From: Bradyrhizobium roseum
Lineage (GTDB): Bacteria > Pseudomonadota > Alphaproteobacteria > Rhizobiales > Xanthobacteraceae
DNA: 64,000 nucleotides
Reading direction: 5' to 3'
NCBI RefSeq assembly: GCF_030413175.1
Contig: NZ_CP129212.1
Span: 2,914,001 to 2,978,000 of the forward strand
Shown here in pieces: positions 1 through 64,000 of the stretch (positions are counted from its first letter, which is position 1; each line of letters opens with the position of its first letter). A model generated the notes under the pieces. That model ran no database searches. It was given only the letters and a program-made list of their open reading frames with translations, and had not been told where the DNA came from. The position numbers and the translations under genes are program-made.

Positions 1-1992
1 ACCATGGGCACCGTGGGCACCAACACCAATGCGGCGATCCAGCCTTATCTGAACTCGAAGAAGGTACCGCAGCTCTTTGCCTTGACGGGCGCAGCGGCGT
101 GGGACCAGCCGCAGGAGTTTCCCTGGACCATGGGCTTCCTGCCGACCTACATCGCCGAAGCCACGATCTATGCGCAATATATTCTCGAGAACCACCCCCG
201 CAGCCGGATCGCTGTCCTCTACCAGGACGACGGCATGGGCAAGGAATATCTCAAGGGCCTGAAGGACGGTCTTGGCGGCAAGGTGCCGATCATCGCCGAA
301 GCCGCCTACAAGGTGAGCGACCCCAACATCGAGACTCAGCTGGCCAAGCTGAAGGCCTCGGGCGCCGATGTCTTCGTCCAGTTCACCACGCCGAAATTCG
401 CCACCATGGCGATCAAGCGAAACGCCGAACTCGGCTGGCGGCCGAACCATTTCGTCGCCTCGGTCTCCAATTCCTATACCGCCGTGATGCAGCCGGCCGG
501 TCCGCAAAACGCGGAAGGCGTGATGTCGGCGGCCTACCGGCTCGAGGGCGAGGACGCGGCCGGTGCCGGCGAGGCGGCGTTCCGGGAATGGAACGCCTTT
601 ATGCAGCGCTACGTGCCGAGCATCAGCAAGACCAACGGCCAGGCCGTGCTCGGCTACCTCGTCAGTCGGACGGTCGTCGAGGTGCTGAAGAACTGCGGCG
701 ACGACCTGTCGCGCGAGAACATCATGAAGCAGGCCCGTCTGCTCAAGGGCCTCCAGCTGCCGATGATGGTGCAGGGCATTTTGCTCAACACCAGCCCGTC
801 GGACCATGCCCCGATCGAGCAGATGCGGATGATGCGCTTCACCAACGGCCAGTGGCAGCATTTCGGCCCGGTGCGCAGCGGCATCGATCCAGGCGCGGTC
901 AGCGATTCCTTCAAGACCATCTTCAAATACGGCACCGCCACCAAGAAGGACCTCGCCAACCAGCTCAACGCCAACACGGTCAGCCTGGTGACCGGCTCGT
1001 TCGGCTCGACCTACGCCCAGGTCGGGGCCGATCTGGCCTCGGTGCTCGACAACGGCACCAACCTGCGGATCCTGCCGGTGATGGGCCGCGGCTCGGTGCA
1101 GGCGGTGTCGGACATCCTGCTGCTGCGCGGCGTCGACGCCGGCATCGTGCGCAAGGACACGCTGTCCTATCTGGACCGCAAGGACTTTGCCAAGGACATC
1201 CGCAACCAGTTCGTCTATGTCGCCAAGATGTTCAACGAGGAGATGCACGTTCTCGCGCCGAGGACGATCCAGAGCATCCGCGATCTCGACGGCAAGACCG
1301 TGGTGGTGGACTTGCCCGACAGCTCGACCTTCGTGACGGCGATCAACGTGTTCGAGCGGCTCGGCATCCGTCCGCACCTCGTCTACCAGGAGCCGCGGCT
1401 CGCCGTGGACCAGCTTCGCAAGGGCGAGGTCGACGCGATCGTGGCGATCGAGGGCAAGCCGCTGCAATGGCTGAGCCAGATCAACGATCGCAATCTGCAT
1501 CTGGTGCCGGTCGAATACGCCAAGAACCTGCAGGACGAATATCTGCCCTCCAAGCTGTCGTCGCAGGACTATCCGAACCTGGTGGCGGACGGCAGCTCGG
1601 TCGAGACGATTGCTGCCGAAGCGGTGCTTGCCGCCTACAACTGGCCTGCGAACAGCGACCGCTATCGCCGGCTCGCGCTCCTGGTGGACACCATGTTCGA
1701 CAAGGTCGCGCAGCTGCAGCGTCCGCCGTTCCATCCCAAGTGGAAGGAAATGGCGTTGCGGGCAACCGTCACCGGCTGGACCCGCTTCGCAGCGGCGCAG
1801 CAATGGCTCGACCGCAACATGCCGATGCCGGGGAGCCCGGCCATATCGGCGGCGTCTGGCGCTGTACTGTCGCCTCAGCCGTCGGCGGCGCCGGCTCCCA
1901 CCGCCTTCCAATCACAGGAGCGCAGCGATCCGCTGTATCGCGAATTCCTGGAGTGGCGGGCCGGCCGCGCCAAGGCCAGCCCCAACCGCTGA
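1..1992 (+). CDS. ABC-type/TAXI-type double solute-binding protein, 5' truncated by window edge
   Basis: The reading frame is open from base 1, so the true start lies upstream; the ATG at base 4 is internal, as alignment with the next gene shows. The visible 663 residues match residue ~130 onward of the 778-residue protein at 2407. The first part is a type 1 periplasmic binding fold of the branched-chain amino-acid ABC family (Peripla_BP_6). The second part, from about residue 315, is a TAXI-family TRAP solute-binding domain with the typical GSFGSTYAQVGADLA and GRGSVQAVSDI stretches. The tail is rich in Pro, Ala and Ser. It probably acts in the periplasm as a ligand receptor. No permease or ATPase gene is nearby, so the partner transporter is unknown. 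A strong terminator follows. Confidence 0.85.
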   Translation, partial: TMGTVGTNTNAAIQPYLNSKKVPQLFALTGAAAWDQPQEFPWTMGFLPTYIAEATIYAQYILENHPRSRIAVLYQDDGMGKEYLKGLKDGLGGKVPIIAEAAYKVSDPNIETQLAKLKASGADVFVQFTTPKFATMAIKRNAELGWRPNHFVASVSNSYTAVMQPAGPQNAEGVMSAAYRLEGEDAAGAGEAAFREWNAFMQRYVPSISKTNGQAVLGYLVSRTVVEVLKNCGDDLSRENIMKQARLLKGLQLPMMVQGILLNTSPSDHAPIEQMRMMRFTNGQWQHFGPVRSGIDPGAVSDSFKTIFKYGTATKKDLANQLNANTVSLVTGSFGSTYAQVGADLASVLDNGTNLRILPVMGRGSVQAVSDILLLRGVDAGIVRKDTLSYLDRKDFAKDIRNQFVYVAKMFNEEMHVLAPRTIQSIRDLDGKTVVVDLPDSSTFVTAINVFERLGIRPHLVYQEPRLAVDQLRKGEVDAIVAIEGKPLQWLSQINDRNLHLVPVEYAKNLQDEYLPSKLSSQDYPNLVADGSSVETIAAEAVLAAYNWPANSDRYRRLALLVDTMFDKVAQLQRPPFHPKWKEMALRATVTGWTRFAAAQQWLDRNMPMPGSPAISAASGAVLSPQPSAAPAPTAFQSQERSDPLYREFLEWRAGRAKASPNR

Positions 1993-2406
1993 TCGGAACG
2001 GCCGATACCAAGGCTTAATGCTAGAGACGGCCCGCTTCGGCGGGCCGTTTGCTTTTGGGACAAAGGCGCGGCAACCCTGGCGAGGGCCGTCGTGAAGCGA
2101 GCGAGTGCTGCGCGGCGCAAGCATGGACGACCGAGTCATGCGGCCAGGACTCGCCGACTTCTCCCATGGGTTGCATATGCAATCAGGGGGTGTGCAACTA
2201 TTCGCCGGTACGACTGAGCTCTCGTCGACGGGATGTGCTGTATTGTCGCGGCATAAACACACAATCGACCGATACAGCGCTGTGTAACAGATCGCCTTGA
2301 CACAAAATCAATCCAAAGGGGACACAATCTCAGCGAGTAGCGCTGAGACGCTATACGTCACGGTGCACAAGACATCGCAGATAAATCGCTCTAGGGGGGC
2401 AGGCAG
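1993..2406 (+). other. Intergenic region between the tandem copies
   Basis: These 414 bases hold the terminator at 2027-2057 and, further down, a TTGACA hexamer at 2297-2302 that could be a -35 element for the second copy; a matching -10 at the usual spacing is not clear. Short open frames here show no coding character. A run of G residues at 2394-2399 serves as the ribosome binding site of the next gene. Confidence 0.5.
2027..2057 (+). terminator. Rho-independent terminator with TTCG tetraloop
   Basis: A perfect 9-bp stem (2027-2035 with 2040-2048, ACGGCCCGC/GCGGGCCGT) closes a TTCG tetraloop and is followed by TTTGCTTTT. It lies 35 bases after the stop of the first double-binding-protein gene, so the two tandem copies are probably transcribed separately. 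Confidence 0.9.
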
Positions 2407-4743
2407 ATGCGGGCTTTGATCGACACTCGCTGGGCGGTGACACGATCTTCTGAACTCGTGACCCAATCTTCCGCGCCGCGGCGCAGCGTTGCAACGGCGC
2501 TGGTTCTTGTCGCGATGACGGGGCCGGCTTTCGGGCAGGGCCTTCCGGCGCCAAGCGCCACCGAAATCCGGATCGGCAACACAGCGCCCTACACCGGTCC
2601 GGCGTCCGCCTATGGCATCATTGCCAAGGGCTTCATCGCGTACCTGGAAAAGACCAACGCCGAAGGCGGCATCAACGGTCGCAAGGTCAATGTGATCACC
2701 TACGACGACGCCTATGAGCCGACCAAGACCATGGCGATGACCCGCAAGCTGGTCGAGGAAGACAATGTTCTTCTCACGCTCGGGACCATCGGCACCAACA
2801 CCAATGCGGCGATCCAGCCTTATCTCAACTCGAAGAAGGTGCCGCACCTTTTCGCCCTGTCGGGTGCGGCGGCCTGGGATCAGCCGCAGGAGTTTCCCTG
2901 GACCATCGGCTTCCTGCCGACCTACACGGCCGAGGCGCAAATCTTTGCGCAATATCTTCTGGAGAACCATCCGCGCAGCAAGATCGCCGTCCTCTACCAG
3001 GATGACGGCATGGGCAAGGAATATCTCAAGGGCCTGAAGGACGGCCTCGGCGGCAAGATGCCGATCGTGGCGGAAGCCACCTACAAGGTGAGCGACACCA
3101 ACATCGACGCCCAGATGGTCAAGCTCAAGGCCTCGGGTGCCGACGTCCTCATGGAGTTCACCACGCCGAAATTCGCGGTCATGGCGATCAAGCGAAGCGC
3201 CGAACTTGGCTGGAGGCCGCTGCAGTTCGCCGCCTCGATCTCCAATTCGTACACGGCCGTGATTCAGCCGGCGGGCCCGCAAAATGCGGAAGGCCTGCTG
3301 TCGGCGGCCTACCGGCTCGAAGGCGAAGACGTGGCGTCGGCCGGCGAGGCGGTGTTCCGGGACTGGAGCAACTTCATGCAGCGCTATATGCCGGGCATCA
3401 GCAAGACCAACGGCCAGGCGGTGCTCGGCTATCTCGTCGGCAAGCTGACGGTCGAGGTGCTGAAGAACTGCGGCGACGACCTGTCGCGCGAGAATATCAT
3501 GCGGCAGGCCCGCCTGCTCAAGGGCATCCAGCTCCCGATGATGGTGCAGGGCATTTTGATCAACACCAGCCCGTCCGACCATGCGCCGATCGAGCAGATG
3601 CGGATGATGCGCTTCACCAACGGCCAGTGGCAGCACTTCGGCCCGGTGCGCAGCGGCGTCGACGCTGGCGCGGTCAGCGAGTCCTTCAAGACCATCTTCA
3701 AATACGGCACGGCCACCAAGCGCGATCTGGCCAACCAGCTCAACGCCAACACGGTGAGCCTGATGACCGGCTCGTTCGGCTCAACCTACGCGCAGGTCGG
3801 CGCCGATCTGGCCTCGGTGCTCGACAACGGGACGGCGCTGCGAATCCTGCCGGTGATGGGCCGCGGCTCGGTGCAGGCGGTGTCCGACATCCTGCTGCTG
3901 CGCGGCGTCGACGCCGGCATCGTGCGCAAGGATACGCTGTCCTATCTGGACCGCAAGGACTTTGCCAAGGACATCCGCAACCAGTTCGTCTATGTCGCCA
4001 AGATGTTCAACGAGGAGATGCACGTTCTCGCGCCGAGGACGATCAAGAGCGTGCGCGATCTCGACGGCAAGACCGTGGTGGTCGATCTGCCCGACAGTTC
4101 GACCTTCGTGACGGCAATCAACGTGTTCGAGCAGCTCGGCATCCGTCCGCACCTCGTCTATCAGGAGCCGCGGCTGGCGATCGACCAATTGCGCAAGGGG
4201 GAGGTCGACGCGATCGTGGCGATCGAAGGCAAGCCGGTGCAATGGCTGAACCAGATCACGGACCGCAATCTGCATCTGGTGCCGGTCGAGTACGCCAAGA
4301 ACCTGCAGGAGGAATATCTGCCCTCCAAGCTCTCGTCGCAGGACTATCCGAACCTGGTGGCGGATGGCGCCTTGGTCGAGACGATTGCGGCCGAAGCCGT
4401 ACTGGCGTCGTACAATTGGGCGCCGAACAGCGACCGCTATCGCCGGCTCGCGCTGCTGGTGGACACCATGTTCGACAAGGTGACGCAGCTGCAGCGTCCG
4501 CCGTTCCATCCAAAGTGGAAGGAAATGGCGCCGCGCGCCACGGTATCGGGGTGGACACGCTTCAGGGCGGCGCAGGAATGGCTCGATCGCAACATGCCGC
4601 TGTCCTCGGGGACGGCGGCGGTGTCAGGCGCCGTGCCACCGCCGCCGCGAGGTTCCGTAGGCTCCGCCGCACTTGCCCCGCAGGACCCGCTCTATCGCGA
4701 ATTCCTGGAATGGCGGGCCAACCGCGCCAAGTCTGCCCGATAA
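2407..4743 (+). CDS. ABC-type/TAXI-type double solute-binding protein, complete copy
   Basis: This 778-residue exported protein joins two unrelated receptor folds. Residues ~27-44 are a hydrophobic signal segment (SVATALVLVAMTGPAFG) preceded by an unusually long N-terminal stretch. Residues ~55-420 are a Peripla_BP_6 domain as in branched-chain amino-acid or amide-binding receptors. Residues ~445-730 are a TAXI-family TRAP receptor domain. The C-terminus is Pro/Ala-rich and ends in a conserved PLYREFLEWRANRAK segment also present in the upstream copy. Start ATG 2407 is favoured by the G-rich Shine-Dalgarno just before it, although in-frame GTG codons at 2437 and 2458 would give a shorter signal peptide. 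ABC and TRAP receptors normally feed different transporters, so ligand and partner cannot be named. Confidence 0.85.
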   Translation: MRALIDTRWAVTRSSELVTQSSAPRRSVATALVLVAMTGPAFGQGLPAPSATEIRIGNTAPYTGPASAYGIIAKGFIAYLEKTNAEGGINGRKVNVITYDDAYEPTKTMAMTRKLVEEDNVLLTLGTIGTNTNAAIQPYLNSKKVPHLFALSGAAAWDQPQEFPWTIGFLPTYTAEAQIFAQYLLENHPRSKIAVLYQDDGMGKEYLKGLKDGLGGKMPIVAEATYKVSDTNIDAQMVKLKASGADVLMEFTTPKFAVMAIKRSAELGWRPLQFAASISNSYTAVIQPAGPQNAEGLLSAAYRLEGEDVASAGEAVFRDWSNFMQRYMPGISKTNGQAVLGYLVGKLTVEVLKNCGDDLSRENIMRQARLLKGIQLPMMVQGILINTSPSDHAPIEQMRMMRFTNGQWQHFGPVRSGVDAGAVSESFKTIFKYGTATKRDLANQLNANTVSLMTGSFGSTYAQVGADLASVLDNGTALRILPVMGRGSVQAVSDILLLRGVDAGIVRKDTLSYLDRKDFAKDIRNQFVYVAKMFNEEMHVLAPRTIKSVRDLDGKTVVVDLPDSSTFVTAINVFEQLGIRPHLVYQEPRLAIDQLRKGEVDAIVAIEGKPVQWLNQITDRNLHLVPVEYAKNLQEEYLPSKLSSQDYPNLVADGALVETIAAEAVLASYNWAPNSDRYRRLALLVDTMFDKVTQLQRPPFHPKWKEMAPRATVSGWTRFRAAQEWLDRNMPLSSGTAAVSGAVPPPPRGSVGSAALAPQDPLYREFLEWRANRAKSAR

Positions 4744-4770
4744 TAGTGGCAACACTCGATAGACATCGGG

Positions 4771-4800
4771 GCGCGCCGTTCAATTCGGCGCGCTCTTCTT
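4771..4800 (+). terminator. Rho-independent terminator
   Basis: An 8-bp perfect GC stem (GCGCGCCG 4771-4778 with CGGCGCGC 4786-4793) closes a 7-base loop and is followed by TCTTCTT. It lies 27 bases after the second double-binding-protein gene, facing the leftward NAD-kinase-like gene. Confidence 0.8.
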
Positions 4801-4822
4801 CGAAAGCCGCCTGAATATTCGA

Positions 4823-5761
4823 TCAGACGACCAACCGGCCCTGGCGCTCGGCGACCGCGATCTGCACTTCGGTTCCCGAATTGAAGTCAAGGCGATCGGC
4901 TTCGATGCCGTCGCTGAAGATGACGCCGTTTTCCGGCATCAGCGACCGGACGCTGAGCTGTTCGGATCGCGCCAGCCGGCCATAGACGAGCTTCACCTGC
5001 GATGTCCGGCTTGGAAACGGCTCGCGTACCGCAAATCGCAATTCCTCGCAGTCCCACGGTTGCGGCGCGTAAGCTGGCGCGTCCTCGTTCGCGCTGCCGA
5101 GCGCGGCGGCGATGGCGAGTGAACCAGTGACGATGCTCTTGAACCACGCGGTCGAGCCGAGGCCGGTCGAGACGATCAGCCCGCTCGACGACTGCGTTTC
5201 TTTCTGCTCGCCTGCGGCGATCTGGTAGATCGCTGAGGTATGGGAGCGGGTCCCGATGAAGATGTCGTTGACGGCGTGGAGCACCTGGCCATTGGCCAGC
5301 GTCGCCTTGGCCATCGTGACGGACTTGAAGTCGCGCCGTCCAGCCGCGACCTCCCGCAGCAGCGCGGGGAGGTCGACGGGTTCGAACGGCAGCAGAATGC
5401 CGTCGTAGCGACCGGCGTCGGGGTTGAGGCCGATCAGCGGGTGGCCGTCGAGATATTTCATGGTGTTGGCGACCAACCCATCCTGGCCGAGGGCGACCAC
5501 GATGTCGGCCGGACCGAACATGAAGTTCGGCAGAAAGCTCCGTTCGATGATCTGGTAGCGGCCCCATTGCTCCAGGGTCTGCACCGTGCGGCGCTGCTGC
5601 GCGAGATAGATGTCATGCTCGCGCTGATAGTCGGAGAAGTCGGCGCCGAGGTGCTCGACGTAGAACCGCGCCTGCGCCGGCGTCAGGTATTTGGCGATCA
5701 GGTCCTCCAGCCGGGTCTTGCGGGTGACCAGGATCACCTTGCGATCATTGTTGGCGGGCAT
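4823..5761 (-). CDS. NAD kinase-like / diacylglycerol-kinase-fold protein
   Basis: This 312-residue protein looks like the ATP-NAD kinase fold. It has FGPADIVVALGQDGLVAN where true NAD kinases carry the GGDG nucleotide-binding motif, and later SSGLIVSTGLGSTAW, which corresponds to the conserved TPTGSTAY region. Family members phosphorylate NAD(H) to NADP(H), but the changed GGDG (here GQDG) leaves activity or substrate uncertain. The start ATG lies inside the last codons of the SPFH gene (17-base overlap), so the two are very probably co-transcribed and translationally coupled. The divergent NrtR-like regulator supports a link to NAD metabolism. A sugar or lipid kinase of the same fold is the main alternative. 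Confidence 0.7.
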   Translation of the reverse strand: MPANNDRKVILVTRKTRLEDLIAKYLTPAQARFYVEHLGADFSDYQREHDIYLAQQRRTVQTLEQWGRYQIIERSFLPNFMFGPADIVVALGQDGLVANTMKYLDGHPLIGLNPDAGRYDGILLPFEPVDLPALLREVAAGRRDFKSVTMAKATLANGQVLHAVNDIFIGTRSHTSAIYQIAAGEQKETQSSSGLIVSTGLGSTAWFKSIVTGSLAIAAALGSANEDAPAYAPQPWDCEELRFAVREPFPSRTSQVKLVYGRLARSEQLSVRSLMPENGVIFSDGIEADRLDFNSGTEVQIAVAERQGRLVV

Positions 5762-6791
5762 GGACAGCCCCCGTGGACTTCGGCTTTTCCATCAGCGCCT
5801 GCAACAGTTCCGGCGACACGTTGAGCTGCCCGATCCGCTCGGCCTTTTCGGCAATTCCGGCGAAGGCCTGGGCGATCAATTGGCCGGGCTGCATGCCCGC
5901 GGCGGCAAGCGCCTGCACCACCCTGGTGTCGATGCCCTCGAATATCTTCATCAGCGCGCCAACCCGGTAGGCTTCCGCGTCGGCCAGCGTTCGGGTGTTT
6001 TCGGCGTTGAGCGCGACGAAGTCCTTGCGCTTGCCTTCGAGCGAGATGTCTGCGGTCATTCCGGACTCGCGCAGCTCGTTCTGCTTGGCCACCACGCTGG
6101 CCTCGGCGTCCATCTGGGTCTCGCGGATGGAGCGCTTCTTCTGCTCGACGGCGATCTCGGTATCGAGCTCGCTCTCGCGGATGGCGCGTTCCTGCTCGAC
6201 GGCAAAGTTGCGCCGCGCGAAGATCGCCTCGTCCGCGCTCTTGAGGATGGCCTCACGCGCTTCCGCTTCGAGCGCCTTGGCGGTGTCGGGCGTCGGCTTC
6301 ACGCCGCGGATCGAAACGCCGAGGATTTCAAGTCCCAGGGAGGCGATGTCCGCGCGGTTCCTCAGTCCTGATGCGATGATGTCGGCGATACGGTCGGAGG
6401 CCTGCAGCGCTTCCTTGAGCGTCAGTTCCTTCACCGCCTGCTGGGCCAGCACTTCCACCGTACCCAGGATCCGCTGTGGCAGCTTCTCCGGATCATCGGA
6501 TTCGTAGGTCTTGCCGTCGGCCTTCAGCGTGAAGTTGAGCATCGAGGCGGCCCGCTTCGGCTCGCCAATACGATAGGTGACGTGGCCCTGGATGGTGAGG
6601 GCCTGAAAGTCGCGGGCGATGTGCTGGAAGATGAAAGCCGCGTCCCGGCTTCCAATCGGAACTGCGACCAGCGAGCTGACGGGCGCGTAGTACAGCGTGG
6701 AGAGCCCGGCACCTTCGCGGGTAACCTCGCCGGCCCGGTATTTCATCAGATAGGTGGTGGGCTGGGCTTTGACGAAGCGAATTCCGAACAT
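5745..6791 (-). CDS. SPFH / band 7 domain protein
   Basis: This 348-residue protein of the stomatin-prohibitin-flotillin-HflK/C superfamily starts with MFGIRFVKAQPTTYLMKYRAGEV. The ATG at 6791 has GGAG six bases upstream and is preferred over in-frame upstream codons. Residues ~10-185 form the SPFH domain. Residues ~190-290 are a charged, heptad-like coiled coil (EQERAIRESELDTEIAVEQ). The C-terminal part (residues ~290-348) is short and partly hydrophobic. No clear membrane helix is seen, so membrane association would be peripheral or through the N-terminus. Bacterial SPFH proteins form oligomeric scaffolds. It is the first gene of a two-gene operon with the NAD-kinase-like gene and faces the NrtR-like gene. 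Confidence 0.8.
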   Translation of the reverse strand: MFGIRFVKAQPTTYLMKYRAGEVTREGAGLSTLYYAPVSSLVAVPIGSRDAAFIFQHIARDFQALTIQGHVTYRIGEPKRAASMLNFTLKADGKTYESDDPEKLPQRILGTVEVLAQQAVKELTLKEALQASDRIADIIASGLRNRADIASLGLEILGVSIRGVKPTPDTAKALEAEAREAILKSADEAIFARRNFAVEQERAIRESELDTEIAVEQKKRSIRETQMDAEASVVAKQNELRESGMTADISLEGKRKDFVALNAENTRTLADAEAYRVGALMKIFEGIDTRVVQALAAAGMQPGQLIAQAFAGIAEKAERIGQLNVSPELLQALMEKPKSTGAVHARQQ

Positions 6792-6815
6792 GACGCTCTC
6801 CATAAGTGGGTCTGG

Positions 6816-6852
6816 ACAACTAAGTAAGTTGGACTGTACAACTAAGTATGTT
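6816..6852. promoter_or_regulatory. Direct-repeat operator candidate in a divergent promoter
   Basis: ACAACTAAGTAAGTT (6816-6830) recurs as ACAACTAAGTATGTT (6838-6852), 14 of 15 bases identical, with starts 22 bases apart (about two helical turns). Each copy also has AACT/AGTT-type partial dyad symmetry. The pair sits between the starts of the SPFH gene and the NrtR-like gene, the expected place for a site bound by the regulator. Confidence 0.6.
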
Positions 6853-6886
6853 ACTGTCAAGCAGGTAATCGAGAAGGTTCATGGTG

Positions 6887-7618
6887 ATGGCAGACGACCG
6901 CGAAAAAGCTCTCGACGGGCCGGGGAGGCTGGACTTTCCGAGGCCGCTGACGACGGTCGACGTCGTCATCTTCACCGTCAGGGAGGGTGTGCTTCAGGTT
7001 CTGCTGATTCAGCGGCCGGCGGATGAAGACGAGCCGTTTCCTGCGGCCTGGGCGCTGCCGGGCGGCTTTGTCGACACCGGCCGAGACGCCGACCTGCAAA
7101 GCTGCGCGGTTCGCAAGCTGAAGGATAAGACCGGGGTGGTCAGTCCTTATCTCGAGCAATTGGGAAGCTGGGGCAGTGCTACCCGCGATCCGCGTGGCTG
7201 GTCCGCCACGCATGCGTACTTCGCGCTGTTGCCCGCGGCGCCCCTTGCGGGCGCGGGAGCTGCCGACGCGCGGTGGTTTCCGGTGGGCACCAGCAAGGGC
7301 AAGCTGAAACTAGCCTTCGATCACGCCGAAATTCTGGAAACCGCGATCCAGCGGCTGCGCAGCAAGGTCGAATATACGTCGTTGCCAGCCTATCTGATGC
7401 CGCCGGAGTTCACGCTGCCGGACCTGCAGCGGGTGTATGAGATCGTACTTGACCGCCCGCTGGAAAAGAGCGCGTTCCGGACCCGCATGCTGGCGGCCGA
7501 TCTGATCGAGCCGGTAGCGAGGATGCGCAAAGGTCCCAACCGGCCTGCGCAGCTGTATCGCCTGAAGAAGACCAAATCACCGATCTATTTTGCCCGGACC
7601 TTCAACCCGCCGGGCTGA
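6887..7618 (+). CDS. NrtR-like Nudix-domain transcriptional regulator
   Basis: The protein (243 residues from ATG 6887; ATG 6881 is also possible, but GAGAAGG at 6871-6877 is better spaced for 6887) has an N-terminal Nudix domain and a C-terminal winged-helix domain around LMPPEFTLPDLQRVYEIVL and FRTRML. This is the layout of NrtR, the ADP-ribose-sensing repressor of NAD metabolism genes. The Nudix box is degenerate: GGFVD is kept, but the REUxEExG core reads RKLKDKTG, so the catalytic glutamates are gone. That suggests a ligand sensor without hydrolase activity. It is divergent from the SPFH and NAD-kinase-like genes, and the direct repeat between them is its likely operator. Cognate ligand and targets are inferred only. 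Confidence 0.78.
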   Translation: MADDREKALDGPGRLDFPRPLTTVDVVIFTVREGVLQVLLIQRPADEDEPFPAAWALPGGFVDTGRDADLQSCAVRKLKDKTGVVSPYLEQLGSWGSATRDPRGWSATHAYFALLPAAPLAGAGAADARWFPVGTSKGKLKLAFDHAEILETAIQRLRSKVEYTSLPAYLMPPEFTLPDLQRVYEIVLDRPLEKSAFRTRMLAADLIEPVARMRKGPNRPAQLYRLKKTKSPIYFARTFNPPG

Positions 7619-7680
7619 TCCGACTTCCACGGCCGCACGCGCGGCAGGTGGATAGCGTCATGCCGGCAATGCAGGGCTCA

Positions 7681-7710
7681 TTGACACAAAATAGTGTATC
7701 GCCTTGGTAT
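7681..7710 (+). promoter_or_regulatory. Sigma-70-like promoter candidate
   Basis: TTGACA (7681-7686) followed after 18 bases by TGGTAT (7705-7710), about 55 bases before the CoA-transferase start. The -35 is perfect and the -10 is weak. The 12-mer TTGACACAAAAT here also occurs at 2297-2308. Confidence 0.4.
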
Positions 7711-7766
7711 CGCAGCGGCGGGGGATGATCCCCGCGCCACCACGCCAAAAAATTCGGAGGAAGTTC

Positions 7767-8993
7767 ATGTCGGCTCTGCCACTTTCGGGCATCAAGATTC
7801 TCGACCTGACGCGGGTGCTCGCGGGTCCCTTGTCGGCGCAGATGCTGGCTGATCTCGGCGCCGAAGTGATCAAGATCGAACGCCCCGCCGGCGGCGACGA
7901 CGCCCGGGCCTTCGGCCCGCCCTACCTGAAAGACCCCGAGGGCAAGGCGAACAACAACAACTCGTTCTACCTCTGCGCCAACCGCAACAAGAAATCGGTC
8001 ACCGTCAATATCGCCACGCCGGAAGGACAGGACATCGTCCGCGAACTGGCCAAGTCCTGCGACGTGATGATGGAGAACTACAAGGTCGGCGATCTCAAGC
8101 GCTACCGGCTGGATTATGCGTCGATCAAGGCCCTCAACCCCGGCATCATCTATTGCTCGGTAACCGGCTTCGGCCAGACCGGGCCTTATGCACCGCGTGC
8201 CGGCTACGACGCGATCCTGCAGGCGATGGGCGGGTTGATGAGCGTCACCGGGCATCCCGACGGCGAGCCAGGCGCAGGCCCGATGAAGGTCGGCCCTTCC
8301 ATCGTCGACTACATGACCGGCATGAACTCATCGATCGGCATCCTGTCGGCGCTCTACCACCGCAGGGCCAATGGCGGGGAGGGGCAGCATGTCGACGTCT
8401 GCCTGTTCGACACCGTGATCGCCTCGCTGTCGCATTACGCGCAGATATTTCTCGTCAACGGCCAGACCCCGCCGCGGCGCGGCACCTGGGGCAATGGCGG
8501 CATGCCGGCCGGCGTGTTCCGCTGCACCGACGGCGAGTTGATGCTGGTGGTGGGCAATGACGGCCAGTTCCAGCGCACCTGCGCGGTGCTGGGCAGTCCC
8601 GAACTCGCGACCGACCCGCGCTTCGTCAAGAACAACGACCGCGTCGCCCACAGCAAGGAGATCATGGCGATCTTCGCCGGGCTGTTCCTGAAGAAGCCGG
8701 TGGCCCATTGGCTGGACGAGCTGGAAAAGGCCGGCGTGCCCTCAGGGCCGATCAACAATTTCGAGCAGGTGTTCGCCGACCCCCACGTCCAGTCGCGCGG
8801 CATGAGGGTCAAGGTCAACCACCCCTTGGAGCCTGACCTGTCGCTGATCCGCAACGCCATCACCTTCTCCGGTACCCCGGTAAAAGATTATCGCGCGCCG
8901 CCGCTGCTCGGCGCCGATACCGCGGACGTGCTGGCGACGATCGGCTACGATGCAGCGAAGCTGGAAGCGCTGCGGGAGAAGAAGATCGTCTAG
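7767..8993 (+). CDS. CaiB/BaiF-family CoA-transferase
   Basis: This 408-residue class III CoA-transferase moves CoA between acyl-CoA and a free acid through a covalent aspartyl intermediate in the cytoplasm. The family start LSGIKILDLTRVLAGPLSAQMLADLGAEVIKIE is present, and Asp148 in AGYDAILQAMGG aligns with the catalytic aspartate. Later segments GVPSGPINNFEQVFADPHVQ and the C-terminal LLGADT region are also typical, and the length is normal. Start ATG 7767 has GGAGG at 7756-7760. It appears to be a single-gene unit with its own promoter. Substrate cannot be read from sequence; neighbouring acyl-CoA genes suggest carboxylic-acid catabolism. Confidence 0.9.
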   Translation: MSALPLSGIKILDLTRVLAGPLSAQMLADLGAEVIKIERPAGGDDARAFGPPYLKDPEGKANNNNSFYLCANRNKKSVTVNIATPEGQDIVRELAKSCDVMMENYKVGDLKRYRLDYASIKALNPGIIYCSVTGFGQTGPYAPRAGYDAILQAMGGLMSVTGHPDGEPGAGPMKVGPSIVDYMTGMNSSIGILSALYHRRANGGEGQHVDVCLFDTVIASLSHYAQIFLVNGQTPPRRGTWGNGGMPAGVFRCTDGELMLVVGNDGQFQRTCAVLGSPELATDPRFVKNNDRVAHSKEIMAIFAGLFLKKPVAHWLDELEKAGVPSGPINNFEQVFADPHVQSRGMRVKVNHPLEPDLSLIRNAITFSGTPVKDYRAPPLLGADTADVLATIGYDAAKLEALREKKIV

Positions 8994-9034
8994 CACGGGA
9001 ACCGAGCTGTCCCGCCAACACATCGAGAAATGAA

Positions 9035-9655
9035 ATGCGCCGCTTCCTCGCCGCGGCCCTTTTGTTTGGTGCGTTCGTCTGCCCCACGGAGGCGGATGCG
9101 TTCGATTGCCCCGTTCTGGGGAGCCATCTATTTCAGGCCGCTGATGGCGTCGAGGCTCCGGCAGAACGGCAACGTCAGGATTTAGAGGCCCGCGCTGTGC
9201 TTGCTCGGCTGGAGCGGACACCCATCATATTTCGTGGGCGCCTCGCCTCGGCGCGCTATCTATCCGACCCTCGCAAGACGAATACTCCGTTCAGCATGCT
9301 TGTCTTCGATCATGTCGAAGTCTGGAAAGGTCGTTTGCCCAACGCTTCCGTTGATAGGAAGGCTTTCATTGTGCTGCGGGAATGGTGCGATGGCAGCTGC
9401 GGCGACCGTCCGGCGGCGCATTGGTGGCCTCGCGGCAAGTCCACCGTCGTTGGTGCCGATCCGAATGAATCGGCCGATCCATCGAAGGTACTGGACTCCG
9501 AAAACAGGCGGGTGATCCACAAAGGGCGCGTCGATGCCGTCATGGGAATGTGCGGTGGTGGCCCGCTGACCCCGGCTGCATTGGAGCTCTTGAATGCTTC
9601 TGACGAAGAAGTTGCCCGCCTGAAGCGTGAATATCCGCCGCGACGCCGGGATTAG
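9035..9655 (+). CDS. Secreted hypothetical protein, Cys-containing
   Basis: The 206-residue product starts with a clear signal peptide (MRRFLAAALLFGAFVCPTEADA, cleavage probably after ADA). The mature part has several cysteines (FDCPVL, WCDGSCG, MCGGGPL), which would suit periplasmic disulphides. No family is recognised. The C-terminal half is rich in charged residues and ends PPRRRD. The ATG lies 41 bases after the CoA-transferase stop, with only a weak GAGAA ribosome site, and may be read through from that gene. GC content is slightly lower than around it. Confidence 0.6.
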   Translation: MRRFLAAALLFGAFVCPTEADAFDCPVLGSHLFQAADGVEAPAERQRQDLEARAVLARLERTPIIFRGRLASARYLSDPRKTNTPFSMLVFDHVEVWKGRLPNASVDRKAFIVLREWCDGSCGDRPAAHWWPRGKSTVVGADPNESADPSKVLDSENRRVIHKGRVDAVMGMCGGGPLTPAALELLNASDEEVARLKREYPPRRRD

Positions 9656-9985
9656 AGGCATGCTCGCTGGGAAAAGAAGGTCGTCTGATCTTTCTCTTCC
9701 GGTCATTCCGGGTTCGCGCTTCGCGCGCCCCGGAATGACGAGGAGAGGGCGCGGCGTCTGGTTCAGGTCCGCACTTGGGCGGCATACCAATGCCAATCCA
9801 GAAATTGGCGATGCTGGTTGGCATGACCGACGGAACTGATCTGGTTAGAGGACTTTCTGGCGCTCGCCGATACGCTGAACCTTCGCCTGTTACTGACTTC
9901 CGGAAAGACTTCAACGATGATCGGTCATGATGTGCCTGAAGTGTGCCAGCGCGTTCGTTGCTTTCCCGGGGACACGAACTTGGCT
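9656..9985. other. Convergent intergenic region with a REP-like hairpin
   Basis: This 330-base gap lies between the secreted protein and the leftward TetR gene. It holds the palindrome at 9702-9739. The remainder has no convincing ORF; a 196-codon leftward frame crosses it, but it runs through the palindrome and into the TetR gene and looks non-coding. Confidence 0.5.
9702..9739. repeat. REP-like nested palindrome
   Basis: GTCATTCCGGG (9702-9712) pairs perfectly with CCCGGAATGAC (9729-9739). The interior holds a second GCGC-TTC-GCGC stem. No T-run follows. Its design matches the other intergenic palindromes at 16711, 20986, 21077 and 38136. Confidence 0.75.
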
Positions 9986-10678
9986 TCAGAGATCCTGCCG
10001 CGTCAGCCTGCCCTGCGGCGAGGGCGACCGGGCGACCGCCTTCTTCGCCGGCGCCTCGCCGCCGGATAGCGCCATCACCGAGACGGAAACCACGCGGTCT
10101 ATGATCGCCTGAACGTCGTTGAGGTCGCATTGTCCTTCGGACAATTTCGTCAGCCGTTCTTTTTCGCGGATCGTGTGGTGCGACATCGCCAGCGCGAAAT
10201 GCAGACCCCAGTACAGATCGGCGTCGTCGCGGCCCGGCATCGCGCGGCGCATCGCCGCGATGAATTTGCGCAGATGGTCGACCTCGCGGTTCTTGATGCG
10301 GCGGATCGGCGCCACCGACTCGATCGAGGCGCGGATCATGAAGCGCGCCGCGGTCGAGCCCTCGCGGTCGGGGCCAAGGCAGCCGCGCAGCGTGGGGCCG
10401 ACCAGCGCGCGCAATATGGCGTCGATCGGCGCGTGACCGCCGCCGCTCTCTTCGGCCTGCTTCAATTCATTCAGCCGTTCGCGGTTGGTGGCGAGGCTGC
10501 GGCTGACGAACAGTTCGGCGATCAGTTCGTCCTTCGAGCCGAAATGATAGTTGACCGCGGCGAGGTTGACGTTCGCTTCGGCGACGATGTCGCGCAGCGT
10601 CACGTCGCCGAAACCGCGATCGGCATAAAGCCGTTCGGCGGCGGCAAGGATGGCGGACCGGGTCTGATCGCTCGGCAT
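9986..10678 (-). CDS. TetR-family transcriptional regulator
   Basis: This is a 230-residue DNA-binding repressor. Residues ~5-60 form the TetR helix-turn-helix (RSAILAAAERLYADRGFGDVTLRDIVAEANVNLAAVNYHFGSKDELI). The larger C-terminal domain (GPTLRGCLGP...SIESVAPIRRIKNREVDHLRKF) resembles ligand-binding domains of regulators of fatty-acid or acyl-CoA genes. ATG 10678 is chosen because GGGGG lies about 7 bases upstream; the longer frame to 10714 would run over the operator. It is divergent from the acyl-CoA dehydrogenase gene, so it probably represses itself and that operon in response to an acyl-CoA. The ligand is inferred, not seen. Confidence 0.88.
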   Translation of the reverse strand: MPSDQTRSAILAAAERLYADRGFGDVTLRDIVAEANVNLAAVNYHFGSKDELIAELFVSRSLATNRERLNELKQAEESGGGHAPIDAILRALVGPTLRGCLGPDREGSTAARFMIRASIESVAPIRRIKNREVDHLRKFIAAMRRAMPGRDDADLYWGLHFALAMSHHTIREKERLTKLSEGQCDLNDVQAIIDRVVSVSVMALSGGEAPAKKAVARSPSPQGRLTRQDL

Positions 10679-10705
10679 ATCTGGCCCCCGCTCAGGTAGT
10701 TGCAA

Positions 10706-10736
10706 TTCAAACACTTGTATGAAACTATCGTTTGAA
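10706..10736. promoter_or_regulatory. Palindromic operator candidate for the TetR regulator
   Basis: TTCAAACA-CT-TGTATGAA (10706-10723) is an 8-2-8 palindrome with one mismatch, and a further half-site GTTTGAA follows at 10730-10736. It lies 28 bases upstream of the TetR start, in the divergent promoter shared with the acyl-CoA dehydrogenase gene. Confidence 0.6.
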
Positions 10737-10887
10737 GAGGCGAGAATGTCAATTCACGTTTGCGAACGTGTCGCAATTTCCACCGGGCCGGACTGTCGCA
10801 GTCCCTGCCAAATGGCTTGCGGGCCGGCGGCGACGGGCAGACAGTGCGAACAAAATCTTAGAAATCCCACGAGCCGAGGAGCGTCCC

Positions 10888-12120
10888 ATGAACTTCGATA
10901 TGTCAGAGAAGCAGACGGAATGGCTGAACCGCGTGCGAGCGTTCATGAAGACGCATGTCCGTCCCGCGGTACCGATCTACGACCAGCAGGATGCCGAGGG
11001 CCCGCGCTGGAAGGTGATCCCGATCCTCGAGGAACTGAAGAAGAAGGCGAAAGCCGAGGGCCTCTGGAACATGTTCATGCCGCCGAACGCGCATGAGGAC
11101 GACGAGTTCCGCGGAGCGGGACTGACCAACCTGGAATACGCGCCGCTGGCGGAAGAAATGGGCCGCATTTCCTGGGCCTCGGAAGTGTTCAACTGCTCGG
11201 CGCCCGATACCGGCAACATGGAAGTGTTCATCCGCTACGGCAGCAAGGAGCAGAAGCGGAAATGGCTGAAGCCGCTGATGGAAGGCGAGATCCGCTCCGC
11301 CTTCCTGATGACCGAGCCGGCGGTGGCCTCATCGGATGCGACCAATATCGAAACCCGCATCGAAAAGGACGGCGATCATTACGTCATCAACGGCCGCAAA
11401 TGGTGGTCGTCGGGCGTCGGTGATCCCCGCTGTAAGATCGCGATCCTGATGGGCAAGACCGATTTCAAGGCGGCCAAGCACCAGCAGCAGTCGCAGATCC
11501 TCGTGCCGCTCGACACCCCCGGCATCAAGGTGGAAAAGATGCTGCCGGTGTTCGGCTTCGACGACGCGCCGCACGGCCACGCCCAGGTGCTGCTGGAGAA
11601 CGTCCGCGTGCCGAAGGAGAACATCCTGCTCGGCGAAGGTCGAGGGTTCGAGATCGCGCAGGGCCGGCTCGGTCCGGGCCGCATCCACCACTGCATGCGC
11701 ACCATCGGCAAGGCCGAGGAGGCGCTGGAGAAGATGGTCAAGCGGCTGGCGTCACGCTCCGCGTTCGGCAAGAAGATCATCGAGCACTCGGTATGGGAGC
11801 AGCGCATCGGCGAAGCCCGCGCCGATATCGAGATGAACCGCCTGTTGTGCCTCAAGGCCGCCGACATGATGGACAAGGTCGGCAACAAGACGGCGCAGGC
11901 CGAGATCGCGATGATCAAGGTCACGGCGCCGAACATGGCGCTGAAGATCATCGACAACGCCATCCAGGCCTATGGCGGCGGCGGCGTTTCCGACGATGCC
12001 GGGTTGGCAAAGGATTACGCCCATATCAGGACGCTTCGCCTCGCCGACGGTCCGGACGAGGTGCACAATCGCGCCATTGCCAGACTTGAACTTCGGAAGT
12101 ATGCAAACGCTACCCATTAG
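10888..12120 (+). CDS. Acyl-CoA dehydrogenase, ACAD10/11 type
   Basis: This 410-residue flavoprotein has the three-part acyl-CoA dehydrogenase layout: N-terminal helices, a middle beta domain ([37 protein letters not shown]), and C-terminal helices ([22 protein letters not shown]). The segment equivalent to the usual YEGTS catalytic loop reads LADGPDEVH, with Asp387 in place of Glu, as in the ACAD10/ACAD11 group. The next gene encodes the kinase-fold protein that is fused to this domain in those animal proteins, so 4-phosphoacyl-CoA chemistry on 4-hydroxy acids is a reasonable guess. ATG 10888 has GAGGAG at 10876-10881. The promoter region is shared with the TetR gene. Confidence 0.9.
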
Positions 12121-12133
12121 CGGGAGGCCGGAG

Positions 12134-12166
12134 ATGGCGCTCCCCAAGGTTCAAGAAGAAATGTAA
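12134..12166 (+). CDS. Possible 10-residue leader peptide (MALPKVQEEM)
   Basis: An ATG at 12134 has a good GGGAGG site at 12122-12127 and opens an 11-codon frame ending in TAA at 12164. The next ribosome site (GGGAG, ~12168) and the GTG start of the kinase gene follow directly. It may couple translation of the dehydrogenase and kinase genes or may be chance. Confidence 0.25.
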   Translation: MALPKVQEEM

Positions 12167-12178
12167 GGGAGCGTCATC

Positions 12179-13237
12179 GTGGCCGACGGCGTCAGGAAAG
12201 ACGAAGAGTTCTCGGGCACCAAGGAAGTCGAGGAGCGCCATCGCATCAACGAGGCGAACCTCGACGGCTGGATGCGCGAGCATGTCGAGGGCTATCAGGG
12301 GCCGCTGAAGGTCCTGCAGTTCAAGGGCGGCCAGTCCAACCCGACCTACAAGATCGAAACCCCCGGCCGATCCTACGTGATGCGGCGAAAGCCGTTCGGA
12401 AAACTGCTGCCGTCGGCGCATGCGGTGGATCGCGAGTTCCGCGTCATCGCCGCGCTGGGCAAGCAGGGCTTTCCGGTCGCCAAAGCCTATGCGCTGTGCA
12501 CCGACGACGCCGTGATCGGTTCCGCCTTCTACATCATGTCGATGGAAGAGGGCCGGGTGTTCTGGGATCCGACGCTGCCCAGCCAGACGCCGGACGCGCG
12601 TCGCAAGATTTTCACCAGCAAGATCGAGACGCTGGCCAACCTCCATGTCTTCGACCCCGAGAAAATCGGGCTCGGCGATTTCGGCAAGCCCGGCAATTAT
12701 TTTGCCCGCCAGGTTGACCGCTGGACCAAGCAGTACCGCGCCTCTGAAACCCAGCACATTCCGGAATTCGAAAAGCTCGCCGAATGGCTGCCCAAGACCG
12801 TACCGGCGCAGGCGCGCGCGTCGGTGGTGCATGGCGACTACCGTCTCGACAACATGATTTTCCATGCGACGGAACCGCGCGTGCAGGCGGTGCTGGACTG
12901 GGAACTGTCGACGCTCGGCGATCCCATGGCCGACTTCACCTATCTCCTGATGCAGTGGACCATGCCGGGCCTCGTCAATGCCGATCTCAAGGCACTCAAC
13001 ATTCCGAGCCTGGAAGAGGCCGCGCAGATTTACTGCAACGTCACCGGCAGCGCCGTGCCTGACCTGAACTGGTATTTTGCCTACAATCTGTTCCGCCTCG
13101 CCGGCATCACGCAGGGCATTGCCGGGCGCGTGCGCGACGGCACCGCAGCCAACGCCAAGGCGCTGGAGTCGGCGGCGCGCACCGTGCCGCTGTCGAAAGC
13201 CTCCTGGGAATACGCGCAGAAGGCCGGCGCGACCTGA
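12179..13237 (+). CDS. Phosphotransferase-family protein (APH/ACAD10-11 kinase type)
   Basis: This 352-residue aminoglycoside-phosphotransferase-fold protein carries the catalytic loop VVHGDYRLDNMIFH (His-Gly-Asp...Asn), followed by VLDWELSTLGDPMADF with the metal-binding Asp-Trp-Glu. In animals this domain is fused to an acyl-CoA dehydrogenase (ACAD10/11), and in Pseudomonas a similar kinase acts with a dehydrogenase on 4-hydroxyvalerate (levulinate pathway). Here it sits 58 bases after the dehydrogenase gene. It therefore probably phosphorylates a hydroxyacyl-CoA so that the partner enzyme can eliminate phosphate. The start is GTG 12179 with GGGAG just upstream. Drug resistance is unlikely. 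Confidence 0.85.
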   Translation: MADGVRKDEEFSGTKEVEERHRINEANLDGWMREHVEGYQGPLKVLQFKGGQSNPTYKIETPGRSYVMRRKPFGKLLPSAHAVDREFRVIAALGKQGFPVAKAYALCTDDAVIGSAFYIMSMEEGRVFWDPTLPSQTPDARRKIFTSKIETLANLHVFDPEKIGLGDFGKPGNYFARQVDRWTKQYRASETQHIPEFEKLAEWLPKTVPAQARASVVHGDYRLDNMIFHATEPRVQAVLDWELSTLGDPMADFTYLLMQWTMPGLVNADLKALNIPSLEEAAQIYCNVTGSAVPDLNWYFAYNLFRLAGITQGIAGRVRDGTAANAKALESAARTVPLSKASWEYAQKAGAT

Positions 13238-13250
13238 CGCGCGCCGTTCC

Positions 13251-14162
13251 TTGGCTCTCTCCCCGAATATCCGCGGCAGCCTGCTGATGGCCGTCGCCAT
13301 GGCGGCCTTCACGACGAACGACAGCATCACCAAGTCTGTGACGTCGGAAATGAATTTTGGCCAGGTGATGCTGGTTCGCGGCATTTTCGCGATCCTGCTG
13401 GTCGCGGCCTTTGCCTGGTATCAGGGGGCGTTGCGTCCGCTGCGCACGCTGATGCTCAAGCCCGTTGCGCTGCGCGTCTGCGGCGAGATCGGCGGCACCA
13501 TCTCATTTATGGCGGCGCTGGTTCACCTGCCGCTCGCCAATACTTCCGCGATTTTTCAGGCGCTGCCGCTTGCGATCACGCTCGGCGCCGCGCTGATCTT
13601 TGGCGAGCCGGTCGGCTGGCGCCGCTGGTCTGCGATCGGCGCCGGCTTCGTCGGCGTACTCATCATCGTGCGGCCGGGGCTTGTCGGCTTCAACCAGTTT
13701 GCTTTGCTCGCGCTTCTATCCGTGGCGTTCTGCGCGTTGCGCGATCTCGCGACGCGAAGGATTCCCGCGCACATTCCATCGCTGTTCATCACCTTGCTGA
13801 CGACGATTACCGTGACCTCGGCGGGCGGTCTCATCTTCATTCCGCTCGGTGGCTGGACGCCGCCCTCGACGCACGCGCTCGGCCTGCTGGCGTTCACCTC
13901 GGTGCTGCTCCTGATCGGATACCAGTGCATCATCAGCGCGCTGCGCACCGGCGACATCTCGGCGGTCGCGCCGTTCCGCTATTCCGCGCTGCTTTGGGCA
14001 ATGCTGCTGGGCTATCTCGTGTTCGGCGACGTGCCCGACGCGATGATGGTGCTGGGCGCGTCCATCATCGTAGCCTCCGGCCTCTATGCGTTCTACCGCG
14101 AGCGCATCCGCCACCGCGCGCTGGCAGCGGAGAGCTCTGGCCTGCCGCCCGACGGGTTGTGA
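13251..14162 (+). CDS. DMT-superfamily permease (EamA family)
   Basis: The roughly 303-residue membrane protein has ten predicted helices in two EamA repeats (first AMAAFTTNDSITKSV; second around ALLALLSVAFCALRDLATR). DMT permeases export or import small metabolites. I place the start at TTG 13251, because family members usually begin M-L/A-SPNIRGSLLMA; the first ATG in frame is 13287 and would remove only a few residues before helix 1. It begins 14 bases after the kinase gene and is probably in the same operon as the dehydrogenase. Substrate is unknown. It is convergent with the SDR gene. Confidence 0.8.
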   Translation: MALSPNIRGSLLMAVAMAAFTTNDSITKSVTSEMNFGQVMLVRGIFAILLVAAFAWYQGALRPLRTLMLKPVALRVCGEIGGTISFMAALVHLPLANTSAIFQALPLAITLGAALIFGEPVGWRRWSAIGAGFVGVLIIVRPGLVGFNQFALLALLSVAFCALRDLATRRIPAHIPSLFITLLTTITVTSAGGLIFIPLGGWTPPSTHALGLLAFTSVLLLIGYQCIISALRTGDISAVAPFRYSALLWAMLLGYLVFGDVPDAMMVLGASIIVASGLYAFYRERIRHRALAAESSGLPPDGL

Positions 14163-14169
14163 TCGTCGA

Positions 14170-14955
14170 TCAAATAGGCTTGCCAGCATACGGCATCGAG
14201 GCGGTGAGGCCACCGTCGACCGGAATCGCCTGGCCGTTGACATAGGACGCGTCGTCGCTCGCAAGGAACAATCCCATCGCCGCCAGTTCATGCGGCTGGC
14301 CGGCGCGCTTCAGCGGATTGAGCTGGCCGATCTTGTCGGCGGTGCCGCGCTCCTTGGCGCGGTCGAACACCGGCTTGGTCATGCCGGTCTCGATCAGGCC
14401 CGGGCACACCGCGTTGATACGCACGCCGGTGCCGGACAGCGAGTAGGCGGTGGTCTGCACCAGGCTGATGACGCCGGCCTTGCTGGCGCCATAGGGATGG
14501 CCGCTGGCGCCGGCCTTCAGGCCCGCGACGGAAGCGGTGCAGACGATCGAGCCGGATTTTTGTTTGATCATGTGCGGCATCGAGTGCTTGATGGCGAGGA
14601 ACGGCCCGATCAAATTGACGCGCAACACTTCCTGCCAGTGTTCGACGGTCTGCTCGGCGAGCGGCACCAGCCCGCCGCTGACGCCGGCATTGGCCCAGAT
14701 CGCATCGAGCCGGCCGTATTTCGCAACCGCCTTGTCGATGAAGGCCTTGACGTCGCTCTCGGAACCCGCATCCGCCATTACGGCCTCGACGGTGCCGCCG
14801 GCATCGCTGACGAGTTTGGCGGTTTCCTTCACGCCATCGGTCTTGTCGACGATGATCAGTTTCGCGCCCTCTTTGGCGAACAGCACCGATGCGGCTCGCC
14901 CAATGCCGCTGCCGGCTCCGGTGATGACGACGGATTTGCCTTCGAGGCGGCCCAT
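14170..14955 (-). CDS. SDR-family oxidoreductase
   Basis: This 261-residue classical short-chain dehydrogenase/reductase has the NAD(P)-binding TGAGSGIG motif (residues 12-19), the NAG motif at 89-91, and the catalytic Ser142, Tyr155 and Lys159 (YGASK). The C-terminal segment VNGQAIPVDGGLTASMPY is typical. An Asp at the end of beta-2 (IIVDKTDG) favours NAD over NADP. AGAGGGAG upstream of ATG 14955 is a good ribosome site. Its 3' end is 7 bases from the convergent DMT gene. A beta-oxidation or hydroxy-acid role fits the context, but the substrate is not known. Confidence 0.88.
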   Translation of the reverse strand: MGRLEGKSVVITGAGSGIGRAASVLFAKEGAKLIIVDKTDGVKETAKLVSDAGGTVEAVMADAGSESDVKAFIDKAVAKYGRLDAIWANAGVSGGLVPLAEQTVEHWQEVLRVNLIGPFLAIKHSMPHMIKQKSGSIVCTASVAGLKAGASGHPYGASKAGVISLVQTTAYSLSGTGVRINAVCPGLIETGMTKPVFDRAKERGTADKIGQLNPLKRAGQPHELAAMGLFLASDDASYVNGQAIPVDGGLTASMPYAGKPI

Positions 14956-15123
14956 GGGTTTCTCCCTCTGATATTTTGCGCGTCGGCGTCTGCCGCCTTG
15001 CGGAATTCAAACAAGATTTCAAACGCCCGAGAACAACGCCCAAATCTTTGGCTGGCAAAGTGGCTTGAGACGTTGCTTGCTCTGACGTACAGCGACAATG
15101 AACAGTATTGAAGGGTTTTGCCG

Positions 15124-15834
15124 ATGTCCAATGCAGACAAACCGCAGGTGGTGACGACGCGATGGTGGTGGATCCGCCACGCGCCGGTCCGCGAAGACGC
15201 CGGTTGCATCTACGGACAGAAGGATCTGGCCTGCGACACCAGCGACCGTGTGGTGTTCGATGCGGTCGGAAAAATTCTGCCGCGCAACGCGGTCTGGTAC
15301 GCAAGCAACCTGCAGCGCACGCATCAGACCGCGCAGGCAATCTGGGCCGCCGGCTATCCCAAACCGTCCGATATGCCGCATGTCAACGCGTTCGCCGAAC
15401 AGCATCTCGGTGAATTGCAGGGCATGAACCGCGCGGCGTTTTACGCCAGCCTGCCGGTCGGCACCCACTGGCTCACCGGGATCGACGAACCCGCGCCCGG
15501 CGGCGAGAGTTTCATGGACCTCTATCGCCGCGTCTGCGGCGCCATCGAACAGATCACCACCGCGCAGGCGGGCAGGGAGATCATCGCCGTCGCGCATGGC
15601 GGCACCATCAGGGCTGCCATCGCGCTCGCGCTCGGCGGCCAGCCGGACAAGGGCCTCGCCTTCGACATCGACAATTGCTCGGTGACGCGGCTCGATCACA
15701 TCGCGAGCGCCAGCTATACCGGATGGCGGCTGCCGATGGTCAACCAGCAGCCCTGGATCGCGGACGCTTCGCACAACGCGATGCATCAGCCGGCCGGACC
15801 GGAGGTTTCGCCGCCGGAAACGAAACTCGCGTAA
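15124..15834 (+). CDS. Histidine phosphatase family protein
   Basis: This 236-residue phosphoglycerate-mutase-like phosphatase has the catalytic RHA motif with His19 (WWWIRHAPVRED), the second His158 in VAHGGTIRAA, and the acidic residue expected in FAEQHLGELQG. The RHAP form is common among alpha-ribazole-phosphatase-like proteins, which act in cobalamin assembly, but no cobalamin gene is nearby. ATG 15124 with AAGGG at 15111-15115 is used in preference to the TTG at 15118. It shares a divergent upstream region with the SDR gene at 14170-14955. Given the neighbouring kinase and dehydrogenase, a phosphorylated acid is a possible substrate; this is a guess. Confidence 0.85.
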   Translation: MSNADKPQVVTTRWWWIRHAPVREDAGCIYGQKDLACDTSDRVVFDAVGKILPRNAVWYASNLQRTHQTAQAIWAAGYPKPSDMPHVNAFAEQHLGELQGMNRAAFYASLPVGTHWLTGIDEPAPGGESFMDLYRRVCGAIEQITTAQAGREIIAVAHGGTIRAAIALALGGQPDKGLAFDIDNCSVTRLDHIASASYTGWRLPMVNQQPWIADASHNAMHQPAGPEVSPPETKLA

Positions 15835-15923
15835 GCCGCGAGTTGTCGACGGCCGCAAAGGCTGCTTAGCTCCATTCAAAGACAAAGCCGGCATCGCGCC
15901 GGATCAACATCGGGGAGAGAGAC

Positions 15924-16691
15924 ATGAGCTTGTTCGACATGACCGGAAAAGTCGCCGTCATCACCGGCTCCACGCGCGGCATCGGCCGCGCCATCGCCGA
16001 GCGGATGGCCGAGCACGGCGCCAAGGTCGTGATCTCTTCGCGCAAGCAGGACGTCTGCGATGAGGTCACCAAGGAGATCAACGACAAGTTCGGCAAGGGC
16101 ACCGCAGTCTCGATCGCCGCGAATATCTCGAGCAAGGAAAACCTGCAGCACCTGGTTGACGAATCCAACCGCGCCTTCGGCAAGATCGACGTGCTGGTCT
16201 GCAATGCCGCGTCCAATCCCTATTACGGCCCGCTCGGCGGCATTTCGGACGATCAGTTCCGCAAGATTCTCGACAACAACATCGTCGCCAACAACTGGCT
16301 GATCAACATGGTGGTGCCGCAGATGATCGAGCGCAAGGACGGCTCGATCGTGATCGTGTCCTCGATCGGCGGCCTCAAGGGCTCGACGGTGCTCGGTGCT
16401 TACGCGATCTCCAAGGCCGCCGACATGCAGCTCGCGCGCAATCTGGCCTGCGAATATGGCAAGCACAACATCCGCGTGAATTGCATCGCGCCCGGCCTGA
16501 TCAAGACCGACTTTGCGAAGGCGCTGTGGGACAATCCGGAGACGCTGAAGGCCTCCACGGCGCGCTCGCCGTTGCTGCGCATCGGTATTCCCGATGAGAT
16601 CGCCGGCGCCGCGGTGCTGATGGGATCGAAGGCCGGCGATTTCATGACCGGTCAGACGATTGTGATCGATGGCGGGGCGACGATCAGCTGA
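15924..16691 (+). CDS. SDR-family oxidoreductase
   Basis: The 255-residue enzyme is a classical SDR with TGSTRGIG (residues 14-21), NAAS (94-97), and catalytic Ser147, Tyr160 and Lys164 (YAISK). The close Asn-Pro-Tyr-Tyr-Gly after NAAS and the LLRIGIPDEIAGAAVLMGS region resemble the dehydrogenase/reductase 4-like subgroup often found beside ACAD10/11-type genes. Arg40 in VVISSRKQ suggests NADP. ATG 15924 has GGGGAGAG upstream. It follows the histidine phosphatase by 89 bases and is probably in the same unit. The substrate is unknown. Confidence 0.88.
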   Translation: MSLFDMTGKVAVITGSTRGIGRAIAERMAEHGAKVVISSRKQDVCDEVTKEINDKFGKGTAVSIAANISSKENLQHLVDESNRAFGKIDVLVCNAASNPYYGPLGGISDDQFRKILDNNIVANNWLINMVVPQMIERKDGSIVIVSSIGGLKGSTVLGAYAISKAADMQLARNLACEYGKHNIRVNCIAPGLIKTDFAKALWDNPETLKASTARSPLLRIGIPDEIAGAAVLMGSKAGDFMTGQTIVIDGGATIS

Positions 16692-16710
16692 GGCGTCGCA
16701 GTTAGATCGT

Positions 16711-16741
16711 CGTCATGCCCGGGACAAGCCCGGGCATGACG
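16711..16741. repeat. REP-like perfect palindrome
   Basis: CGTCATGCCCGGG (16711-16723) pairs perfectly over 13 bp with CCCGGGCATGACG (16729-16741) around an ACAAG loop. It lies between convergent genes and could also stop transcription from both sides, though there is no T-run. The same core recurs at 21077-21099. Confidence 0.8.
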
Positions 16742-16765
16742 AGGAGAGAGGCGTGTGGCGTCGGC

Positions 16766-17989
16766 TCACTCCACCGCCGCGTAGACCAGGTCCCGCAGCA
16801 AATTCCGGATGTATTCGCGCTGGCCGGGACCCTGCATCATGAACACGGTGAACAGGTCTTCCGCAGGATCGATGAAGAAGAACGTGCCGGCCATGCCGCT
16901 CCAGAAGAACTGGCCGGGCGAGCCCGGGAAAGGTGCCACGCCGCGGTGGGTGCGAACGGCAAAGCCGAGGCCAAACCCGTGGCCGGGCGGCATCAGCGGC
17001 GAGTCGACCTTGACGCCGGCGGTGAGATGATCCGAGGCCATCAGTTCCAGCGTCTTGCGGCCGATGATCCTGTTGCCGTCGAGCGTGCCGCCGTTGAGCA
17101 GCATCTGCGAGAAGCGCGCATAGTCCATGGTGGTCGAGACCAGTCCGCCGCCGCCGGATTCCATCGCGGGTTTTTCCAGCATATTGAAGAGTTGCACCTT
17201 GTCGCCGTTCCACGGATCAGTCGCGAACGGTTCGGCGAGACGGCCCGCATTGGTTTCCGGGGTGTGGAAGGCGGTTTCGGCCATCTGTAGCGGCGCCAAA
17301 ATGCGTTCGGTCAGGAAGGCGCCGAGCGATTGGCCGGACACAACCTCGATGATGCGGCCGAGCACGTCGGTCGAGCGGCTGTAGTTCCATTCCGCACCGG
17401 GCTGGCACATCAGCGGCATGCCGGCGATCAGGGTGGCGTGCTCGGCATTGGTGATCTTGCGGCTGCGCAGCCGCGACTCCTGATAGATTTTCTGCACCGG
17501 GCCGTTGCCGGTGTGGTCGTAGGTGAGCCCCGAGGTGTGCCGCAGCAGGTCCTGAACGGTCATGGGCCGCTTGATGGGGACGAGGTCGAGCTTGCCGTCG
17601 TTCTCGACGCCGACCTTCTGGTCGGCGAACTCCGGAATGAATTTGGCGACGGGATCGCCGAGCACGAAGTGACCGTCCTCGACCAGCATCATGATGCCGA
17701 CCGAGACGATCGGCTTGGTCATCGAAAAAATGCGAAAAAGGCTGTCATGCGCCATCGGCGCGCTGGCGGCCGGGCTTTGCCGGCCGATGGCGTCGAACCA
17801 GCCGATCTGGCCGCGCCGCGCCACCAGCACGGTGGCGCCGGGCAGGGTGCCCTTGTCGACCTCGCGCTTGAAGGCGTCCGACATAAGCTGCAGGCGGGCG
17901 CCCGAAAGCCCGATCGATTCGGGCTTGGCCGTGGGGAGAGAGGGGGTCTGGGGGGCGGACGTCTGCCGGGCGGCGGTCTGGGCGTTCAT
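16766..17989 (-). CDS. Serine hydrolase, class C beta-lactamase/esterase family
   Basis: The 407-residue protein has the penicillin-binding fold with Ser89-Met-Thr-Lys92 (nucleophile motif SxxK), a Tyr-Ser motif in EWNYSRSTDVLG, and HGFGLGF near the third motif position. Proteins of this type (family VIII esterases, LACTB-like) hydrolyse esters or amides; true beta-lactamase activity is uncommon. No signal peptide is visible from the chosen start, so a cytoplasmic location is likely. ATG 17989 is selected because GGGAGAG sits just upstream; the frame extends another 35 codons without a good start. It is convergent with the SDR at 15924. The substrate may be a lactone or carboxylic ester. Confidence 0.87.
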   Translation of the reverse strand: MNAQTAARQTSAPQTPSLPTAKPESIGLSGARLQLMSDAFKREVDKGTLPGATVLVARRGQIGWFDAIGRQSPAASAPMAHDSLFRIFSMTKPIVSVGIMMLVEDGHFVLGDPVAKFIPEFADQKVGVENDGKLDLVPIKRPMTVQDLLRHTSGLTYDHTGNGPVQKIYQESRLRSRKITNAEHATLIAGMPLMCQPGAEWNYSRSTDVLGRIIEVVSGQSLGAFLTERILAPLQMAETAFHTPETNAGRLAEPFATDPWNGDKVQLFNMLEKPAMESGGGGLVSTTMDYARFSQMLLNGGTLDGNRIIGRKTLELMASDHLTAGVKVDSPLMPPGHGFGLGFAVRTHRGVAPFPGSPGQFFWSGMAGTFFFIDPAEDLFTVFMMQGPGQREYIRNLLRDLVYAAVE

Positions 17990-18151
17990 GGTCTCTCCCG
18001 ATGCTCTTGTTGTTCTGGTCGTGTTGTTCGTGAAACCCAAGTCTGGCGCAGAAGGCGTGCTTTGGATAGGCCGCAAGCTGCTTCGCCCTTGCAATCGGGG
18101 TATGCCCTATGCTTGAAACGGCGCGAACCGACGCATGCGCCGGTTCCCTGC

Positions 18152-18227
18152 AGGAGTGTAGCTCAATTGGTAGAGCACCGGTCTCCAAAACCGGGGGTCG
18201 CAGGTTCGAGCCCTGCCACTCCTGCCA
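18152..18227 (+). tRNA. tRNA-Trp (anticodon CCA)
   Basis: A full cloverleaf is visible. The acceptor AGGAGTG (18152-18158) pairs with CACTCCT (18217-18223). The anticodon stem CCGGT/ACCGG holds the loop CTCCAAA with CCA at 18185-18187, and the T arm is GCAGG-TTCGAGC-CCTGC. The 3' CCA is encoded. tRNA-Trp upstream of secE-nusG is a conserved order in Alphaproteobacteria. Confidence 0.97.
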
Positions 18228-18233
18228 GCTAAA

Positions 18234-19454
18234 TCAAGCACTTAAGTTCAATTTCGACGATGGCCGGCGGTCTTGCTGGACGCCGGGCTGCGATCCGTCG
18301 GATTGGTCCGCGGCCGGCGGACCGGCGTGGGCATGCGGCTGCTTTTCGACCCGCTTCGACCAGGACCGATAGTAGGCGACGGCCGTCATGATGGTGATGC
18401 CGGTGATTCCAGCGAGCAATTGTGCGGCGATGCTGTTGGAGGTCGTCGTCAGGATAAAATAGCCAATGAATGCGAGGTAGATGCCGACGGTAAACACCTC
18501 GAGCGATTGCTGGCCGCATTTGATCAGCGGCTTCCAGACGGCGGCCCGCAGCCCCGGGGCATCGATCGGGATGAATCGCGCGCCCAAAATGATGACGATG
18601 GCGAGGTGCAGGAAGCGGTAGGGGGCCAGGTTGGTCTTGTCGTTTGGGTTGAAGGCTTCAAACAGGGCGCGCGGCAGTGCGGTCTGAAGCTGCGGCAACT
18701 GCCCGGCCAGCGTCATGACGGCGGCGAACAGCAAATAGACCAGCCCGATAACGAGGACCGTCCTTGAGCGCACCAGGAAATGCATCGTCGTCGCTCCACC
18801 GAGCGCCAGCCACGCGCCGAGCATGAACAGAAGCTGCCAGGTGAACGGATTGAAGTACCAGACGCCCGACGGATAAGAGGGCAGGTTCCAGCCGAATTGC
18901 CGGGCGTTGAGATACAGCAAGGCGGATCCCAGCATGACCCAGTTGGGGTATCTCAGCATCAGCCAGAGCACCGGCGCAAAAGCGCCCATCAGCACGACAT
19001 AGAGCGGCAGCACGTCGAGGTTCAGCGGCTTGTAGCGGAGCAACAGCCCCTGGATGATGGTTTCGACCGGTGCGTTCAACAGCGGCGCGACATTGAAACG
19101 GTCGATGAGGCCGGGCGCGTTGAAGCGGCCGGCCAGGAAATGGACGGAAGCCAGATAGATCACGAACAGCAGGATGTGGGCGCAATAGATCTGCCAGACC
19201 CGGCGCAGCAGCCGCGTCGTTCCGAACACAAAACCGCGCTCGAGCATGCGCCGGCCGAACACCAGGGCCGAGGTGTAGCCGGAAATGAACACAAACAGAT
19301 CGGCGCCATCGCTGAAACCGTAGTTCCGGAACGAGAACCAGGCCAGGACGCTGGTGGAGACATGGCCAAGGAACATCAGCCAGTTGGCGAGGCCCCGGAA
19401 CAGGTCCAGCCGCAAATCCCGCGTCGACGGTGGCAGTGCAAGCGCGACCCGCAT
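18234..19454 (-). CDS. opgC: OpgC-domain membrane protein
   Basis: The 406-residue integral membrane protein has about ten helices and the OpgC/acyltransferase-3-like start RDLRLDLFRGLANWLMFLGHVSTSVLAWFS, then YGFSDGADLFVFISGYTSALVFGRRM. OpgC proteins succinylate or otherwise decorate osmoregulated periplasmic glucans; many alphaproteobacterial members are only assigned by domain. The C-terminal 45 residues are polar and Pro/Gln-rich. Its stop codon is six bases from the 3' end of tRNA-Trp, on the opposite strand, and it splits tRNA-Trp from secE. ATG 19454 has GGGATGA upstream. Domain assignment is firm, exact substrate is not. Confidence 0.85.
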   Translation of the reverse strand: MRVALALPPSTRDLRLDLFRGLANWLMFLGHVSTSVLAWFSFRNYGFSDGADLFVFISGYTSALVFGRRMLERGFVFGTTRLLRRVWQIYCAHILLFVIYLASVHFLAGRFNAPGLIDRFNVAPLLNAPVETIIQGLLLRYKPLNLDVLPLYVVLMGAFAPVLWLMLRYPNWVMLGSALLYLNARQFGWNLPSYPSGVWYFNPFTWQLLFMLGAWLALGGATTMHFLVRSRTVLVIGLVYLLFAAVMTLAGQLPQLQTALPRALFEAFNPNDKTNLAPYRFLHLAIVIILGARFIPIDAPGLRAAVWKPLIKCGQQSLEVFTVGIYLAFIGYFILTTTSNSIAAQLLAGITGITIMTAVAYYRSWSKRVEKQPHAHAGPPAADQSDGSQPGVQQDRRPSSKLNLSA

Positions 19455-19664
19455 TCATCCCAGCCCGGATTCGACGTGCCACCAAGGCACGCTGGGGAAC
19501 GTTAGGGGGCGGGCGACCCGGCCATTTGAGCGAGGTCAATTTCGTGAACGGCTTTGGAAATCCAGGGGGGCGGCGTGGCCCGCAAACGCGTTTGGCTGGG
19601 CCGGCGTGCAAAATGACCGCCTGGTCAATGGCTTGGGCTGGCTTTTTGGCGTTTTGCCGGAGCC

Positions 19665-19856
19665 CTATGCGAAGAATGCGTTGAGGACGGCAACGTCCGA
19701 CCGGGCGGGGGCTTCGCCCCGCAGATCGGCGTCGATCACCCGCCGGCACGCATCGACCGTCATGCTGTCGCCGAGGTCGTTCGCCGCGTCGAGAACGGTC
19801 CAGGCCGTCTCGCCCGAAAATCTTTCCTGGTCTTGGCCTGAATGCAGCCGGGCCAT
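19665..19856 (-). CDS. Small hypothetical protein (63 residues)
   Basis: The product MARLHSGQDQERFSGETAWT... is acidic, without membrane helix or known motif; the middle reads DAANDLGDSMTVDACRRVIDA. A GGGAG site lies 14 to 10 bases before ATG 19856, and codon use is like the neighbouring genes, which supports real coding. It lies upstream of secE on the other strand, and upstream in the same direction as the OpgC gene, with 210 bases between them. No function can be given. Confidence 0.55.
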   Translation of the reverse strand: MARLHSGQDQERFSGETAWTVLDAANDLGDSMTVDACRRVIDADLRGEAPARSDVAVLNAFFA

Positions 19857-20231
19857 GGTTCTCTTGCTCCCTATGGTGCCCCCAGACTAGCCAACAGCTT
19901 TTAAGATCGGGATCGTGGGGATACGAACATTTGAGTAATGGGACTACCGGGGATTAACCAATGGCGGGGGGCGTTTCGGGCAGGGGCGTCGGCAAAAGGG
20001 TCCGGATCGGGCGGCCGCGGCACCCCGTACCTTGACCTTTTGCCCGCCGGGCAGTAGATACCCGCCCACCTGCAGCCGGCCCGCTTATCGCGGATATCCG
20101 GCGCGGCTTTGAATTCCCCCGAACAATCGAGCCCGCTTGGCGCTCAACCTTCGAGAGAGGGCTGGGCGCGAGAGGGCTTGTTCGGTTTAGCTTAAATCAC
20201 AATCGTCTCACCAAGGACGCGGTAACCAACG
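19857..20231 (+). other. Upstream region of secE-nusG
   Basis: These 375 bases hold the promoter at 20032-20060 and a leader of roughly 165 bases before secE. No other gene is seen. Confidence 0.5.
20032..20060 (+). promoter_or_regulatory. Sigma-70-type promoter for secE-nusG
   Basis: TTGACC (20032-20037), a 17-base spacer, then TAGATA (20055-20060). Both hexamers are near consensus and the spacing is ideal. Transcription would start near 20067. Confidence 0.7.
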
Positions 20232-20423
20232 ATGGCTTTCAGCCCGTTCAAATTCCTTCAGGAAGTGCGCTCGGAGACCGCCAAGGTCACCTGGCCGACG
20301 CGCCGCGAGACGACGATCACCACGATCATGGTGTTCGTGATGGTCGCACTGGCCTCGATCTTCTTTTTCATCTCGGATCTGATCATCCGCTACATCGTCA
20401 CCTTCCTGCTGGGCGTCCACTGA
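20232..20423 (+). CDS. secE: Preprotein translocase subunit SecE
   Basis: This 63-residue protein is the short, single-helix form of SecE. It begins MAFSPFKFLQEVRSETAKVTWPTRRET, with the conserved amphipathic surface helix and KVTWPTR motif, followed by one membrane segment (TTIMVFVMVALASIFFFISDLIIRYIV). SecE clamps SecY in the inner-membrane translocon. The stop overlaps the nusG start by one base (TGATG), so the two genes are translationally coupled. Promoter TTGACC/TAGATA lies about 170 bases upstream. Confidence 0.96.
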   Translation: MAFSPFKFLQEVRSETAKVTWPTRRETTITTIMVFVMVALASIFFFISDLIIRYIVTFLLGVH

Positions 20424-20974
20424 TGAGCATCGGAACCCAATCCATGGACAAGCGCTGGTATATCGTTCACGCCTATTCGAATTTCGAAAAGAAGGTTTCG
20501 GAATCGATCAAGGAACAGGCGAAGCAGCGCGGTCTCGAGGACCTGTTCGAGCAGGTGCTGGTGCCGACGGAGAAGGTCACCGAGGTGCGCCGCGGCCGCA
20601 AGATCGATGCGGAGCGCAAGTTCTTCCCGGGCTACGTGCTGGTGAAGATGAAGCTGACCGACGAGGCGTTTCACCTCATCAAGAACACGCCCAAGGTGAC
20701 GGGCTTCCTCGGCGCTGAAAACAAGCCGATGCCGATCTCCGAATCCGAGGCGATGCGGATCCTGCACCAGGTGCAGGAAGGCGTTGAACGTCCGAAGGCC
20801 TCGGTGTCGTTCGAGATCGGTGAGAACGTCCGCGTGGCCGATGGCCCGTTCGCGTCGTTCTCCGGCGTGGTGGAAGAAATCGACGAGGCGCGTTCGCGCG
20901 TGAAGGTCGCGGTGTCGATCTTCGGCCGCGCCACGCCTGTCGAACTGGAATTCGGTCAGGTCGAGAAGGTCTGA
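20423..20974 (+). CDS. nusG: Transcription termination/antitermination factor NusG
   Basis: This 183-residue protein has the NGN domain (KRWYIVHAYSNFEKKVSESIKEQ, later LVPTEKVTEVRRGRK and FFPGYVLVKM) and the C-terminal KOW domain (ENVRVADGPFASFSGVVEEIDEARSRVKV). NusG binds the RNA polymerase clamp and links it to Rho or to ribosomal protein S10. ATG 20423 overlaps the secE stop; an ATG at codon 8 (before DKRWYIV) is an alternative start. The length is normal. Two REP-like hairpins follow before rplK. Confidence 0.97.
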   Translation: MSIGTQSMDKRWYIVHAYSNFEKKVSESIKEQAKQRGLEDLFEQVLVPTEKVTEVRRGRKIDAERKFFPGYVLVKMKLTDEAFHLIKNTPKVTGFLGAENKPMPISESEAMRILHQVQEGVERPKASVSFEIGENVRVADGPFASFSGVVEEIDEARSRVKVAVSIFGRATPVELEFGQVEKV

Positions 20975-20985
20975 TCGATGCTGTC

Positions 20986-21036
20986 ATTGCCGGGCCAAAG
21001 CGCGAAGCGCGTCTTCGCGCTAGATGACCCGGCAAT
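20986..21036. repeat. REP-like nested hairpin in the nusG-rplK gap
   Basis: Outer stem ATTGCCGGG (20986-20994) pairs with CCCGGCAAT (21028-21036); inner stem AGCGCGAAG (20999-21007) pairs with CTTCGCGCT (21013-21021). Both stems are perfect. The inner GCGCGAAG-N5-CTTCGCGC core also occurs at 38145-38165. Confidence 0.8.
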
Positions 21037-21076
21037 CCATCTGCTTCGTAACAAAGCACTTTACGAGGAGGGATGG

Positions 21077-21099
21077 ATGCCCGGGTCAAGCCCGGGCAT
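21077..21099. repeat. REP-like palindrome, second in the nusG-rplK gap
   Basis: ATGCCCGGG (21077-21085) pairs with CCCGGGCAT (21091-21099) around a TCAAG loop. It is the same core as at 16711-16741, including the following GACGAG. Confidence 0.75.
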
Positions 21100-21192
21100 G
21101 ACGAGAGTGGAGGCGGCGACGCCTTTGAGAGGCCGTGGGAGGAAGAGGGCGGTCGCCAACCGCTCTTGAACCGAACCACGGACCCTGAAACC

Positions 21193-21208
21193 GCCGGCCC
21201 CGGCCGGC
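21193..21208 (+). promoter_or_regulatory. Hairpin next to the rplK ribosome site
   Basis: GCCGGCC (21193-21199) and GGCCGGC (21202-21208) form a compact GC hairpin five bases before the AGGAG of rplK. In many bacteria L1 represses its own operon by binding the rplK leader; whether this hairpin is that site is inferred from position only. Confidence 0.35.
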
Positions 21209-21224
21209 ACAACAGGAGTGATAA

Positions 21225-21653
21225 ATGGCAAAGAAAGTGACCGGATACCTGAAATTGCAGGTGCCGGCGGGCGCGGCGAATCCGTCGCCCCCGATCGGTC
21301 CCGCGCTTGGTCAGCGCGGTCTCAACATCATGGAATTCTGCAAGGCGTTCAACGCGCAGACGCAGAAGGAAGAAAAGAACACCCCGATCCCGGTGATCAT
21401 CACCATCTATGCGGACCGTTCCTTCACCTTCGAATTGAAGACGCCGCCGATGTCCCACTTCCTGAAGCAGGCCGCAAAAATCCAGTCCGGTTCGAAAGCG
21501 CCGGGCCGTGACAAGGCCGGGCAGGTGACCCGCGCGCAGGTGCGCGAGATCGCCGAGAAGAAGATGAAGGATCTCAATTGCGATTCCATCGATTCGGCCA
21601 TGAAGATGGTCGAGGGCTCCGCCCGTTCGATGGGTCTGGAAGTTGCGGGGTAA
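21225..21653 (+). CDS. rplK: 50S ribosomal protein L11
   Basis: This 142-residue protein begins [34 protein letters not shown], the L11 signature, with the proline-rich hinge and the C-terminal rRNA-binding domain ([39 protein letters not shown]). L11 shapes the GTPase-associated centre of the large subunit and is needed for RelA activation. AGGAG lies eight bases before ATG 21225. It is followed by rplA after six bases, the usual L11 operon. Confidence 0.97.
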
Positions 21654-21659
21654 CGGGTC

Positions 21660-22352
21660 ATGGCAATCGGAAAACGTTTGAGCAAGGCCCGCGAGGGTGT
21701 CGACCGCGAGAAGCTCTACACGCTCGATGAGGCCATCAAGATGGTCAAGGAGCGCGCCAAGTCGAAATTCGACGAGACGATCGAGATCGCGATCAATCTC
21801 GGCGTCGATCCGCGCCACGCCGACCAGATGGTCCGCGGCGTGGTCAACCTGCCGAACGGCACCGGCCGCACGCTGCGCGTCGGCGTGTTCGCCCGCGGCG
21901 CCAAAGCGGAAGAAGCCAAGGCGGCAGGGGCTGACGTCGTCGGGGCCGAAGACCTGGTCGAGAAGGTGCAGGGCGGCAACATCGATTTCGATCGTTGTAT
22001 CGCCACCCCGGACATGATGCCGCTGGTCGGCCGCCTCGGTAAGGTGCTCGGCCCGCGCGGCATGATGCCGAACCCGAAGATCGGCACCGTGACGATGGAC
22101 GTCGCCACCGCCGTGAAGGGCGCCAAGGGCGGCTCGGTCGAGTTCCGCGTCGAAAAGGCCGGTATCGTGCAGGCCGGCGTCGGCAAGGCCTCGTTCTCGG
22201 AAGAGAAGCTGGTGCAGAACGTCAAGGCGCTCGCGGATGCGGTGTCGAAGGCCAAGCCTGCCGGCGCCAAGGGCACCTACATCCAGCGCGTGGCGGTCTC
22301 CTCCACCATGGGTCCGGGCGTCAAGGTCGAGCCGGGCACGCTGCTCGGCTAG
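21660..22352 (+). CDS. rplA: 50S ribosomal protein L1
   Basis: This 230-residue protein matches L1 throughout: [60 protein letters not shown], then [15 protein letters not shown] and [21 protein letters not shown]1 forms the mobile stalk by the ribosomal E site and in many bacteria represses its own operon. The gene ends the rplKA unit with a strong terminator, so rplJL, usually next, must have its own promoter; they lie over 10 kb downstream. Confidence 0.97.
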
Positions 22353-22379
22353 CTGCTGGCACGTTACGTGAATATTGCA

Positions 22380-22416
22380 GGGCGGAATCGGGCGACCGGT
22401 TCCGCCCTTTGCGTTT
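22380..22416 (+). terminator. Rho-independent terminator after rplA
   Basis: GGGCGGAATCGG (22380-22391) pairs with CCGGTTCCGCCC (22396-22407) over 12 bp with one G-U type wobble, closed by a GCGA tetraloop and followed by TTTGCGTTT. Confidence 0.88.
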
Positions 22417-22467
22417 GACGGTTGGTTGCGTAATCGTCGCTGCGCCGGTTGAGAAGAAAGAAGAACA

Positions 22468-23421
22468 ATGCCCGAGAAGGTCCTGGTCTATTCGCGTTTC
22501 CCGAAGGCCCAGCTGGAACGTTTTGGCGAGCGGTTCGAAATCCTGAACGCCGCCGGCAAGCCGCCCAACGACGTCTTTTCCGCCGAACAGCTTGCGGATG
22601 TGCGCGCGATGATCGCAGCCGGCGGCAGGTCGCTTGGCGGCGAGATGATGGACCTGCTGCCGAAACTCGGCGCGATCGTCTGTTACGGCACCGGCTATGA
22701 TGGCGTCGACCTGGCGGCTGCGGCAACACGCAACATCGCTGTCGGCCACAGTCCGGGGGCGAATGCGGCTTCCGTTGCCGACATTGCGGTGACCCTGATG
22801 CTGGCGGCGACGCGGCGGCTGCTTCCGGCCGACGATTACGTTCGGAGCGGCAGCTGGGCCGCCGCAAAGCCCTCGCCGATGATGCGCACCCCGGCGGGCA
22901 TGCTGGGCCGCAAGATCGGCGTCTACGGCATGGGCGAGATCGGTCGCAAGATCGCGGCGCGCGTCGCGGCGTTCGAGACCGAGGTCGGCTATTTCAGCCG
23001 CAGCCGGCACGACGTTCCCTATCGCTATTTTCCGACGCTCGGTGCGCTCGCTGAATGGTGCAGCGTCCTGATGGTGGCGGTGCGCGCGGGAGACGATACC
23101 AACCACGCCGTCGACGCCGATATCTTGAACAGGCTCGGCAAGGACGGCTACGTCGTCAACATTTCGCGCGGCTCGGTGATCGACCAGCAGGCGCTGGTCA
23201 AGGCGCTGACCGACCAGACCATCGCCGGCGCCGGCCTCGACGTGTTCGCGAAGGAGCCGCAGGCGCCCGACGCGCTGACCGCGCTGCCCAACGTCGTCCT
23301 GTCGCCGCACATCGGCGGCCATACGTTGGAATCGCACGTCGCGATGCAGGACTGCGTGATCGCCAATCTCGACGCGTTCTTTGCCGGCAAGAAGCTGCCT
23401 TACGCGGTGCCGCTCGGCTGA
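22468..23421 (+). CDS. D-2-hydroxyacid dehydrogenase, NAD(P)-binding
   Basis: The 317-residue enzyme has a Rossmann domain with GMGEIG (residues 154-159) and the three catalytic residues of the D-isomer family: Arg234 in NISRGSVIDQ, Glu263 in AKEPQAPDA, and His281 in SPHIGGHT. Members reduce 2-keto acids such as glyoxylate, hydroxypyruvate or other oxo-acids to D-hydroxy acids. The residue after beta-2 (YFSRSRHD) suggests NADP. GAAAGAAGAA lies before ATG 22468. It is the first gene of the accessory stretch between rplA and rplJ. The exact substrate is not known. Confidence 0.88.
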   Translation: MPEKVLVYSRFPKAQLERFGERFEILNAAGKPPNDVFSAEQLADVRAMIAAGGRSLGGEMMDLLPKLGAIVCYGTGYDGVDLAAAATRNIAVGHSPGANAASVADIAVTLMLAATRRLLPADDYVRSGSWAAAKPSPMMRTPAGMLGRKIGVYGMGEIGRKIAARVAAFETEVGYFSRSRHDVPYRYFPTLGALAEWCSVLMVAVRAGDDTNHAVDADILNRLGKDGYVVNISRGSVIDQQALVKALTDQTIAGAGLDVFAKEPQAPDALTALPNVVLSPHIGGHTLESHVAMQDCVIANLDAFFAGKKLPYAVPLG

Positions 23422-23809
23422 TCCGCGCCGCGGCCCTTCAGCGGTTTACTGCAGCCCCCGACACAAATCGCTAAACAAGGGATGGCTTGACGTGCTGGAT
23501 CGCGGGCGGGCCGCACGGCTTGCCGACTTGCCGGTTCATTTGATCGACAAGCGAAACACGGCAGATCCAGCTGTTGCAAGTCCGACAAAGTCGCACACGG
23601 TCCATATCCGTTTTTATCGGCGGGCGACCCTCCGAACGGTTAACCGCCTAGCCCAACAGGCTTTTCCAGATTGGCACACGAGTTGCTGAGATGTTGGCGG
23701 GCGACCCTGACGGTGGCCTGATGGGCGTTTCTGCGAACCAACTTGCCGTGGCGTTATTCGCCGCAACTTCGAGAAACAGCCACAGGCCGCGTCAACACAG
23801 GAGGATGCG
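23422..23809 (+). other. Intergenic region with a 13-bp direct repeat
   Basis: A 388-base gap before the ferredoxin-ferritin fusion gene. GGCGGGCGACCCT occurs at 23619-23631 and again at 23696-23708. No gene or terminator is visible; a promoter for the next gene is expected here, but no clear hexamers stand out. Confidence 0.4.
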
Positions 23810-24730
23810 ATGAGTAACGTTACATTTTCTTCGCCCGTCATGGCGCGGGACATCACCGTCTATGCGATAGCCGGCGACCGCGGCACCATTCTGGCTGTTG
23901 CCAAGGCTCACAAGATTCCCATTCCGTTCGACTGCCAGGACGGCGAATGCGGCTCCTGCCTTGTCGAGGTCAAGCATCTGGCCTCCGGAAACCGCAAGCA
24001 CGGCATCGCACTGACCGAAAAAGAAAAGGAAATGCTGCGCCAGCTTGGCAAGATCACGAAGGAGGAAATCGTCGCGGCCGAGGTCAACGACATGCCGCCG
24101 CGTTATCGACTCGCATGCCAGTGCTTCGTACGAAACGAAGACATCATCGTGTCTTTCGAAGGTGACAAGACGCTGCCGGCGCAGGCGCCCTATCTCACGC
24201 CCGCCGCCAAGATCTACAAGGGCGGCGTGCAAATTGCTTCGCTGGAAGAATTCCACGGCTTTGCCGTCAAGGTCGAGGAGGACGCCGCGCTGCATTTCGA
24301 TAAACTGTCGAAGTCGATGGAAGCCTGCGGGAATCACGAGGTGGCGAAGCTGTTCGAGCAGCTGGCGGGCTTCTCACGGCTCCATCTCGCCGAAGCCCGA
24401 AAGCGCGCCGCGTCGACCGACATCGCAAAATTCATTCCGCCCGACTACGCATGGCCCGACCATGAGACGCCCGAGCGCACGGCCTTGTGGGCTGGCGATC
24501 CGTCGCTCTCCCGTCTGGATGCGCTGCGGGCGGCACTGGTCGGCGAGCGGCGCGGATATGAATTCTATTATTCGATCGCCGGCACCACCCGGGATCAGGA
24601 CATTCGCGCGGCGGCCAAGGAATTTTTCCAGGAAGAAGCAGAGCATGTGCAGGTGCTCGAGGCCTGGATCACACGCGAGGAGTGGCTGCAGAAGAACCCG
24701 CTGCCGACAGGCGAGGCTTCCATCTCCTGA
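23810..24730 (+). CDS. [2Fe-2S] ferredoxin fused to a ferritin-like (rubrerythrin-type) domain
   Basis: This 306-residue protein joins two redox modules. Residues ~14-118 are a plant-type ferredoxin domain with Cys42-x4-Cys47-x2-Cys50 and a fourth ligand at Cys103 or Cys105. Residues ~145-290 are a four-helix ferritin-like domain: Glu156/Glu157 in helix 1, His192 in helix 2, Glu246/Glu251 in helix 3, and Glu276-x2-His279 in helix 4. Helix 2 shows Ser189-x2-His192 where rubrerythrins usually have Glu-x2-His, so the site may be altered. A role in peroxide or oxygen reduction or iron handling, with the ferredoxin as the built-in electron donor, is inferred. The next gene is a free-standing paralogue of the second domain. 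Confidence 0.8.
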   Translation: MSNVTFSSPVMARDITVYAIAGDRGTILAVAKAHKIPIPFDCQDGECGSCLVEVKHLASGNRKHGIALTEKEKEMLRQLGKITKEEIVAAEVNDMPPRYRLACQCFVRNEDIIVSFEGDKTLPAQAPYLTPAAKIYKGGVQIASLEEFHGFAVKVEEDAALHFDKLSKSMEACGNHEVAKLFEQLAGFSRLHLAEARKRAASTDIAKFIPPDYAWPDHETPERTALWAGDPSLSRLDALRAALVGERRGYEFYYSIAGTTRDQDIRAAAKEFFQEEAEHVQVLEAWITREEWLQKNPLPTGEASIS

Positions 24731-24765
24731 AACCGCGACATGTCATCGTAAAGGGGAGCCGGTCC

Positions 24766-25269
24766 ATGAATTCCGTCGAGGAGTTTCTCGCCTACGCCAT
24801 CAAACTGGAGGAAGAGGCGATGTTGCGCTTCGACCAGCTCGCTGACGCCATGCAGAGCTACGGCAACAAGGACGTTGGCTCGCTGTTCCGGCGATTGTCG
24901 GACTATTCGCGGATGCATCTGGGCGACGCCCGTGCACGGGCCGGGTTTCGCAACATTCCCGTGATGCTTCCCGACGCCTACAAGTGGCCGGATCTTGAAA
25001 GCCCGGAAACCGCCGCGATCTGGGCGGCCGATCCGTTTCTGGCCAAGAACGAAGCGCTCGAGGTCGCGCTCGCCAGCGAAACCGCCGGATACGAGTTTTA
25101 CAAATCGGTTCACGACGGCACCGATGATCCCGAGATCCGGGTGCTGGCAGCAGAGTTCTTCGCCGAAGAGGCCGAGCACGTGGCCTGGATCAATCAATGG
25201 ATCGAGGAGGAGCGCACCAACGGTGGCCCGACTGAGGCGACGCTGCGCGGGATCGTCATGTCGAACTAA
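24766..25269 (+). CDS. Ferritin-like (rubrerythrin-type) protein
   Basis: This 167-residue four-helix protein aligns along its whole length with the C-terminal domain of the preceding fusion. The pairs are KLEEEAMLRFDQLADAM with KVEEDAALHFDKLSKSM, and TAGYEFYKSVHDG with RRGYEFYYSIAG. Candidate metal ligands are Glu15-17, His51, Glu105, Glu110 and Glu135-x2-His138; position 48 is Ser where a Glu is usual. It has no rubredoxin or ferredoxin part of its own and may work with the upstream ferredoxin fusion. ATG 24766 has GGGGAG upstream and lies 35 bases after the fusion stop, so the two are one operon. Confidence 0.8.
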   Translation: MNSVEEFLAYAIKLEEEAMLRFDQLADAMQSYGNKDVGSLFRRLSDYSRMHLGDARARAGFRNIPVMLPDAYKWPDLESPETAAIWAADPFLAKNEALEVALASETAGYEFYKSVHDGTDDPEIRVLAAEFFAEEAEHVAWINQWIEEERTNGGPTEATLRGIVMSN

Positions 25270-25379
25270 GGGCTGCTTCCAGGCGAGATCGCGGACTCAA
25301 AATCGCGAAAACAACCCCATGCAAAGTAGAAAAATGCCGGGGAACTCAAGCCGGATCCAACCCTCGCTCGGAAAGCGGT

Positions 25380-25664
25380 TCAGGTACCAGGCTTCAGATC
25401 AAGCGCTGCCTTGAGGTCATCGAGCGTGACGTCCGGAATTGATCGATGAACTCTTGCAATTCTTGGGGTCTCACCCGCTCTCAAGATCGCGATGACGGTT
25501 TCCACATCGGGACATCCCGGCTCTCGACAGCTCAACTCGCTGACCGAGACGGTCACGTCATCCGACAGGCCCAAAAGCCTCCGCGCTTGCAGCTTCAATT
25601 GCTGGACTGCCTGAAAATAACCGGCCTTTTGGATCCGGCCCAAAGGTTGAGCGATCTTTGGCAT
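25380..25664 (-). CDS. Small protein with CxxxGCPxxET motif
   Basis: The 94-residue protein is cytoplasmic and carries SELSCREPGCPDVETVIAILRAG, a Cys-x4-Cys pattern with Gly before the second Cys and a conserved Glu-Thr. Such small proteins are uncharacterised as far as I know; similar ones occur next to COG0523 GTPases in Alphaproteobacteria (recollection, not searched). It lies 91 bases downstream of the first COG0523 gene on the same strand, so it is probably the last gene of the metal cluster. A metal-carrying or metal-client role is inferred. The ribosome site before ATG 25664 is weak, so the start is uncertain. Confidence 0.55.
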   Translation of the reverse strand: MPKIAQPLGRIQKAGYFQAVQQLKLQARRLLGLSDDVTVSVSELSCREPGCPDVETVIAILRAGETPRIARVHRSIPDVTLDDLKAALDLKPGT

Positions 25665-25755
25665 GCGTTTGGCGTCCGAATGGATCTGAGATGGCTGGCG
25701 GCACGACGTGGCAACGGATCAACTCCGGTGATCCGATGCCTGCCGGTTCCTGCAA

Positions 25756-26736
25756 TCAGTGACTTGGAGCCTGACACTGCTCAAAGCCTGCCTTCAAGAC
25801 ATCGTGCGGCAAGTCGCGCCCAATAAAGACCAGACGGCTCGTTCTCGGCTCGTCGGACCTCCATGGTCGTTGATGGTCTCCTTCGAGCAACATGTGGACG
25901 CCCTGGATCACGAAGCGATCGGGATCGTCCTGGAATTGGATGATTCCCTTCAACCGCAAAATATCGGTTCCGAACTGGCGAACGATCTCCTGCATCCAGG
26001 GAAAGAACTTCTCGGGAATGAGCGGCGTATTCGTCGTCAATGAAAGGCTGTTGACGTGGCTATCGTGCTCATGGTCGTGAGCTTCCGTCAGAAAGCCGGG
26101 CTCGAACTCAAGGACCCTGTTGAGATCGAACGCGTTCCGATCCAGGACTTTTTCGAGATCGAGCGCGCAGCGCTCGGTGCGATGGATCGTTGCATAGGGA
26201 TTGATTGAGCGAATCCGTGCTTCGACGCGCTTGAGGTCCGCCTCCGATGCCAGATCGGTCTTGTTGAGCAGGACGACGTCGGCGAATGCGATCTGCTCCT
26301 GCGCTTCGTGGGCCTGGTCGATCTCTCCGAGCAGGTGCTTTGCGTCGATGACCGTGACGATGGCATCCAGCTTCGTGTTGCGGCGGACATCATCATCAAC
26401 GAGAAAGGTTTGCGCCACGGGGGCCGGATCGGCAAGCCCGGTGGTCTCCACGATGATTCCGTCGAACTTGCCGCGACGCTTCATGAGCCCTTCCAGAATC
26501 CTGATGAGGTCGCCTCTCACGGTGCAGCAAATGCACCCGTTGTTCATCTCGAAGATTTCTTCGTCCGCATTGACGATCAGATCGTTGTCGATGCCAACCT
26601 CGCCGAATTCATTGACGATGACCGCGTAGCGCTTGCCGTGTGTTTCCGTCAGGATCCGGTTCAGCAACGTGGTCTTTCCCGCACCGAGATATCCGGTGAG
26701 GACGGTAACGGGCGTTTGAGCGATGACGCTGGTCAT
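25756..26736 (-). CDS. COG0523 metal-chaperone GTPase (CobW/YjiA type)
   Basis: This 326-residue G3E-family P-loop GTPase has Walker A GYLGAGKT (residues 15-22), the metal-binding Cys68-Ile-Cys70-Cys71, a LLNKTD guanine-specificity motif, and a His-rich segment AHDHEHDSH near residue 220. A C-terminal CobW_C domain follows ([27 protein letters not shown]). Proteins of this family insert metals, notably zinc, into client enzymes; the subfamily near Zur sites works in zinc shortage. It begins 12 bases after the second COG0523 gene, so they form one operon whose upstream region carries a Zur-box-like palindrome. Confidence 0.88.
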
Positions 26737-26748
26737 ACTTTGTCCTTT

Positions 26749-27975
26749 TCAGCGCTTGTGGTTCGTTGGGTTCTGAATGGCAGGGGTTGATTGGAATTGC
26801 GCGGTGGCATGGTCGTGCAACGTGAGCAGGAGCCCTGCGACAAGCGCCGCGCCGAGAAGGCTGAGGCCTGCGATAGTCAGCACCAATTGCGCCTTTGCGC
26901 GCAGGGAAATGCCGGTTATCGCCGCGAACAGATTCCTGACGACCGCTTCGTCAAGTCCGTGAGCGATGACGACCATTCGTGTGCGACGATCGTCCGAGGG
27001 CCAGGCCTGAAGCCGGTACTGGTGGATCGCATGCTGAACGCCGTGCACGACGAGCGGCCGCTCCGGATCGTCCTCAAGTCCGACAAGGCCCTTGAGACGG
27101 AGCAATTGCGGACCGCCCACGACCTTCAGAAGGTCAATGAAGGTGGCGAGATTTCGCTCCGATACCGGCCGGCTTTCGAGCAACGCCAGGCTCTGGATGC
27201 CGGTCGCCGCATGGCGGCTTTTGCCTGAAGCATTGTTGTGCGTCTGCCCTTGTTGGGCCAGCGCCTGCTCCAGGGCCAACCACCCCTCAACATCGGCCCC
27301 TTGCTCGGAGGGAACGTAGCGGCGCGGCGCAAAGAGCGATCCGAGATCGAAGTTGGTCCCGTGACGATCCACGATCGCTGCGGCCGCGTTGATCTGTTGG
27401 ATCTTCGGCAGCAGGCCGGAGAGATCGGCCGCCGCGGCGGCTCCTGCGGCAATATCCGTCTTGGTCAGCACCACAATATCCGCAAACGCCACCTGCTTCA
27501 TGCATTCGAAGTGCCGCTCCATGGTCTCTTCGATGGTGCTCACGTCGATGGCGCAGACGACGCCGGACAGTCGAAAGCATCTTGCCACGACATGATCCCG
27601 AAATCCGACAGCGGGAAGCCCGCCTGGCGTGATCTGGTTGATGATGGGGGCCGGATCGGCAAGGCCCGTCGTCTCGACAATCACACGCTTGAACGGCGGG
27701 ACCGCGCGATCCTCCAGAGCGTCGTAAAGTTCGTACAGGGAGGATCTGATGTCGCTGCCAGCTGTGCAGCAGAGGCATCCCGTGGTGGTCACCATCAGTT
27801 CGCGCTTGTTCACGCGAACCAGGTCGTGATCGATGGAGATGTCGCCAAACTCGTTGATGATGACCGCGGTGTCCGCGAAATCCTCGCTCGCCAGAAGCTC
27901 GTTGAGCAGCGTGGATTTCCCCGCGCCCAGGAAGCCCGTGAGGATCGTCACAGGAATAGGCTGGTCTATCTTCAT
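26749..27975 (-). CDS. COG0523 GTPase with C-terminal membrane helix
   Basis: This 408-residue protein has the G3E GTPase core (Walker A GFLGAGKS, Cys67-Leu-Cys69-Cys70, LTKTD) and a CobW_C domain (RLKGLVGLEDDPERPLVVHGVQH). After it comes an added tail with a hydrophobic helix, LVLTIAGLSLLGAALVAGLLL, followed by a polar HDHATAQFQ end. COG0523 proteins are normally soluble, so this one may be tethered to the inner membrane. The first gene of the GTPase operon, it lies 24 bases downstream of the palindrome at 27999-28018. The upstream PepSY and TonB-receptor genes suggest a role at the site of metal entry. The metal is inferred to be zinc. Confidence 0.85.
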   Translation of the reverse strand: MKIDQPIPVTILTGFLGAGKSTLLNELLASEDFADTAVIINEFGDISIDHDLVRVNKRELMVTTTGCLCCTAGSDIRSSLYELYDALEDRAVPPFKRVIVETTGLADPAPIINQITPGGLPAVGFRDHVVARCFRLSGVVCAIDVSTIEETMERHFECMKQVAFADIVVLTKTDIAAGAAAAADLSGLLPKIQQINAAAAIVDRHGTNFDLGSLFAPRRYVPSEQGADVEGWLALEQALAQQGQTHNNASGKSRHAATGIQSLALLESRPVSERNLATFIDLLKVVGGPQLLRLKGLVGLEDDPERPLVVHGVQHAIHQYRLQAWPSDDRRTRMVVIAHGLDEAVVRNLFAAITGISLRAKAQLVLTIAGLSLLGAALVAGLLLTLHDHATAQFQSTPAIQNPTNHKR

Positions 27976-27998
27976 CGTTCGCCCAAATCGCGCTGATA

Positions 27999-28018
27999 CG
28001 TAATGTTATAACGTAACG
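27999..28018. promoter_or_regulatory. Zur-box-like palindrome upstream of the COG0523 operon
   Basis: A near palindrome centred on GTTA|TAAC; 8 of 10 base pairs are symmetric. It shares the TAATGTTATAAC core with the perfect box at 31987-32006 and lies 24 bases upstream of the COG0523 start, where repressor binding would block transcription. Confidence 0.7.
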
Positions 28019-28102
28019 TTTTCGCGCGCAATGGCCTTGGGAGCTCCATCACGATGGTTTGTGGTCGCCGCCTTGCTCGGGCAGGTGGCCAATCCAGTAC
28101 GG

Positions 28103-29551
28103 TCAACGAAATGCGAGTCTTAGCCGCCGCCAGGCGATCACGATTCCGGTGATGCTGAACGCAACCCCGAACCCGCAAAGAAGAACAATGACCGCCGTTC
28201 GTAAGCTTGGGCGCGCCATCAAGGCGGGAAGATCGAACGTGTGCAGCGCGCGGTACAGCCAGCGATAGGTTCGACGCTGCGCGTCAAGCTTTTCCAGATT
28301 GGCGCCGTTCGCCCCGTCGATCTGGTACCACACGTCCCCGCAGATGGAGCGATATACGGGCGCGGACGCAATTTCGGATGCAGTGAGGTATTTGTCATCT
28401 CGCGCGACAACCTCGGTGCTTGAGCAGCCGCCGACGGCGCGGGAGATGACGGCGTTGACCTGATCGGCTTGCAAGAACGACGAAAAAGGAGCGGCAGGTC
28501 CTGGAACGACGACCGAAAGCTGCTGCGCATCAACGCCCGTTCGACGACGTTGAAAGATGCGACCGCCGAAAGCGAACCACTCGATCTCGCGGGCGGCCGG
28601 CGAAACGGCTTCGGATGCCCTCGACGTCAATTCGCCCCATGCCGGCATGCCGGCGATCCGGTCTGCCTCGGACCTCGTGAGCGCACCGGTGGAGAAGAGG
28701 CGGCCATGGTCCATCGATAGCCAGCCGCTGACAATCCAGGTTGTGACGAATGCTGCGCACGCCAATCCAAACCAGTGATGCCAGGCATGCCATTTTCGAA
28801 AAGGAGACACGATTCGGCCCCGCATGCGCCTGAAGCGAAGCAGGCCTACGATCAGACCGGACAATGCCACGATGACAGCGGCGAGGGACAACCACCAGAC
28901 CGCAACGTGCCAGGCCATCCAGTTCTTGCGCAGCGCGGTTGGGTAAATCCAATGCGCGACGCTTCCAACGTAGTTCCATGCGCGCTCACGGTACGTCGTG
29001 TCTCTCGCGACCTCGCCGGTGCGTGAAGAGACATACAGCTCCGTACCGGCATGATCGTTCAGAGCGATGCGATAGAGAGGTCGATGCCGGTCGAGGCCGT
29101 TCGGGACCGTCCATTGATCATGATCCGCCAGATCCACAAGGGAAACCGCGGCAGGATTCAGGCCGCGCAAGCGCGCATGCTCGGTCGCGATGGCGAGTGC
29201 CACCTGGTCGGTGCCAATATCGGCCGCGCGCAAATCGTCAGCATGCAGCGCCTTTGTCCCGGACGCAGCCGACACCAGGTACACGGGACCGTCGCTGCGC
29301 TGCCACAGACGTACCCGCGTGACGCCCTTGAGCATGCTCGCCGCGACAGCTTCGGCCGGACTGTGCCTCACCTTGGAAACGTCGATGATCGGCAATCCTT
29401 CGAAGCGCTCGGCTTCGGTAAGTGCCGGAAACGGCACAAAGTGCATCACGATGCCGGATGCAAACCACATCGCGAACAAGAGGCAGACCGGAATACTCAG
29501 CCAGCGATGGACCAGAATCAGGGCACGCAACAGGCGCGGACCTCTTCTCAA
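28103..29551 (-). CDS. PepSY-domain membrane protein
   Basis: This 482-residue protein has four membrane segments: near the N-terminus (ALILVHRWLSIPVCLLFAMWFASGIVMHF), two in the middle (VWWLSLAAVIVALSGLIVGLL and WFGLACAAFVTTWIVSG), and one at the C-terminus (AVIVLLCGFGVAFSITGIVIAW). PepSY-associated regions lie between. Related proteins near TonB receptors are thought to reduce or process imported metal-chelate complexes in the periplasm. The start is taken as TTG 29551, overlapping the receptor stop by TTGA, so the gene is translationally coupled to the receptor. It is the second gene of the receptor operon. Confidence 0.78.
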   Translation of the reverse strand: MRRGPRLLRALILVHRWLSIPVCLLFAMWFASGIVMHFVPFPALTEAERFEGLPIIDVSKVRHSPAEAVAASMLKGVTRVRLWQRSDGPVYLVSAASGTKALHADDLRAADIGTDQVALAIATEHARLRGLNPAAVSLVDLADHDQWTVPNGLDRHRPLYRIALNDHAGTELYVSSRTGEVARDTTYRERAWNYVGSVAHWIYPTALRKNWMAWHVAVWWLSLAAVIVALSGLIVGLLRFRRMRGRIVSPFRKWHAWHHWFGLACAAFVTTWIVSGWLSMDHGRLFSTGALTRSEADRIAGMPAWGELTSRASEAVSPAAREIEWFAFGGRIFQRRRTGVDAQQLSVVVPGPAAPFSSFLQADQVNAVISRAVGGCSSTEVVARDDKYLTASEIASAPVYRSICGDVWYQIDGANGANLEKLDAQRRTYRWLYRALHTFDLPALMARPSLRTAVIVLLCGFGVAFSITGIVIAWRRLRLAFR

Positions 29552-31947
29552 AACTTGAATGAAGCCTCCAGCTCGTAGGTCCGCGGCGCGCCGAGGAAAA
29601 CCTGATCTGGATAGAAGGGGTCGCCCCATGCCGCATATTTGGTATCAGTGAGGTTACGCACCCGGAAGGCGACGCGCGTGTTGTTGAAGGTCGGGAACGT
29701 CGGTGACTTGGGGATGTCGATGAACGCAAAAGCGTCCACCGTTGTGTAGGCGCGCATGGTGACCGTGTTGGCATCGGTGGTGTAGCGATCGCCGACATGG
29801 CGGACCGATACACCCAGTTCGACCGGGAGCCAGCCGGGGTTGAGAAAACGATACGAGCCTCCGCCGTTCACGACGACCGCGGGTATGTTCGGCGGCGTAT
29901 TGCCGGAGAACGAGCCACCGGCGAAATCATAGTCGGCATAGCGCGTGTGAAGGTAGGTGACGTTGCCCCAGAGCTTGACCTCCGGTATCGGGCGCACCGC
30001 TGCTGCGAATTCAACGCCCTGCGACTTTACCTTGCCGGCGAGGTTGAGGAGTTGCCCGGCTTGTGCCGTGTACACGTTGCTGCGTTCGATATCGAAGGCC
30101 GAGAAAGTCCATTCGGCCTTACCGTTCCACAACAGGTTCTTGATGCCGGTCTCGTAGCTACGGGCGGGCGATAACGAAAGCGGCTGCGTCGGGCTCAGCA
30201 AGAAAATCATGCCGGCCGACACGTCGCTGGCGGTTGCATACTGGCTGTAGAATGTCATTCCCGGAATGGCTTCCCAAGTGTAGCCGATACGACCGGTGAC
30301 TGGCTGAAAGTTTACGGTGTACGGGAACCCGACCTTGCTCACACCCGCGACGTTTGTCGAAGTTCTTTCGAGCGAAAAAGGGTTGAAGCGGAGACCGCCG
30401 ATCAGCGCGAAGGTCGGCGTAATCTTCAGGCGGTCCTCGAGATTGAAAGCCACGCTATCGATGGTCGCGGTCTGTCGTTGCGTCGTCAGCTGGCCGTAGT
30501 ATCCACGGGAGGGATCAACCAGCGGGACCTGATCGCCCGGAAAGTTCGCCGCGCCTGGTCGCGTAAAATCCAGGTGATAGAACTCGAGCGCCGTCACCAG
30601 ACGGTTTTCCATTCCCAGTATATTGGAATTCCACGTGATATCCGTATTACTGCCGACCAGGTTCTGATTGTGGTGGACGAAGAACCGTTCACGGTCGACC
30701 AGATTGCTGGCGGCGTTGAAGGCGCTGACCTCGTTGTTGTACCAGTCCCGGCTGGCATTGTAGTTGTAGACCTGACTTATCAACGTGACGTCGTTGGTCA
30801 GATTCCACTCGAACCCGCCACGCGCCCATGACTCCTTGATGGTCTTGTGGTTGTCGAGCACGTTGTAGTTCGTTTTCAGGGTACGGCCGTCGATGGTGAC
30901 GGCGCCTAGATTGGTGCCGTTGTAATCAGACACTTTTGTTCCGGATACGATGCCCGTGGTCGCAAAAGGGCCGCTGAAAGCGATCGGGACCAGCGGCGTG
31001 CCTTCGTAGACTCGCGCGTTGTAGTCCTTGTATTCGGTCGCGACGAAAACCTTGAACGCCTCCGTCAGGCGATAGTCCAGTTGCCCGGAGAAGTGCAGGT
31101 TCCTCGTGTAGGTGTCGTCGATGAAGCCGTTCTGCTTGGCCCCGCTGATGTCGAACCGATAGTCGAGTCCCCGGATGTTGGTGCTGCCTCCGGAGCCGTA
31201 TCCAGTTCGGATGCTGCCGAGCGAATCGAAGCCGACGAATGCTTCATTCGTGATCGGACCGGCATGGGGCGCCTTGGTGACGTAGTTGACGGCGCCGCCA
31301 ACCGCACCCTGTCCCGACATCAGCGAGGACGGACCCTTGAGGAACTCAACCCGATCGAGATTGAACGTCTCCATGGTCAGCGCGGTGAAGGCCGTGGGGC
31401 CGGTATTGATGCCGTTATAGGTCACGTTGACCTGGCTGCCCTGGAAGCCGCGCATGGCGAACGACACGTCGTTCGGCGCGTCTCCGGCCGTGACGCCTGT
31501 GGCGCCTTTCACCGTATCGATCGTCGTGTGGTAGCCTTGCTCCCGGATCGTGTCCGCACCGACCACTTCGACGGCCGCGGGAGTCTCCCGCGGGGTCAGC
31601 CCCAGGCGGCTCGCGCCGGGCGTCACCACATTGGTGTTGAGCGGCGTCGCCGGCATTTGCTGTTGCCCTTGCGACTGCGGGGACGCTTCGGCCGTGGTCG
31701 AGGGGCGCGGATTTCTGTTGGTCCGGGCGTTGCGGCCTCTTTGCGAATTCGACGGCCTCGTTTGTCCCACCATCGATTGCCGCTGCGGTGCGTCAACGGT
31801 TACCGGGGGCAACGAATTTGCTGACAGGGATGATGACGAAGGCGACTGAGCCTGCGCGTCGACCAAACCAAAACCAAGAACATCTGTCGCTATCAGCAGA
31901 GCTGACAGAGAAACCGAACCCAATTGAAGACGCACGCTGAGCCCCAT
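29548..31947 (-). CDS. TonB-dependent receptor (siderophore/metal type)
   Basis: The 799-residue outer-membrane receptor has a signal segment, a polar Ser/Gln/Pro-rich N-terminal region with LPPVTVDAPQ (possible TonB box), a plug domain (SRLGLTPRETPAAVEVVGADTI, RGFQGSQVNVTYNGI, FLKGPSSLMSGQGAVGGAVN) and a 22-strand-type barrel that ends in FKF. Its ligand is a metal chelate; family alone cannot tell iron from zinc, but the perfect Zur-box-like palindrome 40 bases upstream points to zinc or a zincophore. ATG 31947 has GAGGTGG upstream; a TTG two codons earlier is possible. It is operonic with the PepSY gene. Confidence 0.88.
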   Translation of the reverse strand: MGLSVRLQLGSVSLSALLIATDVLGFGLVDAQAQSPSSSSLSANSLPPVTVDAPQRQSMVGQTRPSNSQRGRNARTNRNPRPSTTAEASPQSQGQQQMPATPLNTNVVTPGASRLGLTPRETPAAVEVVGADTIREQGYHTTIDTVKGATGVTAGDAPNDVSFAMRGFQGSQVNVTYNGINTGPTAFTALTMETFNLDRVEFLKGPSSLMSGQGAVGGAVNYVTKAPHAGPITNEAFVGFDSLGSIRTGYGSGGSTNIRGLDYRFDISGAKQNGFIDDTYTRNLHFSGQLDYRLTEAFKVFVATEYKDYNARVYEGTPLVPIAFSGPFATTGIVSGTKVSDYNGTNLGAVTIDGRTLKTNYNVLDNHKTIKESWARGGFEWNLTNDVTLISQVYNYNASRDWYNNEVSAFNAASNLVDRERFFVHHNQNLVGSNTDITWNSNILGMENRLVTALEFYHLDFTRPGAANFPGDQVPLVDPSRGYYGQLTTQRQTATIDSVAFNLEDRLKITPTFALIGGLRFNPFSLERTSTNVAGVSKVGFPYTVNFQPVTGRIGYTWEAIPGMTFYSQYATASDVSAGMIFLLSPTQPLSLSPARSYETGIKNLLWNGKAEWTFSAFDIERSNVYTAQAGQLLNLAGKVKSQGVEFAAAVRPIPEVKLWGNVTYLHTRYADYDFAGGSFSGNTPPNIPAVVVNGGGSYRFLNPGWLPVELGVSVRHVGDRYTTDANTVTMRAYTTVDAFAFIDIPKSPTFPTFNNTRVAFRVRNLTDTKYAAWGDPFYPDQVFLGAPRTYELEASFKF

Positions 31948-31986
31948 CTGCAAACCACCTCGCGCCCCGCAAGGTTTGTATAGAGA

Positions 31987-32006
31987 TGTAATGTTATAAC
32001 ATTACA
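31987..32006. promoter_or_regulatory. Perfect 20-bp Zur-box-like palindrome
   Basis: TGTAATGTTA is followed directly by its exact reverse complement TAACATTACA. The GTTATAAC core and AATGTTATA half-sites resemble Zur operators. It sits 40 bases upstream of the TonB-receptor start, leftward strand. Confidence 0.75.
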
Positions 32007-32638
32007 CTCGTCAAGCCGAGGGACTGCTGGTGGACCGTCGCTGTGACCTGTCCCGGACACGCGCTCGTGGTGATTGGCCGGCGCGGAGAGGGCGTACAAG
32101 GAAGCCATGGTGGTGAGGCGGTAACGAACCAGTTTTGCGCGAGCGCTGGGCGGGGTAGCCATCTGGTCTGATTTTTGCTCTTGGCAAGCCGGACAAGACT
32201 CGTTAAAGAACCGCCTCCGGGCGTGCTGGCGGTTGCTGGCACGTCCGTGCTCGCATTCCGAAAACCCGATACGGTAGGAGATCATTCCTTTCAGGACATC
32301 CGCATGGATTGCTCGAAAGGAAGGAAGACCCATCGGTTCGGTGGATTGCGGCAGGGGCCCCGGCTTGCCGGACGGCCTCGATCCTGTCCGAGACTGCAGG
32401 CGCTCGCGAAGAAACGCAAGTTTCCTCAACAGCTTAATCTTACAGCCTGCATAGACGGGTGAAGACCGGATTTCGCTTCAACGCCGCTTTGTCGCGGCGC
32501 CATGGCTGATTTGGTTCGAACCTCGACACCCCGCGCCATCTGGTTCGGGAGGGCAGGCTATCAATATCGTCTTGCCCGACGTGTCCTTGGGACTGGTGTC
32601 CAGAGGTCAGGTTTTGGGCGGGGCGATGGGTGTAACCC

Positions 32639-32668
32639 GGCGGTCCCGCTGCTAAAGCGAAGGCCGCC
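32639..32668 (+). promoter_or_regulatory. Hairpin next to the rplJ ribosome site
   Basis: GGCGGTC (32639-32645) pairs with GGCCGCC (32662-32668) with one wobble, and an inner CGCT/AGCG stem lies within. It ends four bases before GGAGAG of rplJ. L10 autoregulation through its leader is known in other bacteria; a match to that RNA was not tested. Confidence 0.35.
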
Positions 32669-32686
32669 AACCGGAGAGAGCTTGCT

Positions 32687-33205
32687 GTGGAAAGAGCGGC
32701 AAAAAAGGACGCGGTTGAAGCGCTGAACGGGGTCTTCAAGACCACCAGCGTCGCAGTCGTCGCCCACTATTCCGGCCTCACCGTGGCCCAGATGCAGAAG
32801 CTGCGCATGCAGATGAAGCAGGCGGGCGCGTCGGTGAAGGTCTCGAAGAACCGTCTCGCCAAAATTGCTCTTGAAGGCACGGATGTCGTTGCCATCGGTT
32901 CCCTGTTGAAGGGGCCGACCGTGATCGCCACGTCGGACGATCCGGTAGCGGCGCCGAAGGTTGCCATCGAATTCGCCAAGGCGAACGAGAAGTTCGTCAT
33001 TCTCGGCGGCTCGATGGGTAAAACCGTCCTGGATGTGAACGGCGTGAAGGCTCTTGCCTCGCTGCCGTCGCTGGACGAGCTGCGCGGCAAGATTGTCGGC
33101 CTCCTGGTGGCGCCGGCGACCAAGATCGCTCAGCTCTCGACTGCGCCCGCGGCCAAGCTCGCGCGCGTCGTCCAGGCCTATGCCTCAAAGAGCGAAGCGG
33201 CCTGA
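32687..33205 (+). CDS. rplJ: 50S ribosomal protein L10
   Basis: The 172-residue protein is L10: [47 protein letters not shown], then [14 protein letters not shown] and [25 protein letters not shown]. It anchors L7/L12 dimers on the stalk. The start is GTG 32687 with GGAGAG eight bases upstream. The usual neighbour rplA is over 10 kb away; rplL follows after 52 bases. A hairpin lies against the ribosome site and may mediate autoregulation. Confidence 0.96.
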
Positions 33206-33257
33206 CCCTTCGCAACATCAACCTGGTTCGAACCAATACGTTTAAGGAAACTGATCA

Positions 33258-33629
<372 letters not shown>

Positions 33630-33999
33630 GCGTACTACACAGAAAAGTGTGGGGATTCGCGGGGTTAGCCCCTCGAATCTCCACGTTTCCGCCCCATATC
33701 GGGACGGCAGCAGGAAAACGCGGTAGGCGAATGGGAACGGCAGGGTTCCCGGCGTAAGCCGTTGGGAGACAGCAGATTTCGGGCTTTTTCAGTCCGTGAA
33801 GCAGTGAGTTGAGACGGGCGGGTGCAGTCAAGCGCCCCGCGCGTCGTTTTGCGTTTTGAAGGCCTGGAGCTCGGGTTTGGGACTTAATTCCTGAAACCAA
33901 GCTTTGTTCCTTTCGAGCGATTCGAAATTCAACCCGGGGGCGGCGGCAGCCGCGCTTCGGAAGGTTCGCCCACAAGGGCGACGAAAATGAGAGGCCACG
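33630..33999 (+). other. rplL-rpoB intergenic leader
   Basis: These 370 bases hold the attenuator-like hairpin at 33649-33684 and otherwise an unassigned leader before rpoB. No promoter or gene was identified; the region is read through from rplL. Confidence 0.45.
33649..33684 (+). terminator. Attenuator-like hairpin between rplL and rpoB
   Basis: GTGGGGATTCG (33649-33659) pairs with CGAATCTCCAC (33674-33684), one wobble, with an inner GGGG-TTAG-CCCC. Only GTTTCC follows, so it would be a partial terminator or an RNA-processing site, as known between rplL and rpoB in Escherichia coli. Confidence 0.5.
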
Positions 34000-38118
<4,119 letters not shown>

Positions 38119-38135
38119 CGCTTGAGATTGCATGT

Positions 38136-38176
38136 CCGGCCGAAGCGCGAAGCGAACCTTCGCGCGGATCGGCCGG
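38136..38176. repeat. REP-like nested hairpin between rpoB and rpoC
   Basis: Outer CCGGCCGA (38136-38143) pairs with TCGGCCGG (38169-38176); inner GCGCGAAG (38145-38152) pairs with CTTCGCGC (38158-38165) around CGAAC. It shares its inner stem with the element at 20986-21036. Confidence 0.8.
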
Positions 38177-38269
38177 GCATTCGCGCTCCGCTCGGACGTT
38201 GAGCGGGGCGCGCGCTAAAAAGAGTTTCGAAATTGCTGCCGGTGACGATCGGCACGCGAGGAGAAGACG

Positions 38270-42472
<4,203 letters not shown>

Positions 42473-42498
42473 GGGTTCAGTTTCCGAATCGAAAGAAA

Positions 42499-42529
42499 AA
42501 GCCGGCTGCGAAGCCGGCTTTTGCTTTTT
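42499..42529 (+). terminator. Rho-independent terminator after rpoC
   Basis: AAGCCGGCT (42499-42507) pairs with AGCCGGCTT (42512-42520), closed by a GCGA tetraloop, followed by TTGCTTTTTC and preceded by an A-run. Confidence 0.93.
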
Positions 42530-42620
42530 CGGTGGCTGTCCCGCGCTTCACCCATCAGGGTGGACGTGCTACCGAGTTGAGGCGTGCTGCTGACCATGCT
42601 GACGGTGCTTTCGATTCCCC

Positions 42621-43715
42621 ATGAACGCATCATTTGATCCCGAGCGCCTGATCGATCGCATCTATGAGGCGGGACTGATTCCCTCGCTCTGGCCGGCGCT
42701 GCTGGGCGAGCTCGGCGCAGCGGTCGGCGGCAACGGCGGCTTTCTGTTCGGCGTTCGGGACGGCTACACCAGCGCGGTCAATTCGGCCGAGTACGACGAA
42801 CTGATGCCGGTTTTCCTGCAGGACAGATGGAGCGAACGCGATCCGACTTTGCCGCGCGCCATCGCGCTCAATCACGCGGGCTTCGTCACCGACCACGACT
42901 TGCTCTCGGAGCAGGAGATCGCGACCGACGAAGTCTATTGCAACTTTTTCCGCAGGCACGGCATCGGCTACCGGGCCGGAACGCTGATCCCGATGCCGAT
43001 CGGCGACTCGATCGCCGTCGTCCTGCCGCGGCATCAGGATCGCGGCCCGGTACCGCGGGAGATCGTCCATCTGCTCGATGGACTGCGGCCGCATCTGGCG
43101 CGGGCTTCGCTGGCGGCGAACCGCCTGGGCTTCGAGCGGGCATTGGCCCAGGTCGATGCGTTGCAGGCGCTGGGCCTGCCGGGTGCGATGCTGCGCGGCT
43201 CCGGGCGGGTGCTCGCGGCCAATGGCCTGTTCGATGCGCTGATGCCGTCGCTGTTTCAGGATCGCGCCCAGCGCGTGACCATGATGGACGGTGGGGCGGA
43301 CGCGTTGCTGGCCGAAGCGCTCGGCTCGCTGTCGCTGGCAAACAGCCGGACCGTGAAATCCATTCCGGTTGCCGCCAGCGCGGGTCACGTGCCGATGGTT
43401 CTGCATGTCATTCCCGTGCGCGGTTCGGCTCGCGACATTTTCACCCAGGCTTCGGCGCTATTGGTGGTAACGCCGGTCGACCGCGCCGCGGTGCCGGCCG
43501 CGGAGGTCCTGCAGGGCCTGTTCGACCTGACGCCGGCGGAGGCGCGGGTGGCGCGGGGCATCGGCCAGGCCGAAACTGTCGACACGCTTGCGGAAGCGAC
43601 CGGCGTCAACCGGGAGACGGTGCGCAGCCAGCTCAAGGCTGTGCTCTCCAAGACCGGCCTTTCCCGCCAGCAGGAACTGGTCAGCCTGCTGGCTGGCAAG
43701 GCGTTCCCCGGCTGA
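42621..43715 (+). CDS. LuxR-type HTH transcriptional regulator
   Basis: The 364-residue protein ends in a LuxR/GerE helix-turn-helix (FDLTPAEARVARGIGQAETVDTLAEATGVNRETVRSQLKAVLSKTG). The N-terminal ~290 residues form a PAS/GAF-like sensor region without a close family known to me; no receiver Asp motif or autoinducer-domain signature stands out. It stands alone after the rpoC terminator, and the ribosome site before ATG 42621 is weak. Its target may be the oxidase-exporter genes downstream, but that is a guess from position. Confidence 0.82.
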   Translation: MNASFDPERLIDRIYEAGLIPSLWPALLGELGAAVGGNGGFLFGVRDGYTSAVNSAEYDELMPVFLQDRWSERDPTLPRAIALNHAGFVTDHDLLSEQEIATDEVYCNFFRRHGIGYRAGTLIPMPIGDSIAVVLPRHQDRGPVPREIVHLLDGLRPHLARASLAANRLGFERALAQVDALQALGLPGAMLRGSGRVLAANGLFDALMPSLFQDRAQRVTMMDGGADALLAEALGSLSLANSRTVKSIPVAASAGHVPMVLHVIPVRGSARDIFTQASALLVVTPVDRAAVPAAEVLQGLFDLTPAEARVARGIGQAETVDTLAEATGVNRETVRSQLKAVLSKTGLSRQQELVSLLAGKAFPG

Positions 43716-43889
43716 GCGACCGCGCCCAAGGGTTGCGGCGACTGACTCGTTTAAACCTTACGGTGGCCGCATAAGGCTTCCGCAAGAATACGGTGCGAAG
43801 ACAGCGGGTCGGCGCAAGGCGGCCATTTTGCTGCTTTCTTTCATTGCTGCGTTGCGAGGGCCTGCTTTGTTCATCTTTCCTTCAGAGTG

Positions 43890-43901
43890 AAAAGCGCTTT
43901 T
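43890..43901. promoter_or_regulatory. 12-bp palindrome upstream of the oxidase fusion gene
   Basis: AAAAGCGCTTTT is perfectly symmetric and lies 64 bases before the fusion gene ATG, in a 249-base gap. GCTAAT just after it could be a -10 element. It is a candidate operator, possibly for the LuxR-type regulator. Confidence 0.3.
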
Positions 43902-43964
43902 GCTAATGTGGTTTAGACCGGCTGCTTCCCGAAGGCAGGGGGGCCGGGGGGCGACGGAAAAGAC

Positions 43965-46019
43965 ATGTTGGACCTTGCAATCGTAGGCGGCGGCCCTGGC
44001 GGGCTGATGAGCGCCTGGTATTTGAAGAAAAAACTCGGCGATCTCTGCCGCGTCACCATCTACGAGGCATCCGACCGCGTCGGCGGCAAGATCCTCTCTC
44101 GCAAATTCGATTCGGCGCCGGCGCTGTATGAGGCGGGCGTCGCCGAGATCTACGATTATTCGATGACGGGTCCGGATCCGCTTCGGGAACTGATCCAGCA
44201 TTTCGGCCTGCAAACGATCCCGATGGATGCCGAGCAGGTGCATCTCGACGGTGAACTGCTCGGTGACGTGCCGGGCATGCGCCGCAAGTACGGTGAGAAG
44301 ACCGCAGCCGCGATCGAGGCGTTCCGCAAGCGCTGTTCCGACCTGGTGTCGCCGATCGAATATTACGAAGGCGTCGGCGCGCACGACAACGAGCATCCTT
44401 GGGCCTACATGACCTGCGAGCAAGTGCTCGACCAGGAAGTTTCAGATCCAACGGCGAAGCGCTTCCTCAAGGTGATGGCGCGCTCCGATATCGCGACCGA
44501 GGCCCACAACACCAACGGGCTGAATGCGCTGAAGAACTTCGTGATGGATATCGACGGCTATATCGGCCTGTATTCGATCCAGAACGGCAACGAGCAATTG
44601 ATCGAGTGCCTGCGTTCGGAAGTCGATGCCGATATACAGCTCAATCATCGCGTGCTCAAGGTCGGCAAGACCGACCAGGGCCGCTATCAGCTCAACATGA
44701 TGAACGGGAAGGGGCCCGAGGTCAGGGATTTCGACCTCGTATTGATGTGCCTGCCGCATTCCTGGCTCGCCACCATGCGCTGGGACGGCGAGGAACTGCG
44801 CAAGTCCATGGTCAAGCACGTCGCCTATTTCGACCGGCCGGCGCATTATCTGCGGGTTTCGATCCTGTTCGACGAACCGTTCTGGGGTGACAAGATTCCC
44901 GGCGCCTGGTTCATGTCGGAAGCGTTCGGCGGCTGCTGCGTCTACAACGAGGGCGCCCGTCACGACGTCGGCAAGCACGGCGTGCTCAACTGGCTGATCG
45001 CAGGCTCCGATGCGCTGGCGTTTGCCAATCTCAGCGACCAGGAACTGATCGACGCCGCGCTGAAATCGCTGCCGGCTGCGTTCGGCAACGCCCGCGACCA
45101 TTTCATGGAAGGCAAGATCCACCGCTGGCTGTCGTCGGTCAACGCACTGCCCGGCGGCCTGCCGGTGCGCGACGTCATGACCAACCATCGGCCGGAGCCG
45201 AAGGAGCATCCCGGGATCGTGGTGGTCGGCGACTATCTGTTCGATTCGACGCTGAACGGTCTGCTCGACTCCTCCGACGCCGCCACGGATATCATCCTCA
45301 CCGAGATGATCCGGTTGCGCCGCGCCCAGGCGCAAGCGGGCCAGGCGTCGTCCGACAAGATCGACCGCAGCTATTTCGAGAACTACCGTGGCCTTGGCCC
45401 CTACAGCGAGGTCTGGAGTCAATTCACCGATCCGGCCTATCTGATGAACCTGATCAAGATCGTCTGGAACCGGGCGAGGGGCTACAAGATGCTGGTGGCC
45501 GGTTCCGCCAGCGGCGAACTGGTCGGCGCGCTGCGCGAGCGCGGCATCGACGCCTGGGGCATCGAAAACAACAAGGCGATTCACGCCAAAGCGCCGAAGA
45601 CGCTGAAGAAGTACAACAAGCTCGGCTCCATCGTCGACATGCCGTTCAAGGACGACGAATTCGATTTCGTGTTCGAGACCAGCCTGTGTCACGTCGCCGA
45701 AAAGCAGGTGCCGCGCGCGGTGCGCGAACTCAACCGCGTCGTGAAGACCGGGCTGGTGTTCGGCTCGGTCACCTCGGACATGGCGCCGGCGCTGATCGAC
45801 CGTTACGACCTGCTGCGGGGCGTGAAGAAGCTCGGCACCTGGTGGGAATGGTCCGAACTGTTCTTCGGCAACGGTTTTGATCTGTCGATGCACCGCCGTG
45901 ATTGCACCGACGCGGTGTGGGCGGCGACGCTGGCCGCCAACAAGGGGCCGGGACAGTGGTATGCCGACGCCGACAGCCTGCGCTATTCGTTCTTTGACAA
46001 GGTCGAAACGGACGATTGA
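43965..46019 (+). CDS. Flavin amine oxidase fused to a SAM methyltransferase-like domain
   Basis: This 684-residue protein starts with a dinucleotide-binding motif GGGPGG (residues 8-13) and the flavin amine-oxidase pattern YEASDRVGGKI; the oxidase region reaches to about residue 450 with GLPVRDVMTNHRPEPKEHPGIVVVGDYLFDSTLNG. From about residue 500, YKMLVAGSASGELVGALRERGIDAWGIE and MPFKDDEFDFVFETSLCHVAEKQ form a class I methyltransferase-like domain. It would oxidise an amine or unsaturated substrate and methylate it, or a partner, in the cytoplasm. Product unknown. GGAAAAGA precedes ATG 43965. The next gene is an ABC exporter, which suggests export of the product. Confidence 0.78.
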   Translation: MLDLAIVGGGPGGLMSAWYLKKKLGDLCRVTIYEASDRVGGKILSRKFDSAPALYEAGVAEIYDYSMTGPDPLRELIQHFGLQTIPMDAEQVHLDGELLGDVPGMRRKYGEKTAAAIEAFRKRCSDLVSPIEYYEGVGAHDNEHPWAYMTCEQVLDQEVSDPTAKRFLKVMARSDIATEAHNTNGLNALKNFVMDIDGYIGLYSIQNGNEQLIECLRSEVDADIQLNHRVLKVGKTDQGRYQLNMMNGKGPEVRDFDLVLMCLPHSWLATMRWDGEELRKSMVKHVAYFDRPAHYLRVSILFDEPFWGDKIPGAWFMSEAFGGCCVYNEGARHDVGKHGVLNWLIAGSDALAFANLSDQELIDAALKSLPAAFGNARDHFMEGKIHRWLSSVNALPGGLPVRDVMTNHRPEPKEHPGIVVVGDYLFDSTLNGLLDSSDAATDIILTEMIRLRRAQAQAGQASSDKIDRSYFENYRGLGPYSEVWSQFTDPAYLMNLIKIVWNRARGYKMLVAGSASGELVGALRERGIDAWGIENNKAIHAKAPKTLKKYNKLGSIVDMPFKDDEFDFVFETSLCHVAEKQVPRAVRELNRVVKTGLVFGSVTSDMAPALIDRYDLLRGVKKLGTWWEWSELFFGNGFDLSMHRRDCTDAVWAATLAANKGPGQWYADADSLRYSFFDKVETDD

Positions 46020-46149
46020 GGTCCGACCTGTTGTATTCAAGGCGCGCACGGCCCTGAACAATCAGGGCCAGCCGCCCAAACGTTTGCCGAATTGATCCCG
46101 ATCGCCTAAAATCCGCGGCGGCAGCCCCACTGCCGCCTCGATTGCGGTC

Positions 46150-48210
46150 ATGCCGGCCGTGCAAGCATCGGTTGGTTTCATGGCGCCCAAGCCTCCCCCG
46201 GATGAGCCAAATTCCGCGCCGGCGGACGACCCCGAGCTTGCGAAGAAACTCGCAGCCGGCACCGCGGCTGCGCCACCGGCGGGCGGCAAGCCGGTCGCGG
46301 CAGTTCCCGATAAGGACGACACCGACGACGACGAGGACGAACTGGAACTTGACGACGATGATGATGACGAGGACCTCGTCGTCTTCACCGCCAAGGAAGC
46401 CGCCGGTGCGATGGCCACGATCTACGGCTTCGTGCGGCCGCATCTCGGCAATTACCGCAAGCTGATCGCCTTCGTGACCTTCGGCGTCCTGGTCGAGACG
46501 CTGTTCAACGTCATCATGCCGCTGAGCCTGAAATTCCTGATCGACGACGCGCTCGGCGAGGAGGATTTTCAGGCACTCTACAAGATCCTCGGCGTGCTCG
46601 CGGTCGCGGGCATCATCACCTCGATCATCGCGGTCTGGTACGAGCGCTGGGATGCGCGGCTGGCGGCGAGCATCATTGCCGACGTGCGCGGCCGGCTGTT
46701 CGAGCACGTCCAGAACCTGCCGGCCTCGTATTTTGCCCGCACCAAGCGCGGCGAAATCCTCTCGCGCTTCTCCATCGACCTGGCGGCGTTCGAAGGATCG
46801 ATCAAGACCTTCGCCAACAGCGCCGCCTTGCCTTTCCTGGAATTGATCGCCGGCATCATCCTGATGCTGTTCCTGAACTGGCAGCTCGCGGCCGTCGCCT
46901 TGCTGGTATTTCCGATCACGCTGATCGGCCCGCGGATCCTGACGCCGAAGGCGGTCCAGGCGAACTACGAGCAGAAGCTCAACGAATCGGCGCTGCTCGG
47001 CACGGTGCAGGAAAACGTGGCGGCGCAGGCGGTGGTCAAGGCGTTCAGCCTGCAGCGCCGCACGCTGGGCTGGTTCACCATGCGCAACCAGGAAGTGCGC
47101 ATCAAGACCGCGTCCGCCGTATTCCTCTCGACCATGGTGGAGCGCACGGTCACCATTTCGGTGCTGCTGCTGCACCTCGTGGTGCTGGCGATCGGCGCCT
47201 ATCTTGCTACCAAGGGCCAGATCACGATCGGCACCTTCGTCACCTTCGAGAGCGCGTTCTGGGAGGTGTCCTACAACATCGCCCATCTGATGCATTTCAT
47301 CCCGGTGTCGATCCAGTCGGCGGCGGCGGTGCGGCACATGCAGGAACTGCTCGACGAGCCGACGCGCGGCGCCGATCGCCCGGGCGCGCCCGAGATGCCG
47401 CCGATCGCCAACGACATCGCCTTCGAGCGCGTGACCTTCGCCTATGAAGGCAGCTCGACGCCGGTGCTCGACAATTTCAGCCTCAAGATCGGCGTGGGAA
47501 AGCGGATCGCGATCGTCGGTCCCAGCGGCTCGGGCAAGAGCACGCTGCTCAATCTGATCCTGCGGCTTTACGTGCCGGACGAGGGGCGGGTGGCCATCGA
47601 CGGCGTCGATATCCGCCGCGTGACGCGCGAGTCCCTGCGCCGGGGCATGGCGGTCGTGTTCCAGGAGAACATGCTGTTCAACATGTCGATCCGGGAGAAC
47701 ATCCGGCTCGGCAAGGAGGGTGCCAGCGACGAGGAAGTCGTGGCGGCCGCGCGCAAGGCGGAGATTCACAGCTACATCATGAGCCTGCCGCAGAAATACG
47801 ACACGCCGGTCGGCGAGCGCGGCGACACGCTGTCGGGCGGCCAGCGCCAGCGCATCGCGATCGCCCGCGCCATCATCCGCAATCCCTCGCTGCTGCTGCT
47901 CGACGAGGCGACCTCGGCCCTCGACCAGACCACGGAGGCTGCGATCAACCGGACGCTGCTCAACGTTGCGGAAGGACGCACCATGATCTGGTCGACCCAC
48001 CGCCTGACCTCGGTGGTGGAGATGGACGAGATCATCGTGATTTCAGGCGGCAAGGCGATCGAGCGCGGCACGCATGCGCAATTGCTTGCGGCGAACGGCG
48101 TCTATCGCAAGCTCTGGGACGACCAGGGCCATACGCCGCACAATGCCGCCAGTCAGGCCGACGACCACAATGAAGATGACGACGATGACGAGGATGACGA
48201 CGAGGAGTGA
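46150..48210 (+). CDS. ABC transporter, fused permease-ATPase (exporter), with acidic tails
   Basis: The 686-residue half-transporter has about six membrane helices (first around LIAFVTFGVLVETLFNVIMPLSLKFL) and an ATPase domain with Walker A GPSGSGKST, signature LSGGQRQR, Walker B LLLLDEATSALD, and H-loop STHRL. It likely works as a homodimer exporting lipid, peptide or small molecule. Both ends are highly acidic: a run of Asp and Glu near residues 55-77, and 15 of the last 18 residues. Start is ATG 46150 or 46180; neither has a strong ribosome site. It lies 130 bases after the oxidase fusion. Some acidic tails bind metal or divalent ions, but the role here is unknown. Confidence 0.87.
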   Translation: MPAVQASVGFMAPKPPPDEPNSAPADDPELAKKLAAGTAAAPPAGGKPVAAVPDKDDTDDDEDELELDDDDDDEDLVVFTAKEAAGAMATIYGFVRPHLGNYRKLIAFVTFGVLVETLFNVIMPLSLKFLIDDALGEEDFQALYKILGVLAVAGIITSIIAVWYERWDARLAASIIADVRGRLFEHVQNLPASYFARTKRGEILSRFSIDLAAFEGSIKTFANSAALPFLELIAGIILMLFLNWQLAAVALLVFPITLIGPRILTPKAVQANYEQKLNESALLGTVQENVAAQAVVKAFSLQRRTLGWFTMRNQEVRIKTASAVFLSTMVERTVTISVLLLHLVVLAIGAYLATKGQITIGTFVTFESAFWEVSYNIAHLMHFIPVSIQSAAAVRHMQELLDEPTRGADRPGAPEMPPIANDIAFERVTFAYEGSSTPVLDNFSLKIGVGKRIAIVGPSGSGKSTLLNLILRLYVPDEGRVAIDGVDIRRVTRESLRRGMAVVFQENMLFNMSIRENIRLGKEGASDEEVVAAARKAEIHSYIMSLPQKYDTPVGERGDTLSGGQRQRIAIARAIIRNPSLLLLDEATSALDQTTEAAINRTLLNVAEGRTMIWSTHRLTSVVEMDEIIVISGGKAIERGTHAQLLAANGVYRKLWDDQGHTPHNAASQADDHNEDDDDDEDDDEE

Positions 48211-48252
48211 TCCAGAACGCCTCGATCCGCGGAATCTCGGACGGAATTTGCA

Positions 48253-49044
48253 ATGAAGGTTGTGGGGCGGCTTGAGAGCGTTTGGCGTTACCCGGTCAAG
48301 AGCATGCCGGGCGAATCGCTGCCCGAGGCCTATGTCAGCTTTGCCGGCGTGCTCGGCGACCGGCTCTACGCCGTCCATCATGCCGGCGCGCCCAAGGCCT
48401 TTCCGTTCCTCACCGCGCGAAGCCGGAAGGAAATGCTGTTATTTCGGCCGAAATTCAGTCGCCCCGAACTGACGCTTGCCCCTGGCAATCTGGCCGATGC
48501 GGAAACCCGTGGCTCAGGCCTGACACCGCTGTTTCCGTCCAGCGACGATCTGGCGCTGGAGATCGAGACGCCGGACGGAAAAACGCTGTCCGCATCCGAC
48601 CCGGCGCTGCCCGCCCTGATCGGCGGTGATCAGCTCGACGCGTCCGACCTGACCATCATCCGTTCGGACCGGGCCATGACCGACTGCCGCCCGCTATCGT
48701 TGCTCGCCGTCCAGACGATCGACGGAATCGGCAGCGCCGTCGGCCTGACGCTCGACAAGCGCCGCTTTCGCGAAAACCTCTATGTCGATCTCGATGGCGG
48801 TGAGAGCTTTGCGGAAGACGCCTTCGTCGGCCGGCGGCTGCGGATCGGGCCGAAACTGACGGTCCATGTTCTGGAACGTGACATCCGGTGTCGCATGATC
48901 AGCATCGACCCGGAGACGCTCGAGGAAAATCCCGAGATCTTGCGGCATGTCGCGAAGAATCATGACAACACGGCCGGCGTCTACGCTGCCGTGCTGGTCG
49001 AGGGGCTGGTTCGCCCGGGTGACGAGATCGTTCTGCTGGATTAG
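48253..49044 (+). CDS. MOSC-domain protein
   Basis: This 263-residue protein has the MOSC N-terminal barrel (VVGRLESVWRYPVKSMPGESLPEAYVSFAGVLGDRLYAV) and the MOSC domain with LDKRRFRENLYVD and Cys in ERDIRCRMISIDPET. MOSC proteins carry sulphur to molybdenum cofactor or act with molybdenum reductases on hydroxylamines; no molybdenum enzyme is nearby. It follows the ABC exporter by 42 bases on the same strand and is convergent with the broken monooxygenase. ATG 48253 lacks a strong ribosome site. Confidence 0.85.
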   Translation: MKVVGRLESVWRYPVKSMPGESLPEAYVSFAGVLGDRLYAVHHAGAPKAFPFLTARSRKEMLLFRPKFSRPELTLAPGNLADAETRGSGLTPLFPSSDDLALEIETPDGKTLSASDPALPALIGGDQLDASDLTIIRSDRAMTDCRPLSLLAVQTIDGIGSAVGLTLDKRRFRENLYVDLDGGESFAEDAFVGRRLRIGPKLTVHVLERDIRCRMISIDPETLEENPEILRHVAKNHDNTAGVYAAVLVEGLVRPGDEIVLLD

Positions 49045-49054
49045 GTGCCGCCGG

Positions 49055-50255
49055 TCAGGCCGACGGCGACAATGAAGACGGCGAGGCGTGAGCCCGGCGG
49101 CTCGTACCAGCGCCGATCTCGTTTCGCATCCGCCGCAGGGCGCCTTCGCCGAACCGCGCCAGGAAGCGCGCCCAGCGCTGGGCGCGCCAGTACAGCCCGG
49201 TCTCGACCGTGACCTTGCGGAAGCTGACGGCCTTGGCCATCGACCAGGCGTCGCAGGCCTGCTTGACCGGATCGTCGTAGAACGAGGCGATCTTTTCCGT
49301 GTCCATGCCCTCGGTCCCGAGCCAGGCCGGGATATGGACGTTGCAGAGCTGGGCGACGTCGGTGAATACCTTGTCGGTGCCGGTGCCGGTAACCGGGCAG
49401 GTGGCCGCAAAGGCATCGCCGACCAGGACGATTCCAGCCTGGCGATAGCCCGTCGAGACATAGATATCGGCGGGCCGGATCTTGACGTCGCCGGCAACGG
49501 CATAGTCGCCGGTGATCCGGCGCAGTCTCGGCAGCGCGGCGTTCATGGTCTCGACCGGATTCTTCCGCATCGCGCGCAGCCAGGGGTCGTCGACCTCGCG
49601 GTAGACGAACAAATTGGCCCGCATCCGGTTTCCGATCGGGAACAGCGTCACATAGGCAACCCGTTCACTGGCCCGTTCCGAAAAAGGTCAGCGCCGGAAA
49701 TTCGAAGGCCGGGCGGCCGACCGGCACCATATCGAACCCGATCGAGATGGAATGGCCGGCGCTCAGGATCTGGCGCTCGATGCCGAGATTGCGGCGCAGC
49801 CCGACGCTCAGGCCATTGGCCAGCACCACCAGCCGCGCCGAAATGGTTTCTCCGTTCGACAGCGTGAGCTTCTGCCGGTCCGCGCTGGTCGCGACATCGG
49901 CCACCTTGGCGTAAACGATTTCGGCGGGGGCTGCGATTTCGGCGCGCACCGCGCCGATCAGCGCGTCGTACATGATGCCGTATTGGCGGCTCGGCTTCTT
50001 GTCGAGCAGGTAGCCGAATCGCGCGATCCAGTTTTCGCCGTCATGGGTGGCCGAGCGCAGCACCGATTCGGCGATTCCGGTCCGGTGGAAGCGCTCGACC
50101 TGCTCGTCGCCGCTGATTTTTTCGACGCGGAAGTCGAACGGATAGGTCTGATGCGGGTCGATCACGACCGCTGGAATCTTCGCGCGCCCGAGCATGGCGG
50201 CCACCGTGGAGCCGGCGAGGCCGCCGCCGATGATCGCGATATCGGTGTGCTTCAT
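49055..50255 (-). pseudogene. FAD-dependent monooxygenase with a one-base frameshift
   Basis: The N-terminal half (from ATG 50255, MKHTDIAIIGGGLAGSTVAAMLG) has the FAD-binding GGGLAG motif and substrate-region segments; it stops at 49665-49667. The C-terminal half (ASERVAYVTLFPIGNRMRANLFVYREVDDPWLRAM, then IVLVGDAFAATCPVTGTGTDK) is in another frame. Deleting one A from the AAAAA run at 49681-49685 joins them as TFSERASERVAYV. The total 1201 bases is 400 codons plus one, so a single base accounts for the break. The protein type resembles halogenase-like or geranylgeranyl-reductase-like monooxygenases. Sequencing error, true decay or programmed slippage cannot be told apart here. Confidence 0.85.
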
Positions 50256-50953
50256 GGGGAATCTCAGCCGGGGTGCGACATTTTGCACCCCGAATGGCAA
50301 AGAAAGGCTTAGCTGGAGGGGGCGTATCGGTGCGGATTCCGCCAGAATAGTGTTTCTGGTTGTATTATCCGGGTAAAAATAACCGATGGGGTGGCGCGAA
50401 GCTGCGAGTGTCATTATCTCAGCTACGCGCCGCGAATTCACTTCAGCGCTTTCCGGATTCTCGCCAAGCTCTGAATCCACTAGCGCCAAAGGCATTTCCA
50501 GCGATGTCGTTTCGCTTGACTTAGCTATCCACCGCTTATAGAAGACGCCCACTTAACGACAGGCGGTGAGCGACGCCAACGTCGGAACGGAACACCCTTC
50601 AAATCCTGTTTTGGACTGCGACGGGCACCAACCTCGACGAATGCCGCTCAAACGCTGTCGATATATTGCTAGGCAATGCCAGGACGATTTTAGTTCTCTT
50701 GAGCACGTCCTCTTGAGAGTGAACTCGGATGCATGACCTCGGAAGCGGGCCGGGCAGCGAAAGCTGATCGGTCTTCGATCGCGGTCCTCTGTGGCGTCGA
50801 AGCGCTTTCCGCTCAGCGATGAGTGGTTGGCGCGATTTCGTTTTGCGTGGAAGTTTTTTCGCGCAAGGCGGGCCGAACGGAACGGCTAGTTCCGAGAAGA
50901 ATTTGCGAAGGCCTTTTCAGAGGTTTCGCGCGAACTAAAGGGTGAAGGCTGAC
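50256..50953 (+). other. Long upstream region of the str operon
   Basis: 698 bases between the broken monooxygenase and rpsL. It holds the promoter-like element at 50516-50542 and a leader of ~400 bases with repeated CTCTTGAG motifs near 50697-50716 and partial inverted repeats. Nothing else coding is seen. Confidence 0.45.
50516..50542 (+). promoter_or_regulatory. Promoter candidate for rpsL-rpsG-fusA-tuf
   Basis: CTTGACT with TTGACT at 50516-50521 and TATAGA at 50537-50542 (15-base spacer; TAGAAG at 17 bases is an alternative -10). This gives a ~400-base leader before rpsL. Confidence 0.45.
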
Positions 50954-51325
50954 ATGCCGACGATCAACCAGCTGATCGCAAATCCGCGTGCGGTGCAGAA
51001 GTCACGCAAGAAGGTGCCGGCGCTGCAGCAGTCGCCGCAGAAGCGCGGTGTCTGTACGCGCGTCTACACCACGACGCCGAAGAAGCCGAACTCGGCGCTT
51101 CGTAAGGTCGCCAAGGTGCGTCTGACCAACGGCTTCGAAGTGATCGGCTACATCCCGGGTGAAGGCCATAACCTTCAGGAGCACTCGGTGGTCATGATCC
51201 GCGGCGGCCGCGTCAAGGACTTGCCCGGCGTTCGCTACCACATCCTCCGCGGCGTCCTCGATACCCAGGGCGTCAAGAACCGTAAGCAGCGTCGTTCGAA
51301 GTACGGCGCGAAGCGTCCGAAGTAA
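50954..51325 (+). CDS. rpsL: 30S ribosomal protein S12
   Basis: The 123-residue S12 starts [28 protein letters not shown] at ATG 50954; the GTG at 50942 is not needed. [18 protein letters not shown] and [29 protein letters not shown] carry the wild-type lysines whose change gives streptomycin resistance. S12 sits at the decoding centre. It leads the str operon. Confidence 0.98.
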
Positions 51326-51811
<486 letters not shown>

Positions 51812-51840
51812 CGGCGAAACACGGATCTAAGGAACAGACA

Positions 51841-53913
<2,073 letters not shown>

Positions 53914-53953
53914 TTGTCGTTGGTTCAAAGCTAACGACTGAACGGAGAGTCAA

Positions 53954-55144
53954 ATGGCCAAAGCAAAGTTTGAACGTAATAAACCGCACTGCAACATCGG
54001 AACCATCGGTCACGTCGACCATGGCAAGACCTCGCTGACCGCAGCGATCACCAAGGTGCTGGCTGAAACCGGCGGTGCGACGTTCACGGCGTACGATCAG
54101 ATCGACAAGGCGCCCGAAGAAAAGGCGCGCGGCATCACGATCTCGACCGCCCACGTCGAGTACGAGACCCAGAACCGGCACTATGCCCACGTCGACTGCC
54201 CGGGCCACGCCGACTACGTGAAGAACATGATCACCGGCGCAGCCCAGATGGATGGCGCGATCCTGGTGGTATCGGCCGCAGACGGTCCGATGCCGCAGAC
54301 CCGCGAGCACATCCTGCTCGCCCGTCAGGTCGGCGTTCCCGCGCTGGTCGTGTTCCTGAACAAGTGCGACATGGTCGACGATCCGGAACTGCTCGAGCTC
54401 GTCGAGATGGAAGTTCGCGAGCTGCTGTCGAAGTATGATTTCCCCGGCGACGATATTCCGATCATCAAGGGCTCGGCGCTGGCCGCCCTCGAAGACAAGG
54501 ACAAGGCGCTCGGTCATGACGCCATCCTCGAGCTGATGAAGAACGTCGATTCCTACATTCCGCAGCCGGAGCGTCCGATCGACCAGCCGTTCCTGATGCC
54601 GGTCGAAGACGTGTTCTCGATCTCGGGCCGCGGCACCGTCGTCACGGGCCGTGTCGAGCGCGGCATCGTCAAGGTCGGCGAGGAAATCGAAATCGTCGGC
54701 CTGCGCGCCACGCAGAAGACCATCGTCACGGGCGTCGAAATGTTCCGCAAGCTGCTCGATCAGGGCCAGGCTGGCGACAACATCGGTGCGCTGCTCCGCG
54801 GCACCAAGCGCGAGGAAGTCGAGCGTGGCCAGGTGCTGTGCAAGCCGGGTTCGGTCAAGCCGCACACCAAGTTCAAGGCTGAGGCCTACATCCTGACCAA
54901 GGAGGAGGGCGGTCGTCACACCCCGTTCTTCACCAACTACCGGCCCCAGTTCTACTTCCGCACCACCGACGTGACCGGTGTCGTGCATCTGCCCGAAGGC
55001 ACCGAAATGGTGATGCCGGGCGACAACATCGCGATGGAAGTGCACCTGATCGTGCCGATCGCGATGGAAGAAAAGCTGCGCTTCGCCATCCGCGAAGGCG
55101 GCCGCACCGTCGGCGCCGGCGTCGTCGCCTCGATTATCGAATAA
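53954..55144 (+). CDS. tuf: Elongation factor Tu
   Basis: The 396-residue protein has [16 protein letters not shown] and NKCD GTPase motifs and the second and third domains, ending [11 protein letters not shown]. It delivers aminoacyl-tRNA to the ribosome. GGAGAG precedes ATG 53954. Only one tuf copy lies in this window; a second elsewhere would be usual in many proteobacteria. A repeat-type hairpin separates it from rpsJ. Confidence 0.98.
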
Positions 55145-55164
55145 GCGAACAGGGAATGGCGAGT

Positions 55165-55196
55165 AGCGAGTGGATCATATCCATTCGCTATTCGCT
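55165..55196. repeat. Imperfect hairpin between tuf and rpsJ
   Basis: AGCGAGTGGA (55165-55174) can pair with TCCATTCGCT (55180-55189) and the pairing extends outward as GTAGCGA/TATTCGCT-type repeats with G-T wobbles. AGCGA-type units repeat on both sides. A repeat element or a partial stop between the two operons. Confidence 0.45.
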
Positions 55197-55238
55197 GCTC
55201 ACCAATCGCCCTAAAGCGACAAAGAAAGACAAACGGCA

Positions 55239-55547
55239 ATGAACGGCCAAAATATTCGCATACGTCTCAAGGCGTTCGACCATCGTATCCTCGATACGTC
55301 GACCCGCGAGATCGTGAACACGGCGAAACGCACCGGTGCCCAGGTTCGCGGACCCATTCCGCTTCCCACCCGCATCGAGAAGTTCACCGTCAACCGTTCG
55401 CCTCACGTCGACAAGAAGAGCCGCGAGCAGTTCGAGATGCGCACCCACAAGCGCCTCCTCGACATCGTCGATCCGACCCCGCAGACCGTCGATGCTCTCA
55501 TGAAGCTCGACCTGGCCGCCGGTGTCGACGTCGAGATCAAGCTCTAA
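55239..55547 (+). CDS. rpsJ: 30S ribosomal protein S10
   Basis: The 102-residue S10 starts [72 protein letters not shown]. Besides being part of the small subunit, S10 (NusE) joins the transcription antitermination complex and binds NusG. It opens the S10 operon; a small GTCCGC/GCGGAC hairpin separates it from rplC. Confidence 0.98.
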
Positions 55548-55560
55548 GATTTTCAGGATC

Positions 55561-55577
55561 GTCCGCAGTCAGCGGAC
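55561..55577 (+). promoter_or_regulatory. Small hairpin in the rpsJ-rplC gap
   Basis: GTCCGC (55561-55566) pairs with GCGGAC (55572-55577) around AGTCA, 22 bases before the rplC start. It may protect or regulate the transcript; L4-type autoregulation is known for this operon in other bacteria but is not shown here. Confidence 0.35.
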
Positions 55578-55599
55578 AGAAAGAACAGGAAGCACGCCG

Positions 55600-56319
55600 A
55601 TGCGCTCCGGAGTGATCGCACAAAAGGTCGGGATGACGCGGGTCTTTACGGAGGCCGGCGAACATATCCCTGTGACCGTGCTGAAGCTGGGCAATTGCCA
55701 GGTGCTGGGCCACCGCACGACCGAGAAGAACGGTTACGTTGCGCTGCAGCTCGGTTCGGGCACCCGCAAGACCGTCTATCTGCCGAAGGCGGAGCGCGGC
55801 CAGTTCGCGGTCGCCAAGGTCGAGCCCAAACGGAAGGTCACCGAGTTCCGCGTGTCGGAGGACGCGCTGATCCCGGTTGGCGCCGAGATTCAGGCGGACC
55901 ATTTCGTGGTCGGCCAGTTCGTCGACGTCACCGGCACCTCGGTCGGTAAGGGTTTTGCCGGCGGCATGAAGCGCTGGAATTTCGGCGGCCTGCGCGCCAC
56001 CCACGGCGTGTCGGTCTCGCATCGTTCGATCGGTTCGACCGGCGGACGTCAGGATCCCGGCAAGACCTTCAAGAACAAGAAGATGCCCGGTCACATGGGT
56101 GTCGATCGCATCACCACGCTCAATCTGCGTGTGGTGCAGACCGACGTCGAACGCGGCCTGATCCTCGTCGAAGGCGCCGTTCCCGGCTCCAAGGGCGGCT
56201 GGATCTCGGTGCGCGACGCCGTCAAGAAGCCGCTGCCGAAGGAAGCTCCGAAGCCCGGCAAGTTCAAGGTTGCCGGCGGCGAGCAAGCTCAGGCTGCGGC
56301 CGAGCAGGAGGGCGCGTGA
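55600..56319 (+). CDS. rplC: 50S ribosomal protein L3
   Basis: The 239-residue protein starts [33 protein letters not shown] at ATG 55600, with CAGGAAG upstream; the open frame extends 26 codons further but without a suitable start. [38 protein letters not shown] is the L3 signature. The C-terminal tail is Ala/Gln-rich. L3 nucleates 50S assembly near the peptidyl-transferase centre. Confidence 0.97.
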
Positions 56320-56320
56320 G

Positions 56321-56941
56321 ATGGAACTGAAAGTCACGACCCTTGAAGGCAAGGAAGCCGGTTCGGTCCAGCTCTCGGACGCGATCTTCGGTCTCGAGCC
56401 GCGTAGCGACATCATCCAGCGTTGCGTGCAATGGCAGCTCAACAAGCGCCAGGCCGGAACGCACAAGGCCAAGGGCCGCGCCGAGATCTGGCGCACCGGC
56501 AAGAAGATGTACAAGCAGAAGGGCACCGGCGGCGCCCGTCACGGCTCGGCCCGCGTGCCGCAGTTCCGCGGCGGTGGCCGTGCGTTCGGTCCGGTCGTTC
56601 GTTCTCACGAGACCGACCTGCCGAAGAAGGTGCGCGCGCTGGCGCTCAAGCATGCGCTGTCGGCGAAGGCCAAGGACGGCGGTCTGATCGTGATCGACAA
56701 TGCGAACCTTGAGGCTGCGAAGACCAAGGCGCTGGTCGGTCATTTTTCGGGTCTCGGCCTGACCAATGCGCTGATCATCGACGGCGCCGAGCTGCACAAC
56801 GGTTTCGCCATCGCTGCGCGCAACATTCCGAATATCGACGTGCTGCCGATCCAGGGCATCAACGTCTACGACATTCTGCGTCGTCATAAGCTCGTGTTGA
56901 CGAAGGCGGCAGTCGATGCGCTGGAGGCGCGCTTCAAATGA
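56321..56941 (+). CDS. rplD: 50S ribosomal protein L4
   Basis: The 206-residue L4 starts [28 protein letters not shown] at ATG 56321, one base after the L3 stop. The extended tunnel loop includes [31 protein letters not shown]4 lines the exit tunnel and in many bacteria represses the S10 operon. It overlaps rplW by four bases (ATGA). Confidence 0.97.
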
Positions 56942-57237
56942 AGAATATCGATCCGCGCCATTACGATATCATCGTGGCTCCTGTCGTCACCGAAAAGGCG
57001 ACGGTAGCGTCCGAGCACAACAAGGTCGTGTTCAGGGTCGCAGCCAAGGCGACCAAGCCGCAGATCAAGGAAGCCGTCGAAAAGCTGTTCGACGTCAAGG
57101 TGAAGCGCGTCAACACGCTGGTCCGCAAGGGCAAGACCAAGGTGTTCCGCGGCAATTTCGGTTCGCAGTCGGACGTCAAGCGGGCGGTCGTGACCCTCGA
57201 AGAGGGCCACCGCATCGACGTCACCACCGGACTATAA
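56938..57237 (+). CDS. rplW: 50S ribosomal protein L23
   Basis: The 99-residue L23 ([68 protein letters not shown]) lies at the tunnel exit and docks trigger factor and SRP. ATG 56938 overlaps the rplD stop, and rplB follows after 12 bases. Confidence 0.97.
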
Positions 57238-57249
57238 GGCGACACAGCG

Positions 57250-58083
57250 ATGGCATTGAAAACCTACAATCCGACGACGCCGGGCCAGCGCCAGCTGGTG
57301 ATGGTCGACCGTTCGGCGCTCTACAAGGGCAAGCCTGTCAAGGCGCTGACCGAGGGCAAGCTCGGCAATGGCGGTCGTAACAACACCGGCCGCATCACCG
57401 TACGTTTCCGCGGCGGCGGCCACAAGAAGTCGTACCGCCTGGTCGATTTCAAGCGCAACAAGGCCGACGTTCCCGCGGTCGTCGAGCGGCTGGAATACGA
57501 TCCGAACCGCACCGCGTTCATCGCGCTGATCAAGTATCAGGACGGCGAGCAGGCCTATATCCTGGCGCCGCAGCGTCTGGCCGTGGGCGACACCGTGGTC
57601 GCCGGCAACTATGTCGACGTGAAGCCCGGCAATGTCATGCCGCTCGGCAACATGCCGGTCGGCACCATCATCCACAATATCGAGATGAAGATCGGGAAGG
57701 GCGGCCAGATCGCACGTTCGGCCGGCACCTACGCCCAGATCGTCGGTCGCGACCAGGACTACGTCATCCTGCGTCTGAACTCGGGCGAACAGCGCCTGGT
57801 ACACGGCCGCTGCCGCGGCACCATCGGCGCGGTGTCGAACCCCGACCACATGAACATCTCGATCGGCAAGGCCGGCCGTACCCGCTGGCTCGGCTGGCGC
57901 CCGCACAACCGTGGCGTCGTCATGAACCCGATCGACCATCCGCACGGCGGCGGCGAAGGCCGCACCTCGGGCGGCCGCCACCCGGTTACCCCGTGGGGCA
58001 AGCCGACCAAGGGCAAGAAGACCCGTTCGAACAAGTCGACCAATCGATTCATCCTCCTAAGCCGCCACAAGCGGAAGAAGTAA
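57250..58083 (+). CDS. rplB: 50S ribosomal protein L2
   Basis: The 277-residue L2 starts [39 protein letters not shown] and holds [20 protein letters not shown], plus the His-containing [38 protein letters not shown] segment needed for peptidyl-transferase activity. Normal length and position in the S10 operon. Confidence 0.98.
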
Positions 58084-58095
58084 GGAACGCCGGAC

Positions 58096-58374
58096 ATGGT
58101 ACGTTCAGTCTGGAAAGGCCCGTTCGTCGAAGCGTCTCTGCTCAAGAAGGCAGATGCGGCGCGCGCGTCCGGCCGTCACGACGTCATCAAAATCTGGAGC
58201 CGCCGCTCGACCATCCTGCCGCAGTTCGTCGGCCTGGTCTTCGGCGTCTACAACGGCCAGAAGCACGTTCCGGTCTCGATCAACGAGGAAATGGTGGGTC
58301 ACAAGTTCGGCGAGTTCTCGCCGACCCGTACCTTCCATGGCCACTCTGGCGACAAGAAAGCCAAGAAGGCTTGA
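58096..58374 (+). CDS. rpsS: 30S ribosomal protein S19
   Basis: This 92-residue protein is S19 ([83 protein letters not shown]). It sits in the head of the small subunit by S13. AAGGAA lies before ATG 58096, and it lies 12 bases after rplB. Confidence 0.98.
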
Positions 58375-58384
58375 GGAATAGACG

Positions 58385-58771
58385 ATGAGCAAACCAAAGC
58401 GCGAACGTAGCCTCGAGGACAACGAGGCCAAGGCGGTTGCCCGGATGCTGCGCGTCAGCCCGCAGAAGCTCAATCTTGTCGCGCAGCTGATCCGCGGCCG
58501 GAAGGCTTCGGCTGCGCTCGCCGACCTGCAGTTCTCGCGCAAGCGGATCGCGGTCGACGTCAAGAAGTGCCTGGAGTCGGCGATCGCCAACGCCGAGAAC
58601 AACCATGACCTCGAGGTCGACGATCTCGTCGTCGCCGAGGCGCATGTCGGCAACGGCATCGTCATGAAGCGTTTTTCGCCGCGCGGCCGTGGTCGCTCGG
58701 GCCGTATCTACAAACCATTCGCGCACCTGACCATCGTGGTTCGTCAGGTCGCGGCCGAGGCAAGCGCTTAA
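58385..58771 (+). CDS. rplV: 50S ribosomal protein L22
   Basis: The 128-residue L22 ([73 protein letters not shown]) ends with the tunnel hairpin [29 protein letters not shown] precedes ATG 58385. Changes in the hairpin give macrolide resistance elsewhere; none is evident. Confidence 0.98.
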
Positions 58772-58790
58772 AGCGGCGCAGGAGATAACG

Positions 58791-59498
<708 letters not shown>

Positions 59499-59510
59499 GA
59501 ATTATTGTTT

Positions 59511-59536
59511 GAGCATGGTCCTTTGGAATCATGCTC
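59511..59536. repeat. GAGCATG/CATGCTC hairpin between rpsC and rplP
   Basis: GAGCATG (59511-59517) pairs with CATGCTC (59530-59536). The TTTGAGCATG...CATGCTCTAGAG frame resembles a repeat that I recall as frequent in Rhizobiales genomes (recollection), here shortened. Confidence 0.45.
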
Positions 59537-59562
59537 TAGAGAAGGTTTGAGGGCTTAAAGCC

Positions 59563-59976
59563 ATGATGCAACCAAAGAAGACGAAGTTCCGGAAGGCGCA
59601 TAAAGGCCGTATCCACGGCGTTGCGACTTCGGGTGCGACGTTGTCGTTCGGTCAATTCGGCCTGAAGGCGATGGCGCCCGAGCGCATCACCGCCCGTCAG
59701 ATCGAAGCCGCACGCCGCGCGCTGACCCGTCACATGAAGCGCGCCGGCCGGGTCTGGATCCGCGTGTTCCCGGACCTGCCGGTGTCGAAGAAACCGGCCG
59801 AAGTCCGCATGGGCTCCGGCAAGGGTACGCCTGAATTGTGGGTGGCGCGGGTCAAGCCGGGCCGCGTGATTTTCGAGATCGACGGCGTCACGGTGCAGAC
59901 CGCCAAGGAGGCGCTCTCGCTCGCCGCCGCCAAGCTGCCGATCAAGACGCGCTTCGTCGCGCGCATTGCGGAGTAA
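59563..59976 (+). CDS. rplP: 50S ribosomal protein L16
   Basis: The 137-residue L16 starts [101 protein letters not shown]. It helps place A-site tRNA. Start is ATG 59563 (59566 possible). Confidence 0.97.
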
Positions 59977-59981
59977 CCGTC

Positions 59982-60188
59982 ATGGCCCAGATGAAAGTCG
60001 AAGACATCCGCGCGATGAGCGAAGACCAGAGGGAGGACGCCGTCCTCAATCTGAAGAAGGAACGCTTCAACCTGCGTTTCCAGCGCGCCACCGGGCAGCT
60101 GGAGAACACTTCGCGGCTGCGTGAAGCCCGCCGCGACATCGCCCGCATCAAGACCATCGCCGCGCAGACGCGCGCGAAGAAGAAGTAA
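59982..60188 (+). CDS. rpmC: 50S ribosomal protein L29
   Basis: The 68-residue L29 ([62 protein letters not shown]) is a two-helix protein at the tunnel exit. It starts five bases after the L16 stop; a longer upstream frame is only the shifted reading of rplP. Confidence 0.96.
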
Positions 60189-60198
60189 GAGGCCGCAT

Positions 60199-60447
60199 AT
60201 GCCGAAACGTACCCTTCAGGGCGTGGTCGTGAGCGACAAGCAAGCCAAGACGGTGGTTGTGCGCGTCGATCGCCGCTTCACCCATCCGATCTACAAGAAG
60301 ACGATCCGCCGCTCCAAGAACTACCACGCGCACGACGAGGACAATCAGTTCAAACCGGGCGACATGGTGTGGATCGAGGAGAGCAAGCCGATCTCCAAGC
60401 TGAAGCGCTGGACAGTGGTCCGGGGCGAACAGAAGAAAACCGCCTGA
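60199..60447 (+). CDS. rpsQ: 30S ribosomal protein S17
   Basis: The 82-residue S17 ([74 protein letters not shown]) is an OB-fold primary rRNA binder. GAGG lies before ATG 60199. An 85-base gap then separates the S10-type block from rplN. Confidence 0.97.
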
Positions 60448-60532
60448 GTTCGTTCGGCCCAGGCCGGACGATCAATCGGGAAAAATTTTAGGCGCTAATT
60501 CGAGCGCATCAGAAAGAGGACGAGGTGCATCA

Positions 60533-60901
60533 ATGATTCAGATGCAGACCAACCTCGACGTGGCCGATAATTCAGGCGCACGCCGTGTCATGTGCATCAA
60601 GGTGCTGGGGGGATCCAAGCGCCGTTATGCCACCGTGGGCGACGTTATCGTCGTGTCGATCAAGGAAGCGATTCCGCGCGGCAAGGTGAAGAAGGGCGAC
60701 GTGATGAAGGCCGTCGTGGTGCGGGTCCGCAAGGACATCCGCCGCGCCGACGGTTCGGTCATCCGCTTCGACCGCAACGCCGCCGTGCTGATCAACAATC
60801 AGTCGGAGCCGGTCGGCACCCGTATCTTCGGGCCGGTGCCGCGCGAGCTGCGCGCCAAGAACCACATGAAGATCATTTCGCTTGCGCCGGAGGTGCTGTG
60901 A
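60533..60901 (+). CDS. rplN: 50S ribosomal protein L14
   Basis: The 122-residue L14 ([64 protein letters not shown]) forms an intersubunit bridge and binds RsfS. It heads the spc-type block. Its stop overlaps the rplX ATG by one base. Confidence 0.98.
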
Positions 60902-61215
60902 TGGCTGCCAAGATCCGGAAAGGTGACAAGGTCATCGTGCTGAACGGTCGCGACAAGGGCCGCACCGGCGAGGTATTCGAGGTCCGCCCCGCCGAGAACA
61001 AGGCGCTGGTGCGCGGCATCAACATGGTGAAGCGTCACCAGAAGCAGACCCAGAACCAGGAGGGCGGCATCATCTCCAAGGAGTCGCCGATCCACCTGTC
61101 CAACGTCGCCTATGTCGGCAAGGACGGCAAGCCGACCCGCGTGGGCTTCAAGATTCAGGCCGATGGCAAGAAGGTACGCATTGCCAAGAGCTCGGGAGCA
61201 GAGATCGATGGCTGA
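60901..61215 (+). CDS. rplX: 50S ribosomal protein L24
   Basis: The 104-residue L24 ([73 protein letters not shown]) has the KOW motif and starts large-subunit assembly. It overlaps rplN by one base and rplE by eight, which implies coupled translation. Confidence 0.97.
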
Positions 61216-61765
61216 TACCGCTTACACGCCGCGCCTGCGCGCGCAGTTCGACAAGGAAATCCGCGGCAAGCTGACCGAGCAGTTCGGCTATGCCAACGTC
61301 ATGCAGGTGCCGCGCCTGGACAAGATTGTGCTCAACATGGGCGTTGGCGATGCCGTCAACGACAGGAAGAAGGCCGAGACCGCGGCTGGCGAACTGACGC
61401 AGATCGCCGGCCAGAAGGCGATCGTGACCTATTCGCGTGTCGCGATCGCGACCTTCAAGCTGCGCGAGAACCAGCCGATCGGCTGCAAGGTCACGCTGCG
61501 CAAGGCCAAGATGTACGAGTTCATCGACCGCCTGGTGAACGTGGCGCTGCCGCGCGTGCGCGACTTCCGCGGCCTCAACCCGAAGAGCTTCGACGGCCGC
61601 GGCAACTATTCGCTCGGCATCAAGGAGCACATCATTTTCCCCGAAATCGATTTCGACAAGGTTTCGGAAGCCCGCGGCATGGACATCACGGTCTGCACCA
61701 CGGCCAAGACCGACGACGAGGCGCGCGCCTTGTTGACCGCATTCAATTTCCCGTTCCGGCAGTGA
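61208..61765 (+). CDS. rplE: 50S ribosomal protein L5
   Basis: The 185-residue L5 starts [54 protein letters not shown] at ATG 61208, within the end of rplX, and holds [34 protein letters not shown]5 binds 5S rRNA and contacts P-site tRNA. Confidence 0.98.
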
Positions 61766-61811
61766 GACGCAGCTAGAAGCCTCTCAAACGCGGAAACCCA
61801 GGAGCCAAAGC

Positions 61812-62117
61812 ATGGCAAAGAAGAGTTCGATCGAGAAGAACAACCGGCGCAAGCGGATGACGAAGAACGCCGCCCCGCAGCGTGCGAAGCTGAAGGCGAT
61901 CATCGCCGACAAGACCCGGCCGATGGAAGAGCGCTTCGCGGCGACGCTGAAGCTCGCCCAGATGCCGCGCAATTCGTCGGCGACCCGGATTCGCAACCGT
62001 TGCGAATTGTCCGGCCGGCCGCGCTCGATCTACCGCAAGAACAAGCTGTCCCGCATCGCGCTGCGTGAACTCGGCTCCAAGGGCCTGGTTCCCGGGCTCG
62101 TGAAGTCGAGCTGGTAA
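61812..62117 (+). CDS. rpsN: 30S ribosomal protein S14
   Basis: The 101-residue S14 ([77 protein letters not shown]) is the long form without the zinc-binding cysteines, so it does not depend on zinc. CAGGAG lies before ATG 61812. Confidence 0.98.
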
Positions 62118-62131
62118 GGAGGGTCGTCAAG

Positions 62132-62530
62132 ATGTCAACGCACGATCCGATCTCCGATCTCATCACCCGCATCCGCAACGCGCAGATGCGTTCGAAGTCC
62201 AAGGTCTCGACCCCAGGCTCCAAGATGCGCGCCAGCGTACTCGAAGTGCTGAAGTCGGAAGGCTACATCCGCGGTTACGCCAGCGTCGAACACGCGTCGG
62301 GCCGCAGCGAGCTTGAGATCGAGCTGAAATATTTCGACGGCGAGCCCGTCATTCGCGAGATCGAGCGGGTCTCCAAGCCGGGCCGTCGGGTTTACGCCTC
62401 GGTGAAGAACCTGCCGCGCGTGAACAATGGTCTCGGCATTTCGGTGTTGTCGACGCCGAAGGGAATCATGGCTGACCACGACGCGCGCGACGCGAATGTG
62501 GGCGGCGAAGTTCTCTTCACGGTGTTCTGA
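62132..62530 (+). CDS. rpsH: 30S ribosomal protein S8
   Basis: The 132-residue S8 ([50 protein letters not shown]; ends [33 protein letters not shown]) is a central-domain rRNA binder and the spc-operon repressor in other bacteria. A perfect AAGGAGG lies upstream of ATG 62132. Confidence 0.98.
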
Positions 62531-62546
62531 GGAAGGATTCGAGAGC

Positions 62547-63080
62547 ATGTCACGTGTTGGCAAAAAGCCTGTGGCGATCCCGTCCGGTGTGACGGCGAGC
62601 GTCGAAGGGCAGACCGTCAAGGTGAAGGGGCCGAAGGGCCAGCTTCAGTTCATCGTGCACGACGACGTCGAAGTGAAGTTCGAGGGCGGCGAGGTCAAGG
62701 TCGCGCCGAAGTTCAAGACCAATCGCGCGCAGGCCATGTACGGCACCGCGCGCGCGCAGGTCGCAAACCTGGTCGAAGGCGTCACCAAGGGCTTCGAGAA
62801 GAAGCTCGAAATCACCGGCGTCGGCTACCGCGCCGCGATGCAGGGCAAGAACCTGCAGCTCGCGCTCGGCTACAGCCACGACGTCGTCTACGCGATCCCG
62901 GAAGGCATCACCATCGCGGTGCCGAAGCCGACCGAGATCACGATCACGGGCAACGATTCCCAGCGTGTCGGCCAGGTCGCCGCGGAAATCCGCGCCTACC
63001 GCCCGCCGGAGCCCTACAAGGGCAAGGGCGTGAAGTACGCCAACGAATTCATCTTCCGCAAGGAAGGCAAGAAGAAGTAA
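62547..63080 (+). CDS. rplF: 50S ribosomal protein L6
   Basis: The 177-residue L6 starts [45 protein letters not shown] at ATG 62547 and ends with [27 protein letters not shown]. It lies near the GTPase-associated centre. GAGGAAGG is upstream; a longer frame reading into rpsH is not used. Confidence 0.97.
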
Positions 63081-63091
63081 CGGAGCCGGTC

Positions 63092-63451
63092 ATGTCACTC
63101 AAGGTCACGAATGCCCGGCGCAAGCAGCGCGTGCGCAACGCGCTGCGCCGGTCCGCCAATGGACGTCCGCGTCTGTCGGTGTTCCGCTCGTCGAAGCACA
63201 TCTACGCCCAGGTCATCGACGACCTGAAGGGCGAGACGCTGGCTTCCGCCTCGTCGCTGGAAAAGACCATGCGCGAGGCCGGCAACACCGGCGCCAACAT
63301 CGACGCGGCCAAGGCCGTCGGCAAGCTGCTGGCGGAACGCGCCGTGAAGAACGGCGTCAAGGAAGTGGTGTTCGACCGCGGCCAGTATCTGTACCACGGG
63401 CGCGTCAAGGCGCTCGCGGATGCGGCGCGCGAGAGCGGGCTCAGCTTCTAA
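63092..63451 (+). CDS. rplR: 50S ribosomal protein L18
   Basis: The 119-residue L18 ([58 protein letters not shown]; ends [28 protein letters not shown]) binds 5S rRNA. ACGGAG lies before ATG 63092. Confidence 0.98.
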
Positions 63452-63509
63452 ACGGTTTTGGAAATTTACGAGGACAGGGGCTTAACTCCCCTAAAGATTG
63501 GAAAACACC

Positions 63510-64000
63510 ATGGCAGGTGAACGCGAACGCGGCGGACGCGAACGGAGCAGGGATCGCGAGGAGCGCGACAGCGAGTTCGTCGACAAGCTGGTCCACATCA
63601 ATCGCGTGGCGAAGGTCGTCAAGGGCGGCAAGCGCTTCGGCTTTGCGGCGCTGGTCGTGATCGGCGACCAGAAGGGCCGGGTCGGTTTCGGCCACGGCAA
63701 GGCGCGCGAAGTTCCCGAGGCGATCCGCAAGGCCACCGAGTCGGCCAAGCGCAACCTGACGCGCGTGGCGCTGCGCGAAGGCCGCACGCTGCATCACGAC
63801 ATCGCCGGCCGTCACGGCGCCGGCCGCGTCTACCTGCGCGCCGCGCCGGCCGGTACCGGCATCATCGCCGGCGGTCCGATGCGCGCGGTGTTCGAAACGC
63901 TCGGCATCCAGGACGTGGTGGCGAAGTCGATCGGCTCGTCGAATCCGTACAACATGGTTCGCGCCACCTTCGACGCGCTGAAGCATCAGGATTCGCCGCG
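63510..64000 (+). CDS. rpsE: 30S ribosomal protein S5, 3' truncated by window end
   Basis: The visible 163 residues start [53 protein letters not shown], with an Arg/Glu-rich N-terminal extension usual in this group, and run through [20 protein letters not shown] and [43 protein letters not shown]. The frame is still open at base 64000. S5 contributes to decoding accuracy and mRNA entry. GGAAAA precedes ATG 63510. Confidence 0.96.

What the first reader, a model, noticed from the sequence alone, without database searches (positions are those of the whole stretch)
25380..32006. Zinc-type regulon: two Zur-box-like palindromes driving receptor-PepSY and COG0523 units
A perfect 20-bp palindrome lies before the TonB receptor and a near palindrome with the same core before the COG0523 operon; all five genes run leftward. 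This suggests a coordinated zinc-shortage response combining outer-membrane uptake, a PepSY membrane protein and intracellular zinc allocation.
Basis: partly seen in the sequence, partly recalled or inferred. Interest (0 to 1): 0.7.

Follow-up and report, generated by a model that had tools for sequence, protein, structure and literature searches.

The report
Zinc-controlled metal receptor and reductase genes
Five neighbouring bacterial genes, most of them for capturing and handling a metal, carry what looks like the DNA switch of the zinc-shortage response, and most close relatives of two of them are instead switched by vitamin B12 (a cobalt compound), or in one sister genus apparently by both, which raises the testable idea that zinc-starved cells import cobalt as a stand-in.

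Summary
A perfect 20-bp palindrome (31987-32006) lies 39 bp before a TonB receptor and an 8-of-10-pair version (27999-28018) lies 23 bp before two COG0523 GTPases. They are Zur sites by strong indirect evidence: in the 7.3 Mb genome the 20-mer has three sites (control 0), these two and one between a ZnuD-like receptor and ZigA. In ten genomes, leaving out sites of these units themselves, 16 of 17 lie at zinc, zur or receptor loci (control 0).

Of 96 pairs without a Zur box, 95 have a cobalamin riboswitch upstream. The 12 Zur-only pairs lack it and group together. In eight genomes of another genus (g28) a Zur palindrome stands before the riboswitch. The PepSY resembles FoxB in predicted fold and keeps invariant His residues at candidate haem positions, although zinc is not reducible.

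Best reading: a Zur-repressed metal-chelate receptor and reductase, derived from a cobalt/B12 pair, with zinc-type GTPases. Boldest reading: cobalt is imported as a zinc substitute. The first COG0523 carries a conserved C-terminal membrane helix. Metal identity and Zur binding are untested.

The parts
31987..32006 (.). Perfect 20-bp Zur-box palindrome TGTAATGTTATAACATTACA; two overlapping 7-1-7 boxes offset by 5 bp; TTGACG lies just upstream on the minus strand (candidate -35)
29548..31947 (-). TonB-dependent receptor (plug + barrel), siderophore-receptor-like; likely start ATG 31947 (open frame to 31953)
28103..29530 (-). PepSY_TM inner-membrane protein, FoxB-like; likely start TTG 29530 (475 aa; longest open frame to 29629). 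Invariant His 8, 193, 251, 430 and nearly invariant His 252 (475-aa numbering)
27999..28018 (.). Second Zur-box-like site CGTAATGTTATAACGTAACG (8 of 10 pairs), 23 bp before the first COG0523 gene
26749..27975 (-). COG0523 (CobW/G3E) GTPase of 408 aa with CXCC motif and a conserved C-terminal hydrophobic (transmembrane-like) helix
25756..26736 (-). COG0523 GTPase of 326 aa, 63% identical to the COG0523 of the own znuCBA operon
25380..25664 (-). 94-aa ORF of unknown function with SCREPGCPDVETV motif, conserved at the same place in five related loci

Best explanation
Two transcription units repressed by zinc-loaded Zur and released in zinc shortage. Unit 1 makes an outer-membrane TonB receptor for a metal chelate and an inner-membrane FoxB-like PepSY protein that probably passes electrons through two haems to release the metal in the periplasm. 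Unit 2 makes two COG0523 GTPases, one probably membrane-anchored, that allocate scarce metal. The receptor-PepSY pair descends from a pair controlled by the cobalamin riboswitch in cobalt/B12 loci. In this lineage the riboswitch was lost and a Zur box took its place; in genus g28 a Zur box was added to a pair that kept its riboswitch. Step by step: Zur sites, shown in silico (about 0.9); riboswitch ancestry, shown in silico for the sampled relatives (about 0.85); haem-reductase-type PepSY, inferred (about 0.7); chelate import, inferred (about 0.6); metal, open.
For: 20-mer: 3 sites in the own genome and 29 in ten genomes, control 0 in all ten; 28 of 29 lie at zinc, zur or receptor loci, and 16 of 17 when the 12 sites of these units and pairs themselves are left out. 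A Zur-like protein and a boxed znuCBA operon are present. Upstream scan: 20 of 116 usable loci at 0-4 mismatches, 96 at 7 or more, none between. Riboswitch upstream in 95 of 96 non-Zur pairs (31 of 32 tested by covariance model) and in 8 of 8 g28 pairs; absent in 7 of 7 covariance-tested Zur-only loci and, by consensus words, in 12 of 12. The Zur label needs 2 changes on the PepSY tree. Best PDB match FoxB 7ABW. COG0523 no. 2 is closer to the znu-operon member (63%) than to the other four COG0523 proteins compared, its own orthologue aside (31.7-33.1%).
Against: No binding, expression or transport data. The loose 7-1-7 pattern at up to 2 mismatches is not enriched in the own genome (29 against 39 control); specificity appears only with up to 1 mismatch (7 against 3) and the 20-mer (3 against 0). 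The Zur-like protein stays below the NCBIfam Zur cut-off (123.6 against 167). Zinc is not redox active, so a haem reductase sits oddly in a zinc-only system. Sequence search against the PDB found nothing even with a profile; the FoxB match rests on a predicted model, with TM-scores of 0.32 and 0.40 and rmsd 8.3 over 252 residues. The promoter scan found no consensus sigma-70 promoter. In g28 the box also lies between divergent typA and the receptor, so it could serve typA. The receptor tree needs three label changes, because L124 falls apart from the other g28 rows, and in the PepSY tree the branch joining the two Zur-only subgroups has support of only 53. L148, a PepSY relative at 32%, has neither a receptor hit nor a riboswitch.
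Confidence: 0.7

Rival explanations
1. The pair imports a zinc chelate (zincophore) and the PepSY works without redox chemistry, for example as a chelate-binding dissociation factor; its haem ligands are an inheritance.
For: Zur control and co-regulation with zinc-type COG0523; in relative L027 the unit sits with a second zur-like gene, znuABC and an ABC-2 transporter, like the Zur-regulated znuK-znuGHI of Caulobacter (PMC4176598, abstract and one results section read).
Against: His at the candidate haem positions is present in every Zur-clade row with sequence there; one would expect some loss if redox were not used.
Confidence: 0.3
2. The pair imports a corrinoid or B12 itself; zinc shortage raises the need for B12 enzymes and the PepSY reduces cob(III)alamin.
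For: Riboswitch control of relatives and position among cob-like genes, as in the own genome's second pair (cob gene names recalled from sequence).
Against: The receptor matches the siderophore-receptor model (168 bits) far better than the B12-receptor models (67 and 30 bits); no curated cut-off is reached. The own genome appears to make its own corrin (cob-like genes).
Confidence: 0.12
3. It is an ordinary ferric-siderophore receptor and reductase that happens to carry a Zur box (iron-zinc cross-talk).
For: Receptor resembles TIGR01783 and PepSY resembles FoxB; known PepSY_TM partners reduce ferrisiderophores (passages of PMC13038864, PMC13001220).
Against: Most sampled relatives lie under B12 riboswitches; no good Irr ICE match was found upstream of the 65 group-B loci scanned (best 4 mismatches in one, 5-7 in the rest).
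Confidence: 0.12
4. The palindromes bind another Fur-family protein (Mur, Irr) and not Zur.
For: The genome has four Fur-family proteins, and the Zur-like one is below the curated Zur cut-off.
Against: The same 20-mer precedes a zur-like gene and many ZigA-type genes; Zur is the best model match of the Zur-like protein; two of the others pass the Irr cut-offs.
Confidence: 0.05

Closest known systems
Caulobacter crescentus Zur regulon (znuK-znuGHI, znuL, znuM; PMC4176598)
   Same: Zur box GTTA-N5-TAAC before TonB receptors; receptor next to ABC-2 transporter genes, as in relatives of the window locus
   Different: No PepSY in the Zur-repressed set of its Table 1; the PepSY/receptor pair CC2927-28 listed there is assigned to the Fur regulon
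FoxB / HiuB / CrpH PepSY_TM proteins (PMC13038864, PMC13001220; passages read)
   Same: TonB receptor plus PepSY_TM pair; FoxB-like fold; conserved His residues
   Different: Those serve iron siderophores or copper; here the control is Zur or the cobalamin riboswitch
P. aeruginosa Zur-regulated PA2911-PA2914 and PA4063-PA4066, pyochelin-cobalt import and export (PMC11481552, abstract and passages read)
   Same: Zur-controlled TonB receptor for a metal chelate; cobalt relieves zinc need
   Different: ABC permeases instead of a PepSY protein; no riboswitch mentioned in the passages read
B12-riboswitch TonB receptor beside NiCoT/CobW in Novosphingobium (cited in PMC7689651, passages read)
   Same: Predicted cobalt receptor under an adenosylcobalamin riboswitch
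   Different: No PepSY partner and no Zur box mentioned in the passage; that 2021 review says no cobalt-specific outer-membrane receptor is confirmed

Membership tests
Zur regulon | Zur-box motif at the promoter, specific in the genome | tested here: met
   20-mer 3 sites against control 0 in the own genome; 28 of 29 sites in ten genomes (16 of 17 without the units' own sites) at zinc, zur or receptor loci
Zur regulon | A Zur protein is encoded | tested here: inconclusive
   L025 3991-4476: best match is the NCBIfam Zur model, 123.6 bits, below its cut-off of 167; a 47%-identical protein in G181 has a box at its own gene (L220)
Zur regulon | Zinc-dependent Zur binding and derepression in zinc shortage | not testable with these tools
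   needs EMSA and expression data
PepSY_TM reductases of the FoxB type | PepSY_TM domain and FoxB-like fold | tested here: met
PepSY_TM reductases of the FoxB type | Two His ligands on each membrane face | tested here: inconclusive
   H8, H193, H251, H430 invariant in 37 sequences; their sides are inferred from helix order, coordinates not inspected
PepSY_TM reductases of the FoxB type | Haem binding and reductase activity | not testable with these tools
   biochemistry needed
COG0523 zinc-linked GTPases | CobW nucleotide-binding and C-terminal domains, CXCC motif | tested here: met
   both proteins
COG0523 zinc-linked GTPases | NCBIfam ZigA equivalog | tested here: not met
   210 and 97 bits against cut-off 600; neither is filed as ZigA
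TonB-dependent siderophore receptor TIGR01783 | Curated cut-off 223.5 bits | tested here: not met
   168.3 bits; resembles but is not filed as a member
ZnuD zinc-piracy receptor | NCBIfam ZnuD model, cut-off 950 | tested here: not met
   24.5 bits; the own genome's L015 receptor scores 203, also below
Cobalamin-riboswitch receptor-PepSY pairs | RF00174 in the leader | tested here: not met
   none in the window; present before the own genome's second pair

The most novel reading that the evidence does not exclude
Zur here controls a cobalt-chelate importer. Cells short of zinc bring in cobalt as a metal stand-in through a former B12-pathway receptor, the PepSY haem protein reduces Co(III) chelates to release Co(II), and the COG0523 GTPases, one tethered to the membrane, hand it to zinc sites. 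Genus g28, with Zur box and riboswitch together, is a living intermediate in which one receptor-reductase pair is gated by both zinc and B12.
Probability: 0.3. Interest if true: 0.82.

Novelty: new variant of a known kind. Interest (0 to 1): 0.62.

Why it matters
A PepSY_TM reductase under zinc control is unexpected because zinc cannot be reduced. Finding the same receptor-reductase module under cobalamin riboswitches in most sampled relatives, and with Zur boxes in two separate lineages, gives concrete candidates for an outer-membrane cobalt receptor (the 2021 review PMC7689651 says none is confirmed) and makes it testable whether bacteria outside Pseudomonas answer zinc shortage with cobalt. 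It also suggests that metal-uptake parts are re-aimed by swapping the regulator.

Tried and rejected
Loose motif counting: TGTTATNNNATAACA with up to 2 mismatches gives 29 sites against 39 for the reversed control in the own genome, so it was dropped as a genome-wide argument. Sequence search of PepSY against the PDB, single and profile, found nothing up to E 1 and 10. The promoter scan found no consensus promoter. Irr-type ICE motif upstream of group B: no good match. ZigA, ZnuD and siderophore-receptor membership: cut-offs not met. The idea that many COG0523 proteins carry the membrane tail was not borne out: 28 of 28 more distant relatives that were fetched lack it (highest 19-residue hydropathy 1.49 against 2.32-2.59 in the window and five orthologues); these are from the best of the listed matches, not all of them. 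Literature: PepSY with Zur, zinc and TonB-dependent gave 5 papers, 4 listed; two were opened and neither reports a PepSY repressed by Zur in the parts read. Cobalamin riboswitch with TonB and PepSY gave none. PepSY with cobalt, TonB and vitamin B12 gave 3, seen only as a listing. These cover only the held open-access library.

Rows dropped: L036 and L040 have no real sequence upstream of the receptor (the script sliced the wrong region) and L147 and L148 have no receptor hit, so 116 of 120 loci were used; L147 and L148 also gave no riboswitch (L147 is a 3-kb contig). Some named loci and unnamed-genome loci look like the same record (L060/L112 and L068/L149 share contig lengths), so rows are not all independent. 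One search kept the best 80 of 164 relatives; of the 40 matches other than the window's own, 39 were fetched. The trees use 50 and 51 chosen rows.
Full report
1. Observation. The perfect palindrome at 31987-32006 and the near palindrome at 27999-28018 are present as described. GTTATAACATTA with up to 2 mismatches occurs 4 times in the window; 100 shuffles give a mean of 0.27 and at most 2. The receptor's likely ATG (31947) is 39 bp from the palindrome, and the first COG0523 ATG (27975) is 23 bp from the second site. The PepSY frame is open to 29629, but many relatives align only from about residue 32, and the Shine-Dalgarno-like AGAAGAGG before TTG 29530 suggests a 475-aa protein that begins 17 bp past the receptor stop (reading of the sequence; codons checked).

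2. Is it a Zur box? The 20-mer reads as two 7-1-7 Zur boxes overlapping with a 5-bp offset. The same layout occurs in the own genome at TGTTATGTTATAATATAACA (genome 1820932) between a ZnuD-like receptor and a ZigA protein that passes the NCBIfam cut-off (616 against 600); a 7-1-7 site precedes znuC of a znuC-znuB-znuA-COG0523 operon. With TGTAAYGTTATAACRTTACA and up to 3 mismatches the own genome has 3 sites and ten genomes have 29, with 0 control hits in all ten. These ten were chosen because they carry the pair: the own genome, G122 and eight of genus g28. By the neighbouring genes 28 of 29 lie at ZigA-type COG0523 genes, zur, TonB receptors or the window-type loci; one (G122:C1:1696115) was not recognised. 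Twelve of the 29 are sites of the receptor-PepSY pairs and window-type COG0523 units themselves; of the other 17, 16 are recognised. One of these lies just behind a ZigA gene rather than before it (L221), and one (G122:C1:2858113) was assigned only by its place near the second zur-like gene. The 7-1-7 form at up to 1 mismatch precedes znuCBA in G170, G122 and G108 and in G141. In genome G141 that pattern has three places, control 0: znuCBA, a DUF2946 plus ZnuD-like receptor, and the receptor-PepSY pair. The 7-1-7 form with up to 2 mismatches is not enriched in the own genome (29 against 39 control); with up to 1 it is 7 against 3 there, and over the other nine genomes 27 against 2. Four Fur-family proteins are encoded: one Zur-like (best model Zur, below its cut-off), two passing the Irr cut-offs, one Fur/Mur-like.

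3. Relatives of the PepSY. The best 80 of 164 named relatives and 39 regions from genomes of the family, one of them the own genome's second pair (of 198 genomes searched, 40 had a match), were examined. Six named loci (L027-L032) and G122 (L107) carry receptor-PepSY with a box before the receptor (1-2 mismatches, 4 in L029). Four of these seven (L027, L030, L031, L107) run on through both COG0523 genes and the 94-aa ORF with a box before the first COG0523. L028 shows that box and is cut by its contig end. L032 lacks that box: a deletion takes the end of PepSY and the first 155 residues of COG0523 no. 1. L029 has no COG0523 in the 1.5 kb between PepSY and its contig end, but a boxed zur-like gene with a COG0523 lies a few kb upstream. 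In L027 the neighbourhood includes a second zur-like gene with Zur boxes, an ABC-2 transporter divergent from the receptor, a HupE protein and a znuABC set. Four further loci, among them BTAi1 and B. aeschynomenes (L034, L047, L078, L094), have receptor-PepSY without COG0523 and with the same palindrome (one with one mismatch).

4. The riboswitch. Most other relatives have no Zur box and instead a cobalamin riboswitch (RF00174) before the receptor. Among 116 usable loci the best match to the 20-mer within 800 bp upstream is 0-4 mismatches in 20 and 7 or more in 96, with nothing in between; none of 60 resampled sequences reached the observed score for any of the 20. Of the 96, 95 have the riboswitch: 93 by its consensus words and two more by covariance model (L120, L146); the exception is L063, tested. 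By covariance model alone 31 of 32 tested non-Zur loci, 8 of 8 g28 loci and 0 of 7 tested Zur-only loci are positive. The own genome also carries a riboswitch-led pair (L125; receptor 31%, PepSY 37-39% identical) among genes that read as cobO, cobQ and cobU (cob names recalled from sequence, not searched). B. diversitatis and WSM3983 hold both a Zur-type and a riboswitch-type pair.

5. Both switches together. In all eight g28 genomes with a pair (genus unnamed in the tool), a Zur palindrome of 0-3 mismatches lies 95-232 bp before the riboswitch, between divergent typA and the receptor (typA named by resemblance). A CTTG word (GTTG in L137) precedes it in the direction of the receptor, as CTTGAC does before the receptor sites of the window and its seven nearest loci, but not in L034, L047, L078 and L094. 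A Zur-overlapped upstream promoter feeding the riboswitch leader is the simplest reading; control of typA is not excluded.

6. Trees. With 50 chosen rows, the PepSY tree needs 2 changes of the Zur label and the receptor tree 3 (L124's receptor falls apart from the other seven g28 rows). When only labelled rows are counted, the 12 Zur-only rows and the 8 Zur+riboswitch rows each stand on one side of a branch with support 100; with all rows, the branch joining the two Zur-only subgroups has support 100 in the receptor tree but 53 in the PepSY tree (quick trees, SH-aLRT only). In an earlier 51-row PepSY tree with one g28 row (counted there as riboswitch), the label needed one change when L040, L036 and L063 were left uncounted and two in the printed group table. 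So Zur control was probably gained at least twice on an ancestrally riboswitch-led module; direction is inferred from the majority state.

8. The GTPases. COG0523 no. 2 is 63% identical to the znu-operon COG0523. No. 1 ends in a hydrophobic stretch (19-residue hydropathy 2.32) that is conserved in all five orthologues with a complete C-terminus (2.49-2.59; L027, L030, L031, L032, L107) and absent in 28 of 28 fetched more distant relatives (at most 1.49). It looks like a membrane-tethered metallochaperone.

9. Function. PepSY_TM partners of TonB receptors are known for iron and copper (passages). Zinc cannot be reduced but Co(III) can. In P. aeruginosa, Zur-regulated operons move pyochelin-cobalt and cobalt lowers zinc demand (PMC11481552, abstract and passages). 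Putting that beside the riboswitch ancestry, the boldest reading is Zur-controlled cobalt import as a zinc stand-in (about 0.3); a zincophore route is about as likely. The searches in the held library showed no paper that links PepSY to Zur repression or to the cobalamin riboswitch, as far as the listings and passages seen go.

10. Verdict. The regulon claim is well supported in silico and by itself ordinary. The receptor-PepSY pair's shift from B12-riboswitch to Zur control, the double-switch genus and the membrane-tailed COG0523 are what raise the interest.

Noticed in passing
G000:C1:1938000-1956000 (L125), pair at L125 6183-9901: The own genome carries a second receptor-PepSY pair behind a cobalamin riboswitch among cob-like genes.
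   Followed up: yes
window 23810-25269; L221 2000-3429, L225 4271-5700, L231 4325-5754: A ferredoxin-rubrerythrin-like gene and a ferritin-like gene sit beside the zinc genes here; the same pair (69% and 61% identical) lies beside Zur-boxed ZigA genes in three g28 loci of the 18 fetched. Possibly a zinc-linked pair.
   Followed up: partly
window 23421-32687: The ferritin pair and the zinc genes sit between a dehydrogenase gene and rplJ. In 15 of 29 other loci of the genus that dehydrogenase lies within 1.5 kb of rplJ, in one rplA does, in 13 neither, so this may be an insertion beside ribosomal-protein genes.
   Followed up: partly
L027 2970-3938: A penicillin-insensitive murein endopeptidase (PF03411) stands in line with the ABC-2 transporter genes of the zinc cluster; a paper on Zur-dependent endopeptidase regulation in Vibrio was seen as a listing only (PMC6381278).
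   Followed up: no
L032 11289-11296: A deletion runs from the end of PepSY into COG0523 no. 1 in B. retamae, removing the second Zur site.
   Followed up: partly
G000:C1:3214007 (L016 6008): A 7-1-7 box with one mismatch lies before a gene that reads as a putative cyclase/hydrolase; could be a further Zur target or chance.
   Followed up: no
L117 12163: A box CGTTATAGTATAACG lies before what reads as a divergent DUF2946-like gene, about 400 bp upstream of the riboswitch of a receptor-PepSY pair.
   Followed up: partly
G122:C1:4665993 (L233): A further TonB receptor (778 aa) with a Zur palindrome just upstream of its start.
   Followed up: no
window 25380-25664: 94-aa ORF with SCREPGCPDVETV motif, conserved behind the COG0523 pair in five related loci; no Pfam or NCBIfam match.
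   Followed up: partly
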